From: Pseudomonas bubulae
Lineage (GTDB): Bacteria; Pseudomonadota; Gammaproteobacteria; Pseudomonadales; Pseudomonadaceae
Assembly: GCF_900618535.1 (NCBI RefSeq)
Contig: NZ_UYJA01000001.1
Location: 682,001-746,000, forward strand
Direction of reading: 5' to 3'
Length of the DNA: 64,000 nucleotides
Of the stretch, positions 1 to 64,000 are shown piece by piece (the first letter of the stretch is position 1; the number at the start of each line of letters is the position of its first letter). A program made the position numbers and the translations under genes. The notes below the pieces were generated by a model that saw nothing but the letters and a program-made list of their open reading frames with translations, was not told the origin of the DNA and did no database searches.

Positions 1-1517
1 GTTGATCAGTTCAAGCCCCGGCATATCACTCAGGGTGTCGGCCACTTCCAGGGTCGAGACGTTCTCGCTTTTCCAGCGGAAGGTGTCGCCGATGCGGTCG
101 ACAAAATAGAAATAGCCGTCGTCGTCATAACGCAGCAGATCGCCCGAACTCCAGTAGGCATCACCACGTTGAAACACATCGCGGCGGATCTTGCTCTCGC
201 TGGCCGCAGTACTGGTGTACCCCTCGAAACGCCCACCGCCTATCTGCGGGTGATCAACGATAAAGCCCATTGCCTCGCCGATTTCTCCCGGTTGGCACAA
301 CTGGTAAAAACCGTTTGCATCCCGCGGATGGCTGTCGCTTTCCACGTCGTAACGCACCAGGCGCAGATTGGTGCGGCTCCAGTCCGGCACGCGACCACAG
401 GAGCCCACATAGTTGTCGACATTGATCAGGTTGGCGTTGGCTTCGGTGGCACCCCAGCCCTCGAACACCTGGATCGGGCCAAAACGCTCCAGCCAGCGCT
501 GCCAGGATTCAGGCGTGAGCCCGGCGCCGAGCATATGGCGCAAACTGTGCTCGCGCTCACCGGTCACTACTGGCTGGTTGAGCAGGTAGCGGCAGATCTC
601 GCCGATGTACTGGAACACGGTAATGCGGTTGCGGCGCACATCCGGCCAGAACTCACGCACGCTGAACTTGCGCCGCAACACAATGCTCGCACCTGCGCGC
701 AGTGCCGTGGACGTCACCGAAGTGGCCGCCGCGCCGTGGTACAGCGGCAGGCAGCAGTAAAATACGTCGTCACAGGTGGCCCCCAGGGTGACTTCCATCA
801 CGTCACCCGAGGACAACCAGCGCATATGGCTATAGCGTGCCGCCTTGGGCAGGCCGGTGGTGCCCGAGGTAAATATCAGCAGTGTGGTGGTTTCGGCCGT
901 AATCGCCGCACGCACGTCACGGGCGAAGACCGTGGCCGGGGCAGCGGCGACGTGCTGTTCAAAGTCAATATCGACAATGGCCGGCAGCTCGCCGTCAAAG
1001 GGGTTCAGTGCATCGTTGACCAGCCACAGCGGGACATCGGGCAAACCTTGAGTGCCCAGCAGATTGGCCAGGCATTCTTCGCCCACCACCACCGCCCTGG
1101 CCGCCGTGGATTGCAAGGCATGCACCAGTGGCTTGCCACTGACCTGGGTGTTGATAAACGCCACCACCACACCGAGCTTGACCAGTCCGAACCAGCTGTA
1201 GAAGAACTGCGGACGGTTCTCCATGGCAATCGCGCAAACATCCCCGGGGCGCAGGCCCTTGGCGTAAAACACATGGGCCATGCGATTGGCCTGGGCTTCC
1301 ACGGCGGCGTAGGTGACACGCTGCTCGCCGTCGATCAAAAAAGGCCGATCGGGGAATGCACGGGCCTGCCCTTCAAGACGGTCGGCCAGGGTATACAGGT
1401 CCGCCGGTTTGATCTGGCCGCTGGCCGCAGAACGCAAATCCAGCAGTGCCTGGGTCTGATCACGGGGCACGGGCTGTTGTCTGACTGCCGTCAGGGTGCT
1501 GATGCGGGACATGTCGT

Positions 1518-1521
<4 letters not shown>
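1..1521 (-). CDS. FATP-type acyl-CoA synthetase (3' end cut by window edge)
   Basis: AMP-forming acid:CoA ligase; it would activate a carboxylic acid as its CoA thioester at the entry to the catabolic pathway encoded alongside. The 507 codons visible read without a stop from base 1521 to the window edge, so the C-terminus is missing. The AMP-binding signature FTSGTTGLPK lies at about residues 217-226. The later segments GAGLTPESW and EGWGATEANANL fit the very-long-chain/FATP branch more than the short-chain one. The start ATG shares bases with the TGA of the upstream reductase (ATGA overlap), so the two are translationally coupled. Substrate is not deducible from sequence; neighbours suggest an alicyclic, steroid-like or terpenoid acid. 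Confidence 0.85.
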
Positions 1522-2591
<1,070 letters not shown>

Positions 2592-2600
2592 GGTATTTCC

Positions 2601-3230
2601 TCAGCGCACGCGGATTTTCGGTGCGCCAGCCCCACGGCGCAGGGTGGCAAGAAAGTGCTCGAGCGGAGCCGCTGTCGCCACTTGCGGCAGTTGCTCCTTG
2701 TCCGGGCGGCTGGCCCAGAACTCGGTCCACGACGGGAACAGATCGTGGAACGTACCGGCGTAGGGTTCGCGCCCCGGCCAGCGCATTTTTTGCGTGCCGA
2801 TCGGCGGTTTGTTGAGGTCACTGGCGTACCAGTAGCACGGCAGGCGACGGCGGAAATACCAGCGCCCCTGCATGCGCTCATAGTCATCCCAATAGAGCAT
2901 TTGCATGGTCACCCACTCGGGGCCGGTCTCGTGCTCGTTCTTGGAATACACCACGCCCACGGCATGGTCCGGGTCGGTGAACTCGATCAGGTGCTGGCCC
3001 AGGTGATGGGAAGTGCCGTGAAACTGGTCGCGTAACGTGTCGTCGACCCAGGCCTTGAGGTGCGCACGCCCGGTTTTCCCGCGGCCTACGCGAATGTCTT
3101 CGGCAAACAGATTGACGTGGGCATCGAGGTCACGCATGTCCAGCGACAACGAATATTTACCAGCCAGCTGGCGGATCTCATCAATCGATTCCAGCCGATC
3201 GAGACGGGCTAACAAAGCGCTCTGTTCCAT
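2601..3230 (-). CDS. SnoaL-like (NTF2-fold) protein, possible dehydratase
   Basis: A 209-residue protein of the SnoaL_4 / nuclear transport factor 2-like fold, a family with small-molecule dehydratases, isomerases and ring-hydroxylase small subunits. Y26 and D31 (KYSLSLD) and the H75-H76/H80 cluster (TSHHLGQH) sit where scytalone-dehydratase-like enzymes keep their Tyr-Asp-His catalytic set. The frame extends 31 codons upstream, but that stretch would overlap the preceding SDR. I chose the ATG at 3230, which follows a GGACC ribosome site and starts 10 bases after the SDR stop. Neighbouring SDR, CoA-ligase and enoate reductase genes suggest it dehydrates a hydroxyacyl-CoA. That function is inferred. 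Confidence 0.75.
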   Translation of the reverse strand: MEQSALLARLDRLESIDEIRQLAGKYSLSLDMRDLDAHVNLFAEDIRVGRGKTGRAHLKAWVDDTLRDQFHGTSHHLGQHLIEFTDPDHAVGVVYSKNEHETGPEWVTMQMLYWDDYERMQGRWYFRRRLPCYWYASDLNKPPIGTQKMRWPGREPYAGTFHDLFPSWTEFWASRPDKEQLPQVATAAPLEHFLATLRRGAGAPKIRVR

Positions 3231-3240
3231 AAAAGGGTCC

Positions 3241-4014
3241 TTATTCCAATACCGTGTACAGCTCACTGCTGCGTCCGCCATCCACCGGCAGGCAAGCACC
3301 GGTGATGTATGAAGCTTCGTCACTGGCCAGGAACAGAATGGCGTTGGCCACTTCCACCGGCTGGCCGACGCGCTTGAGCGGGATCAGTTTTTCGGTATTG
3401 GTGCGCGTCTTGTCATCGGTGAGCATGCCTGCCGTGGCCGGTGTCTCGACCACACCCGGGCTGACCACGTTGCAACGGATGTTGTGGCTGGCACCTTCAC
3501 TGGCCGCAGCGCGGCTGAAGTTGATCACCGCGGCCTTGGCCGCCGAGTAACCGGCCATCCACGGCGTACCGAACTGCCCGCAGATCGAGGCCAGGTTGAT
3601 GATCGAACCGCTGCCCTGGGCGCGCATCAGGCCCATGGCCGTGCGTGTACCCCAAAAGGTGCCGTCCACCGTGGTGGCGAAGTTCGAATGCCAGTCAGCG
3701 GTCGAGGTGCTGTCAATCGCGCCCCAGCTGTAGGCCATGGCGTTGTTGACCAGAATATCCAGACGGCCGTGGCGCTGTGCCGCCTCGCTGATGGCGCCGA
3801 CATAAGCGGCTTCATTGCTGACATCGGCCACCGCGCATTCGGCGCGGCCGCCGCTGTCACGGATCTGTGCCGCTACGGCTTGCAGCGGCTCGATGCGTCG
3901 CCCGCACAACACCACCAGCGCGCCTTCTTCGGCAAAGCGCAACGCCGTGGCCGCGCCGATGCCTGAACCGGCGCCGCTGATAAAGGCAATTTTGTCTTGT
4001 AAACGAGTACCCAT
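3241..4014 (-). CDS. SDR family oxidoreductase
   Basis: Short-chain dehydrogenase/reductase of 257 residues. The NAD(P)-binding glycine motif is SGAGSGIG (residues 13-20), and the catalytic set is S143, Y156, K160 (YSAAK). The usual NNAG structural motif reads NNAM at 90-93. R39-R40 after the second beta strand (CGRR) leans toward NADP preference. The frame opens 10 codons earlier, but ATG 4014 has a strong GGGAGAG ribosome site and matches the usual family N-terminus (LQDKIAFISGAG). It lies between a second SDR and the SnoaL-like gene in one leftward operon and probably oxidises or reduces a hydroxyl on the pathway intermediate. Confidence 0.85.
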   Translation of the reverse strand: MGTRLQDKIAFISGAGSGIGAATALRFAEEGALVVLCGRRIEPLQAVAAQIRDSGGRAECAVADVSNEAAYVGAISEAAQRHGRLDILVNNAMAYSWGAIDSTSTADWHSNFATTVDGTFWGTRTAMGLMRAQGSGSIINLASICGQFGTPWMAGYSAAKAAVINFSRAAASEGASHNIRCNVVSPGVVETPATAGMLTDDKTRTNTEKLIPLKRVGQPVEVANAILFLASDEASYITGACLPVDGGRSSELYTVLE

Positions 4015-4044
4015 GATCTGCTCTCCCATTGCTGTGCGCGGCAC

Positions 4045-4779
4045 TCAGATAAACGCCATGCCGCCGTTGACCGCGAGGTTCTGACCGGTGATGAACGCTG
4101 CGTCATCACTGGCCAGAAAGGCCGCGACGCGAGCGATTTCATCGGTTTCACCCATGCGACCCAAGGGGATGGCCTTGAGCATGCTTTGCATCCAGTCGTC
4201 CGGGATGTCAGCCATCATCGGCGTGTTGGTCGGGCCGGGAACGATGGTGTTGACCCGTATGCCGTTGCCGGCCAGTTCGCGCGCCATACTGCGGGTCAGG
4301 CCCATTACCCCGGCCTTGGCTGCACAGTAATGGCTCGGACCTTCGCCGGTCAGGGCGGCGGTGCTGGAGATATTGATAATCACGCCGGGCGTGGCAGCGG
4401 CGAGCATCAGCTTCACCGCTTCTCGGCTGCAGAAAAACGGCCCGGTCAGGTTGACCCCGATCACTCGTTGCCAGTGTTCGTCCGGGGTTTGTGCGAAGGC
4501 ATCGATGGAGCCGATACCGGCATTATTGACCAGCACATCGAGGCTGCCGAAATGTGCATGCACGGCAGCCATCGCGGTGGCGACCGAGTCGCTGTCAGCG
4601 ACGTTACAGGACACTGCCAGGGCCTTTTCGCCCAGCCCTTCAATACTTTGACGCGCGGCATCGAGGTTGATGTCGGCGGCGACCACCTTGGCACCCTGCT
4701 CGGCAAAGTGACGAACAATCGCTCGTCCCATGCCCTGGCCTGCACCGGTTACAAACGCCACTTTGTTAAGCAATTTCAT
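4045..4779 (-). CDS. SDR family oxidoreductase (FabG/HSDH-like)
   Basis: Short-chain dehydrogenase of 244 residues. It has TGAGQGMG (residues 11-18), NNAG (85-88), S138/S139, Y151 and K155 (YCAAK), and a C-terminal TGQNLAVNGGMAFI. An Asp at the end of beta-2 (AADI) favours NAD(H). The open frame runs to 5013, but the upstream part is low-complexity REP sequence. ATG 4779 is preceded by GGGAGAACAGG, a good ribosome site. It is the first gene of the leftward operon, so the promoter should lie in 4780-4950. A 30-base gap separates it from the next SDR. Probable hydroxy-acyl or hydroxysteroid-type dehydrogenase; substrate unknown. Confidence 0.85.
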   Translation of the reverse strand: MKLLNKVAFVTGAGQGMGRAIVRHFAEQGAKVVAADINLDAARQSIEGLGEKALAVSCNVADSDSVATAMAAVHAHFGSLDVLVNNAGIGSIDAFAQTPDEHWQRVIGVNLTGPFFCSREAVKLMLAAATPGVIINISSTAALTGEGPSHYCAAKAGVMGLTRSMARELAGNGIRVNTIVPGPTNTPMMADIPDDWMQSMLKAIPLGRMGETDEIARVAAFLASDDAAFITGQNLAVNGGMAFI

Positions 4780-5158
4780 CCTGTTCTCCCACCTGCCCGA
4801 AGTCGGCCCGCCGGTAAGCCCGGACGGTGTATGGGAGCAATCATTGACTGCGGCTAAAAGCTGAACATCGTCCGATGGGACTAAGCAGCTCAAGAGCGGA
4901 TGACGACCGTAGCAGCTGACGAGCAGCCTAGTTCCTACGGCAGCTGCAGAAACACTGCAACTGTGGGAGCGAGCCTGCTCGCGAAGGTCGTTCGCGAGCA
5001 GGCTCGCTCCCACAATAGGGCTTGACCTGCAACAGAGTATCTACAGCTTTCATCCCCAGAGAGATTCTGTGCATGACCGGCTGGTCTAAATGGACGATGT
5101 TCATCCAGCCGGTTCGTGGAATAACTCACTCACTAGAACAAAAACCGGGAGACCCGTC
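4780..5158. other. Divergent intergenic region with a dispersed repeat
   Basis: This 379-base gap separates the leftward SDR operon from the rightward MFS operon and must hold both promoters. It contains a 100-base dispersed repeat with a REP pair (entered separately). I see no credible coding frame. The GGGAGA ribosome site of the MFS gene ends the region. No clear -35/-10 pair stands out on either strand. Confidence 0.6.
4947..5046. repeat. 100-bp dispersed repeat, copy 1, containing a REP pair
   Basis: The core is an inverted pair of 24-base arms (4962-4985 and 4991-5014), starting tgtgggagcgagcctgctcg, around the 5-base loop ggtcg. The flanks also match the copy at 12148-12247: cagaaacactgcaac on the left and a 30-base segment from acaatagggc to atctacag on the right. 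Only one base differs over 100. Sequence further left (4910-4946) is also similar to 12110-12147, with gaps. The shared unit is therefore larger than a standard REP doublet. Confidence 0.9.
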
Positions 5159-6490
5159 GTGTCCATACCCTTGCGCCCCACCTGGCGAACCCATTACGCA
5201 CTGGGCGTATTGGCAGCCATCTATATCTTCAACTACATAGACCGGCTGCTGATGGCCATTTTGATCGAACCGGTAAAGGCCGAGTTCGGCATTTCCGATA
5301 CCGGTATAGGTCTGCTTTCAGGTGTGACCTTTGCCGTGTTCTACACCCTTTTCGGCTTTCCGCTGGGGCGCCTGTCCGATCGGATCGGGCGCAAAAAAGT
5401 CATCGCCTTCAGCTGTATTGCCTGGAGCGTCATGACCATTTTCTGCGGCTTTGCCGCCAGCTTCACCATGCTGGTGATCGCCCGGATCGGGGTCGCTATC
5501 GGCGAAGCCGGGGGCACCGCGCCGTCAATGGCCATGGTCTCGGACCTCTACCCGCCCGACCGCCGCTCGACCGCCCTGTCGGTATTGATGCTGGGCTCAA
5601 GTCTGGGGGCGATTTTCGGCCTCGGCCTGGGCGGCTGGATTGCCCAGCATTACGGCTGGCGTTTCGCTTTTGTGGTGATCGGCGCTCCGGGGATTTTGCT
5701 CGGCCTGATCCTGCTGTTTACCGTGCGGGCACCCAAGCCGGCGATGCTGGTCAGCCCCAATCTGGTCGCGCAAGACCACTGGCTGGTCACGGTTCGCGAG
5801 TTGTTCCAGACACCGTCCTTTCTCTGGCTGGTGTGCACCGGCGGCTCGGCGGCCATTGCCGGTTATGCCATCGGCACCTGGAGCCCGAGCTTCCTGATCC
5901 GCTCCCACGGCCTGAGCCTGCAGGACGCGGGCCTGCTGGCCGGGGTCGCAGGCGGTGCCGGGGCAACCATCGGCACCCTGACCTGCGGCATTTTGTGTGA
6001 TCGCCTGGTGCGTCGCGACAAGGGCTGGCAAATCGGGGTGCCGCTGCTGGGCACGCTGATCAGCATCCCGTTCGGTCTGGCGTATTTCCTCTGGCCAGTG
6101 GGCACTGCATTTTATATGGGCAGCACACCCATGCCGACCGCGTTTCTGTTTTATTGCGTATTCAGCTTTTTTGGCACCTGGTGGGCAACGCCCTGCCTGG
6201 GCGCCATCTCCCATCTGTTTCCAGCCACCCGCCTGGCCCAGGCCACTGCAATTTTTGTAATGGCCATGACCCTGCTCGGGGTCGGTGTCGGGCCGCTGCT
6301 GATCGGCATGCTCAGTGACGGCTTTGCCCATACCCTGGGCAACGAAGGCCTGCGCTATGCCCTGGCTTCCTGTATCTCGCTGCTGGTTCTGGCCTCGGTG
6401 TTTCTGGCCATGGCCTTGCCGCGCTACCGCAACCACCTGATGAACAAGACCCCGACCCCAGCACCGCTGGCTGACGCGGCCACTGCCTGA
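5159..6490 (+). CDS. MFS transporter (spinster/ACS-like)
   Basis: A 443-residue major facilitator with about 12 hydrophobic segments; it would import the pathway substrate or export a product. The first helix carries YIFNYIDRLLMAIL, and the loop 2-3 motif is GRLSDRIGRKK, both typical of proton-coupled MFS carriers. The frame is open from 5090. I chose the GTG at 5159 because GGGAGA lies 7 bases before it and the protein then starts just ahead of the first helix. It heads the rightward operon, with the hydrolase starting 17 bases after its stop. Placement beside a CoA-ligase pathway suggests an organic-acid carrier. Confidence 0.85.
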   Translation: MSIPLRPTWRTHYALGVLAAIYIFNYIDRLLMAILIEPVKAEFGISDTGIGLLSGVTFAVFYTLFGFPLGRLSDRIGRKKVIAFSCIAWSVMTIFCGFAASFTMLVIARIGVAIGEAGGTAPSMAMVSDLYPPDRRSTALSVLMLGSSLGAIFGLGLGGWIAQHYGWRFAFVVIGAPGILLGLILLFTVRAPKPAMLVSPNLVAQDHWLVTVRELFQTPSFLWLVCTGGSAAIAGYAIGTWSPSFLIRSHGLSLQDAGLLAGVAGGAGATIGTLTCGILCDRLVRRDKGWQIGVPLLGTLISIPFGLAYFLWPVGTAFYMGSTPMPTAFLFYCVFSFFGTWWATPCLGAISHLFPATRLAQATAIFVMAMTLLGVGVGPLLIGMLSDGFAHTLGNEGLRYALASCISLLVLASVFLAMALPRYRNHLMNKTPTPAPLADAATA

Positions 6491-6507
6491 CAACTGGAGA
6501 TTGAGTG

Positions 6508-7335
6508 ATGACCGAACAAGACCTTCCCCTGCCCATCGGCCACTTTGTGACACTGGACAGCGGCCTGCGCCTGCACTTTCTCGACGAGGGCAGCGGCCCG
6601 GTCGTATTGTGGTTGCACGGCAGTGGCCCGGGCGCCAGTGGCTACAGCAACTTCAAGGGCAACTATCCGCAGTTTGTGGCTAACGGCTTTCGCAATCTGG
6701 TGGTGGATTTGCCGGGCTTCGGCCGCTCCGACAAACCGGAAGATGTGAACTACGACCTGGCGTTCTTCGTCAACGCCATGTCGGGCTTTCTCAAGGCAGT
6801 GGGGGTCAAGCGCGCCACCTTGCTCGGCAATTCCCTGGGCGGTGCGATTGCTCTGGGCCTGGCGCTGGCTGAGCCGGAGCGCGTCGAAAAACTTATTCTC
6901 ATGGCGCCAGGCGGTGTTGAAGAGCGCGAAACCTACTTCAAGATGATCGGCATCCAGCGCATGGTCGAGCTGTATAACGCAGGCCCGCTGGGCATCGAGC
7001 AAATGCGCCGGATCATGAGCCTGCAACTGTTCGACACCGCGCTACTGGACGACAACCTGTTGGCCGAGCGCGTGGCCGTGGCCGTGCATCAGCCGCGCAA
7101 TCTGTTCAGCACCATGATGGTGCCCAACATGACCGAGCGCCTTGAAGAGCTGCAGGCACCGATCCTCGGGTTCTGGGGCACCGACGACAATTTCAACCCC
7201 GCATCCGGCGCGCTTAAAGTGCTGACCCACGCTCCCAATGCGCGTTTTATCATGCTCAATCAGTGCGGCCACTGGGTACAGGTCGAACACCGCGACATGT
7301 TCAACAAGGCGTGCCTGGAGTTCCTGCGCGGCTAA
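6508..7335 (+). CDS. Alpha/beta hydrolase, meta-cleavage-product (BphD/MhpC/HsaD) type
   Basis: A 275-residue hydrolase. HGSGPGASG near residue 32 is the oxyanion-hole signature of C-C bond hydrolases. The nucleophile elbow is GNSLGG, the acid is in WGTDD, and the catalytic His is in CGHW near the C-terminus. Family members cleave vinylogous diketones made by ring fission in aromatic and steroid degradation, but esters are also possible. A GTG lies three bases before the ATG; GGAGA at 6496-6500 sits 7 bases from the ATG, so I chose the ATG. It is the second gene of the rightward operon and has no ring-cleavage dioxygenase partner in this window. Confidence 0.85.
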   Translation: MTEQDLPLPIGHFVTLDSGLRLHFLDEGSGPVVLWLHGSGPGASGYSNFKGNYPQFVANGFRNLVVDLPGFGRSDKPEDVNYDLAFFVNAMSGFLKAVGVKRATLLGNSLGGAIALGLALAEPERVEKLILMAPGGVEERETYFKMIGIQRMVELYNAGPLGIEQMRRIMSLQLFDTALLDDNLLAERVAVAVHQPRNLFSTMMVPNMTERLEELQAPILGFWGTDDNFNPASGALKVLTHAPNARFIMLNQCGHWVQVEHRDMFNKACLEFLRG

Positions 7336-7411
7336 CCGTATACCTGCATGACCTGCGGCTGCCTGCGGGCGGCCGTAGCCCTTCCAGACACCCGCTCGGG
7401 CTGAAATAACA

Positions 7412-9541
7412 ATGACAAAATACCCTCAGTTACTGGCACCCGGTCGCATAGGTTCTCTTGAACTGCGCAACCGCATCATCATGGCGCCCATGGGCTCCAA
7501 CTTCGCCGAGGCCAATGGCCAGTGTGGCGAGCGCATTCAGGCCTATTACGAAGCCCGCGCCCGTGGCGGCGCCGGGCTATTGATCATGGGGGTGTGCTCG
7601 GTGGCGTTTCCGGCCGGGACCGCCGAGCCATTCCAGGTCGGCGTTTCCAGCGATGAGTTTATCCCCGGTTTGAGCCGACTCGCCGAGCGCGTCCACCAGC
7701 ACGGCGCAAAAATTGCCATGCAGTTGCAGCACGCCGGCAAGACGGCAGTGCGCGACATGGCCGAAGGCCGGCAACTATGGGTGCCCTCGGTGCCGCCGGT
7801 GCTGCAAAGCGACATGATGGCCGCGCTGACGCCCGAAGAACTGGCCAACTTTGTCAGCTCCATGAAGCGTCGCGCCGAAGGCTCACCGATCCGTGTAATG
7901 GACAGCGCCGATATCGCGCAGATGATCGAGTGGTTTGCCAGTGCCGCCGACCGCGCCAGGCGAGCGGGTTTCGACGGTGTGGAAATCCATGCGGCCCACG
8001 GCTACATCATCGCCGGTTTCCTCTCCGGCTATTACAACCAGCGTGAAGACGAGTACGGCGGCTCGCTGGAGAACCGTGCCCGGCTGCTGCTGCAAATCAT
8101 CGCTGCAATACGGGCCAAAGTCGGCCATGAATTTGCCGTATGGCTGCGCCTGGATGCCGAAGAACTGCACACCCCCGGCGGCAGCAATCTTGAAGATGCC
8201 ATCGCCGTGGCACGCATGGCCGAGGCGGCAGGTGTAGATGCGGTCAGCGTTTCGGCCACTGCGCGCATCACCAGCGGCGTGGTGTTTACCGAGGCGCCAC
8301 TGGTGCACAAGCCCGGGGGGTATCTGGAATGGACCGCTGCGCTCAAGCGTAGCGTGCAAGTCCCGGTGATTGCCGTGGGGCGGATCGAGCCGGAGGTCGG
8401 TGAAGCCGCCCTCAAGCGCGGCGACTGCGACTTCATTGCCATGGCCCGCAAGTTCCTCGCCGACCCGGACCTGCCCAACAAATTGCTCAACGACCAGGAA
8501 GCGAGTATCCGCCCGTGCATTTACTGCTACGTGTGCGTGAGCCAGATTTTTATCAACGAGCGGGTCAAATGCGCGGTCAACCCCATGACCGGCCATGAGT
8601 TCGAATACGTCATCGGCCCCACTGCCACACCCAAGCATCTGGTGGTGGTGGGAGCCGGGCCTGCCGGGATGGAAGCCGCACGCATCGCCGCGTTACGCGG
8701 CCATCGCGTGACCCTGCTCGAGCGCAGCGACCGCCTCGGTGGCACGTTGTTTTTCGCCGGCCTCGCCTATGCCGAAAACGCCCGCCTGCTGGAAAATCTC
8801 AAGGTGCAGGTGCAGCAGTCGGCGATTGATATCCGCCTCAACACCCTGGCCAGCCCTGCCCTGCTGCGCGACCTGGGTGCCGATCAGGTGCTGGTGGCCG
8901 TAGGTGCAGAACGTGCTGCACCGGCCATCCCCGGCGCCGATCAGGACCATGTCTGGAGTGGCGACGAACTGCGCCGTTTGATGACGGGTGACCGTGCTGA
9001 AGAAATAGCCAAACGCAAACTGTCCTTCACCCAGCGTGCACTGATGAAGGCCGGCAGCCTGACTGGCGTGACTGATAGCCGTGAAGCCATGGAAAAACTG
9101 TCGCGGGTGTGGATGCCGCTGGGCAAGCGCGTGACCATTATCGGTGGCGGCCTGGTAGGCCTGGAGCTGGCGGAATTTTTGATTGCCCGCGGACGTCAGG
9201 TCACCGTACTGGAAAGCGGTACTCACCTGGGCCGGGAGCTGGCCATTGTGCGGCGCTGGCGGGTGCTGCATGAAATTCGTGTGCATGGCGGCGAGTTGAT
9301 CACCGGGGCCAGCGTTACGGCGATCGACGGCCACAGCGTGCGCTATCAACTGGCCGATGGCACTTCGGCGCAGAGTGACGCCGACTCCGTGGTACTTGCC
9401 ATCGGCGCCCAGCCCGATACCGGACTGCTCGACGAACTGACCCGAGCGGGGTTGAGCGCCAGCAGCATCGGCGACTGCCACAGTATCGGCTATATCGAAG
9501 GCGCAATCAGCGCCGGGCACAAAGCCGGACGCGAGGCCTAG
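7412..9541 (+). CDS. FMN/4Fe-4S/FAD enoate reductase (2,4-dienoyl-CoA reductase / BaiCD-like)
   Basis: A 709-residue three-domain flavoprotein. The OYE-like barrel fills residues 1-365, with [13 protein letters not shown] marking the active site. The iron-sulfur cysteines are C369, C372, C375 and C387. This C-x2-C-x2-C-x11-C spacing is one residue shorter than in E. coli FadH and nearer the trimethylamine-dehydrogenase pattern. An FAD site (VVVGAGPAG) lies near 410 and an NAD(P) site (IIGGGLVG) near 575. Such enzymes reduce conjugated double bonds in dienoyl-CoA or dehydro-bile-acid-CoA substrates. A 76-base gap follows the hydrolase; the ribosome site is weak. A REP pair follows. Confidence 0.9.
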
Positions 9542-9550
9542 CGGTTCATC

Positions 9551-9637
9551 TGTGGGAGCGGGCTTGCTCGCGATGCAGGCGGCGCGGTATAGCGGTTGAA
9601 CCGCGTCGATGCCATCGCGAGCAAGCCCGCTCCCACA
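9551..9637. repeat. REP doublet (inverted pair)
   Basis: 25-base perfect inverted arms, tgtgggagcgggcttgctcg plus cgatg at 9551-9575 and its complement at 9613-9637, separated by 37 bases. It lies between the convergent ends of the enoate reductase and dhcR genes, the usual place for Pseudomonas REP pairs, and may also protect or terminate both transcripts. Confidence 0.9.
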
Positions 9638-9644
9638 ACCGCGA

Positions 9645-10526
9645 TTACCAGGTTCTTTCCAACAAGCTGTCGAACATCGCCTGGGCCGCCGACGAAAGCT
9701 CATGGCCTGGCTTGGTCAAAACGCCAATGGCCCGCTCCACCACCGGCTCATGCAAGGTGATGCAGCAGGCTCCCAGCTCACGCATCTGTTCGGCACACAG
9801 GGCCGGCACCACGCTCACGCCCAGCCCGCTGGCGACCATGCGGCCCACCGTGGCCAACTGATGGCTTTCAAATTCAACCGGCAATTTCATCTGCCGCGCC
9901 TGCAAGTGTTCTTCCAGCAGCACCCTCACCGCAGACGGTCGTTGCAGAGTGATAAAGGGCTGTTCCAGCAGGGTCTGCCAGTCGATCAAGTCAAGCCCGG
10001 CCTGTGCCGAGTCACGGGGCACCACGGCGACAAAACGGTCCAGATACAGCGGGGTGAACGTCAGCGACGAAGCGCCTGCCGGTTCGAAGGCCACACCCAG
10101 CTCCACCTCCCGGTCACGCACCATCTCCAGTACCTGCTCGTTGATCACATCGTTGACCGTGACGTTGACCTTGGGATGCCGCGCGCGAAAAATTTTCACA
10201 ATGGCCGGCAGCAAGTTGCCCGAAAACGACGGGATGGCGGCCAGGGTGACGCGCCCGCGCTGCAGGGTGAAGCGCTGGCGCATTTGGTCTTCGACATTGT
10301 CCCAGTCAGCAATCAAACGCCGGGCCAGCGGCAACAGCGACTCGCCCTCCGGGGTCAGGGCGACATTGCGCGTGGTGCGACTGAACAATCGCCCGCCCAG
10401 GCCCTGTTCCAGCGCCTTGATGGTCAGGCTCAGGGCCGACTGGGACAAATGCAGACGTTCGCAGGCCACGGCAAAACTCAGGCTTTGGGCCACCGCAAGA
10501 AAGGCACGGATTTGTTTTACGGTCAT
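9645..10526 (-). CDS. dhcR: LysR-type regulator of the CoA-transferase genes
   Basis: LysR family regulator of 293 residues. It has an N-terminal winged helix-turn-helix (FLAVAQSLSFAVACERLHLSQSALSLTIKALEQ in part) and a periplasmic-binding-like effector domain from about residue 90. It is transcribed away from dhcA across a 133-base gap, the classical arrangement for a LysR activator and its target. In P. aeruginosa the same gene order (PA1998-PA2000) is dhcR-dhcA-dhcB, where the regulator responds to a carnitine-derived keto acid. The gene name follows from that order and is an inference. A 9-base inverted repeat in the gap is a candidate operator. Confidence 0.8.
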   Translation of the reverse strand: MTVKQIRAFLAVAQSLSFAVACERLHLSQSALSLTIKALEQGLGGRLFSRTTRNVALTPEGESLLPLARRLIADWDNVEDQMRQRFTLQRGRVTLAAIPSFSGNLLPAIVKIFRARHPKVNVTVNDVINEQVLEMVRDREVELGVAFEPAGASSLTFTPLYLDRFVAVVPRDSAQAGLDLIDWQTLLEQPFITLQRPSAVRVLLEEHLQARQMKLPVEFESHQLATVGRMVASGLGVSVVPALCAEQMRELGACCITLHEPVVERAIGVLTKPGHELSSAAQAMFDSLLERTW

Positions 10527-10543
10527 GGCCAGGCCTCAGGCTT

Positions 10544-10596
10544 ATTGATTTGTTTTATCTATTAATCCGACGCAAAAATCAACTTATCAAATCAAT
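10544..10596. promoter_or_regulatory. Candidate DhcR operator (inverted repeat)
   Basis: Arms ATTGATTTG (10544-10552) and CAAATCAAT (10588-10596) are perfectly complementary and 35 bases apart, inside the dhcR-dhcA divergent gap. The region between is AT-rich compared with its surroundings. LysR regulators usually bind such dyads upstream of the target promoter. Function is inferred from position. Confidence 0.45.
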
Positions 10597-10659
10597 GATA
10601 CGCAGTAACACTCATCACCAATGGCTGAGCACAGCCGGCGAACAATAAAAGAGGTGCAT

Positions 10660-11358
10660 ATGGCAGGTTTCGACAAGCGTGTGGCGTCCTATGAAGAAGC
10701 CCTGGCCGGGCTCAAGGATGGCATGACCGTGATCTCTGGCGGCTTTGGCCTGTGCGGCATCCCGGAGAACCTGATCAACGAGATAAAGCGCCAGGGCATC
10801 AGTGACCTGACCGTGGTATCCAACAACTGCGGAGTCGACGGTTTCGGCCTTGGCGTACTGCTGCAAGACCGTCAGATCCGCAAGGTCATTGCCTCGTACG
10901 TCGGTGAAAACGCCCTGTTCGAAAAACAGTTGCTCAGCGGCGAAATTGAAGTGGAGCTGACCCCGCAAGGTACGCTCGCGGAAAAAATGCGCGCCGGCGG
11001 TGCCGGTATCCCGGCGTTTTTCACCGCTACCGGGGTCGGCACCCCGGTCGCCGACGGCAAGGAAACCCGTGAATTCAAAGGGCGTACCTATTTGATGGAA
11101 GAGTCCATCACCGGCGATTTTGCCATTGTCAAAGGCTGGAAAGCCGATCACTTCGGCAACGTGATTTATCGCCACACCGCGCAGAACTTCAACCCCCTGG
11201 CCGCCACGGCGGGCAGGATCACCGTGGTCGAAGTCGAAGAAATCGTCGAGCCCGGCGAACTGGACCCGACGCAGATCCACACTCCCGGCATCTACGTCGA
11301 CCGGATCATTTGCGGCACGTTTGAAAAACGCATCGAGCAGCTCACCGAGCGCGACTGA
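10660..11358 (+). CDS. dhcA: 3-oxoacid CoA-transferase subunit A (dehydrocarnitine CoA-transferase)
   Basis: Family I CoA-transferase alpha subunit, 232 residues. The glycine-rich CoA-binding segment [13 protein letters not shown] appears near residue 27 and [11 protein letters not shown] near 55. With DhcB it moves CoA from an acyl-CoA (usually succinyl-CoA) to a 3-keto acid such as acetoacetate or 3-dehydrocarnitine. ATG 10660 follows GAGGTG. The 13 extra upstream codons in frame lack a ribosome site. It is followed 50 bases later by the beta subunit. Sequence alone cannot separate dehydrocarnitine from acetoacetate specificity; the LysR neighbour favours the dhc assignment. Confidence 0.88.
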
Positions 11359-11408
11359 TCCTCAGCCCCCCTGCCCCAAGCTTTTGAACCTGAGCACGGA
11401 GAACAAAA

Positions 11409-12065
11409 ATGGCTCTTACCCGAGAACAAATGGCACAGCGCGTCGCCCGTGAAATGCAGGACGGTTTCTACGTCAACCTGGGTATCGGTATTCCGACCCT
11501 GGTTGCCAACTACATCCCCGAAGGCATGGAAGTCATGCTGCAATCGGAAAACGGCCTGCTCGGCATGGGTGCCTTCCCCCGCGTCGGTGAAGCCGACGCC
11601 GACATGATCAACGCCGGCAAGCAGACTGTGACTGCGCGCACCGGGGCGTCGATTTTTTCCTCGGCAGAATCCTTCGCAATGATCCGGGGTGGCCATATTG
11701 ATCTGACCGTGCTCGGCGCATTTGAAGTCGATGTACAGGGCAATATCGCCTCCTGGATGATCCCCGGAAAACTGGTCAAGGGCATGGGTGGAGCGATGGA
11801 CCTGGTGGCCGGTGCCGAGAACATCATCGTCACCATGACCCATGCGTCCAAGGACGGCGAGTCCAAACTGCTGGCGCGTTGCAGCCTGCCACTGACCGGC
11901 GCCGGATGCATCAAGCGCGTGCTGACCGACCTGGCCTATCTGGAAATCGACAACGGCGCCTTCATCCTCAAAGAACGTGCCCCGGGTGTCAGTGTTGAAG
12001 AAATCGTCAGCAAAACCGCCGGCAAACTGATCGTCCCCGAGCATGTGCCCGAGATGCAGTTTTAA
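11409..12065 (+). CDS. dhcB: 3-oxoacid CoA-transferase subunit B
   Basis: Family I CoA-transferase beta subunit, 218 residues, the usual length. The catalytic glutamate is in SENGLLG near residue 45, where it forms the glutamyl-CoA thioester. GIGIPTLV near residue 22 and GGAMDLV near 116 are family-conserved. CGGAGA precedes ATG 11409. It forms an operon with dhcA. No thiolase or dehydrogenase follows, unlike the longer carnitine or ketone-body clusters of other pseudomonads, because the next 570 bases are non-coding repeat and then a toxin-antitoxin pair. Confidence 0.88.
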   Translation: MALTREQMAQRVAREMQDGFYVNLGIGIPTLVANYIPEGMEVMLQSENGLLGMGAFPRVGEADADMINAGKQTVTARTGASIFSSAESFAMIRGGHIDLTVLGAFEVDVQGNIASWMIPGKLVKGMGGAMDLVAGAENIIVTMTHASKDGESKLLARCSLPLTGAGCIKRVLTDLAYLEIDNGAFILKERAPGVSVEEIVSKTAGKLIVPEHVPEMQF

Positions 12066-12641
12066 CCGAAATTCCTGTAGCTACTCTGTTACCGGTCAAG
12101 GGCTCTGTAACAGCTGACTCGCGGCCTTCGTTCCTCAGCAGCGACTACAGAAACACTGCAACTGTGGGAGCGAGCCTGCTCGCGAAGGTCGTTCGCGAGC
12201 AGGCTCGCTCCGACAATAGGGCTTGACCTGCAACAGAGTATCTACAGGTGCAAGCGTGATCCGAGTGTGAACTCTGAAGCCGCAGCGGCTGCAGGACTCA
12301 AGACTTCACACCTCGATTTTTTTACCCGGATTTGCCCGGGCCCAATCACCCGACCATCCGCAGCCACCGGTTGCATCAAGGCCAGCGGCTGTTCGGTGGC
12401 GGTGTCCAGCAACTGCGAGGGCTGTGACAGTGCGTCAAACACCAGCCATGGCCCAGCCCGCGTAGTCGCCTGCATCAAGGGCATGGTTTGTCATGGCCGC
12501 TCACATATTTGTCCTGCTGCGATGAAGGCCGGTGGTTAGTCTTTTTCGAGACCACCACCCAAGCCGCAACCACTCATCGGAGCAAATCATGCTGGCATAC
12601 AACAAGGCTTGCAAATCGTCTCCAAATGGAGACAATCATTG
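12066..12641. other. Non-coding stretch with a dispersed repeat
   Basis: The first half holds the second copy of the 100-base dispersed repeat (12148-12247). The rest has short open frames on both strands (for example 12242-12484 leftwards, 80 codons) without ribosome sites or recognisable motifs. They may be remnants of a decayed gene, but I cannot identify one. The toxin promoter should lie near 12560-12620. Confidence 0.5.
12148..12247. repeat. 100-bp dispersed repeat, copy 2, containing a REP pair
   Basis: Matches 4947-5046 at 99 of 100 positions. The single change (cctcgctccgac against ctccca) spoils the last pairing of the right REP arm. Both copies follow the ends or starts of catabolic operons and point the same way. 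Confidence 0.9.
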
Positions 12642-12935
12642 ATGAATCACGAGATACGGCAAACCATAATTTTTGCTGATTGGCTGCTGAATTTAAGAGA
12701 CATGCGTGCACGGATCGCCATCGCCCGAAGAATTGACCGGGTATCAACCGGCAACTTGGGTGATTTCAAATCCGTGGGCAATGGCGTATCTGAGCTGCGC
12801 ATTGATATCGGCGCAGGCTATCGGGTGTATTTCACCCTGCGCGAGGTCTCGATCGTGATTTTGCTGGCCGGGGGTGACAAGTCCACACAGCCTGGCGATA
12901 TCCGCCAGGCGCATAAAATGGCAAAGGAGATTTAA
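12642..12935 (+). CDS. RelE/ParE-family toxin (HigB-like addiction module killer)
   Basis: A 97-residue protein of the phage-derived Gp49-like/HigB group of type II toxins, which cut mRNA at the ribosome. Family features seen are FADWLLNLRDMRARIAIARRID in part near residue 10, the GNLGDFKSVGNGVSELRI core, YRVYF near residue 63, and the conserved GGDKSTQ near the C-terminus. The frame opens 11 codons earlier, but the ATG at 12642 fits the family N-terminus and has GGAG 10 bases upstream. Toxin-first order with the antitoxin ATG 1 base after the stop is typical of this module. Confidence 0.85.
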   Translation: MNHEIRQTIIFADWLLNLRDMRARIAIARRIDRVSTGNLGDFKSVGNGVSELRIDIGAGYRVYFTLREVSIVILLAGGDKSTQPGDIRQAHKMAKEI

Positions 12936-12936
12936 C

Positions 12937-13233
12937 ATGACCACTACGCTACTGCCCTTCGACATGGCACAGCTGCTGAACAGCGATGAGGCCATCAGCG
13001 AATACCTGACTCAAGTGCTTGCCGACGGTGACACTGACGAACTGATCCGTGCCGTTGGCTACGTTGCAAAAGCTCGTGGCATGGGGCAAATAGCCAATGC
13101 CACCGGGCTTGGTCGTGCCAGTTTGTACAAGGCTTTCGCTGCGGGTGCCAAGCCTCGTTTTGAAACCGTAATTAAAGTCATGCACTCCCTGGGTATTGAT
13201 TTGCAGGCTACAACCCAGGGCAACAGGCCTTGA
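12937..13233 (+). CDS. Antitoxin of the RelE/HigB-type module
   Basis: A 98-residue addiction-module antidote protein with a C-terminal Xre-like helix-turn-helix (MGQIANATGLGRASLYKAFAAG in part, residues 49-70). It should neutralise the upstream toxin and repress the shared promoter. The frame is open further upstream, but ATG 12937 has AAGGAG 6 bases before it and follows the toxin stop by one base. It ends where the convergent MgtC-like gene ends (13235). Confidence 0.85.
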   Translation: MTTTLLPFDMAQLLNSDEAISEYLTQVLADGDTDELIRAVGYVAKARGMGQIANATGLGRASLYKAFAAGAKPRFETVIKVMHSLGIDLQATTQGNRP

Positions 13234-13234
13234 A

Positions 13235-13909
13235 TTAATGCGGCGCCTGCTCTTCCCTGACATCCGGAATGGTCAAAATCCGCTTCAACAGCTCTGCCGT
13301 CTCAACCCGGCTGGTTCTTTTGAACTCCACCGTGATGCTCTCGGTCCCCATGTCCGGCCCCTGCTCAACCACCACCTGCTTGAGTCGCGCAGCATCCTCA
13401 CCGAGAAACTCCTCAAGGCTCTGGCGATTCACCACCCCAAGAGGGGCCACCAGCTTGATCACATGGACCTTTATATAATCGCGATAGCGGTGCTCGATAG
13501 GCCCGATGGCAATCAAAATGGCCAGAATCAACACGGTCGCAGCTACGCCCAGCACATACATGCCGCCGCCAATGGACATACCGATAGCCGCCACTGCCCA
13601 CAGGCTAGCCGCCGTGTTCAACCCCTTGATTACTTCGCCGCGCATCATGATCGACCCGGCCCCGAGAAAGCCGATGCCGGTGACAATTTGCGCAGCAATC
13701 CGCGAAGGATCCAGTTGCGTGCCCGGCTGGGTTAGCGCCTGTTGGAAACCAAAGGCCGACACGGTCATAAACAAGCATGCCCCGGTCGCCACCAACATGT
13801 GCGTCCGCAAACCTGCTGTCCAGAATTGATGCTCGCGCTGCAAGCCAATCAAGCTGCCGAGCACCGCTGCCAGCAGCAAACGGCCAATCATTTCCCATTC
13901 TGAAATCAT
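13235..13909 (-). CDS. MgtC/SapB-family membrane protein
   Basis: A 224-residue protein with five hydrophobic segments in residues 5-140 and a soluble ACT-like C-terminal domain. Conserved family motifs GRLLLAAVLGSLIGLQRE and GIGFLGAGSIM are present. MgtC proteins inhibit F-type ATP synthase or adapt cells to low magnesium and intracellular life. ATG 13909 has GAGGGG 5-6 bases upstream; the 19-codon upstream extension is unlikely. It converges on the antitoxin gene with one spare base. No magnesium-sensing leader is visible in the short upstream gap of 81 bases. Confidence 0.85.
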   Translation of the reverse strand: MISEWEMIGRLLLAAVLGSLIGLQREHQFWTAGLRTHMLVATGACLFMTVSAFGFQQALTQPGTQLDPSRIAAQIVTGIGFLGAGSIMMRGEVIKGLNTAASLWAVAAIGMSIGGGMYVLGVAATVLILAILIAIGPIEHRYRDYIKVHVIKLVAPLGVVNRQSLEEFLGEDAARLKQVVVEQGPDMGTESITVEFKRTSRVETAELLKRILTIPDVREEQAPH

Positions 13910-13990
13910 CCCAACCCCTCTAACCAGAGCATCTGTCTGCGCAGTAAGTGCCCACAGCATAGTCAAGGATCGGCACTGTGCCGGGCTGAG

Positions 13991-14974
13991 TTATTTGACC
14001 AGGCGCACTTCCTTGGATGGTCGATAGCCGAAATAGGCGCTGTAGCACTTGCTGAAATGACTGGGCGAGACAAACCCGCAGGCCACCAGGACATCGACTT
14101 GAGACAGCTCGGTGTGCTGCAGCAACCGCCGCGCTTCAGTGATGCGCAGTTCCAGGTAATAGCGCTGCGGCGTGGTACCCAGTTGCTCCTTGAACAGACG
14201 CTCGAGCTGACGTCGGGACCGGCCGACATAAACCGCAAGCTGTTCAAGCTCCAGAGGGTCCTCGAGGTTGGCGTCCATCAGCTTGACCACTTCGCGCAAG
14301 GGCGCACTGACGCAGATATTTTCCGCCGGCTTGATCCGTCGGTAGCGTGATTCCTCAAATGCCAGAATATCCTCGATGCCTTCCACCAGTGCCTTGTCAT
14401 GCAGGCTCTTGATCCAGCCCAGAGCCATCTGGAAGGCTCCGGCAGGACTGGAGGCGGTCATCCGGTCACGATCGATAACATAGGGTTCGCTGGTGACCTG
14501 CGCTGCCTTGGCCACTTCGGTCAGTGCCGGGCGATGCTCTGGGTGGATTGCGCAACGATAACCGTCCAGCACCCCGGCACTGGCGAGAAACCAGGCGCCG
14601 TTCCATAACCCGCCCAGCGTGATACCCGCACGCGCAGCCGTCCTGAGCAGGCTGCTCAACTCATCGTTGAGCTTCAACTCGGTCCGGTAACCCCCGCAGA
14701 TCACCAGCAGGTCCAGTTCATGGATCATCGCCGGATCAATACACGCATCGGGGCGGATCACCAGGCCCAGATCGCTGACCACCTCACCGTCGCTCAAGCC
14801 ATAGGTGCGCGAAGAAAACAAACCGGCACGCAGCAGGTTGGCAGTAATGATGGTGTCCAGCGCCTGGGTGAAGGCCGGCAGCGAAAAATGCTCCAGCAAC
14901 ACAAAACCGGTACGCACCATGGGCCCTGGCTCTATGGCACTGTCTTTGAGGTAGCGAAGGTTCTTGCCCTTCAT
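13991..14974 (-). CDS. GlxA-family AraC-type transcriptional regulator
   Basis: A 327-residue regulator with an N-terminal DJ-1/PfpI-like (class I glutamine amidotransferase) domain and a C-terminal double helix-turn-helix AraC domain (LEQLAVYVGRSRRQLERLF; VDVLVACGFVSPSHFSKCYSAYFG in part). In the amidotransferase-like domain the nucleophile-elbow region reads GGLWNGAWFLA with no cysteine, as expected of non-enzymatic GlxA regulators such as ArgR, GbdR and CdhR. A longer frame to 15040 would need an ATT start, so I chose ATG 14974, although its ribosome site is weak. It lies 256 bases from the large secreted-protein gene and reads away from it, so it may control that gene. Confidence 0.8.
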   Translation of the reverse strand: MKGKNLRYLKDSAIEPGPMVRTGFVLLEHFSLPAFTQALDTIITANLLRAGLFSSRTYGLSDGEVVSDLGLVIRPDACIDPAMIHELDLLVICGGYRTELKLNDELSSLLRTAARAGITLGGLWNGAWFLASAGVLDGYRCAIHPEHRPALTEVAKAAQVTSEPYVIDRDRMTASSPAGAFQMALGWIKSLHDKALVEGIEDILAFEESRYRRIKPAENICVSAPLREVVKLMDANLEDPLELEQLAVYVGRSRRQLERLFKEQLGTTPQRYYLELRITEARRLLQHTELSQVDVLVACGFVSPSHFSKCYSAYFGYRPSKEVRLVK

Positions 14975-15101
14975 GCCGGTGCTGAATTGACGTCGTTCGG
15001 TCAAGATTCGATCCGTTTCTTGTGTATTTATAAGGCGCAATGCTAACCGTAGGCAGGTGAAAAAGCTCCTGCCTCAGCTCTCCTGCTTCCCCTCCCTGAT
15101 A

Positions 15102-15136
15102 GGCCGATACTCCCAGACCGCCTGGGAGTATCGGCC
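15102..15136. promoter_or_regulatory. Perfect 15-bp hairpin/dyad upstream of the large secreted protein
   Basis: Arms ggccgatactcccag (15102-15116) and ctgggagtatcggcc (15122-15136) are perfectly complementary around a 5-base loop. It lies 95 bases before the start codon of the T1SS substrate. There is no T-run, so it is not a simple terminator. It may be a protein-binding dyad or a leader structure. Confidence 0.6.
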
Positions 15137-15230
15137 GATGCGCAACCTGACGCACAAACCCATAGTTGAGATCTGTCGCAATAAATCCCCAGCGGTCAGC
15201 TCTGTGACCGGAATCAGCCAGGAGAGCGTC

Positions 15231-18200
15231 ATGGCTATCATCTTGAACAGCAGTATCACGGTCGATGAAACGAGCGGTTTGCAGAACGCCGCCACCTCCA
15301 CCGATATCGAAGATATCAACGATAACGACATCACCGTCGCGGCCATCAATGGTACCGATGATACCGGCGACCTGCCCTTCGCATTCGAGTCCCGTCTGTT
15401 CACTCTGCTGGGCGCCACACCGGTCAAGAATGCGGCGCTGAGTGGCTATACCGGCGCCGCCGGCAACAGCGGTGCCGACCTGATCACCATCACCGGTACC
15501 TACGCGGACCTGGCCTTTACCGATGCCCAGGGCAAGGCGCTGGGCGACCCGACCAACGCCAACAGCGGCTCGGACTGGAGCGGCCTGTATACCCTCGATG
15601 GCACCAGAATCTTTCTTTATACGGACACGACCAACAATATCGTGCTGGGCCGTGCTGGCACTGAAGGGGCGACACCCGCACCCGAGGACGACCTGGCAGA
15701 TCCGGGCGGTACTCTTATTTTCGCCGCCTATCTTGAACAGACAGCAACCGGGGCCAAGGTCTGGATGGTGCAGCAAGAACCGCTGCTGCACCCGGACACA
15801 GCCAACCCCGATGATGTGGTCGACATGACCAACCACCTCTGGGTAACCGCCAGCCAGGATCTGGCTTTTGATTTCGCCGGTTTGCCCTCCGGGCAAAACG
15901 GCTTTCTGATGTTCAAGGCAGGTGGCAGCACCACCGGCCTGATCGTTACCGGCATGGATCCGGATCAGGTACCCGCCAATCAGGCTGACACAGTCAATAC
16001 CAGTCAGGGTGCCGGCCCTACCACCATCGGCACCAACAGCCAGGGGATCAAGGCTGGCGAAGGCATGATCTTCAGTTTTGTGAGCAACCCGGACGCGCGT
16101 TACACCGTGCCAGACCTGACCCATGGTGAGGCGACCAACGAAAGCAACATCCTGTTTGGCGGGCTCTTCGCGGCAAGCGGCGCAACCATTGTCATCGCCC
16201 AGGCCACCCCCCCGAAAACCTGTGCGGCCACTATCAGCGCCTTTACCACCGGCCTGGAGGTCGGATCGGCTTACTATGACGGCCTGCTTGACGGTAATGG
16301 CCATGCGGTAAACGGGGCAGACAATCTTGGCTATATCGCCAGTATCACGGTGATCGGTGCCAATGGTGTTGCCATCGCCGGTCTGACCGGGGTCACGACC
16401 AACACCACGCTAGGCAGCATCAGTGTGACCTTCAACACCAGCAATGGCGGCCTTGACCGCACCGCAACGATTGTCGGCTTCGAAGCCAACTTCTCCCTGC
16501 AATACACCGTTGATGGCACCCACAATCGCGTGGTAATTGAAAACAGCGGCACCGGCAACTCCACGTTCGATATCGGCGGTTTCCATCTGCCCAATGTGGT
16601 GGCCGTGCCTCAGGAAGTCGGCAGCCTGTTTAACTTTGAAGACGACGGCCCTGCCGCCGCGGGGCTGCCGGTAACGGCACTGGTGGATGAAGACAGTCTG
16701 ATTGGCGGCATCGATGGCGGTGTCGGCGACGCGGGCCTGCTGGTTCCGGCATCGGCCTCAGGCACTGTGGCCACTGTATTCACATCCGGTACTGATGCGC
16801 CGGCAAGCTACTCCTTGTCCAACGACACTTCCGCCGTGCAAGTAGTTGACAGCGCCGCGACTGCGGTGGCGCTGGCCTCCAAGGGCGAGGCGGTTAAATA
16901 TGACGTGATCGGCAACACCCTGTGGGGCTATGTCGGTGCCGCTGCTGAATACGTCGCCGCCACTGACCGCGCGGTGTTCAAGCTGGAGCTGACCAATACC
17001 TCTGACGGCAGCTATACCTTCACCCTTCTCGATCAACTCGATCACCCGGATACGGTGGGTGGCGACAACAGCGAAAACGAACTGCTGCTGCAGTTGGGTT
17101 CGGTGTTCAAGGTCACCGACAAGGATGGTGACTCGGTCACCGCTACGGCGCAGAAACTGGTAATCACCGTGGATGACGACACCCCGATCGCCACACTGAA
17201 CCCGCTCACGGGGACGGTGGACGAAGACGGTGTGCTCGAAGGTGCGGCTAACGCTGGTCCCGGTGATGGTATCGCAGGCGGCACAGGTGATGTGGCCGGG
17301 GAGATCGTGCTTGCCAGCGGCAATGTCAGTACCCTGTTTGCCTCCGGTGCGGACGAGCCACTGAGCTATTCGCTGACCACCAATGGCCTGTCAGCCCTGG
17401 GGCTGAAAAGCGCCGGAGTGACCGTCACCTATGCGGTCGCCTTTGATGCCATCAGCAGCACCTGGCTGCTCACTGCATCAGCCGGAGCAGGCAATACGGT
17501 GTTCACTTTCAGTCTGCACACAAGCACTGGCGCCTATGCCTTTACCCTGGTGGATCAACTCGATCATGCCGCCGGCCTGAACGAGAACGATCTGACCATC
17601 GCCCTTGGCACCGCCATCAACGCTACCGACTTTGATGGCGACACGGTAACGGCAGCCGCCAACGGCCTGGTGATCACGGTGAACGATGATACCCCTGTCG
17701 CCACGGTCAATCAGCTCACGGGCAGCGTGGACGAGGACGGTGTGGTGGAAGGCACGGCTAACGCCGGCCCCGGCGACGGTATCGCCGGTGGTACCGGGGA
17801 TGTGGCCGGGGAAACCGTATTGGCCAGCGGCAACGTCAGCACCCTGTTCCAGTCCGGCGCGGACGAAGCGCTGAGCTACTCGCTGACCACCAATGGCATG
17901 GTGGCCCTGGGCCTGCAAAGCGGCGGCGTGGCTGTCAGCTATGCGGTCGCCTTTGACGCAGGCAGCAACACTTGGCAGCTCACGGCCTCGGCCGGAGCAG
18001 GCAATACGGTGTTCACGTTCAGCCTGCACGCCGCAACCGGCGCCTATGCCTTTACCCTGGTGGATCAACTCGATCATGCCGCCGGCCTGAACGAAAACGA
18101 TCTGAGCATTGCCCTCGGCACTGCCGTCAATGCCACTGATTTTGACGGCGACAGCGTGACCGCAGCGGCCAATGGCCTGGTGATTACGGTGAACGACGAT

Positions 18201-20873
18201 TCACCGATCGCTTCCATCAATCAGCTCACCGGTACGGTGGACGAAGACGGTGTGGTGGAAGGCACGGCTAACGCCGGCCCCGGCGATGGCATCGCCGGTG
18301 GTAGCGGGGATGTGGCCGGGGAAATCGTATTGGCCAGCGGCAATGTCAGTACCCTGTTCCAGTCGGGTGCAGACGAAGCCCTGAGCTATTCGCTGACCAC
18401 CACCGGCATGGCAGCACTGGGCCTGATGAGCGGCGGCGTGGCCGTCACTTACGCGGTCGCCTTTGACCCAGGCAGCAACACCTGGCTGCTGACGGCCTCG
18501 GCCGGAGCTGGCAATACGGTGTTCACCTTCAGCCTGCACGCTGCAACCGGCGCCTTTGCCTTTACCCTGGTAGATCAACTCGATCATGCCGCCGGCCTGA
18601 ACGAGAATGATCTGACCATCGCCCTCGGCACGACCCTCAACGCCACCGACTTTGACGGCGACAGTGTGACGGCAGCGGCCGATGGCCTGGTGATCACGGT
18701 GGATGACGACACGCCACTCGCATCGATCAATCTGCTCACCGGCACGGTGGACGAAGACGGTGTACTTGAAGGCGCGGCCGACTCTGGCCCCGGTGATGGT
18801 ATCCCGGGCGGTACCGGGGACGTGGCCGGGGAAATCGTATTGGCCAGCGGCAATGTCAGCGCCCTGTTCCAGTCCGGCGCAGACGAGCCGCTGAGTTACT
18901 CCCTGACCACCAATGGCCTGTCAGCCCTGGGCCTGAAAAGCGGCGGGGTCACGGTGACCTATGCCACTGCCTATGACGCGGGCAGTAACACCTGGTTGCT
19001 GACCGCTTCTGCCGGGGCCGGCAATTCGGTGTTCACCTTCAGCGTGCAAGCGGCGACAGGGGCCTATGCCTTTATGCTGCTCGATCAACTCGACCATGCC
19101 GCCGGCCTGAACGAGAACGATCTGAACATCGCTCTGGGCACTGCAATCAACGCCACGGACTATGACGGCGACAGCATCACGGCCGCCGCCAACGGCCTGC
19201 TGATTACCGTGGATGACGACTCGCCCGTGGTCACCGCCAAGTCCAATGTGGTCTATGCCAACGCCAGCAACCCGACTCCAGGCGGCACTGGCGTATTTGC
19301 CTATGACATCGGCGCGGATGAGCGCCTGGGAACGGTCTACAGCTCTGCAAACAGCGACCTGTCCGTGAGCATGGGAGACAGCACGGTGGGCACCACCGCC
19401 ATCAGCAACAAAGTGGTGACATGGGCCTCGGAGTCAGACACCAGTGCGGTGTTCAACCTCTCCTTCACCTATGTTTCCAACAACCCGACGCTGGGCGCGC
19501 TGACCAACGCAACCGGCACCATGACCTTTGACAAGGTGGCAGACACCTACACCCTGAGCCTGACGGACGATATCGACAGCTTCAGCATCCTGAAAACCTC
19601 CGCAGCACAAGGCTTCACCGGCTACAACATTGGCGGCACAACGCCGATCAACCAGCAACCGCCGGTGTCGGTGGCCAAGCTGGCCGACGACTTCTTTGTG
19701 CAGTTCAGCGGTTTCGCCGAACAGGGTTCAGGCACCGGTGCCAATAACATCATGGCCGGTGGCAACAGCGCCTTCGTCCCCGGTGAGCTGTTCTCTGCCG
19801 CAACCTCCTGGGTCAGTGTTTCCGGGACCGCCGCCGGCGTGGCCGGTGACACCATCCAGCAAGGCGAGGTAATGGACCTGGACTTCTTCACCGCCAGCCC
19901 GTTCGGTGATACAGCCGCAGCGCCCACAGCCACCAGCAAAGGGATCTACGTCAAGTTCGACGGCATCGGCAGCGAGGACCTGGTACTGGTGCTCAAGCTT
20001 ATCGATCCTGACGACAACAGCCAGATCACCCGGGCGATCATTGTCGACAGCGAAGACATCATCATAAAAAACGCCTCGACTGCCCCCAATAACTTCCATC
20101 CGATTGCCAACCCCGCAGCCTACGGGATCACCCTGGATCAGAACGACGGTGCGGTGATTATCGAGAGCAACGACTACAACTTCGGCAGCGAGAACTACCT
20201 GATCCAGGGCCTGCAGGTGCTGGATTCCACCGAGGGTGTCAGCGGTAGCGGCTACAACCTCAATGGCAATGTGGGCGTCAGCGGGGTCAGTACCGGCAGC
20301 ACATTGACCTTCAGCAACGAGTCCGGCGAGGGCAGTAAAAGCAACCCTGTAGAAGCCGGTGAAGCGGGAACCTGGGATGGCGATGTGATCAAGATCACTG
20401 ACCTGGGTTTTGTCACCTCGACCACCCCGGATGCCCATCTGGCCTTCAACGTCGTGGTGACGGATGCGGATGCCGATTCAACCGCAGCCCAGACCCTGAA
20501 TGTGACCATCGAAGGGGACAAAACCTTCACCGGTGGTGTGGGGGCCGACACCTTCAACTTCAGCGGCCTGGATACCGATAGCTCACTGACTGCGGCAACG
20601 ACAGTGAGCTCCTCCGGCTTCACTTCCGGGGTGGACACGCTGAACTTCCCGACCGCAGGCACAGGGGCGAACTATATGGAAGTGGCGGCCCCCGCGGCCA
20701 ACGTGGCAGCCTTTATTACCGCCGCCGATACGGCGCTCAATGGCACCACCAACTACTACTTTGGCGTCGTTGGAGGCGACGGCTATCTGGCATACGACGG
20801 TGATGGCACGGGGATCACCGGCATTATCAAGTTGGTGGGTGTGACGGATATCGCCCCGACTGACATTGTGTAA
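15231..20873 (+). CDS. Large type I secreted repeat protein (DUF5801/T1SS-143-like)
   Basis: An 1,880-residue acidic, Ca-binding-like extracellular protein. It has no signal peptide and begins ITVDETSGLQNA, the motif that opens DUF5801-type units. Residues about 485-660 form one divergent unit. Residues about 662-1342 are four near-identical 170-residue units beginning TVDEDGV and ending VTVDDD or VTVNDD. The C-terminal part carries a single degenerate RTX nonapeptide (TGGVGADTFNF, near 1766) and ends in an aliphatic/Asp-rich tail, the usual secretion signal. No LapA-like retention module is visible, so free release is likely. ATG 15231 with GGAGAG was chosen over upstream starts. The dedicated ABC-HlyD-TolC operon lies downstream on the other strand. 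Confidence 0.88.
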   Translation: MAIILNSSITVDETSGLQNAATSTDIEDINDNDITVAAINGTDDTGDLPFAFESRLFTLLGATPVKNAALSGYTGAAGNSGADLITITGTYADLAFTDAQGKALGDPTNANSGSDWSGLYTLDGTRIFLYTDTTNNIVLGRAGTEGATPAPEDDLADPGGTLIFAAYLEQTATGAKVWMVQQEPLLHPDTANPDDVVDMTNHLWVTASQDLAFDFAGLPSGQNGFLMFKAGGSTTGLIVTGMDPDQVPANQADTVNTSQGAGPTTIGTNSQGIKAGEGMIFSFVSNPDARYTVPDLTHGEATNESNILFGGLFAASGATIVIAQATPPKTCAATISAFTTGLEVGSAYYDGLLDGNGHAVNGADNLGYIASITVIGANGVAIAGLTGVTTNTTLGSISVTFNTSNGGLDRTATIVGFEANFSLQYTVDGTHNRVVIENSGTGNSTFDIGGFHLPNVVAVPQEVGSLFNFEDDGPAAAGLPVTALVDEDSLIGGIDGGVGDAGLLVPASASGTVATVFTSGTDAPASYSLSNDTSAVQVVDSAATAVALASKGEAVKYDVIGNTLWGYVGAAAEYVAATDRAVFKLELTNTSDGSYTFTLLDQLDHPDTVGGDNSENELLLQLGSVFKVTDKDGDSVTATAQKLVITVDDDTPIATLNPLTGTVDEDGVLEGAANAGPGDGIAGGTGDVAGEIVLASGNVSTLFASGADEPLSYSLTTNGLSALGLKSAGVTVTYAVAFDAISSTWLLTASAGAGNTVFTFSLHTSTGAYAFTLVDQLDHAAGLNENDLTIALGTAINATDFDGDTVTAAANGLVITVNDDTPVATVNQLTGSVDEDGVVEGTANAGPGDGIAGGTGDVAGETVLASGNVSTLFQSGADEALSYSLTTNGMVALGLQSGGVAVSYAVAFDAGSNTWQLTASAGAGNTVFTFSLHAATGAYAFTLVDQLDHAAGLNENDLSIALGTAVNATDFDGDSVTAAANGLVITVNDDSPIASINQLTGTVDEDGVVEGTANAGPGDGIAGGSGDVAGEIVLASGNVSTLFQSGADEALSYSLTTTGMAALGLMSGGVAVTYAVAFDPGSNTWLLTASAGAGNTVFTFSLHAATGAFAFTLVDQLDHAAGLNENDLTIALGTTLNATDFDGDSVTAAADGLVITVDDDTPLASINLLTGTVDEDGVLEGAADSGPGDGIPGGTGDVAGEIVLASGNVSALFQSGADEPLSYSLTTNGLSALGLKSGGVTVTYATAYDAGSNTWLLTASAGAGNSVFTFSVQAATGAYAFMLLDQLDHAAGLNENDLNIALGTAINATDYDGDSITAAANGLLITVDDDSPVVTAKSNVVYANASNPTPGGTGVFAYDIGADERLGTVYSSANSDLSVSMGDSTVGTTAISNKVVTWASESDTSAVFNLSFTYVSNNPTLGALTNATGTMTFDKVADTYTLSLTDDIDSFSILKTSAAQGFTGYNIGGTTPINQQPPVSVAKLADDFFVQFSGFAEQGSGTGANNIMAGGNSAFVPGELFSAATSWVSVSGTAAGVAGDTIQQGEVMDLDFFTASPFGDTAAAPTATSKGIYVKFDGIGSEDLVLVLKLIDPDDNSQITRAIIVDSEDIIIKNASTAPNNFHPIANPAAYGITLDQNDGAVIIESNDYNFGSENYLIQGLQVLDSTEGVSGSGYNLNGNVGVSGVSTGSTLTFSNESGEGSKSNPVEAGEAGTWDGDVIKITDLGFVTSTTPDAHLAFNVVVTDADADSTAAQTLNVTIEGDKTFTGGVGADTFNFSGLDTDSSLTAATTVSSSGFTSGVDTLNFPTAGTGANYMEVAAPAANVAAFITAADTALNGTTNYYFGVVGGDGYLAYDGDGTGITGIIKLVGVTDIAPTDIV
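17204..19253 (+). repeat. Four tandem 510-bp coding repeats
   Basis: The marker cggtggacga (or cgtggacgag) recurs at 17214, 17724, 18234 and 18744, exactly 510 bases apart, so each unit is 170 codons with no indels. Each ends near gacgac just before the next. Units 2 and 3 are closest to each other. Precise length with silent differences suggests duplication followed by gene conversion. Confidence 0.92.
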
Positions 20874-20886
20874 ATGTCGCAGCAGG

Positions 20887-20926
20887 TAAAAAGGCCTGGC
20901 TCCCACAAGGAGCCAGGCCTTTTTTG
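20887..20926. terminator. Bidirectional rho-independent terminator
   Basis: 12-base perfect stem aggcctggctcc / ggagccaggcct (20892-20903, 20909-20920) with a 5-base loop, T-run on the right and A-run on the left. It ends both the large secreted-protein gene and the convergent regulator gene. Confidence 0.92.
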
Positions 20927-20934
20927 TCGGGCCT

Positions 20935-21618
20935 TTATTTGCTGTCAAACAACCCGTGCTTGATTGCGTACATCAGCAAGTCCGTACGGTTGATCAGGTC
21001 AAGCTTCTGGTAAATGTTGCTCAGATGGTTATGCACGGTGTGCTCGCTGATGCCCAGGCTTCCGGCGATGCTCATGTACTTGGCCGAGGGCTCACCCACG
21101 ATGGCGCGAATCAGCTCTCTCTCGCGCAAGGTCAGACGCGATTGTTTCTCCAGTTCCAGATTGTGTTTCAAGGCCGTATGCCCGCTCGCAGCATAGTCGC
21201 ACAGGCCGCCGGTCCAGGCCCTGTTGAGCCCGGTGTCTCGATGGTGGACCTTGATGATGGCAAGGATGATCGACTCGGTCGGGTCTTCCGCCAGTACGAT
21301 GCCACGAGCACCCGCTTCCATTGCCTGGGTTGCGGGTATGACCTCGTACAGCCCTTTGAGCACCAGCACTTTAATCCCGGTACTGCGGGTGAGTTGGGTG
21401 ATGACCGCCAGCGGGTTCAGCGCGTCCGGAAAGAAGCTAAAAAATATGACATGGGGTCGTAACTGATCGGCAAGGTCAAGCGCATGGGTATAGGTGGTGG
21501 CCTGGCCACTCACTTCCATTTGAGGCTTCCTGGCATTGATCAAGTCGTGAAGACCTCTGAGAACAAGCGGGCGACAGTCGATCAGCATCACACGTATGGG
21601 TTTTCTGAGGGGGGGCAT
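20935..21618 (-). CDS. LuxR/NarL-type regulator with degenerate receiver domain
   Basis: A 227-residue NarL-type regulator. The C-terminal GerE helix-turn-helix (LTLRERELIRAIVGEPSAKYMSIAGSLGISEHTVHNHLSNIYQKL in part) is intact. The receiver domain (residues 8-120) keeps one acidic residue (LIDCRP), but the phospho-acceptor position reads VIFFSFFP: Ser replaces Asp. The GARGYLLK-type lysine is also lost (GARGIVLAEDP). It is therefore unlikely to be controlled by phosphorylation. ATG 21618 has GGAAGG upstream. It sits between the secreted-protein gene and its exporter operon, with no sensor kinase nearby, so it probably regulates that system. Confidence 0.85.
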   Translation of the reverse strand: MPPLRKPIRVMLIDCRPLVLRGLHDLINARKPQMEVSGQATTYTHALDLADQLRPHVIFFSFFPDALNPLAVITQLTRSTGIKVLVLKGLYEVIPATQAMEAGARGIVLAEDPTESIILAIIKVHHRDTGLNRAWTGGLCDYAASGHTALKHNLELEKQSRLTLRERELIRAIVGEPSAKYMSIAGSLGISEHTVHNHLSNIYQKLDLINRTDLLMYAIKHGLFDSK

Positions 21619-21981
21619 TACCTTCCTGACTCCCTTGAACCATCAATCACCTCTACCCGCTGCCCGTTCGAGTAGAAGCAAAAACAATCAGGAGTACTTA
21701 TCAATAGCTTGCGCCTGTTGATGTTCTTCCTCGGGCTGTCTGGTAAGTCTAGGACAGACCTGCGTGCTGCCCCGCCTGCCAGAACGGCAATCGGGCAATC
21801 CGTTTTTTAATCAGGCACCTCGTGTTTATTCCTGCATGCGGCCAGCAGACCACGCAAATCAAGGCCTTAGGCGTGCTGCAGGGGGGACGCGACATGTATG
21901 ACAGGCATCATGCGTGTCAAAAAAACAGACAGATGGTGTAACGCCAGGTTAACAGATAAGCACAAAGTCAATTAAGTGGCG
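21619..21981. other. Intergenic gap, no gene seen
   Basis: A 363-base AT-richer stretch between the LuxR-type regulator start and the TolC-like gene stop, both leftward. It should hold the regulator's promoter. I see no coding frame with a ribosome site, no strong hairpin, and no recognisable RNA gene. Confidence 0.5.
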
Positions 21982-23364
21982 TTATCGCGGATCCGCAATG
22001 TCCGCCGCCGGACTGCCCGGATTCAGCCACAGATTCACGCTTGCGACACTTTCACCAGGTGGCTTGCCCGCCCAGCGATTGAGCGTAATGACATTGGTGA
22101 CGAAGTCGTACTGGGTCTTGAGCAAATCCCGATGAGCCCGGTATTCGTTACGCACACTGGTCAGCACATCGACGGCATTCACCATCCCGTAACCGAACGC
22201 TTTTTCTGCGGCGGCTCTGGACAGCTGTGCCGAAGCCAGGGCATGGCGACTGGCGCTGATCTTCTCTGCGCTGGTATCGGCCGTCAGGTAGGCGCTGGTG
22301 ATTTCCTTGACCACCCGCCGCTGTACCAACTCCAGCTGTTGCTCGGCCGCGATCTGATCCTGATACAGCCCGCGCACCCGTGCCGAGGTCGAGCCGCCGC
22401 TGTATATCGGTACCTGCAGGCCGATCCCGGCCACATAACTGTCGGTGCGCGGCACCAGGGCATTGTTATAGCCTTCGTTGGACTGCTGCGCGCTGAGGGT
22501 CAGGCTCAGAGTCGGATAGTGCCCGCCCTTGCCGCTACGCAAGGCCGCGCCAGCCACCTCTACCCCGCTTTCATTGGCCTTGAGTGCCGGGTTTTGCGCA
22601 ACCCCTTCGCGCACCCAGCTTTCCAGGCTCTGCGTCGAAACCCGTAACTGCACATCGTCGCGCACGCGACTGAGCTTCTCCTTGACCGGCCGTCCGACGA
22701 TCTCGGCCAGCGCCGCGCGACTGACGCTGACCAGGTTACGGGCATCCAGGACCTGCGCCGCCAGGCCGTCGACACGGGCCTTGAGGTCCAGCTGATCGGT
22801 AATCAAGGCCAGCTGTTTGGCGTACAGCGCGTTGACCCGGTCCAGGCTTTTTTGCGTGGTACGCAGCTCGGCCTGAATCAGTTCGAATTCATCTTCGGCG
22901 GCCAATACCGTGAAGTACCGCCGGGCCAGCTCCACCGTGGCCTCGGACTGAGCCTCCAGGGCTTCGGAATCGGACTGTTTGGCCATGCTTTTGAACTTCT
23001 GGTAATTCTCCCAGGTGGACTTGTTGTACAGATACTGACGCAATACCAGACTGTAGACTTCACTGTCGAAACTCTGCTGCACCAGCTCGTTTTCCTGGTG
23101 AATCCGGTTGACCCCGGCGTTGAGCGATACCTGCGGCAACAGGGTGCCCATGGCTTCACGCTGGTACTCCTGCCCTGCTTGCGCCCGCGCACGGGAGGCC
23201 AATATTCGCGGGTCCTGCAAACGGGCCTCGCGATACAACTGCATCAGGTCAGTGGTGAATGTCGATGCGCTGACCCCTTGCGCCGCCGGCACTGCGCCTT
23301 GCGCAAGGGCAACCCCCGCGGCAAGCCCGAACAAACCACCCAGCACGCGTGCAGTCACTTGCAT
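21982..23364 (-). CDS. TolC-family outer membrane protein of the type I secretion system
   Basis: A 460-residue outer membrane efflux protein with an N-terminal signal peptide (about 24 residues, ending in LAQG or AVPAA). It has two OEP repeats of long coiled helices; QIAAEQQLELVQRRVVKEITSAYL and RNAEV-like helices are typical. It forms the outer-membrane channel for the 1,880-residue substrate. The start ATG at 23364 lies 2 bases after the HlyD stop and has GAGGAG within the HlyD 3' end, so translation is coupled. Length matches AprF/PrtF and LapE-type proteins. Last gene of the leftward operon. Confidence 0.88.
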   Translation of the reverse strand: MQVTARVLGGLFGLAAGVALAQGAVPAAQGVSASTFTTDLMQLYREARLQDPRILASRARAQAGQEYQREAMGTLLPQVSLNAGVNRIHQENELVQQSFDSEVYSLVLRQYLYNKSTWENYQKFKSMAKQSDSEALEAQSEATVELARRYFTVLAAEDEFELIQAELRTTQKSLDRVNALYAKQLALITDQLDLKARVDGLAAQVLDARNLVSVSRAALAEIVGRPVKEKLSRVRDDVQLRVSTQSLESWVREGVAQNPALKANESGVEVAGAALRSGKGGHYPTLSLTLSAQQSNEGYNNALVPRTDSYVAGIGLQVPIYSGGSTSARVRGLYQDQIAAEQQLELVQRRVVKEITSAYLTADTSAEKISASRHALASAQLSRAAAEKAFGYGMVNAVDVLTSVRNEYRAHRDLLKTQYDFVTNVITLNRWAGKPPGESVASVNLWLNPGSPAADIADPR

Positions 23365-23366
23365 GA

Positions 23367-24692
23367 TCACTCCTCAATCATCGATTGTGAGAGGGCATTG
23401 CGCGCCGGTTGCATCAGGTAGTGCAGCAGAGTGCGCTGCCCGGTGATGATCAACACGTCCGCCGGCATGCCCGGCAGCAACTTGCGTTCCCCCAGGGTGT
23501 GCTCACCGGCTTTGGTCACCTTGACCCGGGCGAGGTAATAACCGGCCCCGGTTTTTTCATTGATCAGCCGGTCTGCCGAAACACTGCTGACCTCGCCTTC
23601 GATCACCGGTGTGGTGGCGCTGTTGAACGCGCCAAAACGAATATCGGCACGCCTGCCGATGGCAACACGATCAATGTCCACCGGCGCCACCTGGGCCTCA
23701 ATAACCAGCCCCGACACTGACGGCACGATGTCCAGCAACGGGGTCGCCGGGCGCACCACGCCGCCAATCGTATGCACGGTCATGCCGATCACCATGCCCG
23801 CTTCAGGGGCACGAATCACGCTATGGCCCAGGCGGTCTTCCAGGGCGCTGGCGCGCTCCTGCAGGTCGTAAATTTTGCTCTGGACCTCTGCCAGTTGCTT
23901 GACCACTTCGGCATTGAAGTCCTTGTCGATCTGCAGGATCTGCAGCCGGGTTTCATTGATCTGCAAGCGGCTGGTGGTGATTGCGGAACGGTGCTCGACC
24001 ACTTCCGACCTGAGCAGTTGGCGCTTGCGTTCCTGCTCGAGCAGACGCTGTTTGTCGACAAAGCCCTGGGCCAGCAGGTCAGTCAATTCGACAATTTCAC
24101 CACTGTAGGACCTGTCCAGATGCCCCTTGGCGCCGATAATCGCCTGGGTGCCATTGATCTGTTCATTCAACTGGTCAATGCGCTCTTGCAGCACGGCAAT
24201 CTGCCCCAGGCGCGAGCCTCGCTGGGCGTTGAATACCCGGATTTCGCCCTGGCGCGCTTCGCCGCCCCGCTGGATGTCGGCTGTGGCCAGCGGAGCAAAA
24301 GCAATCTCGGGCAGATTGTCGCGCTCTGCCACAAGCCGGGCTTCCATGGCTTTGGCGGCAATCAGTTGCCCACGGGTCATCTGGTATTCGAAGCGCAGCG
24401 GCGTATCGTCGAGAATGATCAGCGGGTCATCCTGTTTGACGGTATCACCGTCATGTACCAGCACCTCTTTGACGATGCCGCCTTCAAGGTGCTGTACCGT
24501 TTTGCGATACGCCTGCACGGTCACCACACCCGGTGCATAGGCCGCGCCATCAAGCGGCGCGAACGCAGCCCAGGTGCCGAACACGCCGAAAGTCAGCACC
24601 ACAATGACAAAACCCAGGCGTCGGATTTTTCGATCGCTAGTGGTCAGTTCGGCAAAGTTGTCAGTTGATGGAATTGGGATCATGGGGTTCAT
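23367..24692 (-). CDS. HlyD-family periplasmic adaptor of the type I secretion system
   Basis: Membrane-fusion protein of 441 residues with a single N-terminal membrane anchor (residues about 27-46). A lipoyl/barrel-sandwich hybrid is split across a long coiled-coil hairpin (about 100-300), and a beta-barrel segment follows (VIRAPEAGMVIGMTVHTIGGVV in part). It links the inner-membrane ABC transporter to TolC. The length and AprE/PrtE-like organisation fit protease/RTX exporters. The start overlaps the ABC gene by 32 bases and has AAGGA about 9 bases upstream. Confidence 0.88.
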   Translation of the reverse strand: MNPMIPIPSTDNFAELTTSDRKIRRLGFVIVVLTFGVFGTWAAFAPLDGAAYAPGVVTVQAYRKTVQHLEGGIVKEVLVHDGDTVKQDDPLIILDDTPLRFEYQMTRGQLIAAKAMEARLVAERDNLPEIAFAPLATADIQRGGEARQGEIRVFNAQRGSRLGQIAVLQERIDQLNEQINGTQAIIGAKGHLDRSYSGEIVELTDLLAQGFVDKQRLLEQERKRQLLRSEVVEHRSAITTSRLQINETRLQILQIDKDFNAEVVKQLAEVQSKIYDLQERASALEDRLGHSVIRAPEAGMVIGMTVHTIGGVVRPATPLLDIVPSVSGLVIEAQVAPVDIDRVAIGRRADIRFGAFNSATTPVIEGEVSSVSADRLINEKTGAGYYLARVKVTKAGEHTLGERKLLPGMPADVLIITGQRTLLHYLMQPARNALSQSMIEE

Positions 24693-26439
24693 CGGAACCG
24701 TCCTTGCCGTTAGCCACCGCAGCCATGGCGGTTTCAGCCTGCATGGTCTGTTTTGGCGCCTGCTGTGCGTTGAGCTCCGTCAGCACGAGCTCACGCGGCC
24801 CGAACAGACTGAGGCCGCCGTTGCTCATCACCATGAGCCGGTCAAGCTGGGACACAATATTGGTGCGATGGGTAATCACAAACAGGGTGGCACCTGACAG
24901 CCTGATCCTGTGAAGGGCAGCTATCAGGGCTCGGTCACCGACTTCGTCGAGATTGGAATTGGGCTCATCGAGGATGATCAGCCGCGGGCTGCCGTACAGG
25001 GCGCGAGCCAGCCCTATGCGCTGGCGCTGCCCGCCGGAAAGTACCACGCCGTCACCACCAATCACGGTGTCGTAACCATCGGGCAACAACAGGATCATGT
25101 CGTGAACACCGGCCGTGGTGGCCGCAAGAATGACTTTCTCGGAATCGACCCGGGTAAAACGGGCAATGTTGTCGCTGACGCTGCCTTCGAACAGCTCGAT
25201 GTCCTGGGGCAAGTAGCCGATATGGGGCCCCAGTTCATGTTTATCCCAGGCGCTGATATCCGCGCCATCCAGGCGCACCACACCTTGCAGCGGTGCCCAG
25301 ATGCCCAGCAGCGCCCTGGCGAGGGTAGACTTGCCCGCCGCACTGGGGCCGATAATGCCGACCACGCAACCGGCCGGCACACTGAAACTGATGTTCTTGA
25401 TGATGGCAATATTCGAGCCGGGAGCCGCAACGGTCAGGTTCTCAACCTGCACGTCGCCCTTGGGCGCCGGTAATGACATGCGCTCGGGCTGAGCCTGTTG
25501 GCTGGCCAGGATCGCGTTAAGCCGGGCGTACTGCGAGCGCGCCGCAATAAAGCCTTTCCAGCTGCCGATAATCAGATCAATGGGTGCCAGTGCCCGGCCT
25601 AGCAGCACCGACCCGGCAAACACCAGCCCTGCCCCCACCTGATGATCAACGGCCAGATAGGCCCCCAGTCCGAGAATCAGCGATTGCACCAGAATCCGGA
25701 ACGACCTGGACAGGGTGCTGATCATGGCCCCTTTATCGCTGGCCCGGGATTGCAGCAACAGCACATTTTTTTGCCGGGTCCACCAACGGTCCATCAAGGT
25801 TTCAAGCATGCCCATGGATTCGATGACTTCGGCATTGCGCAGGTTTTTCGTGGTGTAGAGCGAAGCGCCAATATGCTCCTTGTTGGCCTGGGCCAGCGTC
25901 GGCCCGGTCAATCTTTCATTAACAAACGCAAGCAACAGCAACAACAGCGCACTGCCCGTCGCCACCCAGCCAAACCAGGGGTGAAACATAAACATCACGG
26001 CGATATAGATGGGTAGCCAGGGGGCATCAAAAAAGGCAAACAAGCCGTTACCGGAGAGAAACTGACGCAAGCCGGTCAAGTCATTCAGCGGTTGGGCCGA
26101 GGCGTCCATCCCGCCGCTTTCCAGGGCCCGCTTGAAACTGGCCTTGTAGACCTGGCGGCTGAGCAGCATGTCCAGGCGGTTGCTGACCCGGACCATGATC
26201 CGTGATCGGGTCCACTCAAGGCAGCCGAGGGTGATCACCAGACCGGTCATGATCAGCGTCAACATGCTGAGGGTGGTCAGGCTGCCGCTGGTGATCACGC
26301 GCCCATAGACCTGCAACATATAGAACGTGGGAACCAGCATTAACGCATTGATAAAGAAGCTGAAAAAACCAACGGAGAGAAAGCTTTCCCGGCAGGCTTT
26401 CAACGCAGTGTGCAGGCTGTTTTCAGATGGGCTACGCAT
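24661..26439 (-). CDS. Type I secretion permease/ATPase (AprD/PrtD type)
   Basis: A 592-residue half-ABC transporter with a six-helix membrane domain (residues 20-300) and a nucleotide-binding domain: Walker A GPSAAGKS (364-371), signature LSGGQ (468-472), Walker B LIILDEP (487-493), and ITHR His switch. It has no C39 peptidase or C39-like domain, which places it with PrtD/AprD rather than LapB. It energises export of a C-terminal-signal substrate, here almost certainly the product of 15231-20873. Starts the leftward operon with HlyD and TolC; its promoter lies in the divergent gap 26440-26684. Confidence 0.9.
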   Translation of the reverse strand: MRSPSENSLHTALKACRESFLSVGFFSFFINALMLVPTFYMLQVYGRVITSGSLTTLSMLTLIMTGLVITLGCLEWTRSRIMVRVSNRLDMLLSRQVYKASFKRALESGGMDASAQPLNDLTGLRQFLSGNGLFAFFDAPWLPIYIAVMFMFHPWFGWVATGSALLLLLLAFVNERLTGPTLAQANKEHIGASLYTTKNLRNAEVIESMGMLETLMDRWWTRQKNVLLLQSRASDKGAMISTLSRSFRILVQSLILGLGAYLAVDHQVGAGLVFAGSVLLGRALAPIDLIIGSWKGFIAARSQYARLNAILASQQAQPERMSLPAPKGDVQVENLTVAAPGSNIAIIKNISFSVPAGCVVGIIGPSAAGKSTLARALLGIWAPLQGVVRLDGADISAWDKHELGPHIGYLPQDIELFEGSVSDNIARFTRVDSEKVILAATTAGVHDMILLLPDGYDTVIGGDGVVLSGGQRQRIGLARALYGSPRLIILDEPNSNLDEVGDRALIAALHRIRLSGATLFVITHRTNIVSQLDRLMVMSNGGLSLFGPRELVLTELNAQQAPKQTMQAETAMAAVANGKDGSDEPHDPNSIN

Positions 26440-26638
26440 TGAAAATTCCAGCTTTGAAAGCCTTCATTAGTAAAGCGTAGATCATGCCCGGGCGGTGTGC
26501 TTAGCGTGGCGCGGCACGAAAACTTCACTGACAGACAAAGTCTGACAGACCAACACACAGGCAATCCCCCACGGGACAAAAACTCACTGCCGGGCCACTG
26601 GGGCAAACATTCAGTTACGAACGGTCGTCTTGAATTTA

Positions 26639-26667
26639 TTCATATCCGGAGTAGGCTGGATTTATAC
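26639..26667 (+). promoter_or_regulatory. Possible promoter of the Xre-RES module
   Basis: TTCATA (26639-26644) and TTATAC (26662-26667) are 17 bases apart, about 18 bases before the Xre start codon. The match to sigma-70 is moderate. The module is expected to repress itself at such a site. Confidence 0.35.
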
Positions 26668-26684
26668 CTGTATCGGAGGAAGTC

Positions 26685-27086
26685 ATGCATCTAGTCGCCC
26701 AAAATCCTGAGCCCGACATCACCAGCGGCGATGCAGGTCGAGTTGCCCTGACCTTTTTCTTCAGCCTGATGGAGCACTGGGGTTGCACCAAGGATCAACA
26801 GTGCACCCTGCTCGGCGCCATTGGTAATACCACCTACTTCAAATACAAAAAACTGCCAAACGTGCGCTTGCCCCACGACACTCTGGAACGCATTTCGTAC
26901 TTGATGGGCGTACACAAAGCTCTGCGCATCCTGTTCAGCAACAAGCCTGAGCGGGCCTACGAATGGGTACACAAACCCAACACCGCAGCGCCCTTTAATG
27001 GCCAGAGCGCCCTGGGCTACATGCTCGCCGGTCAGGTGGTCGATCTGGCAGACGTGCGTCGTTATCTGGATGGAGTACGCGGCTGA
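26685..27086 (+). CDS. Xre/MbcA/ParS-type antitoxin
   Basis: A 133-residue antitoxin with an N-terminal Xre-like helix-turn-helix and a C-terminal DUF2384 segment (residues about 75-133; YEWVHKPNTAAPFNGQSALGYML in part), the part that inserts into the RES toxin active site. The start ATG has GGAGGA 5 bases upstream. Its TGA overlaps the toxin ATG by one base (TGATG), the normal coupling for this pair. It should repress its own promoter. Confidence 0.88.
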   Translation: MHLVAQNPEPDITSGDAGRVALTFFFSLMEHWGCTKDQQCTLLGAIGNTTYFKYKKLPNVRLPHDTLERISYLMGVHKALRILFSNKPERAYEWVHKPNTAAPFNGQSALGYMLAGQVVDLADVRRYLDGVRG

Positions 27087-27763
27087 TGCCAGATGCAGTG
27101 CTGCCTGAATGGACCAAGGCTTACCGCATCATCAATAGCGCCTTCCCGCCCATCTCGGTATTTGAAGACACCCTGGATCCAGCAGATCTTGAAATCGCCT
27201 TCGCCCTCGAATGCCTGACCAATGACCGCCTGCGTGACCAGGCAGGCGTGCTGCAACGGGTAACGCCAGCAGACCGTCTGTGCGGCGAAGGCTCGACGCC
27301 GATAATGGCCGCCTTTACCCATATTGGCCGGGCCAGTCGTTTTACCGATGGCACTTATGGTGTGTACTACTGTGCCAACAGCCTCGAGGCCGCCATTGCT
27401 GAGACCTGCTTTCATCAGGAACAATTCTGGCGGGCCACCCGGGAAGCCAGTATTGAAATCACCCTGCGCACCTATATCAATCGCGTGGTAAAGCCGATGA
27501 TCGATATACGTGGCGTTGCCCGACTGCACGATCCTTCACCTGCCCGATATGGCCTGCCCCAGGCCTTCGCCCGGCCATTGCGGGCAGATGGCGCCTGGGG
27601 CCTGCTGTACAACAGCGTGCGCCTGACCGGCCACGAATGCGTGGCTGCGTTTCGCCCTCCAGCACTTTCACTACCGGTTCAGGGCCAGCATTTGAGATAT
27701 GTATGGGATGACAAGGCGCAGGCGATTACCTGGGTCCTGCAGCTCAGCGAAGTGCCAAGATAA
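27086..27763 (+). CDS. RES-domain toxin (NAD+ phosphorylase family)
   Basis: A 225-residue RES family toxin; characterised members break down NAD+ and arrest growth. The Arg-Glu-Ser residues that name the family are visible as YRIINSAF near residue 13, SLEAAIAETCFHQ near 98, and NSVRLTGHECVA near 180. At 225 residues it is in the longer sub-group. It is coupled to the antitoxin by a one-base overlap. With the HigB-type pair at 12.6 kb, two toxin-antitoxin modules bracket the secretion locus. Confidence 0.88.
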   Translation: MPDAVLPEWTKAYRIINSAFPPISVFEDTLDPADLEIAFALECLTNDRLRDQAGVLQRVTPADRLCGEGSTPIMAAFTHIGRASRFTDGTYGVYYCANSLEAAIAETCFHQEQFWRATREASIEITLRTYINRVVKPMIDIRGVARLHDPSPARYGLPQAFARPLRADGAWGLLYNSVRLTGHECVAAFRPPALSLPVQGQHLRYVWDDKAQAITWVLQLSEVPR

Positions 27764-27917
27764 GGCCAGGGATTCCGGCGAACGGGTCACCTGATCGATT
27801 TCTTCAGCCCAGCCTTTGAAGTCCCTGGACTTCAGGCTGTGAACCGCAGGGAAAACCTTGCTTTGCACAAGCCCATGCTCGGCGTGACCAGCGCGTGGCA
27901 GGTTTTGCCAGCAACCT

Positions 27918-28142
27918 TCAGAGGGTGTATTGCTTGAACAGTTCCTCTTTGATGATCAACAGCGCATCTTCGTAGTAGCGCTCGCCGCGAGCCTCACTGA
28001 GCAATACCGAGCGCACACTGCCCTCGCCTTCGGCGGGCGTGTGTTCGCAGGTCAGGTAGAACTCGGCGGTTTCAGGTTTGAATTCCAGGTAGTAGAACAA
28101 TTCGCGACCTTCGCGGTGCCAGTAGCCGATTTCTCTACGCAT
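27918..28142 (-). CDS. Small conserved protein of unknown function
   Basis: A 74-residue acidic protein, MRREIGYWHREGREL at the start and a C-terminal EDALLIIKEELFKQYTL helix. It has no membrane segment or signal peptide. ATG 28142 has AAGGAA upstream, and codon usage looks like its neighbours, so it is probably expressed. I do not recognise a named domain. It stands alone, converging with the RES gene and upstream of nothing obvious. Confidence 0.65.
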   Translation of the reverse strand: MRREIGYWHREGRELFYYLEFKPETAEFYLTCEHTPAEGEGSVRSVLLSEARGERYYEDALLIIKEELFKQYTL

Positions 28143-28222
28143 AGGGGTTCCTTGGTTAGCCAGATGAAAAGCCCCTCACCCTAACGCGCTGCGGCAGGGA
28201 AAAGGGACTTGATTGGGGGACG

Positions 28223-29596
28223 CTAAAGTTTGTTTGCTGGTTGCGGCCTGTGCCCTCTCCCTCCTGCAGAGGGCTGCAAACCCGCAATCCTTTCCAGCGC
28301 CACTTTCAAAGCCTGGACACTGGCAGCCGCCGTCAGGCTGATGCGCACCGCATGGCCAGCGCTGGACTTCACCGCAAATACATCCGCCGGCACCACCTCA
28401 ACGCCAACGGCGCGACACGCCTCGGCGCCGTCTTCCACAGTCACCCAGATATGCGGTGATGGCGTGTCTGTCTGATACATCGCAGCCCCCAAAAACTTTT
28501 TTGCCAGGCGCCAGCGCCGGCTCACTTCCAGGGTTTGCCACTCCAGCCGCGCTTGTGCTGTGCCATCACTGATCCATTGGCAGGCGATGGCCTGGCACAG
28601 CGGCGATACCCCCCAGTGCGCCGACTGCGCATAGGGATCAATACGCGCCAGCAGCTGTGGGTTAGCCACAATCCAGCCCAGGCGCACTCCCGCCGCAACG
28701 GTCTTGGACAAACTGGTGACCAGCACTGCGAGCTCGGGCAAAAAGCGGTACAACGGCGGGCTATCGGTCAGCGCACCATAGACATCGTCTTCAATCACCT
28801 GCACACCATGGCGTCGGGCAATATCGGCAATCGCCAGCCTGCGCTCAACGCTCATCACCGCCGAAGTCGGGTTTTGCAGGGTCGGGGTCAGTATGGCAAC
28901 CCGCGCACCCGTGGCGCGGATCATCCGGTCAAAGTCCTGCGCCAGGATCCCTTCCCGATCCATCGCGACGCCATGCATGGGCAAACGCAACTGTGCGCAG
29001 GCAGCCTTGATTCCCGGCGCAGTAAAGGCTTCAACCAGTACCGCATCGCCTGCCTGGCATAACGACAGCAGCACCGTAAACAGCCCTTGCTGGGCGCCGG
29101 TGCAGAGCATGATGTTGTCCACGCTCAAGTCCAGCCCGCGGCCCTTGAGCCAGGCCGCGCCCTGTGCCCGTGCCTGCAACAGATCCGCAGCGCTCAAATA
29201 ACCCTGCAAGCGGATCGCCTGGTTACTGTCGAGCAACCAGGACAAGGCCAACCCATCCTCTTCGCCAAGATGGTCAATGGCGGGCAGGTTGGTTCGCAGG
29301 TCGATACGGGGTGTCTGCTCATCGGCGTGTTGCAGCCTGAACAGCGTCGCCTCCTGGCTGCTGGCCAGCACATAGGTACCACGCCCTACCTCACCCGAAA
29401 CCAGATGCCGCCTGGCCGCCTCGCGATAAGCCTGCATCGTGGTACTGGGGTTCCAGCCCAGCGCCCAGGCCAGACGCCGCTGGGGTGGCAAACGTGCACC
29501 GGGTTGCAGTTCGCCGCAGGCGATGGCCCGGGTGATTGCATCGACCAGTGCAAGATAGCGCGGCTGGTCTGTGTCATTGAGGGTTGGCATCCACAT
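28223..29596 (-). CDS. MocR-type (GntR-aminotransferase) regulator
   Basis: A 457-residue fusion of a GntR winged helix (residues 10-78; GELQPGARLPPQRRLAWALGWNPSTTMQAY in part) and a class I aminotransferase-like PLP domain. The PLP lysine is in SLSKTVAAG and the ring-stacking Asp in VIEDDVYG. Such proteins sense PLP or an amino acid and usually control the divergent gene. Here that is the threonine/serine dehydratase starting 85 bases away. A second ATG lies two codons in; either could be used. No enzyme activity is expected. Confidence 0.88.
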   Translation of the reverse strand: MWMPTLNDTDQPRYLALVDAITRAIACGELQPGARLPPQRRLAWALGWNPSTTMQAYREAARRHLVSGEVGRGTYVLASSQEATLFRLQHADEQTPRIDLRTNLPAIDHLGEEDGLALSWLLDSNQAIRLQGYLSAADLLQARAQGAAWLKGRGLDLSVDNIMLCTGAQQGLFTVLLSLCQAGDAVLVEAFTAPGIKAACAQLRLPMHGVAMDREGILAQDFDRMIRATGARVAILTPTLQNPTSAVMSVERRLAIADIARRHGVQVIEDDVYGALTDSPPLYRFLPELAVLVTSLSKTVAAGVRLGWIVANPQLLARIDPYAQSAHWGVSPLCQAIACQWISDGTAQARLEWQTLEVSRRWRLAKKFLGAAMYQTDTPSPHIWVTVEDGAEACRAVGVEVVPADVFAVKSSAGHAVRISLTAAASVQALKVALERIAGLQPSAGGRGHRPQPANKL

Positions 29597-29681
29597 TTAT
29601 TGTTGGCCATGCAATATAAGGGTCGGCCCATACAATGCGTCGTGCCTAGAATCGAGTCAAATCCCTCGATGACGGTGTGCC

Positions 29682-30647
29682 ATGTTTGATTTGAATGCCC
29701 TTCGCCTTGCAGCCCATACCGTGCACCAGACCCTGGCGCCCACACCGCAACTGGCCTGGCCTTTGCTGACCGAACGCATGGGTTGCACGGTATGGGTCAA
29801 GCATGAAAACCACACGCCCACCGGTGCCTTCAAAGTGCGCGGCGGCCTGTTATATGTGCAGGGGTTGCTGGCCCGCGAACCGGGCACCAAAGGCCTGGTC
29901 ACAGCCACACGCGGCAATCACGGCCAGAGCCTCGCACTGGCAGCGCGCAGCGTAGGCCTTCCAATCCGGATCGTGGTGCCGGAAGGCAACTCGGTGGAAA
30001 AGAATGCCGCCATGCGTGCCCTCGGCGCTACCGTGATTGAATGCGGCAAGGATTTTGACGAGGCCCGCACCCATGCGGCGGTGCTGGCGCACACTTATAA
30101 ATTGCACCTGGTCCCCGCCTTCCATCCCGACCTGATTCGCGGCGTGGCCACTTATGCGCTGGAGTTGCTAGAAGCAGTGGAAGAACTGGACACAGTGTAT
30201 GTCCCCATCGGCATGGGCTCGGGCATTTGCGGGCTGATCCAGGCGCGCGACTTGCTGGGCCTGAAGACCGAGATTGTCGGTGTGGTGTCTGCGCACGCCG
30301 ATGCTTATGCGCAAAGTGTCGAGCAGGGCCGTGTGGTCTGCACCGAGTCGGCCCACACGTTTGCTGACGGGCTGGCTTGTCGCCAACCGCTGCCCGAGGC
30401 GCTGGAAATTATTGCCAAGGGCGCGGCGCGGGTGATTCGGGTGTCCGACCAGCAGATCGCCCATGCGATTCGGGTCTACCATGAAACCACCCATAACACC
30501 GCTGAAGGCGCAGGCGCCGCCGCGCTGGCCGGCCTGATCAGCGAGCGCTCAAGGCAAAAAGGGCGCCGGGTTGCACTGATCCTGAGCGGCGCCAACATTG
30601 ACCGCCTGCTGTATGCCGCCATTCTGGCCAACAGCGCTGACGCATAA
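29682..30647 (+). CDS. Threonine/serine dehydratase-like PLP enzyme
   Basis: A 321-residue fold-type II PLP enzyme. K51 in PTGAFKVRGG binds PLP, RGNHGQS binds the substrate, and GMGSGICG is the phosphate loop. It lacks the C-terminal ACT domain of biosynthetic IlvA, so it is a catabolic-type dehydratase (threonine, serine or a hydroxy amino acid to 2-keto acid and ammonia). Divergent from the MocR regulator, which probably controls it. The GNAT gene starts 15 bases after its stop and is probably co-transcribed. Confidence 0.85.
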   Translation: MFDLNALRLAAHTVHQTLAPTPQLAWPLLTERMGCTVWVKHENHTPTGAFKVRGGLLYVQGLLAREPGTKGLVTATRGNHGQSLALAARSVGLPIRIVVPEGNSVEKNAAMRALGATVIECGKDFDEARTHAAVLAHTYKLHLVPAFHPDLIRGVATYALELLEAVEELDTVYVPIGMGSGICGLIQARDLLGLKTEIVGVVSAHADAYAQSVEQGRVVCTESAHTFADGLACRQPLPEALEIIAKGAARVIRVSDQQIAHAIRVYHETTHNTAEGAGAAALAGLISERSRQKGRRVALILSGANIDRLLYAAILANSADA

Positions 30648-30662
30648 CCTAAAGGAGTGTGT

Positions 30663-31118
30663 ATGCAGTACCTGATTCGCCGCGCCACACCGGGCGATGC
30701 CCAGGCCATCAGCAAGGTGGTGATTGCCGCCTTGCGCGAATCCAATGCCCGGGACTATTCCCCCGAGGTGATCGCCCGGATCGGGCAGAACTTCTGCCCG
30801 GCCGAGATTCTGAAGTTGATGCAGCAGCGCCAGATGTACGTGGCCGTACACGAACACCATGTAGTGGGAACTGCCAGCCTGGATCACGCGGTGGTGCGCA
30901 GTGTGTTCGTCAATCCGGGCCATCAGGGCCGAGGCATAGGCCAGCAATTGATGGCACGCATCAAGGAGGCGGCCATTGTTGCGCAGATTCAAGAGCTGCG
31001 GGTACCCTCCTCGCTTACGGCCGAGTCCTTCTACGCGCAACTGGGCTTTGCGAAAGTACGCGACGAGTTCCATGGGGACGAGCGCACCGTGATCATGGCC
31101 CTGCGTCTGGACGACTAA
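30663..31118 (+). CDS. GNAT N-acetyltransferase
   Basis: A 151-residue GCN5-type acetyltransferase. The acetyl-CoA pyrophosphate loop is PGHQGRGIGQQLM, and the C-terminal SAESFYAQLGF-like helix is present (LTAESFYAQLGFAKV). AAAGGAG ends 5 bases before ATG 30663; a GTG six bases earlier would be too close to it. It follows the dehydratase closely. Substrate unknown; possibly an amino acid or a toxic analogue linked to the same regulator. Confidence 0.85.
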   Translation: MQYLIRRATPGDAQAISKVVIAALRESNARDYSPEVIARIGQNFCPAEILKLMQQRQMYVAVHEHHVVGTASLDHAVVRSVFVNPGHQGRGIGQQLMARIKEAAIVAQIQELRVPSSLTAESFYAQLGFAKVRDEFHGDERTVIMALRLDD

Positions 31119-31132
31119 ATCCCGGGGCAGCT

Positions 31133-31546
31133 ATGCTGAGCCTGATGACTTCTTCTGCGTCGCTGCGCTCACCCTGCCCACCCGGCGCCTGCATCTGCGA
31201 GCGGGAGCAACTGTTGGCGACACCTGGCACCGACCTGCGCATCCTCAACCTCACGCGTCAGGCCGAGAAAGTGCTGATCGAGCGGCTGGAAAACCTGAAA
31301 AGCTTCGACGATCTTGAACATATGCAGCGCCGCATGCACGAGCAACTGGGCATTGAAGTACTGATCGACCCCGGCGTCACAGAAGTGCGTACCATGCGAG
31401 GCATTGCGATACACCTCGCCGAGCAACCGGGCCTGTGCCGAAAAACCCGACAGGCAATCCCGGCCGCCATCCGCCGGGCGCTGGAGAAACGACCTGAAAT
31501 TGCCTGGAAACTGCTGGATGGTCACGGCTTGTTTAGCGACCCCTGA
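31133..31546 (+). CDS. Conserved hypothetical protein with a CxC motif
   Basis: A 137-residue soluble protein with an N-terminal PPGACICERE motif (two cysteines one residue apart), a helical middle (LENLKSFDDLEHMQRRMHEQLG in part) and a basic C-terminus. It is widely seen in pseudomonads without assigned function. It starts 14 bases after the GNAT stop, with only a weak GGGG ribosome site; a second ATG lies four codons further in. The CxC might bind metal, but no other ligands are obvious. Confidence 0.7.
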   Translation: MLSLMTSSASLRSPCPPGACICEREQLLATPGTDLRILNLTRQAEKVLIERLENLKSFDDLEHMQRRMHEQLGIEVLIDPGVTEVRTMRGIAIHLAEQPGLCRKTRQAIPAAIRRALEKRPEIAWKLLDGHGLFSDP

Positions 31547-31612
31547 ATCGGCTCTGAACAAGGGCTTTAACCCCGGAAAAGGTCATATTTTGCGGCATAT
31601 GAACAAATTCGC

Positions 31613-31642
31613 TTGCCATAACCCGAATCTCTGCCCTATAAG
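31613..31642 (+). promoter_or_regulatory. Candidate sigma-70 promoter
   Basis: TTGCCA (31613-31618) and TATAAG (31637-31642) are 18 bases apart, 30 bases before the ATG at 31673. Good agreement with consensus. Confidence 0.55.
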
Positions 31643-31672
31643 CGCGTCTTTTAAATTAACTGAGTCATACCA

Positions 31673-32017
31673 ATGAGTGCCGGATTCACCGAGGACGACA
31701 TGCGCAGAGCGCTCGGCCTTGATCTGCCTGCTGCCCCGGTTCAACCTGAAGTTGAACCGGCTCCTGCCAAAACCATCCCTGCTCCGAAAAAAGCTGCGGC
31801 ACCTGCCAAAGCGCCATCACCTGTGCCGAAAAAGCGCAGCGGGCCTGTCCTGTGCGTCACCATGCGGGTGACCAAGGTGTTTGACGGCGATGAAAGCCTG
31901 TTTGTCCATGACTCCAAGGATTTGAGCCGATTCAACGCCGAGCAAGAGGCGAAAAAAGCCCTGGCCAAGGCTGGCTTTAAATACTTTGAACTCGAGTCTA
32001 TTGTTTCGGTGGACTGA
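31673..32017 (+). CDS. Conserved hypothetical protein with Pro/Ala/Lys-rich linker
   Basis: A 114-residue protein in three parts. An acidic head (FTEDDMRRALGLDL) leads into a Pro-Ala-Lys linker (about residues 22-58, repeats like PAPKKAAAPAKAPSP), followed by a folded tail (VLCVTMRVTKVFDGDESLFVHDSKDLSRFNAEQEAKKALAKAG in part). The tail looks like a small alpha/beta domain. I do not recognise a function. It has its own candidate promoter and is followed after 47 bases by a UPF0149 gene. Confidence 0.7.
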   Translation: MSAGFTEDDMRRALGLDLPAAPVQPEVEPAPAKTIPAPKKAAAPAKAPSPVPKKRSGPVLCVTMRVTKVFDGDESLFVHDSKDLSRFNAEQEAKKALAKAGFKYFELESIVSVD

Positions 32018-32064
32018 GTCTGCCGCAGACCACCCGTTTTGCCGCCACACCAAGGAGCCCGAAC

Positions 32065-32619
32065 ATGCAATCGCAACCCCTGAACGCCAGCGACTTTGAC
32101 GTGATCGAAAACACGCTGCTCAAATACGGCGACGATCACTCCGTGCTCAACCCTTCGGAGCTCGACGGTTATTTCACCGCACTGGTTTCAAGCCCGACTC
32201 AGGTCGATATCGCCGACTGGTTCCCGGCAATCTGGGGCGGTCAGAACCCGGCCTGGGAAAACCCTGAGGAAGCCAAACAGTTCATCGAACTGAGCGTTCG
32301 CCATATCAATACCCTGGCCCGGCAACTGGCTGAGGACAGCAGCGCATTTATTCCGCGTTTCGAGCAGACCGAACATCTGGGCCAGGATGTAACCCTGGCG
32401 GAAGAATGGTGTTTTGGTTACACCCGTGCGGTGGCCATCAGCAACTGGCCAGCACTTCCGGCGCCGCAAGCACGCTTGCTCCAGGCCATCGCCGACTGCG
32501 CCGAGCAGGACAACTTCGAACTGCCCGACGACCTCGACGTTGCCGCCCACCAGCAAAGCGTTGCCGCCATTGCCCCTGCGGCCCGGGCGCTGCATGACTT
32601 CTGGTTGAGCCAGCGCTGA
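32065..32619 (+). CDS. UPF0149 (YecA/YgfB) family protein
   Basis: A 184-residue helical protein of the UPF0149 family, whose function is mostly unknown (YgfB in P. aeruginosa affects beta-lactam tolerance). Typical motifs are LNPSELDGYFTALVSSP near residue 28 and AEEWCFGYTRAV near 112. It lacks the C-terminal SEC-C zinc motif of full YecA proteins. AAGGAG lies 9 bases before the ATG. Followed by a large REP inverted repeat. Confidence 0.88.
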   Translation: MQSQPLNASDFDVIENTLLKYGDDHSVLNPSELDGYFTALVSSPTQVDIADWFPAIWGGQNPAWENPEEAKQFIELSVRHINTLARQLAEDSSAFIPRFEQTEHLGQDVTLAEEWCFGYTRAVAISNWPALPAPQARLLQAIADCAEQDNFELPDDLDVAAHQQSVAAIAPAARALHDFWLSQR

Positions 32620-32644
32620 GCTCGGCGAAGCTGATTTTGATTTT

Positions 32645-32775
32645 GTAGCAGCTGCCGAAGGCTGCGTCCGGCGGCGAAGCCGCCGTAAAATCAGCCACCG
32701 CGATTATCCAGATAAACCTTGCACTGCGCATTTACGATCGCTTCGCAATCGGACGCAGCCTTCGGCAGCTGCTAC
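32645..32775. repeat. REP-type element with 26-bp perfect inverted arms
   Basis: Arms at 32645-32670 (starting gtagcagctgccgaaggctg) and 32750-32775 are perfect complements, with an inner hairpin ggcggcgaagccgcc next to the left arm. This REP type differs from the tgtgggagc pairs elsewhere. It ends only 35 bases before the next start codon. Confidence 0.9.
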
Positions 32776-32810
32776 GAATTGTGCTGCGGCACACTATAGA
32801 AACCATCCCC

Positions 32811-33491
32811 ATGACCACCCTCAGCCATTACGATTCCCCGGTCAGCGAACCGATCAACAGCCAGATCCTGCAGCTCGTGGTCGATCACCTGAGCGATATC
32901 AGTGCGATGGAAATCGCCCCGAGCAATCTGCTGTACAGCATTTATCAGTACGCCATCGGCTTTGAAGTGCATCTGTACCTGCAGGCACTCGACGGCACCA
33001 AAGGCATTGCGATCGAGCTGATTGTCGCCACCGATGCCCAGGACCCGGAAAAAGTAACGGGCTTCGCCTTGTACCTGCCTTTCAAGGACGACCCCCAGGC
33101 CTGCGGCATTGCCTATATGGCCGAGCTGGCCAGCCACCGCCATCTGGGGGTGACCCGTTCGATGCTCGAGGAAGTCGTGCGCCGCTACCCTCACACCGAG
33201 CTGACTTGCAGTGTGACCAAGGTTGCGGAATTCGAGGCAATGGGGCTGCAAGTCATCGGTACCCGCGGCCCGCAATTGCTGATGAACACCCGTGACCATA
33301 GCAGCGACGGCCTGATGGCCGTGCTCGACGTCGCCGCGATCTACCAGTCCACCGAAGTGCGCCAGATCCATACCTACCTGCTGCAACGCAACGGCAAAAA
33401 GGCCATGCTCGACGCCGAGAAGAAACGTGATCGCCAGATCGATCAACTGACTGCCCGGGCCAAAGCCTTTGTGGCCCTGGCAAAAGACTAA
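32811..33491 (+). CDS. Conserved hypothetical protein, possible acetyltransferase fold
   Basis: A 226-residue protein. The middle part (residues about 65-160: GFALYLPFKDDPQACGIAYMAEL, HLGVTRSMLEEVVRRYPHTELTCSV in part) resembles a GNAT-like core, and residues near 125-155 (FEAMGLQVIGTRGPQLLMNT in part) the end of such a fold. The acetyl-CoA loop is not convincing. The C-terminus is a charged helix (KKAMLDAEKKRDRQIDQL). ATG 32811 was chosen over an upstream in-frame start inside the REP element; the ribosome site is weak. Confidence 0.65.
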   Translation: MTTLSHYDSPVSEPINSQILQLVVDHLSDISAMEIAPSNLLYSIYQYAIGFEVHLYLQALDGTKGIAIELIVATDAQDPEKVTGFALYLPFKDDPQACGIAYMAELASHRHLGVTRSMLEEVVRRYPHTELTCSVTKVAEFEAMGLQVIGTRGPQLLMNTRDHSSDGLMAVLDVAAIYQSTEVRQIHTYLLQRNGKKAMLDAEKKRDRQIDQLTARAKAFVALAKD

Positions 33492-33540
33492 AGGGGCGAA
33501 ATAACGCATCATGGTTGCACTCCGTTAAGAGGGAACCCGT

Positions 33541-34392
33541 ATGCGCGCTCACTTCACCCTGCCCCGTCTCGGCGCCTTGACACTGAGTCTGGTGTTCAGC
33601 GCTGGCGCCGTGGCCAGCGAAGAATCGCAACTGATCGACTCGATCAATGCTTACCGCAGCCAGATTCAATTGTGCGCAGGGCAGGCCTCGCAAGAGTTGC
33701 CGCCACTGTCGGCCGACACCCGCCTGGTGCTGCCGGCCAGCAGTTTTGGCGATTTGCAGCAAGCCCTGGCACAGGCGGCATACCCGATGGTCAACGTACA
33801 GGCGATCAACCTGTCCGGCCCCCGTGACGCCCAGGCCGCCATGAAAGCCGTCCAGGAAAGCTTTTGCCGCGTGGTGCTGGACCCGCAATTTGTCGATATC
33901 GGCGTCAGCCACGACCAGCGTGACTGGCGCATCGTTCTGGCCCGTCCGCTGCTGGCGGCACGCCTGGGAGACTGGCAGGCCGAAGGCCAGAAAGTCCTCG
34001 AGATGCTCAACAGCGCCCGTAACCAACCCCGCCAATGCGGCACCCAGGCCTTCGGCCCTGCCGCGCCCCTGACCTGGAACACCACCCTGGCTAGCGCTGC
34101 CGAGAGTCATTCACGGGACATGGCCAACAATAACTACTTCGATCACAAGGGCCGCGATGGCAGCACCCCGGGGGATCGCGCTGAACTGGCGGGCTATATC
34201 GCGCAGCAGATCGGTGAAAATATCGCCGCCGGGCAGGACACCACTCGCAAGCTGGTCGACGGCTGGCTGGCCAGCCCTGGTCATTGCGCCAACGTGATGA
34301 ATCCCGGGTTTCGCGAGCTGGGCGCAGCCTACGCGGTAGACCCAAAAAGTGATGCAGGGATTTACTGGACGGCCCTGTTCGGGACGCAGTGA
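33541..34392 (+). CDS. Secreted CAP-domain (SCP/PR1-like) protein
   Basis: A 283-residue exported protein with a signal peptide (cut near VASEES, residue 25). A novel N-terminal half (25-150) is followed by a CAP domain (about 155-283). Diagnostic residues are His and Glu in ESHSRDMANNNYFDH and GENIAAG, with SPGHCANVM. Bacterial YkwD-type CAP proteins are envelope or secreted; their activity is unsettled. It follows the hypothetical gene by 49 bases and has a GAGGGAA ribosome site. A strong terminator ends it. Confidence 0.85.
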   Translation: MRAHFTLPRLGALTLSLVFSAGAVASEESQLIDSINAYRSQIQLCAGQASQELPPLSADTRLVLPASSFGDLQQALAQAAYPMVNVQAINLSGPRDAQAAMKAVQESFCRVVLDPQFVDIGVSHDQRDWRIVLARPLLAARLGDWQAEGQKVLEMLNSARNQPRQCGTQAFGPAAPLTWNTTLASAAESHSRDMANNNYFDHKGRDGSTPGDRAELAGYIAQQIGENIAAGQDTTRKLVDGWLASPGHCANVMNPGFRELGAAYAVDPKSDAGIYWTALFGTQ

Positions 34393-34437
34393 GGTATAGC
34401 GAAGGGGTTGAGCGAGGCGGTAACGCGAGATAAAGCA

Positions 34438-34474
34438 GCCCCACCCGAGCAGCGTCGAGTGGGGCCGTTTTTTT
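34438..34474. terminator. Rho-independent terminator between CAP gene and mqo
   Basis: Stem gccccacccga / tcgagtggggc (one mismatch) with a 6-base loop, then seven T on the + strand. It serves the CAP-protein gene. Lying just past the mqo stop, it may act on that leftward transcript too. Confidence 0.85.
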
Positions 34475-36119
34475 ACAGCGCCATGTCAGCCGCTGGGTTG
34501 CTTGGAGCAGGCTTTGCCGGCTCCGTAGCAGGCGTTGCAGTGTGAGTTGCCGCCGGGATTGCCGGTGGTGGAGTCAATTGCAGGACTTCAGCCGTGTAGG
34601 CCCACTCTTGGGCAACGCGATCAGGATCGCCGTTCAGCTTGGTGCCATAGCTCGGCACGATCTGGTGCAGCTTCGCTTGCCACTCCGGTGTTGCAACCTT
34701 GTCCTTGAACACGGTTTCAAGCACGGTCAGCATGATCGGTGCAGCCGTGGAGGCACCCGGGGATGCGCCCAGCAGACCGGCGATGCTGCCATCTTTGGCG
34801 CTGACAATCTCGGTACCGAGTTTCAGCACGCCGCCCTTCTCTTCGTCACGCTTGATGATCTGCACGCGCTGACCGGCCTGCCACAGGCGCCAGTCTTCGG
34901 ACTTGGCGTTCGGGAAGTACTCTTTCAACGCATTGAAGCGGTCTTCGTCCGACAGCATCAGCTGGCCGGCCAGGTATTCAACCAGTGGGTACTGTTCGAT
35001 ACCCACTTTGGTCATTGGCCAGATGTTGTGCGGGGTGGTGCTGGTCAGCAGGTCGAAGTACGAACCTTCTTTCAGGAACTTGGTCGAGAAAGTCGCGAAC
35101 GGGCCAAACAGGATAACGCGCTTGCCATCCAGCACGCGGGTGTCCAGGTGCGGAACCGACATCGGTGGCGCACCAACCGAAGCCTTGCCGTAGGCCTTGG
35201 CCAGATGCTGCTCGGCAACAGTCGGGTTATCGGTTACCAGGAACGAGCCGCCAACCGGGAAGCCTGCGTATTCCTTGGCTTCAGGAATGCCGGACTTCTG
35301 CAGCAGGTGCAGGGCACCGCCGCCAGCGCCGATAAAGACGAACTTGGCGTCAGTTTCGGTTTTGCTGCCATCTTTCAGGTTTTTGTACACCACGCGCCAC
35401 GAACCATCTTCATTGCGCTTGATGTCTTCAACTTCGCTCGACAGTTTCAGCGAGAAGTTAGGCTTGGTTTGCAGGTAAGCCGCGAACTGGCGTGTGATTT
35501 CGCCGAAATTCACGTCAGTACCGATCGGAGACCAGGTGGCCGCGATTTTCTGGTTGGGATCGCGCCCTTCCATCATCAACGGAACCCACTTCTTGATCTG
35601 CACTGGATCTTCGGAGTACTGCATGCCCGCGAACAGAGGGCTGGCCTGCAGGGCTTCATAGCGCTTTTTCAAGAACTTGATGTTGTCATCGCCCCACACA
35701 AAACTCATGTGCGGCGTGGAGTTGATAAACGAGCGCGGATCTTTCAGTACGCCGTTCTTGACCTGCCACGACCAGAACTGACGCGATACCTGGAAAGCTT
35801 CATTGATTTCAATGGCCTTCGGGATTTCAACGTTGCCGTTCTTGTCTTCCGGCGTGTAGTTCAGCTCAGCCAGGGCGGAGTGACCGGTACCTGCGTTGTT
35901 CCAGCCGTTGGAGCTTTCCAGGGCAACGCCATCGAGACGTTCAATCATCTCCATGGACATGCCGGGTTCCAGCTCGTTGAGCCATACACCCAGAGTAGCG
36001 CTCATGATGCCGCCGCCGATCAGCAGTACATCCACGTGTTTAGGTTCTGCCGCATGCACGGAGGTAATCCCCATGGTCAGCGCCAGGCCCAGTAGCCCCT
36101 TGTTCATTTTTTTTAACAT
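34473..36119 (-). CDS. mqo: Malate:quinone oxidoreductase with signal peptide
   Basis: FAD-dependent malate dehydrogenase (quinone), oxidising malate to oxaloacetate and feeding electrons to ubiquinone. Protein is 548 residues. It has an N-terminal signal-like segment ([23 protein letters not shown] in part), the FAD site [10 protein letters not shown] (31-40), [23 protein letters not shown], and [14 protein letters not shown] near the C-terminus. A Pro/Ala-rich tail of about 35 residues (from TPPPAIP) extends beyond the usual end. ATG 36119 was chosen; upstream codons are non-family. A single-gene unit with a long 5' region. Confidence 0.92.
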
Positions 36120-36530
36120 GTTGTAGTACCTAAGATAAAACGCCATCTGCCCGGCACTCGGTGCCTGAATTTGCCTGACCCACTACAGACGGTCACCTGC
36201 AATCGAGCCAGCTTCAAGCCCCGAACGGGCAGACATATAAGGCCTGTGCACGTTACAGACCTCACTTCATGTACCTTGGGCGCTGATCTCTTGTTGGTCT
36301 TGGCTTCAGCTACTTGGGTAACATTTTGGGTACAGCGGATGTGACTCCCTTGATGTCCGGCCTGCTCGCGGCTCCTTCCGGGGAACCTGCGTGGGCATGA
36401 CGCTCCAGGGCGGCCAGCCGACTTACCGCGACATTCTACCTCAGGTGGCACTCTGGGCGAAGCAGCAGTAGCCAAGCCCCGCGCTCAGGTATAATCGTGC
36501 CTTTGCCCCGCCTATCAACAGGATTCACCC
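36120..36530. other. Divergent intergenic region (mqo / 36531 gene)
   Basis: A 411-base gap. A TATAAT box at 36490-36495 lies 35 bases before the rightward start codon; its -35 is weak. The leftward mqo leader is over 100 bases long with no clear hairpin. A 120-codon leftward frame here has no ribosome site or homology features and is not called. Confidence 0.5.
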
Positions 36531-36902
36531 ATGTCTTTAAGCAAACGCACCCAGGCACAGATCGAACGTCGCCTGATCACCTCCCTGACCGAGGCCTGCG
36601 AAACGGCCAAATCACAGATCCCGGGGTTTGCCTGGTTGACCCATGTTGTTGACTACGAGGCCTTCCCGGCCAGCCTGAAGGTGGTCTGGGTGTTCGATAC
36701 GCAAGCCAGCAAAGACTTCGCCCTGGCCGATGGCGAGGCGCGCTATATGGGTGAGCTGACGGCCCAGGCGCTGGCGGATGCCGGTGTAAAGGTGCGTAAC
36801 GGCTCGGCCCATGTATTCTTCGATTCAGAAGAAGAGTGCCAGCGCAGTTGTGGCGGCAACTGGCCCAAGCGCCTGGCGCAAAAACAGACCGGACGCAGTT
36901 GA
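36531..36902 (+). CDS. Conserved hypothetical protein
   Basis: A 123-residue soluble protein found next to DUF1289 genes in pseudomonads. N-terminal helices (RTQAQIERRLITSLTEACETAK in part) precede an alpha/beta body (LKVVWVFDTQASKDFALADGEARYMGELT in part) and a short C-terminal Cys pair (EECQRSCGG). I do not recognise a function. A TATAAT box precedes it. The DUF1289 gene begins 3 bases after its stop, so the two form an operon. Confidence 0.75.
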   Translation: MSLSKRTQAQIERRLITSLTEACETAKSQIPGFAWLTHVVDYEAFPASLKVVWVFDTQASKDFALADGEARYMGELTAQALADAGVKVRNGSAHVFFDSEEECQRSCGGNWPKRLAQKQTGRS

Positions 36903-36905
36903 ACT

Positions 36906-37088
36906 GTGGCAAAAGACATTGAAAACCCGTGCATTGCAGTTTGCCAGTTAAGTGGTGAGCTCTGCGTGAGCTGCGGTCGAACCCGGGAAGATATCCGCAA
37001 GTGGCGGGGCATGAAGCGCCCGGAAAAAATGGCCGCCGTGCAGCGCGCCAGCGCTCGGCTCAAGAGCCTGCGCAAGAAGAACGGCTAA
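36906..37088 (+). CDS. DUF1289 small cysteine protein
   Basis: A 60-residue DUF1289 protein. The four cysteines (NPCIAVCQLSGELCVSCGRT) and the DIRKWRGM segment define the family and probably bind zinc or an iron-sulfur cluster. The start is GTG at 36906, 3 bases after the previous stop; there is no other in-frame start that would keep the first Cys pair in place. Function unknown. Confidence 0.85.
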   Translation: MAKDIENPCIAVCQLSGELCVSCGRTREDIRKWRGMKRPEKMAAVQRASARLKSLRKKNG

Positions 37089-37093
37089 GCCCG

Positions 37094-37978
37094 CTACGCC
37101 AGATACTTGCCGAACCAGCCCAGGGTCCTGTTCCAGGCCAGAGTAGCCGCGGCTTCATCGTAGCGAGGCGTCGAGTCGTTATGAAAGCCGTGATTCACTC
37201 CCGGGTAGATATGCGCTTCATGGACTTTACCGTTGCGGTTCAACGCCTGCTCAAAAGCTGGCCAGCCGTCATTGATCCGTGTATCCAGCCCGGCGTAGTG
37301 CAGCATCAACGGTGCCTGGATACGGGCGACCTCGTCTGCACCGGGCTGGCGCCCGTAAAACGACACTGCAGCTCCCAGCTCCGGGTAGGCCACTGCCGCC
37401 GCATTGGCCACCCCGCCGCCATAGCAGAACCCGGTAATCCCAACTTTGCCGGTACTGGCATCATGCTGCATCAACCACTCCACCGCCGCGAAGAAGTCAT
37501 TCATCAGCCTGGCAGGGTCGACTTTTTGCTGCAACGCCAGGCCTTGCTCATCATTGCCGGGATATCCGCCCACTGACGTCAGGCCATCGGGTGCCAGAGC
37601 GATATATCCCGCCTTGCCCAGGCGCCGGGCAACATCTTCTATGTAAGGATTCAGCCCGCGGTTCTCATGCACCACCACCACGGCCGGCAGCTTGCCCGCT
37701 GCCTTGGCTGGCCGCACCAGATAACCGCGCACCTGGCCGTTGCCCCTGGGCGATGGATACATGATGTACTCGGCAATGATATCCGGGTCGGTAAAGGAGA
37801 CCTGCTCGGCGAGTGCGTAGTCTGGGCTCAACGCCGTCAGCACCGATAACGCAGTGGTGCCCAGGGCGAATACAGCAGCACGGTCAAGAAACTCGCGACG
37901 GTTGATCTTGCCGTGGGCGTAGTAGTCATAAAGCTCAAGCAATTCAGGGGCAAAGTCTTTCGCTGTCAGACGCGTCAT
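37094..37978 (-). CDS. Exported dienelactone-hydrolase-family protein
   Basis: A 294-residue alpha/beta hydrolase of the YghX/dienelactone hydrolase group. The triad is C185 (GFCYGGG), D232 (GLDTRIND) and H263 (NHGFHN). The N-terminus has a charged stretch, then NRREFLDRAAVFALGTTALSVL: a Tat-like signal, although the twin Arg is followed by EFLD rather than xFLK. It ends 6 bases from the convergent DUF1289 stop. The natural substrate is unknown; many members are general esterases. Confidence 0.85.
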   Translation of the reverse strand: MTRLTAKDFAPELLELYDYYAHGKINRREFLDRAAVFALGTTALSVLTALSPDYALAEQVSFTDPDIIAEYIMYPSPRGNGQVRGYLVRPAKAAGKLPAVVVVHENRGLNPYIEDVARRLGKAGYIALAPDGLTSVGGYPGNDEQGLALQQKVDPARLMNDFFAAVEWLMQHDASTGKVGITGFCYGGGVANAAAVAYPELGAAVSFYGRQPGADEVARIQAPLMLHYAGLDTRINDGWPAFEQALNRNGKVHEAHIYPGVNHGFHNDSTPRYDEAAATLAWNRTLGWFGKYLA

Positions 37979-38128
37979 CTTGGCGTTTCCTTGGGCCGGT
38001 AGCGCTTAACCATAGAGCAATTTGTAGCTAAATGCGTCTCAGACCTTTTACCTTGTGCTGTGGGATACCATACCGGCCATGCCTGAAACCTGTCAGGCCA
38101 GAACCATTAACTGAAGGGGTATCAAACG

Positions 38129-38599
38129 GTGAGAATTGCACTTGTGCTGTTGTTGAGCGCGTTTTCCATGCTGGCCCAGGCCGCGAATATCGGTGAGCGC
38201 CTGACGCCATGGACCCTGAACGACCAGCATGACCAACCCTACACCCTGGACGAAAAAACCCAGGTGCTGCTGGTAGCGCGCAACATGGACGGCTCCAAGC
38301 TGGTCAAGGCTGCGCTGGAAAACCAGGCCAAGGGCTACCTGGAAGCACGCAATGTGGTGTTTCTCGCCGATGTGCAGCGCATGCCCTCGCTGATCGGCAA
38401 ATTTATCGCCATCCCGGCCATGCGTGACTACAGCTACCGTGTTGTGCTTGACCGCGACGGGGCTGTTGCCGCCCAGTACCCCGGTGCCGAAGACAAGGTA
38501 CTGTGGCTGCAACTGGAGAGTGGCAAACTAATGTCGCAGCAAGAGTTTTCCAGCGCCGACGAATTGCGTGCGGCACTGGAAAAACTGCCGGTGCAATAA
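38129..38599 (+). CDS. Exported thioredoxin-fold-like protein without CxxC
   Basis: A 156-residue periplasmic protein with a signal peptide (MRIALVLLLSAFSMLAQA). The body begins IGERLTPWTLNDQHDQPYTLDEKTQVLLVARNMDGSK (in part), like AhpC/YtfJ-type thioredoxin folds. No cysteine pair is present, so redox activity is unlikely. The start is GTG 38129, with AAGGGG about 9 bases upstream. Stands alone between the hydrolase and HAD genes. Function unknown. Confidence 0.7.
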   Translation: MRIALVLLLSAFSMLAQAANIGERLTPWTLNDQHDQPYTLDEKTQVLLVARNMDGSKLVKAALENQAKGYLEARNVVFLADVQRMPSLIGKFIAIPAMRDYSYRVVLDRDGAVAAQYPGAEDKVLWLQLESGKLMSQQEFSSADELRAALEKLPVQ

Positions 38600-38625
38600 T
38601 CGCGTGTAAGGGATCTGGCTAGCAC

Positions 38626-39315
38626 TTATCGCATCGGCGGCAAACCATAAGCCGCCAGATCAAAGTCGGCCAGCTGGCGGATGATCAGGTCGGCATGCGT
38701 GTACTTGCTGTCGGCCATGGCTACATCAGGTACGGCAATCGCAGTCATGTTGGCGGCTTTGGCAGCCGTTACCCCGAAAGGCGAATCTTCGAATACCAGG
38801 CAGTGCTCGGGCGCAACACCCAGGCGCCGTGCCGCCGTCAGGAAGATATCCGGTGCAGGCTTGGCTGCCCCCACTTCAGGGTCGTCAGCGGTGACAATGG
38901 TGTCGAACAGCTCAAACCACTCACCATGCAAGGTGGTTTTGTGGGCAAAGGAATGTTGCGATGAACTGGTGCCCACGGCAATTGGCACCTTGTGGGCCTT
39001 GAGATGGCGCACCAGCGCCTCGGCACCCGGCATGCCCGTGGCTTTGGGGAAGCGTTCTTTTAGCAACGGCTCGCGGACAACCAGAAATTCCTGCGCGGTG
39101 ATCGGCAATTCCAGCGCCTTGACCAGAAATTCTGCCAGGTCCAGGGCGCCACGGCCGATGATGTGCTGCTTGATGCTCCAGTCATAGGTGCGACCGTAGC
39201 GTTCGGCGATGATCTGCGTGACTTCGGTGTAAATACCCTCAGTATCCAGCAATAACCCGTCCATATCGAAAATCACGGCCTTGATCGGGCCGACAGCAGC
39301 ACGCGGTGTAGTCAT
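38626..39315 (-). CDS. HAD-IA phosphatase (GS1/HDHD1-like)
   Basis: A 229-residue HAD-superfamily hydrolase: motif I DMDGLLLDTE (nucleophile Asp), motif II VGTSSS, motif III KPAPDIF, motif IV FEDSPFG. A helical cap sits between I and II. The HDHD1/GS1-like branch includes pseudouridine-5'-phosphatase and sugar-phosphate phosphatases. An in-frame GTG precedes the ATG at 39315 by one codon. It stands alone. Substrate cannot be told from sequence. Confidence 0.85.
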   Translation of the reverse strand: MTTPRAAVGPIKAVIFDMDGLLLDTEGIYTEVTQIIAERYGRTYDWSIKQHIIGRGALDLAEFLVKALELPITAQEFLVVREPLLKERFPKATGMPGAEALVRHLKAHKVPIAVGTSSSQHSFAHKTTLHGEWFELFDTIVTADDPEVGAAKPAPDIFLTAARRLGVAPEHCLVFEDSPFGVTAAKAANMTAIAVPDVAMADSKYTHADLIIRQLADFDLAAYGLPPMR

Positions 39316-39519
39316 CACAACAAATCCGTTGGCAGGAAGGATTCAGCACCATAACACCGGGAGAAGCACAATGTGCTGCAGTCATCGCCAATCATCAAGT
39401 CTCAGCTGGTGATCAGCATCCGTGATCACGGCATCACCATATACGATTGGCACACTGCGCTGCAGGGGTTGAAAGTGGGCTTATTGCCCCACTCATAAAT
39501 CCAATACTAGGAGGCACGC

Positions 39520-40335
39520 ATGCCCCAGTCCCTGCCAACCCTGTGCGGTTCGATCATGGGCTCGCCCTTTTCTCTCTCTGCGAAAATCCACAATGCGGCC
39601 TACGCGGCCCTGGGCCTGGACTACACCTTCGTCTGCTTCGGCATCGAGGACCCGGTGGCGGGCGTCGCGGCCATCCGCACATTGGGTGTGCGCGGCATGA
39701 ACGTGTCCATGCCCTACAAAACCGTCGTGATGGAGCATTTGGACGCGATCGATGAATCAGCGCTGGTCATTGGCGCGGTCAACACCATCAATAACATCGA
39801 CGGCGTTCTCACCGGCTACAACACCGACTACCTGGGTGCAGTACGCGCCCTGCAGGAAGTCTGCGAGCTCAATAACCAGCGTGTTGCCGTAATCGGCGCC
39901 GGTGGCGCAGCGCGGGCCGTGGTCTTTGGCTGCCTGCAAGCGGCAGCCCGGGTCACGGTGTTCAACCGCAGCAGTGAGCGTGGCCAGGCGCTGGCCGCAG
40001 ATCTGGGTGCACGCTGGGGTGGCAGTGTCGGGGCCTTTGCTGCCCGGGATTTCGACATCGTGATCAATGCCACCAGCGTGGGCTTCAGGCAGCCCGACAA
40101 CAATCCGCTGGACGGGCTGCTGGCCAGCCATCTGATCGTCATGGATGTAGCCTTTATGCCCGTGCGTACCGCCTTGCTTCTGCAAGCCGCCGCGCTGGGC
40201 TGCCGCACCGTGTCCGGCACACGCATGCTGGTGCAGCAGGCCTGCCGGCAAATCGAGTTGTACACCGGCATGGAGGCCCCCATCGACATCATGGAGCAGG
40301 CCATGCTCGAGGAGATACATCGACTCAAATTGTAA
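39520..40335 (+). CDS. Shikimate dehydrogenase-like protein
   Basis: A 271-residue AroE/YdiB-family NAD(P)-dependent dehydrogenase. The shikimate site is SLSAKIHNAAY, K67 (SMPYKT), N88 (GAVNTI) and D103 (GYNTDYLG). The cofactor site GAGGAARA lies near 127, followed by NRSSER, an NADP-type pattern. AGGAGG sits 7 bases before the ATG. A 60-base gap separates it from an MHS-family transporter. The pair therefore probably serves shikimate/quinate uptake and oxidation rather than the biosynthetic pathway, which usually has another aroE elsewhere. Confidence 0.85.
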   Translation: MPQSLPTLCGSIMGSPFSLSAKIHNAAYAALGLDYTFVCFGIEDPVAGVAAIRTLGVRGMNVSMPYKTVVMEHLDAIDESALVIGAVNTINNIDGVLTGYNTDYLGAVRALQEVCELNNQRVAVIGAGGAARAVVFGCLQAAARVTVFNRSSERGQALAADLGARWGGSVGAFAARDFDIVINATSVGFRQPDNNPLDGLLASHLIVMDVAFMPVRTALLLQAAALGCRTVSGTRMLVQQACRQIELYTGMEAPIDIMEQAMLEEIHRLKL

Positions 40336-40395
40336 GCCCCCCTGCTGCCTATCGATAACAAGATGCCGTAAAGGCGCCTACCAGAAGGTACCAAC

Positions 40396-41838
40396 ATGAC
40401 TCACGATCATGCTTCATCTGATATTGAATTGGTCCCCGAAAGCCCGGAACACAAAAAAGACCTGCACCGCGCTGCCTGGGCCTGCTCCCTGGGCAGTGCG
40501 CTGGAATACTACGACTTTGCCCTCTACACCCTGGCAGCGGCGCTGATTTTCGGGCCGCTGTTCTTTCCTGAACAAACCCGCACCATGAGCCTGATTGCCA
40601 GCTTCGGCACCTACTTCCTGGGCTTCGCGATAAGGCCATTGGGTGGTGTGCTGTTCGGCATGATCGGTGACCGCGTGGGACGCAAGTTCGTGCTCACGTC
40701 CACGGTGTTGCTGATGGGTATTTCCAGCACCCTGATCGGTGCCCTGCCCACGTTTGATCAAGTCGGCTACCTGGCCCCGGTGCTGCTGGTGGTGCTGCGT
40801 TTGCTCCAGGGCCTCGGTGCAGGTGCCGAACAGGCCGGCGCGGCAGTGATGATGACCGAGTATGCACCCCCGGGCCGACGCGGTTTTTACGCTGCCCTGC
40901 CCTTCCTTGGCATTCAACTGGGCACCATCCTTGCCGCGCTGGTGTACTTCATGGTTATCAGCAGCAGTGACAACGTGCTCGAAAGCGGGTTGTGGCGCAT
41001 ACCGTTCTTCAGCAGCGTGGTGATCGTCGCCCTGGGCCTTTACATGCGCCTGTCGCTCAAGGAGTCGCCGACCTTTATCCGCCTCAAGGCCCTCAAGCGC
41101 GTCTGCGACAATCCGCTAAAAAGTGCGATGAAACACTCAAAACCGACGCTGCTGCTGGGCATTGGCCTACGCCTGGGAGAAAACGGCGGGTCTTCGATTT
41201 ATCAGGCCCTGGCGGTGAGTTACATCGTTGGTGTGGTCGGCCTGCAAGGGCCGGTGGGCGTGCTCACCTTGATCTGCGCCGCCAGCCTGGGTGCTCTGAC
41301 CGTGCCGATTGCCGGTAAACTCAGCGACCGTTTTGGCCGTGTAGTGGTGTACCGGGCCTTTGCGCTGCTGCAACTGGCACTGGCGTTCCCGGTATGGTGG
41401 ATACTGAGCCAGGGCAATGTGATCGCGAGCATTATTGCTATCTCTATCGCGCTGGGCATCGGCACCTGGGGCATGTTCGGCACCCAGGCGGCGCTGATGC
41501 CTGAACTGTTCGGCTCGCGCCACCGCTATATGGGCGTATCCATTGCCCGGGAAGCCTCGGCGGTGATTGCTGGCGGTATTGCGCCCTTGATTGGCGCCGG
41601 GCTGATCGCTCTGGTCGTGGCCAGTCACGATGGCGATGCCAGCGCCGGTATCGGCGCCTGGTTGCCGATTGCCTGCTACCTGTCGCTGCTGACGCTGATC
41701 ACCCTGTACACCACCTTCAAGACCCCGGAAACCCTCAACCGAGATCTGGACGAGCCCCGTGATGCCTGGGAAATGCTGCCTGCTCACAACGCTCCGCAGA
41801 TGACGCCACAGCCGGTGGTGCAACCGACGCCACGCTGA
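40396..41838 (+). CDS. MHS-family MFS transporter (ShiA-like)
   Basis: A 480-residue metabolite:H+ symporter with 12 membrane helices. Diagnostic marks are ALEYYDFALYTLAAAL in helix 1, RPLGGVLFGMIGDRVGRK in loop 2-3 and GAGAEQAGAAVMMTEYAPPGRRGF near residue 140. Long soluble ends carry an acidic N-terminus and Pro/Gln-rich C-terminus. Placed next to a shikimate dehydrogenase gene, it may import shikimate or a related acid. It follows that gene in an apparent operon and ends in a good terminator. Confidence 0.85.
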   Translation: MTHDHASSDIELVPESPEHKKDLHRAAWACSLGSALEYYDFALYTLAAALIFGPLFFPEQTRTMSLIASFGTYFLGFAIRPLGGVLFGMIGDRVGRKFVLTSTVLLMGISSTLIGALPTFDQVGYLAPVLLVVLRLLQGLGAGAEQAGAAVMMTEYAPPGRRGFYAALPFLGIQLGTILAALVYFMVISSSDNVLESGLWRIPFFSSVVIVALGLYMRLSLKESPTFIRLKALKRVCDNPLKSAMKHSKPTLLLGIGLRLGENGGSSIYQALAVSYIVGVVGLQGPVGVLTLICAASLGALTVPIAGKLSDRFGRVVVYRAFALLQLALAFPVWWILSQGNVIASIIAISIALGIGTWGMFGTQAALMPELFGSRHRYMGVSIAREASAVIAGGIAPLIGAGLIALVVASHDGDASAGIGAWLPIACYLSLLTLITLYTTFKTPETLNRDLDEPRDAWEMLPAHNAPQMTPQPVVQPTPR

Positions 41839-41869
41839 TGCTGCGTGCTGCAACCTGACTCATGCAAAG

Positions 41870-41893
41870 AGCCTGCTGACTGCAGGCTTTTTT
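41870..41893 (+). terminator. Rho-independent terminator of the shikimate pair
   Basis: Stem agcctgc / gcaggct with loop tgact and six T, 31 bases after the transporter stop. Confidence 0.85.
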
Positions 41894-42095
41894 GCGCCAG
41901 CACGATGCTGCTCTACTCGTAATCATAATCGGTCACCAGAAATACCACCGCGACTGACGCAACGCTAAGAAAGGTCTGACTGTATTGATTCGGGATAAAA
42001 GTAGAATCTCAGGCAAGGAGTGAATCGCCCTCACAGTGACAGGAGTCAGGCGTCAGATGGCGGCCCGACGTCACTTGCCAATCGCAGGAGACAAT

Positions 42096-42473
42096 ATGAA
42101 ATCATCCATTACCCTTTACGACGCGCTGACATCCATCAGTATGCCTTCAGGTAAAACTAAAGCCGTTGTCGAAGCCTGGGAGAATGAAGTGAAAGATCTC
42201 GCCTCCAAATCAGACCTGGGGCAAACCGAACGGCACCTGAAAGCCTCCATTTCAGAATTGGGCGCTGAACTGCGCGTTCTGATAAGGGAGCAAGGTGTAG
42301 AGCTCAGGTCATCCGTCAAGGAACAAGGCCTCGAACTGCGCTCGTCAATTACTGCGCTGGAGGCCCAGGGCAAGATTGTTCACTGGCAGTTCGGCATCAT
42401 CTTCATTTGCATCAGCGTGCCATCGATCAAATTGGGATATGACTTTCTCAACAGGGCTTTACTGGGGGAGTAA
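42096..42473 (+). CDS. Coiled-coil, tail-anchored membrane protein of unknown function
   Basis: A 125-residue protein. The N-terminal soluble part (LYDALTSI) is followed by a coiled coil with imperfect repeats (AELRVLIREQGVELRSSVKEQGLELRSS in part, residues about 55-85) and one C-terminal membrane helix (IIFICISVPSIKLGYDFL). This resembles DUF1640/CCDC90-type coiled-coil membrane proteins. ATG 42096 with GGAG is preferred to the start 20 codons upstream. It stands alone downstream of the shikimate transporter. Confidence 0.75.
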   Translation: MKSSITLYDALTSISMPSGKTKAVVEAWENEVKDLASKSDLGQTERHLKASISELGAELRVLIREQGVELRSSVKEQGLELRSSITALEAQGKIVHWQFGIIFICISVPSIKLGYDFLNRALLGE

Positions 42474-42531
42474 AGCCCTGGCCGACCTGGGTGATGACTT
42501 CAACTGAACAGCCTGCATCATTATGGGCTGT

Positions 42532-42651
42532 TCAGTATCCGGCTTGGGCTTGAAGCAGCTTGCGCATGAAAACCCGGGCAAAGCCGTATTGCGTGGCCCT
42601 GTGGGTTTCCTGATAACCGAGCTCTTTATAGAGTTCGATGCATACCAGGAA
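42532..42651 (-). pseudogene. Remnant of a GNAT acetyltransferase (C-terminal 39 codons)
   Basis: In the leftward frame ending with TGA at 42532, residues read CIELYKELGYQETHRATQYG then FARVFMRKLLQAQAGY. This is the end of a GCN5-type acetyltransferase (the LYxxLGY helix and fMRK tail). An in-frame TGA at 42652-42654 cuts it off and no start or acetyl-CoA loop precedes it. It lies just past the siderophore operon, a possible scar of the insertion. Confidence 0.75.
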
Positions 42652-42679
42652 TCAGCGTGGATGGCTGATTGCCAAGGAT

Positions 42680-42709
42680 GGAGTTGCCGGCACCCTGGCT
42701 GGCAACTCC
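42680..42709 (-). terminator. Hairpin after pvsE (possible terminator or processing site)
   Basis: Perfect 9-base stem ggagttgcc / ggcaactcc around a 12-base loop, 6 bases past the pvsE stop. No T-run follows in the leftward direction. It has the same 9/12/9 plan as the hairpin at 49778-49807. Confidence 0.55.
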
Positions 42710-42715
42710 ATGGCA

Positions 42716-43900
42716 TCACCCGTCGATAAACACCTTCAGAGGCGGTTCGTGCATCAGGAAGTTCTGGTGCGAGATATTCCAGGCATAGGCACCCGCCAGG
42801 CTAAACACCAGCAGGTCACCAATCGCCAGTTGCGCAACAGGTTGCTGCCTGGCCAGCACATCCTTGGGCGTGCACAACTGGCCTACCAGGGTGACGTCCT
42901 GACCGCTTATCTGCGGGGGATTTGTGCCCCGCATAACCGTGAACGGATGGTTATGGTCTTGCGCTGCAGGCGTGCGAAAATGATGAGTGCCGCCTCGACC
43001 AATGGCAAAAAATTCGCCGTGGCTGCTTTTGATATCCAGCACCTGCATGACGTAATAGCCGCAGGCTGCGCTGATAAAGCGACCAATTTCGAAGCGGATT
43101 CGGGTCGCGCCCATGCCGAACTCATCAACCAGCCCCTTGAGCCCCTGACAAAACCTTGGCCAGTCGAACGACTGCGCCGGGTTCTGGTAGTTGATGCCCA
43201 TGCCGCCTCCGACATTCAGCACGGGCAGTTGCAGGTCGTGGTCGACACACAACTGGCGGAAAGTCAGGAAGTAGCTGCGTATCAACGCAAGGTGCGCATC
43301 GACATCCAGCTGGTGTGACAGCATATGAAAGTGCAGCCCCTTGAGCTCCAGAGACGGCTCTTCGCGCAACAATTGCAGTGCACTTGCCAGCCCCTGCTCG
43401 TCCAGCCCGAACGGCGTGGGCTTGCCGCCCATGACCAGCCTGCTCTGCGGTGCCTGCGTCAGCTTGAGGTTCAAGCGCAACATCAGCGCAGCCCTCACGC
43501 CACGCTGGCGAGCGATGCGCGCCAGACTGCGAAGCTCGGTCACGCTCTCTACATGAAACGCCGAGACGCTGTACTGCATGGCGATATCCAGTTCACGATC
43601 AAGCTTGCCCGGGCCGCCAAAGATCAGTGGCTCGTCGGGGCACTGCTCATGCAGCCAGGCCAGCTCCCCGCCCGAGGCCGCTTCGAAACCGTCTACCCAC
43701 GGTGCAAGGGTTTTCAACACCCGCGCCTCCGGGTTGGCCTTGGCGGCATAGAACAATTCGCAGTTATCGGGCAGCACCTCGCGCATTGCCTTTATATGCT
43801 GTTCAAGGGCAAGCAAGTCGTAGACATAGGCACACAATGGCCCCTCGTGTTCAGCCTTGAGCTGATCGATACAGCGGGTGACAGCGACAGGAAGAGTCAT
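42716..43900 (-). CDS. pvsE: Siderophore PLP-dependent decarboxylase (PvsE)
   Basis: A 394-residue type III-fold PLP decarboxylase related to diaminopimelate/ornithine decarboxylases and to SbnH/AcsE. K54 (FYAAKANPE) binds PLP, GGGMGI is the phosphate-binding loop, and a C-terminal CTPKDVL holds the conserved Cys-x3-Asp. In vibrioferrin synthesis PvsE makes the ethanolamine part by removing CO2 from the seryl intermediate. The start ATG overlaps the pvsD TGA (ATGA). Last gene of the leftward operon. Assignment rests on family plus full pvsABCDE order. Confidence 0.88.
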   Translation of the reverse strand: MTLPVAVTRCIDQLKAEHEGPLCAYVYDLLALEQHIKAMREVLPDNCELFYAAKANPEARVLKTLAPWVDGFEAASGGELAWLHEQCPDEPLIFGGPGKLDRELDIAMQYSVSAFHVESVTELRSLARIARQRGVRAALMLRLNLKLTQAPQSRLVMGGKPTPFGLDEQGLASALQLLREEPSLELKGLHFHMLSHQLDVDAHLALIRSYFLTFRQLCVDHDLQLPVLNVGGGMGINYQNPAQSFDWPRFCQGLKGLVDEFGMGATRIRFEIGRFISAACGYYVMQVLDIKSSHGEFFAIGRGGTHHFRTPAAQDHNHPFTVMRGTNPPQISGQDVTLVGQLCTPKDVLARQQPVAQLAIGDLLVFSLAGAYAWNISHQNFLMHEPPLKVFIDG

Positions 43901-45657
43901 GCGCACTTACTCTTTGCAATAAACGCCAATGGGCTGGGCAGCTGGGTGTAACCTGCCTCGCGATCGGCGCGCATCATCAGACGGGTCATAAAGTTTTCCT
44001 TGCCGGGGAATGGCGCACCGGCGCACAACTCGCGCAGCTGCTGCGGATGACCGAGAAACGCGCACTGTTCGTGCAACAGCTCGCCGGTGCGCGTCCACAA
44101 CTGTTGTTCCAGAGCATCGCTACCATTGGCCAGATGAAAAATCGCCTCACCCAGATTATTCACCAGCGCACAGTAAGCCACCCGCTGCCAGGCCTTTTGC
44201 GCGCTGTAGTACACCGAGTTGCGGGTACGCTCGTCGAGCGCGCTCAAGCGTTCTGCCGGCCAGATTTCAGGAACCAGCTTGGTGCCCTCCAGATCGCGGA
44301 TCCACACCCGGTTCGGCAAGCCGTCCTGAGCAAAGCCGACAACCGTGTTTTGTAAATGCGGCTCCAGCGCCACCCCCTGACGGAACAGGCAGTGCAGCAC
44401 GCCGCCGAGCATTTTCGCGGCATAGGCATCCAGCCAGTTGAGCGTGGCCTGCTCAATGCCCAGGCCGGTGATGTCGGCATAACGTCGAACCTGGTGACGA
44501 CAGACACTGCGACCTTGCAAGTCCCAGGTAAACAGCGCCATTGCCACCTGCGGCTGATACGCCCCGCGATCGGCCATGGACAGGTTTTCCCGGTAAACGA
44601 TACCGAAGCATTCGGTGACTTCGCGGGCCTGCTCCAGCGTACCCAAAGCACCGAGATCAAGGCTGGAGGCTGCGGGCTCGGGCATCAGCAAAAAGCCCGG
44701 TTGCCGGATTGCCAGCTCGCTCATGACCGGCCGGAGCAGATGAGTCAGGGCAACGGCACTGTCCAGCTCATACCAGGCATTCTTGCGTACGCAATTGGTC
44801 AGCCGCACATGCATCGAGAACTTCATGAAATAAGCCAGTTGCGGGTGGTAGAGCGTACGCACCGACGAGGTCGGGAACATGGCCTGACCCAGAGGGCCGA
44901 GGTATTCGATCAGACCCTGCTGTTGCGCCCGCTGCACCAGCGGATCGGCCAGTATGCGGGCGACTTCCCAGGGGTGACACGGATAGGCGTCGTCGCGCCC
45001 CGACAGTTGCTGCAGGGTACTGCGCGGGTCCTCACCCTGATGGCGAAACAGCGCCGGGTCGATCTTGAACCAGTGCAACTGAAAACACGCCCCAACCTCA
45101 GGCGAGCAGGCCAGCAAATCGTTATGGGAAATACCTTCGCGGCTTTTCGGTGTCGGGTGCAGGGCATGCCCCCAGAGCTGATGCTGCTCGGATGCGAGCA
45201 GGCTGTCGGCAGCTTCGTTGGCCGGACGGGAATGACGCAAAAAGGCCCGGGTGATCTGCAGGCTGTTGGCGAACTGTTGCAGCATCTCGCCGACACGCCC
45301 GGCACCGCTCAGTGGCGTACACAGAAGGCTGGCCAGTTCCCGGGCCTCCAGTGGCCGCCAGCCCTGCTGGTTGCCCTTGAAATAAGGCGCGCCGATGTAA
45401 TGACAGCGGCCCAACAGGCTGGCGCTGTCGATGCGCACCACCAAACGGCCGCCCGGCAGGTTGATGCTGATGCAACGAGCGCCGGCCTGACGCAGGCTCA
45501 TCGGCACATCCTGTGCCTGGTAGTTCAGATCGGCTTCGTTGCGCGGCAATGCATATTCGCGCAAATAGCAATTGAGCAGGCACTCGATGGCATGGCGCTG
45601 GGCTTCACCATCAAGGGCATGGTCATTCAGGGACAAGGTATTGGGAACGAACGTCAT
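43897..45657 (-). CDS. pvsD: NIS siderophore synthetase PvsD (IucA/IucC family)
   Basis: A 586-residue NRPS-independent siderophore synthetase, joining a carboxylic acid to an amine or alcohol via an acyl-adenylate. Visible conserved parts are SVRTLYHPQ, KFSMHVRLTNCVRKN, YPCHPWEV, and EPHLQNTVVGF, then a FhuF-like C-terminal region. In vibrioferrin synthesis PvsD joins citrate to L-serine. The frame is open for 49 more codons, but ATG 45657 overlaps the pvsC stop as ATGA, which decides it. Confidence 0.9.
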   Translation of the reverse strand: MTFVPNTLSLNDHALDGEAQRHAIECLLNCYLREYALPRNEADLNYQAQDVPMSLRQAGARCISINLPGGRLVVRIDSASLLGRCHYIGAPYFKGNQQGWRPLEARELASLLCTPLSGAGRVGEMLQQFANSLQITRAFLRHSRPANEAADSLLASEQHQLWGHALHPTPKSREGISHNDLLACSPEVGACFQLHWFKIDPALFRHQGEDPRSTLQQLSGRDDAYPCHPWEVARILADPLVQRAQQQGLIEYLGPLGQAMFPTSSVRTLYHPQLAYFMKFSMHVRLTNCVRKNAWYELDSAVALTHLLRPVMSELAIRQPGFLLMPEPAASSLDLGALGTLEQAREVTECFGIVYRENLSMADRGAYQPQVAMALFTWDLQGRSVCRHQVRRYADITGLGIEQATLNWLDAYAAKMLGGVLHCLFRQGVALEPHLQNTVVGFAQDGLPNRVWIRDLEGTKLVPEIWPAERLSALDERTRNSVYYSAQKAWQRVAYCALVNNLGEAIFHLANGSDALEQQLWTRTGELLHEQCAFLGHPQQLRELCAGAPFPGKENFMTRLMMRADREAGYTQLPSPLAFIAKSKCA

Positions 45658-46796
45658 GCCGGAATCTCCCGGGAAGTGATCATTAGAGGGCGCGCCATGA
45701 CCATGGCGGCCATGGCAGCCAGGCAGGCAACCAGAAAGGGGGATGCAATGCCGCAGGTCTGAGTGACCAGAGCAGCCGTAACACCGGCAGCGGTACCGGC
45801 CCATTTGCCGCTGGAGTCAAACCAGCCGAACAGGCGCCCTGCACTGCCTTGCCGGCTGCGCTGACTAAGGCAGCGGTGCAGCCCGACAAAGCTGAGCAGC
45901 ATGCCCGCGCCACTGAGCAGACGCAGGGCGAACAACGGCTCTGCCTGCACGCTCCAGAATTGCAGCGCATTGCTGATCGCCAGCAGCGCCAGCCCCGGCA
46001 ACAGGACGTTGCCCTGATACTTGTGGACCCAGGGCAAGGCCAGCAGATAAACCAAATGCGGCAGGCTGTAGAGCACACCGATCAAGGTGTCGTTACCTAT
46101 CCCCAATTGTTCACCGTATGGCATGAAGTAGGGAAAGGTGACCACCATGGCGAAGCTGAACAGAAACTGCACCGCCAGCAGGCGCGCCATGTCGGCTGGC
46201 AGTTGGCCTGGCGGCGGTTTTTGTTTGCGGTCCAGGGCATGCCCGGGCTTGTCGTTGGGCAGTGCCAACACCAGAACAAAAGCCAGCAGCGGCAACCACG
46301 CCAGCCAGCTGTAAAGGTTGATGCCCAAGCCCCGGGAGGTCAGCAGCCCCAGCAGGATCGGGCCGCTGATCATTGCCAGCCGTGCCGAATACTGAGTCCA
46401 GTTCAGGGCGCGGGACAGCCCGGAGCCCTTGAGCTGGGTCGACAGGTAGGCGTTGGAGGCCGCCATTGCTCCGCCGAAGGTGCCCTGGATAACCAATGCC
46501 AGCACGAACACGGTCAGATTGGGGCTCAAGCCTGCCAGCAGAAAACCCGCGAACAACCCGGCATGGGCGCGCAGCAACGACAGACGACAACCGTTGCGAT
46601 CGGCCCAGCGCCCCCATACTGGCGCGGCCAGGGCGGTGCACAGGGTTGGCAGGACAAACAGCACGCCGATGGCCCATCCCGGCGTGCCGGGCGCGAGGTC
46701 GCCCAGGATGCGCGGTAGATAGAGCGGAATCCCCAGCGCCGTAAAGGCCGACAGGTAATGCCCCAACAAGACGCTGGCGATTAAACGGCGCTGCAT
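45654..46796 (-). CDS. pvsC: MFS siderophore exporter PvsC
   Basis: A 380-residue MFS protein with about 12 helices and loop 2-3 motif GRWADRNGCRLSLLRAH. In Vibrio the product exports vibrioferrin. It sits between the two NIS synthetases as in Vibrio parahaemolyticus. Its start overlaps the pvsB end by 16 bases, and its stop overlaps the pvsD start. The length is short for MFS (usual 400 or more), normal for PvsC. Confidence 0.88.
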   Translation of the reverse strand: MQRRLIASVLLGHYLSAFTALGIPLYLPRILGDLAPGTPGWAIGVLFVLPTLCTALAAPVWGRWADRNGCRLSLLRAHAGLFAGFLLAGLSPNLTVFVLALVIQGTFGGAMAASNAYLSTQLKGSGLSRALNWTQYSARLAMISGPILLGLLTSRGLGINLYSWLAWLPLLAFVLVLALPNDKPGHALDRKQKPPPGQLPADMARLLAVQFLFSFAMVVTFPYFMPYGEQLGIGNDTLIGVLYSLPHLVYLLALPWVHKYQGNVLLPGLALLAISNALQFWSVQAEPLFALRLLSGAGMLLSFVGLHRCLSQRSRQGSAGRLFGWFDSSGKWAGTAAGVTAALVTQTCGIASPFLVACLAAMAAMVMARPLMITSREIPA

Positions 46797-48562
46797 GGCA
46801 CCTCCTCCAGCAGGAAATTCGCCGCGCTGTAGCCATAGAACTTGTTGATATCACTGGCACCGGAATGCGCCTTGCTGAACAGGCTGCCGGCGCTGAGCAG
46901 GTACTTGACCGGCAACCTTGGGCTGTCGAGCAACCAGCGGCGTGCGTCGTCACAGTTGATGCCTTCGGCTTCGAGTTGCTGCAGACAACCGCTCAAGCGC
47001 CGGCGCAGTGTGTCGTACAGGCTGGCTTGAGGCGCCAGCCCCGCTGCCGCAATGGCCTGCAAAATAGCGACGATATTCAGTTGCAGGGTGATGGTGCAGA
47101 ACATCTCGGCCAAAGGCTGACTGCTGTTGACACGAATGCGCTCATCCTGCAAGGCGGCTGGCAGCCCGGCCAGATCCGCACAAGCTGCAGCGAAACGTTG
47201 CGGCCAAAGGCGCGCGGCGTCGTTGTCCTTCATCAACAGGCGCATTGGCCGGCCGTGTTCGAATATCAGCACGGCGTTCTGCTGGTTGGCCTCAAGCGCG
47301 ATGCCGTATCGCAGCCACAGCCGTAGATGAACCTGCAGTAACAGGTCAAGGTAGTCGTCGAGCCAGTGTTGCAGGGAGCCGGCATAAAAACCCTCGACCA
47401 GCTGTTCGAGGAACAGGCGCCCACCCGCAAGAGGGCTGGCCAGTGCAGCCACCGGCACCAGTGTGGTGTGCTCCAGCCCCGCCGGATAGCGGCGCACGAT
47501 ATAGGCCAGATGACGGCTTTGGGCGACATGACCGCCGTGTTGTTCATCTACGTGCAAATAGCGTGATCCCAACTCCGGATCTCGCCTGGCGAGCGCCTGC
47601 AAGGTGGTTTCAAACCAGTGGCCGTCGTACAGGGTGGTCGGTTTGATCAGACGCAGATTGCGCGCGCCCAGGGTAGTGACCAGCAACGGTAATTTGATAT
47701 GCCAATGGGGCTGATCAATGCACACCACCGTACGCACGGACAGCGTCGGCTCAACCTGCATGGCCGTGTGTGGCGCCTTGAGTGCGCCCTCAGGCAAGCC
47801 ATACTGTTCAAGCACAGCCCAGGTCAACGGATGCACCGGCAGCAGTGAGTGGCTGTTGTGCAAAGTGCCTGGCAAGCCTACTTCCTCGAAACCCGGCCAG
47901 TGCGGCGGCTGCACACTGGTGAGGGTCATGGCCTGCTTGGGGATCGCCAGCCAGTTGAGTTCGAAACGCGGTGCAAACTCCGGCGCATAGCGTTCAAGGG
48001 CTGCGCCATCGAAGCCGCTTTTGGCCCGTGCAGTCGGGTAGTACGGGTGGTCCAGATAGCTGGCCAGCTGGTCAATCTTCAACAGGCGCTGCGACCAGTG
48101 CTGGAGCCCGATCACATCGCCGAGCGCGGCGGCATTGCGTTGACCGGCCTGCTTGCACAGGGTCCGGTGTTGCGTGGCGCAATCGGCCTCTTTCAGATAC
48201 GCCTCGAACAACCCCAGGCTTTCAGCGTCCAGACCCTGGCTCAGGTGGCCAAGCCAGAGCGAGTAGCCACGCTGGACCTCAGGCGGGTGCTGTCGCGATA
48301 CCCGGATCCAGGCATCGCCGGTAACACTCCAATCCTGCAACGGATACGCCTTGACCACTGGCAGCCACAACTCGTCAGCCGCCAGATCGGTGATCCGCAG
48401 CCAGATGCCGCTGGATTGATGCGCAAGCAGCTGATGCAACGCCTCGGGCAGCGGACAGATCCGGCCCTGACTGACAACTCCGCGGATATCTTCACGCAGG
48501 CAGCAATCGATGATGCGGCGGGTGATGTAGGCCTGATCGGCAGCTTCTGGTTGCAGGTTCAT
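46781..48562 (-). CDS. pvsB: NIS siderophore synthetase PvsB (IucA/IucC family)
   Basis: A 593-residue NRPS-independent synthetase. Marker stretches are LLPVHPLTWAVL, TLSVRTVVCIDQPHWHIKLPL in part, GARNLRLIKPTTLYDG and ALEANQQNAVLIFEHG. In vibrioferrin assembly PvsB joins the alanine/2-oxoglutarate part to the citryl-ethanolamine part. ATG 48562 shares bases with the pvsA TGA (ATGA). Four more N-terminal codons are in frame but overlap pvsA further. Second of two NIS enzymes; achromobactin-type clusters would have three. Confidence 0.9.
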   Translation of the reverse strand: MNLQPEAADQAYITRRIIDCCLREDIRGVVSQGRICPLPEALHQLLAHQSSGIWLRITDLAADELWLPVVKAYPLQDWSVTGDAWIRVSRQHPPEVQRGYSLWLGHLSQGLDAESLGLFEAYLKEADCATQHRTLCKQAGQRNAAALGDVIGLQHWSQRLLKIDQLASYLDHPYYPTARAKSGFDGAALERYAPEFAPRFELNWLAIPKQAMTLTSVQPPHWPGFEEVGLPGTLHNSHSLLPVHPLTWAVLEQYGLPEGALKAPHTAMQVEPTLSVRTVVCIDQPHWHIKLPLLVTTLGARNLRLIKPTTLYDGHWFETTLQALARRDPELGSRYLHVDEQHGGHVAQSRHLAYIVRRYPAGLEHTTLVPVAALASPLAGGRLFLEQLVEGFYAGSLQHWLDDYLDLLLQVHLRLWLRYGIALEANQQNAVLIFEHGRPMRLLMKDNDAARLWPQRFAAACADLAGLPAALQDERIRVNSSQPLAEMFCTITLQLNIVAILQAIAAAGLAPQASLYDTLRRRLSGCLQQLEAEGINCDDARRWLLDSPRLPVKYLLSAGSLFSKAHSGASDINKFYGYSAANFLLEEVPCSAV

Positions 48563-49758
48563 GCCACCACCCATTTCAGGTCGTTGAGGGTCGAATGCAA
48601 TTGCGCATCCAGGCTCACGTCATCCGGGGCAATCAGGCGCAATACGCCGACGTAGTCCTTGTTGGAGTGGCTGATGGTCACCGTGTCGCCGGGATGTTGC
48701 AGCGCCCGGTAATCGCACCAGTGGCCTGCGGATTCGACATTGAAACTGGCGCTGGCCTGATCCAGCCGCCCCGAACGCTCGGCCACCAGATAGTGCACGG
48801 TTGCCTGGGCCCGAGCCGGTTGTGCGTCGACCAGCGCCTGCCCCAGATGCAGGGCAACGATTCGGTCAAACCAGCCCTGTGGCAGCAGCCGGTCCAGCAA
48901 AAACTCGCGGCCGTCACCGATACTGCGATAGTTGATCTCGACCAGCACCGGGCCTTGTGCGGTGAGGATGAATTCGCTGTGACAAACGCCAAAATTGACC
49001 CCGAATGCCGCCACTTGCGCCAGCGCCGCGGTACGCTGTGCGCTGCTTAGCGGGCCATTCCAGCGGGCAGCGAGTTCGACAAAATGGGGCGGCGCAGAAA
49101 GGCTTACGTCAAAGCCGCCAATGGCTTGCAGGCCACGACCGTCACCGAGGGTCTCAAGGGTGAACAGTGGCCCTTCCAGGTAAGCCTCCAGCAGCAGTGC
49201 ACGGTCCGGTTGCTGCTCCCAGAACCGTTCACAGTAAGCACTCAGTTCAGCGGCGTTGTGACACAAGCGCACGTCCAGGCTGGCCACCCCTTCACGGGGC
49301 TTGGCCACCACTGGCCATGGCGCATCAGCAGGCAACGCGCAGCCCGAGGCAAGCACCTGGAACCACGGCCCGGGCAGACCCAGACGCTGCATGCGCTCAC
49401 GCATGGCGGCCTTGTTCTTGGCGGCATGGCACAACCGCCAGTTCTTGCCGGGGCACTCGAACGCCTCCGCCACGACTGCTGTCGCGGTTTGCAGGTGATC
49501 GCTGTTGGAAAATACGGCAACCGGGCGCAAACCCTGGCCATTGAGGGTTTCGATGACCGCCAGCGGGTTGAATACATCACATTCGATCACCTGCAGCCGG
49601 TCCGGCGAAAGAGACGAGCCGGCAAGCAGGCGACGATGTTCCTGAGCATGATCGGTGATCAGCACAATTGGCAGCCCGCGCTGCTGCGCGGCTGGCATAA
49701 AGCCCTCGAGAATGGCTGGGTGTGTGACGTGAGCAAGGATGACGAATGGACGTTGCAT
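48559..49758 (-). CDS. pvsA: ATP-grasp ligase PvsA
   Basis: A 399-residue ATP-grasp enzyme, thought to join L-alanine with 2-oxoglutarate in vibrioferrin. Seen are the ATP-binding loop region (WPVVAKPREGVASLDVRLC in part), LLLEAYLEGPLFTLETLG and the metal-binding VLVEINYRSIG with the Glu-Ile-Asn triad of ATP-grasp enzymes. AGGAAAG sits 6 bases before ATG 49758. A 74-base gap with a strong hairpin separates it from the upstream receptor. Confidence 0.88.
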   Translation of the reverse strand: MQRPFVILAHVTHPAILEGFMPAAQQRGLPIVLITDHAQEHRRLLAGSSLSPDRLQVIECDVFNPLAVIETLNGQGLRPVAVFSNSDHLQTATAVVAEAFECPGKNWRLCHAAKNKAAMRERMQRLGLPGPWFQVLASGCALPADAPWPVVAKPREGVASLDVRLCHNAAELSAYCERFWEQQPDRALLLEAYLEGPLFTLETLGDGRGLQAIGGFDVSLSAPPHFVELAARWNGPLSSAQRTAALAQVAAFGVNFGVCHSEFILTAQGPVLVEINYRSIGDGREFLLDRLLPQGWFDRIVALHLGQALVDAQPARAQATVHYLVAERSGRLDQASASFNVESAGHWCDYRALQHPGDTVTISHSNKDYVGVLRLIAPDDVSLDAQLHSTLNDLKWVVA

Positions 49759-49777
49759 GGCACTTTCCTGGGGGCAA

Positions 49778-49807
49778 CAGTTGCCCGTCCCGCAGGATGG
49801 GCAACTG
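49778..49807 (-). promoter_or_regulatory. Intercistronic hairpin between receptor and pvsA
   Basis: Perfect 9-base stem cagttgccc / gggcaactg around a 12-base loop, 20 bases before the pvsA start, with no T-run. It could stabilise the receptor mRNA or reduce read-through into the biosynthetic genes. Confidence 0.55.
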
Positions 49808-49832
49808 ATTTACAAAAGCGCGTGTGCGCGGT

Positions 49833-51938
49833 TTAGAAGCGGTAATTGACGCCTAAGGTGAGCGAACGCTCTGGCGCGGGTTGACGACCCCAAGGGCTGG
49901 TGTCGATACCTCGGAAATAGTATTCGCGGTTGAACAGGTTACTGATGCCCGCCGAGGCGGTCAGGATGCTCTTGTCGGCCAGCGGGAACTCACGTTCGAT
50001 AGCCGTGTTCCACACCCAGTAAGAAGGCAGTTCACCCACGCTGGCAGAGGCGTTTTCTTCGCGGGTATTGGCAGCGTCGGTGTAGGCCTTGCTGATGTAA
50101 AGACCGTCGAGGTTGTAGGTCCAGTGCTCGGCAAAACGGTAGCGGGCATCCACCATAAACTGGTTTCGCGAGGAGTACGGCACTTCGTTGTCTTTGTAAG
50201 TGCCGTTGCGTTGTTTGGCATCGAGGTAGGCATAACCGGCATGCAGGTCCAGATCACGCATGGCCTGCGGGGTCCAGAAAATATCGGTCTCGAAACCCTG
50301 ATGACGTGTGCTGCCAAGGTTGTCGAAACGGTCGGTGGTAGCGTTGTAGACAATCTGGTCATCAAAGTCGATGCGGTACAGGTTGAAGTCGACACGCATG
50401 CCCTCCCACGGGGTGTAACGCACACCGGTCTCGTAGTTCCAGGCCAGCTCGGCACCGACCGCGCCTTCCTTGACGATCTGCGTAACCTGAGGTGGACGCA
50501 GGGACTTCTGCGCGTTGGCATAGACATACCAGGCGTCGTTGGCCTGGTAACCCACGGTCAGGCCCGGCAGCCATTCTTCAGACTTGTTCTCGCGCTCGAA
50601 CCCGGTGATGCCATCGCTGTAGTTCATGCGCGCGTTTTCATAGCGCGCGCCGGGGGTGATGGTCAGGCGATGATCAAGCAGGCTGATGGCGTTGCTGATG
50701 TAGAAGGCACGGGCGCTGTCATCGAATTTCCAGTCGCGAAACGGTGCAGTCACACCCGTAGCCAGACTCTGCCGGTTGACCTTGTAACTGATGTCTTCGC
50801 TGACATAGCGGGCACCGAGTAGCCAGGTCTGGCCGACGGTGTCGCCATCGATGGTGGCGCTGATGCGCGGCTCCGAACCCCAAACCTTGAAGTCACGCGG
50901 GCCGTCCTGCTTGGTCACGGCCGTACCGTCCGGAGTGAACGGCAGGCCTACGACGAAATTGCGGTAGCTGTTGTGGGCAAAGTTGGTCCAGCTGAACTCC
51001 ACCGAATCGAACGGCCCCATGGCGCCAAGACGCTGGGTGTAAGTGCCCCACACACGATCCGTGTCACCCTCGAAGCGGTCCAGCGGGCGCGTTGACTGAC
51101 GCGGGTCGTCCTTGTAGTCCTTGACGCTGAGGGCTCCGGCCAGGTCCATGTCGGCCTTGTAATGCTGAACGCCGAAACTCAGATCCCGGTCATCATCGAT
51201 GTTCCATTGGCCGCGCAGGCGGTAGTTCTGCACATCGGTATCAGAGTGTTCGCGCCCGTATTCGCCGCTCAGGGTATTGATGTCCAGTTGCAGCCCGAAG
51301 TTGTCGGTCAGGTAGCCGCCGGTGCCCAGATAGGTATCCCACAACTGGCGCCCGCCAGCATTGAACGTGGTTTTCTCCTGCAGGGTGGTTTCCCATTCGC
51401 GGGGAATCGGCTTGCTGATGAAGTTGATCACCCCGCCGACGTTGTTTGGACCGTATTGCACCGCTGCGCCCCCGCGCACGATATCAACCCGGTCGACCGT
51501 GGCCATGGTCATTGGGAACAGCGACAGGCCGGTCTGGCCGTAGGGTGCCAACGCGAGCGGGATGCCGTCCGACAAGGCCTGGATGCGTCCGCTGCGGCTC
51601 TCGTACAGCCCACGTACCGAAATCTGGGGCAGCGCACCGGTGCCGGTCTCGTCGAAAATCTTGATGCCCGGAACCCGTTGCAGCGCATCATCCAGGCCAC
51701 GGGTGCTGGCTTTTTTCAGGTCGCTGGAATCGATGACGCTGCGACTCCCGGCATAGGTACGCACTTCCTGATCGCTGGCGGCACCCAGTACATCGCCCTC
51801 AATCGTCATGGGCGCCAGCTCAACGCTATGGCCGGGGGGTTGTTGATCGGCGGCCATGGCAGCCTGGCAAATACCCAGTGTCATGAGGCTCAGTGAAAAG
51901 TGTAGGGATATTGTTTTCATTGGACTACGTCGACTCAT
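49833..51938 (-). CDS. pvuA: TonB-dependent ferric-siderophore receptor
   Basis: A 701-residue outer-membrane receptor with signal peptide (ending AAMAADQQ), plug domain (residues about 50-180; DALQRVPGIKIFDETG, VDRVDIVRGGAAVQYGPNNVGGVINFI in part) and 22-stranded barrel ending NREYYFRGIDTSPWGRQPAPERSLTLGVNYRF in part. It has no N-terminal signalling (STN) domain, unlike the FecA-like receptor at 58.6 kb. Similar plug sequences occur in FecA and the vibrioferrin receptors PuvA/PsuA. The start overlaps the stop of the preceding gene (TAATG); a second ATG is six codons in. The ligand, ferric vibrioferrin, is inferred from the operon. Confidence 0.82.
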   Translation of the reverse strand: MSRRSPMKTISLHFSLSLMTLGICQAAMAADQQPPGHSVELAPMTIEGDVLGAASDQEVRTYAGSRSVIDSSDLKKASTRGLDDALQRVPGIKIFDETGTGALPQISVRGLYESRSGRIQALSDGIPLALAPYGQTGLSLFPMTMATVDRVDIVRGGAAVQYGPNNVGGVINFISKPIPREWETTLQEKTTFNAGGRQLWDTYLGTGGYLTDNFGLQLDINTLSGEYGREHSDTDVQNYRLRGQWNIDDDRDLSFGVQHYKADMDLAGALSVKDYKDDPRQSTRPLDRFEGDTDRVWGTYTQRLGAMGPFDSVEFSWTNFAHNSYRNFVVGLPFTPDGTAVTKQDGPRDFKVWGSEPRISATIDGDTVGQTWLLGARYVSEDISYKVNRQSLATGVTAPFRDWKFDDSARAFYISNAISLLDHRLTITPGARYENARMNYSDGITGFERENKSEEWLPGLTVGYQANDAWYVYANAQKSLRPPQVTQIVKEGAVGAELAWNYETGVRYTPWEGMRVDFNLYRIDFDDQIVYNATTDRFDNLGSTRHQGFETDIFWTPQAMRDLDLHAGYAYLDAKQRNGTYKDNEVPYSSRNQFMVDARYRFAEHWTYNLDGLYISKAYTDAANTREENASASVGELPSYWVWNTAIEREFPLADKSILTASAGISNLFNREYYFRGIDTSPWGRQPAPERSLTLGVNYRF

Positions 51939-52705
51939 TATTGCTGTTGGAGAGAATGCAGGCGGGCTTTGAGGGCGTTATGCAGCAAGCCACGGTCTTC
52001 ACCGGCCAGAAAACTGCGCACGCCGCGGGCGCGCCATAGCGCGTTCTGTTCGACGGTGCGAGGGTTGGCGCAAAAAGCGACGCCGGCGCCAAGACAGGCG
52101 TCGGCCATGCCTTGCAGGGTTTGCCAGACCCGAGGATTGAGAGGATCAGGCCCCAGGCCGAGATCGAGGGCCAGGTCCAGGGCGCCTTCCATGATCATGC
52201 CGACCCCGTCCAGTTGCAGGATGTCGCCCAGCGCGTCAACACCGGCGCGGCTTTCGATCATGGGAATAATGGGGGTCTGGCGGTTGGCCAGATCGATGTA
52301 TTCGGGCAGTGGCAGGCGACCGAAGCCGGTGATGCGCCCACCGGTCATGCCGCGCTTGCCCAGGGGCGGAAAAAAGGCCGCCTCAATGGCGCGCTGAACC
52401 TGTACGGCGCTTTCGGTGCGTGACAGCACGATGGCTTCGATACCGGCGTCCAGCGCCCTGCCGATCAATTTCTCGTCCACTTGCGCCATGCGCAGCCAGG
52501 GCGAAATACCTGCGGCCTCACATGCCCGAACGCAATGCATGATGTCTTCTTCGGAGCGCAGCAAGTGCTCCAGATCAAGAATTACAAAGTCGTAGCCGGC
52601 AAACGCGAGCATCTCGCAAAGCATGGGTGAAGGCAGGGAATTGAGCATGCCGTAAACAACTTTCCCGTCTTGTAGCCGGGAAAAAACCGGAGAAGTTTTT
52701 ATCAC
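51938..52705 (-). CDS. SbnG-like citrate synthase (HpcH/HpaI aldolase family)
   Basis: A 255-residue protein of the HpcH/HpaI aldolase family, the family of SbnG, which makes citrate from oxaloacetate and acetyl-CoA for staphyloferrin B, and of AcsB in achromobactin clusters. Putative metal ligands are E151 (PMIESRAG) and D177 (EGALDLALDLG), with R72 (WLRMAQ). The position numbers match those I recall for SbnG. The frame opens at 52753, but the Fur-box-like site covers that ATG, so I chose GTG 52705, which has AAAGGA 9 bases upstream. First gene of the operon. Role: dedicated citrate supply for vibrioferrin (inferred). Confidence 0.78.
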   Translation of the reverse strand: MIKTSPVFSRLQDGKVVYGMLNSLPSPMLCEMLAFAGYDFVILDLEHLLRSEEDIMHCVRACEAAGISPWLRMAQVDEKLIGRALDAGIEAIVLSRTESAVQVQRAIEAAFFPPLGKRGMTGGRITGFGRLPLPEYIDLANRQTPIIPMIESRAGVDALGDILQLDGVGMIMEGALDLALDLGLGPDPLNPRVWQTLQGMADACLGAGVAFCANPRTVEQNALWRARGVRSFLAGEDRGLLHNALKARLHSLQQQ

Positions 52706-52738
52706 TGACACAGGTCCTTTTAGCGAGGCAGCACTGGC

Positions 52739-52757
52739 GCCAATAATAATCATTCTC
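52739..52757 (-). promoter_or_regulatory. Fur-box-like operator
   Basis: The leftward strand reads GAGAATGATTATTATTGGC. This matches the 19-base Fur consensus at 14 positions. It lies 34-52 bases before the chosen GTG start of the siderophore operon, where iron-dependent repression would be expected. Confidence 0.65.
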
Positions 52758-52864
52758 AGATATAGGTAAACGATTTTTATTACCGAATAGCGATATTCGT
52801 GACGAACATCTTAAAAAAAACGTTTCAGGTTGTAGGAAAATGGCCATAAGCCATTGTTTTGCTG

Positions 52865-52884
52865 AGGTCCAGGTCCAGGTCCAG
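52865..52884. repeat. Short tandem repeat (GGTCCA x3)
   Basis: Hexamer ggtcca three times in a row, followed at 52895 by a related inverted copy (tggacc). It lies between the Fur-box-like site and the tRNA gene; no function is apparent. Confidence 0.5.
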
Positions 52885-52918
52885 GAGGGAGAATCTGGAC
52901 CTTGCCAAATTTCAGGCA

Positions 52919-52949
52919 AAAAAAAGCCGCTATCGCTAGCGGCTTTTTT
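52919..52949. terminator. Bidirectional terminator after tRNA-Asn
   Basis: Stem gccgcta / tagcggc with loop tcgc, A-run on the left and T-run on the right. It lies 7 bases past the 3' end of the leftward tRNA gene. Confidence 0.88.
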
Positions 52950-52955
52950 ACTATC

Positions 52956-53031
52956 TGGCTCCACGACCTGGACTCGAACCAGGGACCCAATGATTAACAG
53001 TCATTTGCTCTACCAACTGAGCTATCGCGGA
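52956..53031 (-). tRNA. tRNA-Asn (anticodon GTT)
   Basis: The leftward 76-base sequence folds as a cloverleaf. The acceptor stem is TCCGCGA / TCGTGGA (one G-U pair), the D-loop GCTCAGTTGGTAGAGC, the anticodon loop CTGTTAA (anticodon GTT), the T-loop GGTTCGAGTCC, and CCA is encoded. Its 5' end lies between tyrB and the siderophore operon. No duplicated 3' end or integrase gene is present in this window. Confidence 0.95.
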
Positions 53032-53053
53032 ATGGCGTCTATCTTACTGATAT

Positions 53054-53086
53054 AAAAAGAGAAGTCAACACTTTTGCTGACTTCTC
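53054..53086 (-). terminator. Rho-independent terminator of tyrB
   Basis: Leftward stem gagaagtca / tgacttctc with a 10-base loop, then five T on the transcribed strand, 10 bases past the tyrB stop. Confidence 0.85.
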
Positions 53087-53096
53087 CCTGCATTAT

Positions 53097-54293
53097 TCAG
53101 ATGACCTGAACAATGGCGTCGGTTACCGCCTCAATGTTGCGCTGGTTCAAAGAAGCCACGCAGATTCGGCCGGTATCAAGGGCATAAATACCGAATTCGG
53201 TACGCAGACGCGTTACTTGTTCAACGGTCAGACCGGAGTACGAGAACATGCCACGCTGACGTGCAACAAAGCTTAAGTCATGCCCAGGAGCCTTTTTCGA
53301 CAGCAGCTCAACCATTTGCAGACGCATGCCACGAATGCGCAGGCGCATTTCTGCCAGCTCGTCTTCCCACATCGCACGCAGCTCAGGGTTGTTAAGCACG
53401 GCTGCAGCAATGGTTGCACCGTGAGTCGGCGGGTTGGAGTAGTTGGTACGGATCACGCGCTTGACCTGGGACAGCACACGGGCGCTCTCTTCCTTCGATT
53501 CGGTGATGATCGACAGTGCACCGACACGCTCGCCGTACAGAGAAAACGACTTGGAGAACGAGCTGGAAACAAAGAAGCTCAGGCCCGAGCCGGCGAACAG
53601 GCGCACTGCAGCTGCGTCTTCGTCGATGCCGTCGCCAAAGCCCTGGTAGGCCATGTCCAGGAACGGGATCAGGCCTTTGGCCTTGACCACGTCCAGCACG
53701 TTCTGCCAGTCGGCCGGGGTCAGGTCGACACCGGTCGGGTTGTGGCAGCAAGCGTGCAGCACAACAATGGAGCCGGCGGGCAAGGCATTCAGATCTTCGA
53801 GCATGCCGGAACGGTTGACGTCATGGCTGGCGGCGTCGTAGTAACGGTAGTTCTGCACCGGAAAACCGGCAGCTTCAAACAGTGCACGGTGGTTTTCCCA
53901 GCTTGGATCGCTGATCGCGACTACTGCGCCTGGCTGCAGTTGCTTAAGGAAGTCAGCACCGATTTTCAGCGCGCCCGTACCGCCAACGGCTTGAGTGGTG
54001 ATCACCCGGCCAGCTGCCAGCAACGGCGACTCGGCACCGAACAACAGCTTTTGCACGGCCTGGTCGTAGGCGGCAATACCATCGATCGGCAAATAACCGC
54101 GCGACGCGTGCTGGGCAACCCGGATCGTTTCGGCTTCGACAACGGCACGCAAGAGCGGAATTCGTCCCTCTTCGTTGCAGTAAACACCAACCCCCAGGTT
54201 CACTTTGCTGGTACGGGTATCGGCGTTGAATGCTTCGTTGAGGCCCAGGATAGGATCGCGTGGTGCCATTTCGACAGCGGAGAACAGGCTCAT
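53097..54293 (-). CDS. tyrB: Aromatic/aspartate aminotransferase
   Basis: A 398-residue fold-type I aminotransferase, exchanging the amino group of aromatic amino acids or aspartate with 2-oxoglutarate. PLP-binding K248 is in SSFSKSFSLYGERVGAL, N185 (CHNPTG) and R387-region (TGRICVASLN) bind substrate carboxylates. The length and motifs fit AspC/TyrB; in P. aeruginosa the ortholog (PA3139) also borders uvrB, which supports the name. It is transcribed away from uvrB with its own promoter. Confidence 0.88.
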   Translation of the reverse strand: MSLFSAVEMAPRDPILGLNEAFNADTRTSKVNLGVGVYCNEEGRIPLLRAVVEAETIRVAQHASRGYLPIDGIAAYDQAVQKLLFGAESPLLAAGRVITTQAVGGTGALKIGADFLKQLQPGAVVAISDPSWENHRALFEAAGFPVQNYRYYDAASHDVNRSGMLEDLNALPAGSIVVLHACCHNPTGVDLTPADWQNVLDVVKAKGLIPFLDMAYQGFGDGIDEDAAAVRLFAGSGLSFFVSSSFSKSFSLYGERVGALSIITESKEESARVLSQVKRVIRTNYSNPPTHGATIAAAVLNNPELRAMWEDELAEMRLRIRGMRLQMVELLSKKAPGHDLSFVARQRGMFSYSGLTVEQVTRLRTEFGIYALDTGRICVASLNQRNIEAVTDAIVQVI

Positions 54294-54376
54294 TATTACG
54301 GCGGCTCTGAATGGGGAATGGAGGGGGTGACAACGCTCCAGCCGATTGCACTAGAGCGGTGCACAAACGGGGAGCA

Positions 54377-54404
54377 AGTATAAGCCCGATCAGGATTCGG
54401 GCAA
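54377..54404 (-). promoter_or_regulatory. Sigma-70 promoter of tyrB
   Basis: Leftward -35 TTGCCC (54399-54404), 16-base spacer and -10 TATACT (54377-54382), 83 bases before the start codon. Close agreement with consensus. Confidence 0.6.
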
Positions 54405-54493
54405 CAGCCTATTGCCGGTTTTACCCAAGTATTTGAGTTTATTTTCAGGCCACTGGTCTAATTGCAATCTTTGCCGATATGCCCGTATCAGAG

Positions 54494-54509
54494 CTGTACC
54501 TTGAAACAG
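54494..54509. promoter_or_regulatory. LexA-box-like palindrome upstream of uvrB
   Basis: CTGTACCTTGAAACAG has the CTGT-N8-ACAG form of the gamma-proteobacterial SOS box. It overlaps the candidate uvrB -35 (TTGAAA at 54501-54506), so bound LexA would block transcription. Confidence 0.55.
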
Positions 54510-54616
54510 TCGGACATGACCTCCATATTTAGCCGTATCCTGTTTTTTCCTGCGGCCTGAGTCGCATGCACTTATAAAGGCTACTGCTTTTATAGAAGCA
54601 AACCCTGAGGTCCTTC

Positions 54617-56632
54617 ATGCCCGATTTTCAGCTTGTTACCCGCTTCAAGCCCGCAGGCGATCAACCCGAAGCCATTCGCCAGATGATTGAAGGCATCGAA
54701 GCCGGCCTGTCGCACCAGACCCTGCTCGGGGTAACCGGTTCGGGCAAGACGTTCAGCATTGCCAACGTGATCGCCCATGTGAACCGCCCCACCCTGGTGC
54801 TGGCGCCCAATAAAACCCTGGCTGCCCAGCTGTACGGCGAGTTCAAGTCATTCTTCCCGAACAACGCGGTGGAGTACTTCGTCTCGTACTATGACTACTA
54901 CCAGCCCGAAGCGTACGTGCCCTCCTCCGATACCTTTATCGAGAAGGATGCCTCGATCAACGACCATATCGAGCAGATGCGCCTGTCCGCAACCAAGGCC
55001 CTGCTGGAGCGCAAGGACGCGATCATCGTTACCACGGTGTCGTGCATTTATGGCCTGGGCAGCCCCGAGACCTATCTGAAGATGGTGTTGCACGTCGACC
55101 GTGGCGACAAGCTCGACCAGCGCGAGTTGCTGCGCCGCCTGGCCGATCTGCAATACACCCGCAACGATATGGACTTTGCCCGCGCCACCTTCCGCGTGCG
55201 CGGCGATGTGATCGACATCTATCCTGCCGAATCGGATCTGGAGGCGGTGCGCATCGAACTGTTCGATGATGAAGTCGAAAGCATCAGTGCCTTTGACCCG
55301 CTGACCGGCGAAGTCATCCGCAAGATGCCGCGCTTTACCTTCTACCCCAAGAGCCACTATGTGACACCGCGCGAAACCCTGCTCGACGCCGTGGAAGGGA
55401 TCAAGGAAGAACTCAAGGAGCGGCTCGAATACCTGCGGGCCAACAACAAGCTGGTCGAGGCCCAGCGCCTGGAACAGCGCACCCGCTTCGATCTGGAAAT
55501 GATCATGGAGCTGGGTTACTGCAACGGCATCGAAAACTACTCGCGCTACCTTTCGGGCCGCGAGTCCGGGGCCCCGCCACCGACCCTGTTCGACTACCTG
55601 CCGGCCGACGCGCTGCTGGTGATCGACGAGTCTCACGTCAGCGTGCCGCAAGTGGGCGCCATGTACAAAGGCGACCGTTCGCGTAAAGAGACCCTGGTGG
55701 AATATGGCTTCCGCCTGCCCTCGGCACTGGACAACCGGCCGATGCGTTTTGACGAATGGGAACGCATCAGCCCGCAGACCATTTTTGTTTCCGCCACCCC
55801 TGGCAACTACGAAGCCGAACATTCGGGCCGCGTGGTCGAGCAGGTGGTGCGCCCCACCGGCCTGGTCGATCCGCAGATCGAAGTGCGTCCGGCCCTCACC
55901 CAGGTCGACGATTTGCTCTCCGAGATTGCCAAGCGCGTGGCGCTGGAAGAGCGTGTGCTGGTCACCACCCTGACCAAACGCATGTCCGAAGACCTCACCG
56001 ATTACCTGGCCGACCATGGCGTGCGGGTACGCTATCTGCACTCGGATATCGACACCGTGGAGCGCGTCGAAATCATCCGCGATCTGCGCCTGGGCGTATT
56101 TGACGTGCTGGTGGGGATCAACCTGCTGCGTGAAGGGCTGGACATGCCCGAGGTGTCGCTGGTGGCGATCCTGGACGCCGACAAGGAGGGCTTCCTGCGC
56201 TCCGAACGCTCGTTGATCCAGACCATTGGCCGGGCGGCGCGTAACCTCAATGGCCGGGCGATTCTGTACGCTGATCGCATCACCGGCTCGATGGAACGCG
56301 CCATTGGCGAGACCGAACGCCGGCGCGAGAAACAGATCGCTTTCAACCTCGCCAACGGCATTACGCCCAAAGGCGTGTTCAAGGATGTCGCGGATATCAT
56401 GGAGGGTGCGGTGGTGCCGGGTTCGCGCAGCAAAAAGCGCAAAGGCATGGCCAAGGCCGCGGAAGAAAACGCCAAGTACGAGAACGAGCTGCGCTCGCCC
56501 AGCGAGATCAGCAAGCGCATTCGCCAACTGGAAGAAAAAATGTACGCCCTGGCCCGCGATCTCGAGTTCGAGGCGGCGGCGCAAATGCGCGACGAAATCG
56601 GCAAACTGCGCGAGCGGTTATTGCAGGTTTAA
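54617..56632 (+). CDS. uvrB: UvrABC system protein B
   Basis: Nucleotide excision repair helicase-like damage verifier, 671 residues, the usual length. Walker A GVTGSGKT (38-45), beta-hairpin [16 protein letters not shown] (about 91-106), DESH box [11 protein letters not shown] (about 335), the helicase motif [17 protein letters not shown] and the C-terminal UVR domain ([27 protein letters not shown] in part) that contacts UvrA/UvrC. Ribosome site AGGTCC 7-9 bases before ATG 54617. In pseudomonads it usually borders the aminotransferase gene, as here. A REP pair follows. Confidence 0.97.
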
Positions 56633-56646
56633 CGCCCCACATTGTC

Positions 56647-56737
56647 CCTGTGGGAGCGGGCTTGCTCGCGATTGGATCGATGCGGTGTATCAGGTAAACC
56701 GCGCCGTTTCTATCGCGAGCAAGCCCGCTCCCACAGG
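56647..56737. repeat. REP doublet (inverted pair)
   Basis: 25-base perfect arms (from cctgtgggagcgggcttgct) at 56647-56671 and 56713-56737, 41 bases apart, between the convergent uvrB and RidA-like genes. Same type as 9551-9637. Confidence 0.9.
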
Positions 56738-56745
56738 GCAATCTC

Positions 56746-57168
56746 TCAGACGGCTACCGCCGCTACCGCCTCGACCTCAAACAACATCTCATCCAGCGCC
56801 AGGCGCGGCACCGGGATCAAGGTGCAGGCCGGGGCCGGCAGCTCCCCCCATACCCGCTTCACTTCGGCGCCCAAAATCTGTAAGCGCTCCAGGCTGTGAT
56901 CCACGATCAATACGGTGATCTTGGCCACGTCCTTGATCTGTGCATCGGCCGCTGCCAGGGCGATCTGCAGGTTGGCAAAGGCCTGGCGCACCTGCTCGGC
57001 GAAGTCCGTCGACAGCTCACTGTCGGCGTTCTCGCCGCCCTGGCCGGCGGTGTACACCAGCCGCACATTCGCGGCCACACGGGCAACATGGGAGTAACCG
57101 TTGGGCGCAGGGTCATACAGCCCGACGGGGTTGAGCAACAGCACTGCGGAGTCAGAATTCTTGTCCAT
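56746..57168 (-). CDS. RidA (YjgF/UK114) family protein
   Basis: A 140-residue RidA-family protein. The N-terminal LLNPVGLYDPAPNGYSHVARV and the core VYTAGQGG, plus CTLIPVPRLALDEMLFEVEAVA near the end, are diagnostic. The catalytic Arg of the archetype (CTRVEV) is replaced: here ACTLIPV. It therefore belongs to a subgroup without imine deaminase evidence. ATG 57168 was chosen against a 46-codon upstream extension in the promoter region. Weak ribosome site. Confidence 0.85.
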   Translation of the reverse strand: MDKNSDSAVLLLNPVGLYDPAPNGYSHVARVAANVRLVYTAGQGGENADSELSTDFAEQVRQAFANLQIALAAADAQIKDVAKITVLIVDHSLERLQILGAEVKRVWGELPAPACTLIPVPRLALDEMLFEVEAVAAVAV

Positions 57169-57314
57169 AAAATACGCACCAGTGGCAGTGGGATAAGCAA
57201 GCGCGCTATTCAACCACTCTCGCCAAGCCGTACGCCAGCGCCCTCGCGACACAGGCCGCAAATATGCAAGGATGTTACGCCGCAGCGCACCAAAGCCGTT
57301 TTCCAAGGATGACC

Positions 57315-58466
57315 ATGACTGCCATCACCACCCAAATGCCCCTTGTGCCGGGGCGCCTCGAACAAATGTCGACCCGCATTGCCTTTTTCATCGCCGGTTT
57401 TGGCCTCGCCGCCTGGGCGCCACTGGTGCCCTACGCCAAAGCCCGTGCGGGACTGGACGAGGCCACTTTGGGCTTGTTATTGCTGTGCCTGGGCGCGGGC
57501 TCAATCCTGGCGATGCCCATTGCCGGCATCCTCGCCAGCCGTTATGGCTGCCGCCGGGTGCTGGTGGGCGGCACGCTGTTGATCTGCCTCGCGCTGCCAC
57601 TGCTGGCGACGGTCAGTGCCATACCGCTACTGATCGCCACACTCTTCTTGTTTGGCGCTGGGCTCGGCGCCGTCGACTCCACCGTCAACTTGCAGGCCGT
57701 GATCGTCGAGCGTGCCAGCGGGCGCACCATGATGTCGGGTTTTCACGGGCTGTTCAGCGTCGGCGGGATTGCCGGCGCGGCCGGGGTCAGCGCCCTGCTG
57801 GCGCTGGGCCTGACGCCGCTGTGGGCGATTGTGGTGGTGATTGCATTGATCCTCGCAGCCCTGCTCAAGGCTGCTCCGCACCTGCTGCCTTATGGCAGCG
57901 AAAGCAACGGTCCGGCGTTTGCCGTGCCCCACGGCGTGGTGCTCTTTATCGGCTTGCTGTGCTTTACCGTGTTCCTGGCCGAAGGCGCAATGCTCGACTG
58001 GAGCGCCGTATCCCTGACCTCCGAGAAAGGCATTGGCGATGCCTATGCCGGGCTGGGTTATGCCGCGTTTGCCTTGACCATGACCGCGGGCCGACTGATG
58101 GGCGATACCATCGTCAAGCGTCTGGGTGCGCGGCTGGTGATTGTCCTGGGTGGGTTGTTTGCCGCCGCGGGCATGGCCCTGGCAACCCTGGCACCGAACT
58201 GGGAGTCAGCATTGCTCGGTTATGCGCTGGTGGGCGCAGGGTGTTCGAATATCGTGCCGGTGCTGTACACCGCCGTGGGCAAACAGACCGTAATGCCGGA
58301 GCATATCGCCGTGCCAGCCATTACCACCCTGGGGTATGCGGGGATTCTGGCAGGGCCTGCGGCCATCGGCTTTATCGCCCATGCCAGCAGCCTGGGCGCG
58401 GCCTTTTTGCTGATCACCGCCATGCTGATAGCCGTAGCCATCAGCGGGCGGATTTTGCGGGTTTAG
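57315..58466 (+). CDS. MFS transporter (YbjJ/fucose-permease-like)
   Basis: A 383-residue MFS carrier, 12 predicted helices; loop 2-3 motif ILASRYGCRRVLVGG, and GFHGLFSVGGIAGAAGVSALL near residue 135. Length and sequence fit the YbjJ/FucP-like group. CAAGGA ends 5 bases before ATG 57315; the in-frame ATG at 57309 is too close to it. Divergent from the RidA gene with 146 bases between starts. Substrate unknown. Confidence 0.85.
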   Translation: MTAITTQMPLVPGRLEQMSTRIAFFIAGFGLAAWAPLVPYAKARAGLDEATLGLLLLCLGAGSILAMPIAGILASRYGCRRVLVGGTLLICLALPLLATVSAIPLLIATLFLFGAGLGAVDSTVNLQAVIVERASGRTMMSGFHGLFSVGGIAGAAGVSALLALGLTPLWAIVVVIALILAALLKAAPHLLPYGSESNGPAFAVPHGVVLFIGLLCFTVFLAEGAMLDWSAVSLTSEKGIGDAYAGLGYAAFALTMTAGRLMGDTIVKRLGARLVIVLGGLFAAAGMALATLAPNWESALLGYALVGAGCSNIVPVLYTAVGKQTVMPEHIAVPAITTLGYAGILAGPAAIGFIAHASSLGAAFLLITAMLIAVAISGRILRV

Positions 58467-58548
58467 AGCGAGCCCCTCACCCCAGCCCTCTCCCGGCGGT
58501 AGAGGGGGCCGATGGGTGGTGTTGCACAAATTTGCTTCTGCTTTTAGT

Positions 58549-58577
58549 CCCCTCTCCCTCCGGGAGAGGGGGCTTTT
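58549..58577 (+). terminator. Hairpin terminator downstream of the MFS gene
   Basis: 10-base stem cccctctccc / gggagagggg with a 3-base loop and four T. It lies 83 bases past the MFS stop and next to the fecA stop; the preceding sequence (58470-58510) carries another imperfect copy of the same GC-rich palindrome, a family of repeats common in pseudomonads. Confidence 0.6.
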
Positions 58578-58580
58578 GGG

Positions 58581-61049
58581 TTAAAAACCCACACTCGCCT
58601 GCACAAAGAACGTACGCGGCTCGCCCAGGTAAATCCCCGCGTTGTTGTCGCTGGAGCGGGTGTAGTACTCCTGGTTGAACAGGTTCTTGATCCCCGCTCC
58701 CACTTTCAGGTTTGACGCTTCAGGGCCGAAGTCGTAACCGACTCGGGTGCTCCAGGTCGCATACCCAGGAATATCGCCGTACTGGCCATCCGGGGTCGGA
58801 TCAGTGATGTACACCCCGCCAGTGCCCGGCGCGTGCTGCTGGGACTGGGCAAACATGTCCAGGTTGTAGGTCCAGCGGTTGACCACGTAACGCGCCCCGA
58901 GGTTGACCACCTGGCGCGAATACAGCGGCAGATCACGCCCTTTGAAGTTGGGGATGTCACCCTCGGACGTCGCCTTGGTGTAGGTAAAGCCCGCATTGAC
59001 CGACAGGCCGTCAAGGCGTGCGTCCAGTGCCGACATATCGTAGTGAACCGAGGTCTCGATACCCTGGTGCCTGGTCGCGCCCAGGTTGGTCCAGCCCACA
59101 TCGTTGCTCACATATTGCAACTCGTCGGCAAAGTCGATGTAGAACAGCGTCACCTCACCGCCCCATACACCATTGTCGTAACGCGTACCCAGTTCATAGG
59201 TCTTGGCCTTTTCAGGACGCAAACCTGCTGCGGTCGCATCGCCGACACCGCCCTGGCCCAGCTGGAAGTACTGCAGGCTGCCGAACGAGGTCTCGTAGTT
59301 GGCAAACAGTTTCCACGCGTCCGACAGGTGATACATCACGCTCAGGGCCGGCAGTGCTTCGCTGCTGTCGATGCTGCGGTTTTTTTCCTGCACTGGTTTG
59401 CCGTTATTGCCCAGTACCGGGCGGTCGTGCCAGTTGGTGCTGATCCGCTCAAAGCGGATACCCGGGGTGACCGTCCAGTTGCCCACATCGATCTTGTCAT
59501 CGATATAGAACGCGTTGGCCTCGGTGCCACCTGTGCGATCCTGATACACATGACCGTCTGCCCCGGGCCCCGGCACAGGCACGTTATTGACCAGGTACAC
59601 CTGGCTGGCCTCTTCATGCATCGCCTCTTTGAGGTAGCGATAGCCCAGCCCCACTTCCTGCGTGACCGGCCCCAGGGTGAACACATGGGACACCCGCGGC
59701 TCGATACCGAAGGTGTGGTAACTGCGCGGATACGAAGCCAGGGTTTGCAGATTGCGGGCTGCAATGTTGCTGCCACGGAAGCTGTCGGTGTAATAGGTCA
59801 GGACTTCAAACTGGGTCTGGTCGTCGATCTGACGCAGGTACTTGAAGGACACATCCTTGCGTCGCCCGGTAAAGTTGTCGTAGTCACGCAGCGACTGGTA
59901 CGGGTCAGCGTCAAACTGCTTTTGGGTCAGGCCACCGGGCATGTCCGCGGTGGCGTCGTAGTAGTGGAAATTGAGGGTGAAATCATCCTGGTCGGTGGGT
60001 GCCCAGTGGGTCTTGAGCAAGACGTCATCGATATCGTTGTCGTTGTTGCGCGCGCGATAGCCATCACCCTTGACTCCGGAATACAGCAATGCAGCACCGA
60101 TACCGTTATCCGCCGTGCCGCCGAGAAATGCCGATTCAATATGTTTCCAGCCACCACGCTCGGAGGTTTCCAGGGTTGTGCCGACCTCGCCCTGGAAGGT
60201 CTCGGGGATGGCCCGGGTCACAAAGTTGATCACCCCGCCCACGTTTTGCGGCCCGTAGCGCACCGAGCCGGCACCGCGTACCACGTCGATGCTGTCCAGG
60301 TTGCCCGATGAAATCGGTGCCATCGACAATTGTGGCTGGCCGTAGGGTGCAAACGCTGCCGGAATACCGTCAATCAGGACGGTGGAGCGCGGTGACAGAC
60401 GCGACGTCAAACCCCGCACCCCCACGTTCAGCGAGATATCACTGCCGCCCGTGCCGTTGGACTCCTGCACCTGAACACCCGGGATACGCTTGAGGGCATC
60501 ACTGACGTTCATCGTGCCCTGCTCGACCATCGCTTCGCGACGCACCACTGTCCGCGCCCCCGGGTGGTTCTGCACCACCGCGTCATTGGCATCGCTCAGC
60601 CAGTTGCCAACCACCTTTACATCCACCGGCCCCAGTTCCAGCGGCCCGGACGCTGGCGCAGCAGCACTGACCGTGGGCGCCGCACGCAGGGTTACAGCAT
60701 CACCGTCAAGCTCGTAGCTCAAGCCACTGTCCTGCAGCAGTCGGGCCAGCGCCTGTTCTGGCGACAGGTTGCCATTCACCGCCGGAGCCTGCTTGCCAGC
60801 CACCAGCTGCGGGCTGAAAAACACTTGCAATGCCGTTTGCTGCGCCAGTTGGCTCAGGGCCGAGCCCAGGGGCTGAGATTGAATATGGATCACAGCCGGC
60901 GCAGATTCGCCAGCAAAAGCACAGGGCATTGCCGCGCTCACCGCCAGGGCCAACGCCAGCGGTAGCAGGCGCGTCCGGGCGACAGAAGATGGAATGCTCA
61001 GGGGTGTTTCAAGCGAGGATAGTCGCCCACGAAGATTGTTGTTTTTCAC
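58581..61049 (-). CDS. fecA: FecA-like TonB-dependent siderophore receptor with STN domain
   Basis: A TonB receptor of about 822 residues. Signal peptide (ending PCAFA), an STN signalling domain (IHIQSQPLGSALSQLAQQTALQVFFSPQLV in part, residues about 50-105), plug (GSDISLNVGVRGLTSRLSPRSTVLIDGIPAAFAPYGQPQL in part) and barrel ending GVFVQASVGF-like. The plug is very close to FecA, the ferric-citrate receptor. With the adjacent FecR and FecI it forms a surface-signalling set: ligand binding releases the sigma factor. The start is uncertain; GTG 61049 is the best of the alternatives (TTG 61085 would add 12 residues). Confidence 0.85.
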   Translation of the reverse strand: MKNNNLRGRLSSLETPLSIPSSVARTRLLPLALALAVSAAMPCAFAGESAPAVIHIQSQPLGSALSQLAQQTALQVFFSPQLVAGKQAPAVNGNLSPEQALARLLQDSGLSYELDGDAVTLRAAPTVSAAAPASGPLELGPVDVKVVGNWLSDANDAVVQNHPGARTVVRREAMVEQGTMNVSDALKRIPGVQVQESNGTGGSDISLNVGVRGLTSRLSPRSTVLIDGIPAAFAPYGQPQLSMAPISSGNLDSIDVVRGAGSVRYGPQNVGGVINFVTRAIPETFQGEVGTTLETSERGGWKHIESAFLGGTADNGIGAALLYSGVKGDGYRARNNDNDIDDVLLKTHWAPTDQDDFTLNFHYYDATADMPGGLTQKQFDADPYQSLRDYDNFTGRRKDVSFKYLRQIDDQTQFEVLTYYTDSFRGSNIAARNLQTLASYPRSYHTFGIEPRVSHVFTLGPVTQEVGLGYRYLKEAMHEEASQVYLVNNVPVPGPGADGHVYQDRTGGTEANAFYIDDKIDVGNWTVTPGIRFERISTNWHDRPVLGNNGKPVQEKNRSIDSSEALPALSVMYHLSDAWKLFANYETSFGSLQYFQLGQGGVGDATAAGLRPEKAKTYELGTRYDNGVWGGEVTLFYIDFADELQYVSNDVGWTNLGATRHQGIETSVHYDMSALDARLDGLSVNAGFTYTKATSEGDIPNFKGRDLPLYSRQVVNLGARYVVNRWTYNLDMFAQSQQHAPGTGGVYITDPTPDGQYGDIPGYATWSTRVGYDFGPEASNLKVGAGIKNLFNQEYYTRSSDNNAGIYLGEPRTFFVQASVGF

Positions 61050-61157
61050 GTCGAGTCTTGCCCTATGGATCGCACTTGAGTGCAACTGTTAATACAAACC
61101 AGTTGCAGTTGATCAAGAAGACGAAGAACTCGAAAAAAACCTGAATCCCCAGCGCAA

Positions 61158-62159
61158 TTATTTTCTGGCAATGATCTCCTGGCTGCCATCTGCGCGGGTT
61201 TTGATAGCCACCGGGAGGATCTGCGGCAACGCCTTGAGCAGGGCATCGGTGTCATCGGTTTTGAATACGCTGGAAAGCCGCATTTGCGCCAGCGCTGGGG
61301 TGCTGACGTGCAGCGGCTTGTCGCGATAGCGCGAGACCTCGGCGGCCACCTCGCCCAGACTGACATCTTCAAATACCAGTTGCCCCTTGCGCCAGGCCGT
61401 CAGCGCCCCGGTATTAACTGCCTGCGCGGCCGCTACATGGCCCCGGGCATCGACCACGGTACCCAACCCGGCAGTCAGGTTGACCTGTGCATCCGGATTG
61501 CCTCCCTGGACCCGCACATGCCCTGATTCCACCGCAACCCGCGTCTGCTCGGCTTCGCGCAGCACATCAAAACGGGTACCGGTCACCGTTACCCTGCCGG
61601 CCCCGGCCTGCACCACAAATGGCCGCTCCGGATCATGGGCCACACTGAACATGGCTTCGCCCTGCTCCAGTTCAACATTGCGCTGCTCACGCGCAAAGCT
61701 GACGCGCACACGGCTGCGACCATTGAGTTCAATGCTCGAGCCATCAGGCAAATCAAGGGTGCGCTGCTCTCCCAACACCGTGGCAAATTCGGCGTGATAA
61801 CCCGCCGACGACTGCAGTTGCATCCATACACCCGCCCCCGCCGCCACGGCCACAATACCTGCGGCCAGCCCGCAAGCCAGTAACGAAAGGCGTGTCGGCT
61901 TCGCCACCGGCACTTCACACAGCGCCCGCATGCGGGCCCGGGGCAAGAGATCGGCGGCTGACCACAGGCTGGCCAGCCACTGATACTCCGCCTCATGGCT
62001 GGCATGCTGCGTACGCCAGGCTTCAAACTCGGCCTGCTCGCACGCACCCAGGGTTTGTGCTTGCACCCGGGTAAACCAGGTGGCCGCCGCATCACGCACG
62101 TTGGCGCTGCCACAGGTACAGTCTCGTGTATCCATCCTGCAATCCTTTACCGATGTCAT
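61158..62159 (-). CDS. fecR: FecR-family anti-sigma/signal-transfer protein
   Basis: A 333-residue FecR. Cytoplasmic N-terminal region with ATWFTRVQAQTLGACEQAEFEAW (in part) carries the sigma-factor-binding motif, then a membrane segment (LACGLAAGIVAVAAGAGVW, about residues 93-112) and a periplasmic FecR domain (LPDGSSIELNGRSRVRVSF; GTRFDVLRE). The start ATG shares one base with the sigma-factor stop (TGATG), so the two are coupled. A 108-base gap separates it from fecA. Confidence 0.9.
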   Translation of the reverse strand: MTSVKDCRMDTRDCTCGSANVRDAAATWFTRVQAQTLGACEQAEFEAWRTQHASHEAEYQWLASLWSAADLLPRARMRALCEVPVAKPTRLSLLACGLAAGIVAVAAGAGVWMQLQSSAGYHAEFATVLGEQRTLDLPDGSSIELNGRSRVRVSFAREQRNVELEQGEAMFSVAHDPERPFVVQAGAGRVTVTGTRFDVLREAEQTRVAVESGHVRVQGGNPDAQVNLTAGLGTVVDARGHVAAAQAVNTGALTAWRKGQLVFEDVSLGEVAAEVSRYRDKPLHVSTPALAQMRLSSVFKTDDTDALLKALPQILPVAIKTRADGSQEIIARK

Positions 62160-62653
62160 CACGGCGCCTCCACCCGTTCACGCAGATGGCGCAGGGTGCG
62201 GATCATATACTTTTCCACCATGTTCCTGGACAGCCCCAGGCGTTCGGCAATCTCGGCCTGGGTCAGGCCTTCGATTTTCTGCCAGACGAAAACCTTGCGA
62301 CAATTGAGCGGCAGTTCCTGCAAAGCCCTTTCGACCGACTCAGCCAACTGGATAGCGCGCATATACTGCTCCGGATCGCCGGTTTGCGACGAACTTGGGG
62401 GAACGGCAGCCAGCTCCTTGGCGTCGCGTAACTCCTGGCGGCGAAAACCGTCTACCGCAATATTGCGTGCAGTCTGATGCAAATAGGCGCGTGGCTGCTC
62501 AACCGCATCCGGGTTGGATTCAAGCACGCGGACAAAGGTGTCATGGGCCAGGTCTTGCGCCTGCTGCCGATTGCGCAGGCGCCGGGTCCAGGTGCCGATC
62601 AACTCTTCGTAGTGTTCAAAGAAGCCCGTTCTACGGGGCACTTTCTGAGTCAT
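62159..62653 (-). CDS. fecI: ECF sigma factor FecI
   Basis: A 164-residue ECF sigma factor of the iron-starvation group: region 2 (RLRNRQQAQDLAHDTFVRVLE in part) and region 4 (LPLNCRKVFVWQKIEGLTQAEIAERLGLSRNMVEKYMIRTLRHLR in part). The frame is open 19 codons further, but MTQKVPRRTGFFEHYEELIGTW is the usual family start. It directs transcription of fecA. Its own promoter is probably Fur-repressed; a sequence around 62680-62700 has an AATAG..CTATT dyad, not a clear Fur box. Confidence 0.88.
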   Translation of the reverse strand: MTQKVPRRTGFFEHYEELIGTWTRRLRNRQQAQDLAHDTFVRVLESNPDAVEQPRAYLHQTARNIAVDGFRRQELRDAKELAAVPPSSSQTGDPEQYMRAIQLAESVERALQELPLNCRKVFVWQKIEGLTQAEIAERLGLSRNMVEKYMIRTLRHLRERVEAP

Positions 62654-62737
62654 CGCACAGGACTGCACAGGTGGGGCGCGAATAGTAATGCTTCCTATTA
62701 GAGCCAGCAATCACCCGGATGACAGAAGGTCTTCGCA

Positions 62738-64000
62738 CTACATTTCGGCCTTGGCCAGCAAACGCCTCTCAACCGCTGTAACACCGCTGAAACCGTAACG
62801 CCATGCAGTTGACAGGCCCACCAGCCCCATCAGCGCACAAAACCCCAGGCACACCCAGGGACTCCACGGCATCAGCGCGATCAGCAGCAACGGCGTGGTA
62901 CTGGCCCAAAGCGCATAGGCGATATTATAGGTAAAGGAAATCCCCGAAACCCGGATCGGGGCCGGGAACAGTCCGACCATCACCGACGGCACCACCCCGA
63001 CAATCCCGCAGGTCAAGCCGGCGAACGCATAGGCCAGGCCGGGCAAAACCCACTCCCCGACCAGGCTGGCATACAACACGCCAATGCCCAGCGGCAGCAG
63101 CAGACTGTACAGTGCGATGCTGCGCCATACGCCGATACGGTCAACGATTAACCCGGCCAGCACACAGCCTATATTCAAAAATACGATACCCAGGCTGCTC
63201 AACGCAAAGGTATGGCTGGCAGTCATGCCGAAGCGCTGCTGCATCACGGTCGGCGTGATAACCACAAACACCACAACGGCACTGGTGAGCACGCAGGTCA
63301 GCAGCGCTGCCGGCAGCAATGAAGCCCGGTGCTCGCGCAATACTGTGCGCAAGGGGAACTCGGCCCGGCCCTCTTTACGTTCACGCAGGGCCAGAAACAC
63401 CGGCGTTTCACTGAGCCAACGGCGCAACCACACGCCAATCACGCCGAACACGCCACCGAGCAGGAACGGAAAGCGCCAGGCGTAATCGAGGATTTCTGCC
63501 GGGGTAAACAGCTGTGCCAGCAGTGTGGCGGTCAAGGCCCCGATCAAGTAACCAAAAGTCAGCCCGGCCTGCAAAAAACCAAGGGCAAAGCCGCGGCGAC
63601 CGGCCGGCGCATGTTCGGCCACAAACACCCAGGCACTGGGCACTTCGCCACCGACCGCTGCGCCCTGCAGGATGCGCAGGGCCAGCAGGATCAGCGGGGC
63701 GAAGTAACCGATTTCGGCGTAAGTGGGCATAATGCCGATCAGCAGGCAGGGCAGCGCCATCATCAGGATGCTCAGGCTGAATACCCGTTTGCGCCCCAGG
63801 TGATCGGCAAAATGCGCCATCAGAATCCCGCCCAGCGGACGCGCCAGATAGCCGGTCACAAAAATCCCGAAGCTTTGCAGCAGACGCAGCCATTCGGGCA
63901 TGTCCGGGGGAAAAAACAGCTGGCTGAGGGTCAGGGCAAAGAACACGAAAATGATAAAATCGTAGATCTCCAGCGCCCCGCCCAGGGCCGCAAGGCCCAG
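62738..64000 (-). CDS. MHS-family MFS transporter (5' end beyond window)
   Basis: The leftward frame continues to the window edge (63947-64000 still reads LGLAALGGALEIYDFIIFVFF), so the N-terminal few tens of residues are missing. 420 residues are visible. Metabolite:H+ symporter family: helix 1 ends GALEIYDFIIFVFF, RPLGGILMAHFADHLGRKRVF in loop 2-3, and AAVGGEVPSAWVFVAEHAPAGRRG near 130. Organic-acid uptake is likely; substrate unknown. Its stop lies 84 bases from the fecI start. Confidence 0.85.
   Translation of the reverse strand: MGLAALGGALEIYDFIIFVFFALTLSQLFFPPDMPEWLRLLQSFGIFVTGYLARPLGGILMAHFADHLGRKRVFSLSILMMALPCLLIGIMPTYAEIGYFAPLILLALRILQGAAVGGEVPSAWVFVAEHAPAGRRGFALGFLQAGLTFGYLIGALTATLLAQLFTPAEILDYAWRFPFLLGGVFGVIGVWLRRWLSETPVFLALRERKEGRAEFPLRTVLREHRASLLPAALLTCVLTSAVVVFVVITPTVMQQRFGMTASHTFALSSLGIVFLNIGCVLAGLIVDRIGVWRSIALYSLLLPLGIGVLYASLVGEWVLPGLAYAFAGLTCGIVGVVPSVMVGLFPAPIRVSGISFTYNIAYALWASTTPLLLIALMPWSPWVCLGFCALMGLVGLSTAWRYGFSGVTAVERRLLAKAEM

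Follow-up and report, generated by a model that had tools for sequence, protein, structure and literature searches.

Why should an operon that appears fit to make and recover vibrioferrin open with a gene of the HpcH/HpaI family, usually annotated as a catabolic aldolase? The question is raised by a stretch of 64,000 nt (hereafter, the window) from a Pseudomonas that is a relative of meat-spoilage species. The reading put forward here is that the locus is very probably a Fur-controlled operon for vibrioferrin biosynthesis and uptake, whose first gene, called H below, encodes a second citrate synthase, of the SbnG/AcsB type and dedicated to the siderophore. This reading is built on the gene order, the family membership, the co-occurrence of the genes and the match of a site in the promoter region, and its outcome is mainly a re-annotation of H-type genes.

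Organization of the operon

The genes lie tightly packed on the minus strand and are ordered, in the direction of transcription, as H, TonB receptor, pvsA, pvsB, pvsC, pvsD and pvsE. H (51938..52705) encodes 255 aa when read from the GTG at 52705, with alternative starts at GTG 52711 and ATG 52753; Pfam assigns it to HpcH_HpaI (75 bits against a cut-off of 25), and its best PDB match is SbnG. The next gene (49833..51938) encodes a TonB-dependent siderophore receptor, PvuA/PsuA-like, recognized by Pfam and by TIGR01783 above its cut-off, with 47% identity to a receptor adjoining the Vibrio pvs genes. PvsA (48559..49758) is an ATP-grasp ligase whose Pfam match is weak (26.9 bits, just short of the cut-off of 27), with 49% identity to the Vibrio ATP-grasp protein and 54% to a Pantoea homologue annotated as PvsA. 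The remaining products all have Vibrio homologues, namely the NIS synthetases (IucA/IucC) PvsB (46781..48574) and PvsD (43897..45657), both with the Pfam domains IucA/IucC and FhuF, the MFS exporter PvsC (45654..46796; Pfam MFS) and the PLP-dependent decarboxylase PvsE (42716..43906; Pfam Orn/DAP decarboxylase). Overlaps amount to 1 nt between H and the receptor gene, 16 between pvsA and pvsB, 16 between pvsB and pvsC, 4 between pvsC and pvsD (counted with the pvsD ATG at 45657, another start lying one codon upstream) and 10 between pvsD and pvsE, and 74 nt separate the receptor gene from pvsA. Compared with a Vibrio pvs locus (L132), PvsA to PvsE show 49, 48, 43, 42 and 57% identity, in identical order, which bears out the pvsABCDE-like arrangement of ATP-grasp, NIS, MFS, NIS and PLP decarboxylase genes with overlapping ends given in the preliminary description. 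Both of the IucA/IucC genes of the genome are inside this operon; no NRPS condensation domain was found in the genome, and no pvu-type ABC transporter was seen adjoining the operon.

Promoter region and translation start

Ahead of H lies a Fur-box-like site (52739..52757, minus strand) matching at 15 of 19 positions, or 14 of 19 on the minus-strand reading, the 19-bp Fur consensus. It is the best match in the window, and ten simulated windows had a mean of 0.0 sites scoring 15 and 0.4 scoring 14. The receptor gene and H thus head the same minus-strand run behind such a site, as had been described. In all 29 named relatives examined the best site within 200 bp around the start of the H gene scores 12-16 of 19 (at least 14 in 23 of them), the simulated control being one for the window and not for these 200-bp stretches. 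Such matches are consistent with control of the operon by Fur. The site is overlapped by a sigma-70-like -35/-10 pair (52743..52770, minus strand, 9 of 12), of a kind found in the region at chance level (3, against 3.4 in shuffles). Since ATG 52753 falls within the Fur box and ahead of the -10 element, translation of H probably starts at GTG 52705, whose alignment column, in the 40 other clade rows with a residue there, is occupied by M (36 rows) or V (4 rows).

Occurrence of H-type genes in pvs clusters

Is H a peculiarity of this genome? That idea is rejected by its distribution. An H-type gene, at the head, at the tail or divergent, accompanies 69 of 72 complete named pvs clusters among the best 80 of 323 pvsA relatives, which is not the rate of a random sample, because only the best 80 were taken, the search started from a tail-type PvsA, and MAGs and near-duplicates (several from Nitrotoga, Cupriavidus and Methylobacter) are included. 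Clusters counted as complete when A to E lay on one strand with at least 1 kb beyond E, and where no paper is cited the siderophore assigned to a named cluster is a presumption of ours. Eight loci were set aside: one with an H-type gene (L127), five at a contig edge and two from sphingomonads (L095, L099), which have a lone pvsA in a different arrangement, full flanks and no H-type gene. In 7 of 28 head-type loci no receptor was found between the H-type gene and pvsA, the H-type gene being still present. Within the genus, PvsD (E <= 1e-80) occurs in 21 of 298 genomes, and the same 21 carry a close copy of H, on one contig.

Three complete clusters do not have the gene (L051, L089, L092), and in their flanking long ORFs, judged by eye over the first 60 residues, nothing resembled a replacement citrate synthase. 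The gene is also missing from a Piscirickettsia plasmid pvs locus and from the two Vibrio plasmid pvs records matched (one of them covered in full), so that the earlier remark that no such gene was known in Vibrio holds for these records, but the rarity it implied was wrong. As most of the vibrioferrin-type clusters sampled carry it, the H-type gene seems to be a regular component of them that has been overlooked; its absence from those three clusters, from Vibrio, from Piscirickettsia and from the two sphingomonad loci means that it is dispensable to the pathway. We lean towards the view that vibrioferrin-type systems include a dedicated SbnG-type citrate synthase by default, Vibrio being one of the exceptions.

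Apart from these clusters, two stray copies look like remnants: one on a plasmid of P. mandelii JR-1, where the receptor sequence after it covers no more than residues 9-270 of 701 and an annotated Tn3 transposase gene comes next, and one on an A. soli plasmid, which has an in-frame stop and adjoins a receptor gene; no IucA/IucC gene was found on either plasmid. A suspected fusion at another locus (L184, open frame of 868 aa) was dismissed, the frame merely overlapping the NIS gene.

Does the gene matter where it is kept? H could be a passenger inherited with the operon, of little effect because GltA gives enough citrate, and the three ordinary citrate-synthase-family genes (PF00285) of the genome, as well as the pvs clusters that do without an H-type gene, would fit this. 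We regard it as unlikely, given that 69 of the 72 clusters sampled (of the best 80 of 323 relatives) retain the gene, in varied positions, and that R72, E151 and D177 are intact in 50 of 50 clade rows. H may have some benefit over GltA. The rationale first offered, citrate supply when iron-needing TCA enzymes are low, is loose, since citrate synthase itself has no iron requirement and three ordinary genes are kept. Moreover, in E. coli Fe-Fur is said, in the available part of one paper, to repress citrate synthase and to induce aconitase (PMC5550697), so that iron limitation by itself should raise citrate, which counts against a dedicated enzyme.

Placement of H among HpcH/HpaI proteins

H and SbnG share 35-36% identity, and SbnG is the top PDB match of H both by sequence (182.6 bits, against 97.0 for the next non-SbnG chain) and by profile (292.5 against 166.3). 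For the AlphaFold model of H (pLDDT 90), Foldseek ranks SbnG 4tv5 first (rmsd 1.4), and VIA gives SbnG a Z of 33.4 against 31.3 for the next structure, while an SbnG E151Q chain with 223 aligned residues is only at rank 11 (Z 30.3); this structural lead is modest, the fold being common to all class II aldolases. The 4-hydroxy-2-oxo-heptanedioate aldolases, a best match to which would have spoken against the preliminary description, are not the nearest relatives in the PDB. The top NCBIfam match, however, is still HpaI (TIGR02311), at 107.5 bits and below its equivalog cut-off of 368.8. That low score proves little, because an SbnG fragment (129) and two of four partial Pseudomonas aldolases (114 and 139, the others reaching 348 and 353) are low as well, all of them being below the cut-off.

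In a tree of 64 rows, the 50 clade rows (SbnG, AcsB and pvs copies) stand apart from 14 aldolases with support of 100/99. AU tests, in which the groups were chosen after tree inspection and two long-branched aldolases (L145, L158) were omitted, reject both a placement of the window's group within the GarL/RhmA rows (p 1.5e-11) and its union with five other aldolases (p 0.0066). Within the siderophore clade, the window's group may be the branch nearest the aldolases (p 0.358); a Rhodococcus pvs copy groups with a Pseudonocardia sbn-type copy (100/96), and its placement within one pvs clade is not rejected (p 0.266).

Which residues, then, separate the two sides? R72, E151 and D177, proposed at the outset as SbnG-like, are exactly at these positions when H is numbered from GTG 52705, but as a signature of SbnG they are rejected: 14 of 14 aldolases carry all three, as do the clade rows, and a feature common to every aldolase compared has no weight as evidence. 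Fifteen other alignment columns do distinguish SbnG/AcsB-clade genes from other HpcH/HpaI proteins, clade rows holding at least 10 of the clade residues and aldolases 0-2, and of these clade residues H carries M149, E173, A175, C212, A213, P215, R216 and R238 (SbnG numbering). On 37 unseen loci (37 of 47 places had a locus, with neighbours covered to about 1.5 kb), every one of the 5 that score at least 8 adjoins NIS synthetases, as against none of the 32 whose score is at most 5; the five positives are also at or near the top in identity (40-70%). Sequence, predicted structure, tree and discriminating residues together support H as a member of the SbnG/AcsB clade and not of the aldolases, and so uphold the claim of an SbnG/AcsB-type gene within a vibrioferrin-type operon.

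Clade membership leaves room for another chemistry, in which the enzyme would supply or edit some other building block common to these siderophores, or make a citrate analogue. Vibrioferrin contains 2-oxoglutarate. So do achromobactin and staphyloferrin B (PMC12096840, available part), and no assay of AcsB or of the pvs copies was found in the portions of the literature at hand, SbnG being the one clade member with a described enzyme activity there. We hold this to be quite improbable, because in the available text of the sources SbnG is reported to make citrate from oxaloacetate and acetyl-CoA (PMC7139808, PMC12096840), because a citZ citB mutant whose iron is chelated reportedly has detectable citrate only when SbnG is present (PMC11315280), and because H has the discriminating residues in common with SbnG. 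Hardly credible, finally, is the idea of an ordinary pyruvate aldolase of the HpaI/GarL type, catabolic and in the operon by chance: the Pfam and NCBIfam labels, the shared metal-site residues and a Xanthomonas paper that, in its available part, names the gene in the same place an aldolase (PMC1790865) speak for it, but it is rejected by the tree, by the AU tests excluding the aldolase groups (chosen after tree inspection) and by the discriminating columns, which with the neighbourhood separate cleanly on unseen loci, whereas the HpaI score is undecisive.

Proposed mechanism and significance

With H as a siderophore-dedicated citrate synthase, the operon would work as follows. When iron is short, Fur would leave the promoter site and the whole run would be transcribed. 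By analogy with SbnG, H, metal-dependent and of the HpcH/HpaI fold, would turn oxaloacetate and acetyl-CoA into citrate beside the citrate-consuming NIS synthetases. PvsE, the source of ethanolamine, would provide this part, PvsA, PvsB and PvsD would join the parts, PvsC would export vibrioferrin and the TonB receptor would retrieve the ferric complex. If this is true, SbnG, AcsB and the pvs copy make up one family uncoupling citrate from the TCA cycle for siderophores of citrate and 2-oxoglutarate, and “aldolase” labels (mphE/mhpE, HpcH/HpaI) need changing in Pseudomonas, Azotobacter, Cupriavidus and probably Xanthomonas. Should the activity hold, a gene for which the usual label is catabolic aldolase would gain a function, and many iron-starved bacteria (nitrogen fixers, methanotrophs, spoilage pseudomonads) a TCA-independent source of siderophore citrate.

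Comparison with known systems

SbnG, of staphyloferrin B (4tv5), shares with H the fold, the clade, the discriminating and the metal and substrate residues, and the setting in an NIS siderophore operon. Unlike it, H belongs to a vibrioferrin-type operon, in which it is the first gene, ahead of the receptor, and its activity would follow from that of SbnG, at the identity given above. AcsB (achromobactin; Psyr_2588 in Pseudomonas) is of the same clade, is also annotated as an HpcH/HpaI aldolase according to the available part of one paper (PMC3329529) and serves a different siderophore; its presumed Pseudomonas copies, 30 places 37-42% identical to H, adjoin IucA/IucC genes in all of the 11 examined. 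Dyella and Xanthomonas are kin, and Dyella relatives (56-61%) suggest that the Xanthomonas mphE also belongs to the SbnG/AcsB clade. This gene (mphE/mhpE of the xss, or xanthoferrin, cluster) occupies, behind a Fur box, the same place as H and is published as an “aldolase”: in the available text, XCC3049 has a Fur box of 14 of 19 positions 41 bp ahead of its start, its product is termed 4-hydroxy-2-oxovalerate aldolase, and XCC3050 is the receptor of a pvs-like cluster (PMC1790865). No paper joining vibrioferrin with SbnG or mhpE was found in the available parts of a literature set to which the SbnG, xanthoferrin, X. oryzae siderophore and P. fragi vibrioferrin papers do not belong, and wider searches gave no such link by title and abstract opening among the matches listed.

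The Vibrio pvsABCDE genes have the order and protein families of the window's operon, but the Vibrio plasmid locus differs from it: an HpcH/HpaI gene is missing, and genes for an ABC transporter and for two receptors adjoin the locus on the opposite strand. Vibrioferrin production is reported, in the available sources, for P. fragi and A. vinelandii, strains of which (L112, L104) have the window's layout, and by analogy with these producing species and synteny with Vibrio the product of the present operon would be vibrioferrin too.

Operon Organization and Host

The minus-strand run at 42716-52753 contains, in order of transcription, an HpcH/HpaI-family gene (hereafter H, 51938 to about 52705), a TonB-dependent receptor gene and pvsABCDE, encoding an ATP-grasp protein, an NIS synthetase, an MFS protein, a second NIS synthetase and a PLP decarboxylase; adjacent genes overlap by 1-16 nt, except for the receptor gene and pvsA, which are 74 nt apart. 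The five pvs proteins match those of a Vibrio pvs locus in the same order (42-57%), and the vibrioferrin-type operon with H that had been recognized in the preliminary description is confirmed in gene families, order and match to Vibrio. Those of Pseudomonas fragi F1801 match, also in order, at 84-95%, and its DNA aligns with the window across 17 kb (89.7% identity), which makes a Pseudomonas near P. fragi the most likely host. This alignment runs through a tRNA-Asn gene (52956-53031, minus strand) that directly precedes the operon and separates it from an aminotransferase gene (53097-54293). Just past pvsE, on the opposite strand, there is a 145-aa ORF (42036-42473, plus strand) with no Pfam match. 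Neither NRPS condensation domains nor IucA/IucC genes beyond this cluster were found in the host genome.

Identity of the HpcH/HpaI-Family Protein

In a PDB sequence search with H, SbnG (4tv5), the citrate synthase of the staphyloferrin B cluster, came top by a wide margin, also when the search was run as a profile. A tree of 64 rows separated 50 of them (SbnG, presumed copies of AcsB, its counterpart in achromobactin clusters, pvs copies and two remnants) from 14 aldolases (100/99), and the pvs copies except that of Rhodococcus formed one group (100/97). Trees with the window's group placed inside one or the other of two aldolase sets, picked after the tree was seen and with two long-branched aldolases omitted, were rejected (p 1.5e-11 and 0.0066); within the siderophore clade, a tree in which the window's group branches first was not rejected (p 0.358). 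The predicted structure of H (pLDDT 90, confident) is also nearest to SbnG, with a small lead in Z over aldolases (33.4 vs 31.3) and with the SbnG E151Q chain ranking 11th. As for NCBIfam, no SbnG model matched, not even for SbnG itself, and under its HpaI model (cut-off 369) an SbnG fragment scored 129 bits and H 107; the score by itself is no discriminator, as two of four partial Pseudomonas aldolases reached only 114 and 139, and the other two 348 and 353. Outside the window, the host genome yielded a single further HpcH_HpaI gene (G000:C1:823250-823873, 101 bits); tblastn matched its locus neither to the clade nor to GarL/RhmA at the limits used, which makes it a distant paralogue.

The argument previously made from R72, E151 and D177 fails, as these residues are invariant in both the clade (50/50) and the aldolases (14/14). 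Better grounds for an SbnG-type protein, in addition to the PDB search and the tree, are fifteen other columns that separate the two sets, e.g., E173, A175, C212-A213 and P215-R216 (the first two being I/V and mostly P/R in aldolases). On the rows used for choosing them, the clade scores at least 10 and aldolases 0-2. Among 37 previously unused loci from class and phylum searches, all with the three catalytic residues, the five scoring at least 8 adjoin IucA/IucC genes, and none of the 32 scoring 5 or less has one within about 1.5 kb. One NIS cluster (L184, genome G913) includes, flanked by an NIS gene and a PLP decarboxylase gene, a divergent member with only 8/15 of these residues. The fifteen residues serve the re-annotation of H-type genes.

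Start Codon and Promoter Region

H likely starts at GTG 52705, given that, of the other clade rows, the 40 that have a residue in this column hold M (36) or V (4), and that ATG 52753 falls inside a Fur-box-like site, ahead of the -10; with this start, its numbering coincides with that of SbnG. That site (52739-52757, 15/19) has the top score in the 64 kb; across ten simulated windows, scores of 15 and 14 occurred on average 0.0 and 0.4 times per window. It overlaps a sigma-70-like hexamer pair, of a sort no commoner here than in shuffles. Upstream of H in named relatives, the best Fur-like sites score 12-16/19 in 29/29 examined, and at least 14 in 23.

Distribution of H Among pvs Clusters

The implied rarity of H in vibrioferrin loci finds no support. 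Within Pseudomonas, PvsD (E <= 1e-80) occurs in 21/298 genomes, and the same 21 carry H on the same contig (66-100% identity). In a wider survey of pvsA, covering the best 80 of 323 relatives (a non-random set of named loci, near-duplicates included), 72 have the whole pvsABCDE. H accompanies 69 of these complete clusters, at the head in 28, at the tail in 40 and divergently in one; it is absent from those of Massilia cavernae, Aromatoleum toluclasticum and Pseudogulbenkiania subflava. The eight loci set aside comprise one with H, five at a contig edge and two sphingomonad ones with a lone pvsA and without H. Seven of the 28 head-type loci retain H although no receptor was found between it and pvsA. 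That the association is kept while the position differs speaks for a functional link and against chance neighbourhood. In the two sphingomonad loci just mentioned (Rhizorhapis and Sphingomonas; L095, L099), the lone pvsA on one strand faces reordered pvsC-, B-, E- and NIS-like genes on the other, with no H within the locus, perhaps representing another NIS siderophore type.

Plasmid-borne pvs clusters with an adjacent H occur in Pantoea soli, Cupriavidus necator H16 (pHG1) and Rhodococcus oxybenzonivorans (pRB29), whereas those on the plasmids of Vibrio sp. THAF190c and Piscirickettsia salmonis lack it. The actinobacterial pvsABCDE-H of pRB29 (L135, 11965-20178) has an H that groups with a Pseudonocardia sbn-type copy (100/96), hinting at a separate recruitment; in an AU test, a single pvs clade that includes it was not rejected (p 0.266). 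On the P. mandelii JR-1 plasmid (L131, NZ_CP005961, 12001-13600), H (90%) comes with a Fur-box-like site scoring 15/19 and with receptor sequence limited to residues 9-270, after which an annotated Tn3 transposase gene follows; the plasmid has no IucA/IucC gene, and the locus looks like a head-type remnant. Acinetobacter soli pGFJ1, also without IucA/IucC genes, carries a divergent copy of the SbnG clade that contains an in-frame stop and lies directly ahead of a TonB receptor gene (L137, 8001-8765); it may be what is left of a lost siderophore cluster. Plasmid records of Streptomyces, Embleya and Nonomuraea (H35-H37, H39) encode a PvsA-like ATP-grasp protein (38-41%) and are absent from the set of records in which an HpcH relative was found (E <= 1e-20).

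Proposed Role and Comparison With Known Systems

Homology with SbnG predicts that H condenses oxaloacetate with acetyl-CoA to citrate. The rationale offered earlier, a citrate supply when iron-requiring TCA enzymes are low, is loose: citrate synthase itself needs no iron, and the host keeps three PF00285 genes. As iron limitation is, moreover, said to raise citrate in E. coli anyway (PMC5550697), the benefit more likely lies in Fur-tied expression or in a local supply to the synthetases than in standing in for an iron-dependent step. H is not essential to the vibrioferrin pathway, since pvs clusters without it exist.

The reaction is stated for SbnG in reviews (PMC7139808, PMC12096840) and backed by S. 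aureus mutants under iron chelation (PMC11315280). One review describes SbnG as no full substitute for CitZ where the other of the two staphyloferrins is concerned, and raises the question of how SbnG-made citrate gets directed to staphyloferrin B (PMC7139808), remarks that would fit a local citrate supply. No tie between SbnG and vibrioferrin was found in the literature searched, although key papers lay outside that search and the absence is unproven. In published work, mphE of Xanthomonas (XCC3049), given as '4-hydroxy-2-oxovalerate aldolase', has a Fur box 41 bp ahead of its start, the next number, XCC3050, being the receptor of a pvs-like cluster (2007, PMC1790865), and AcsB of P. syringae B728a is listed as an HpcH/HpaI aldolase (PMC3329529), while a predicted SbnG has been reported within the achromobactin cluster of P. 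agarici (PMC7696170). Our comparisons support H as a further representative of this already known SbnG/AcsB kind of enzyme, with a predicted role as citrate synthase.
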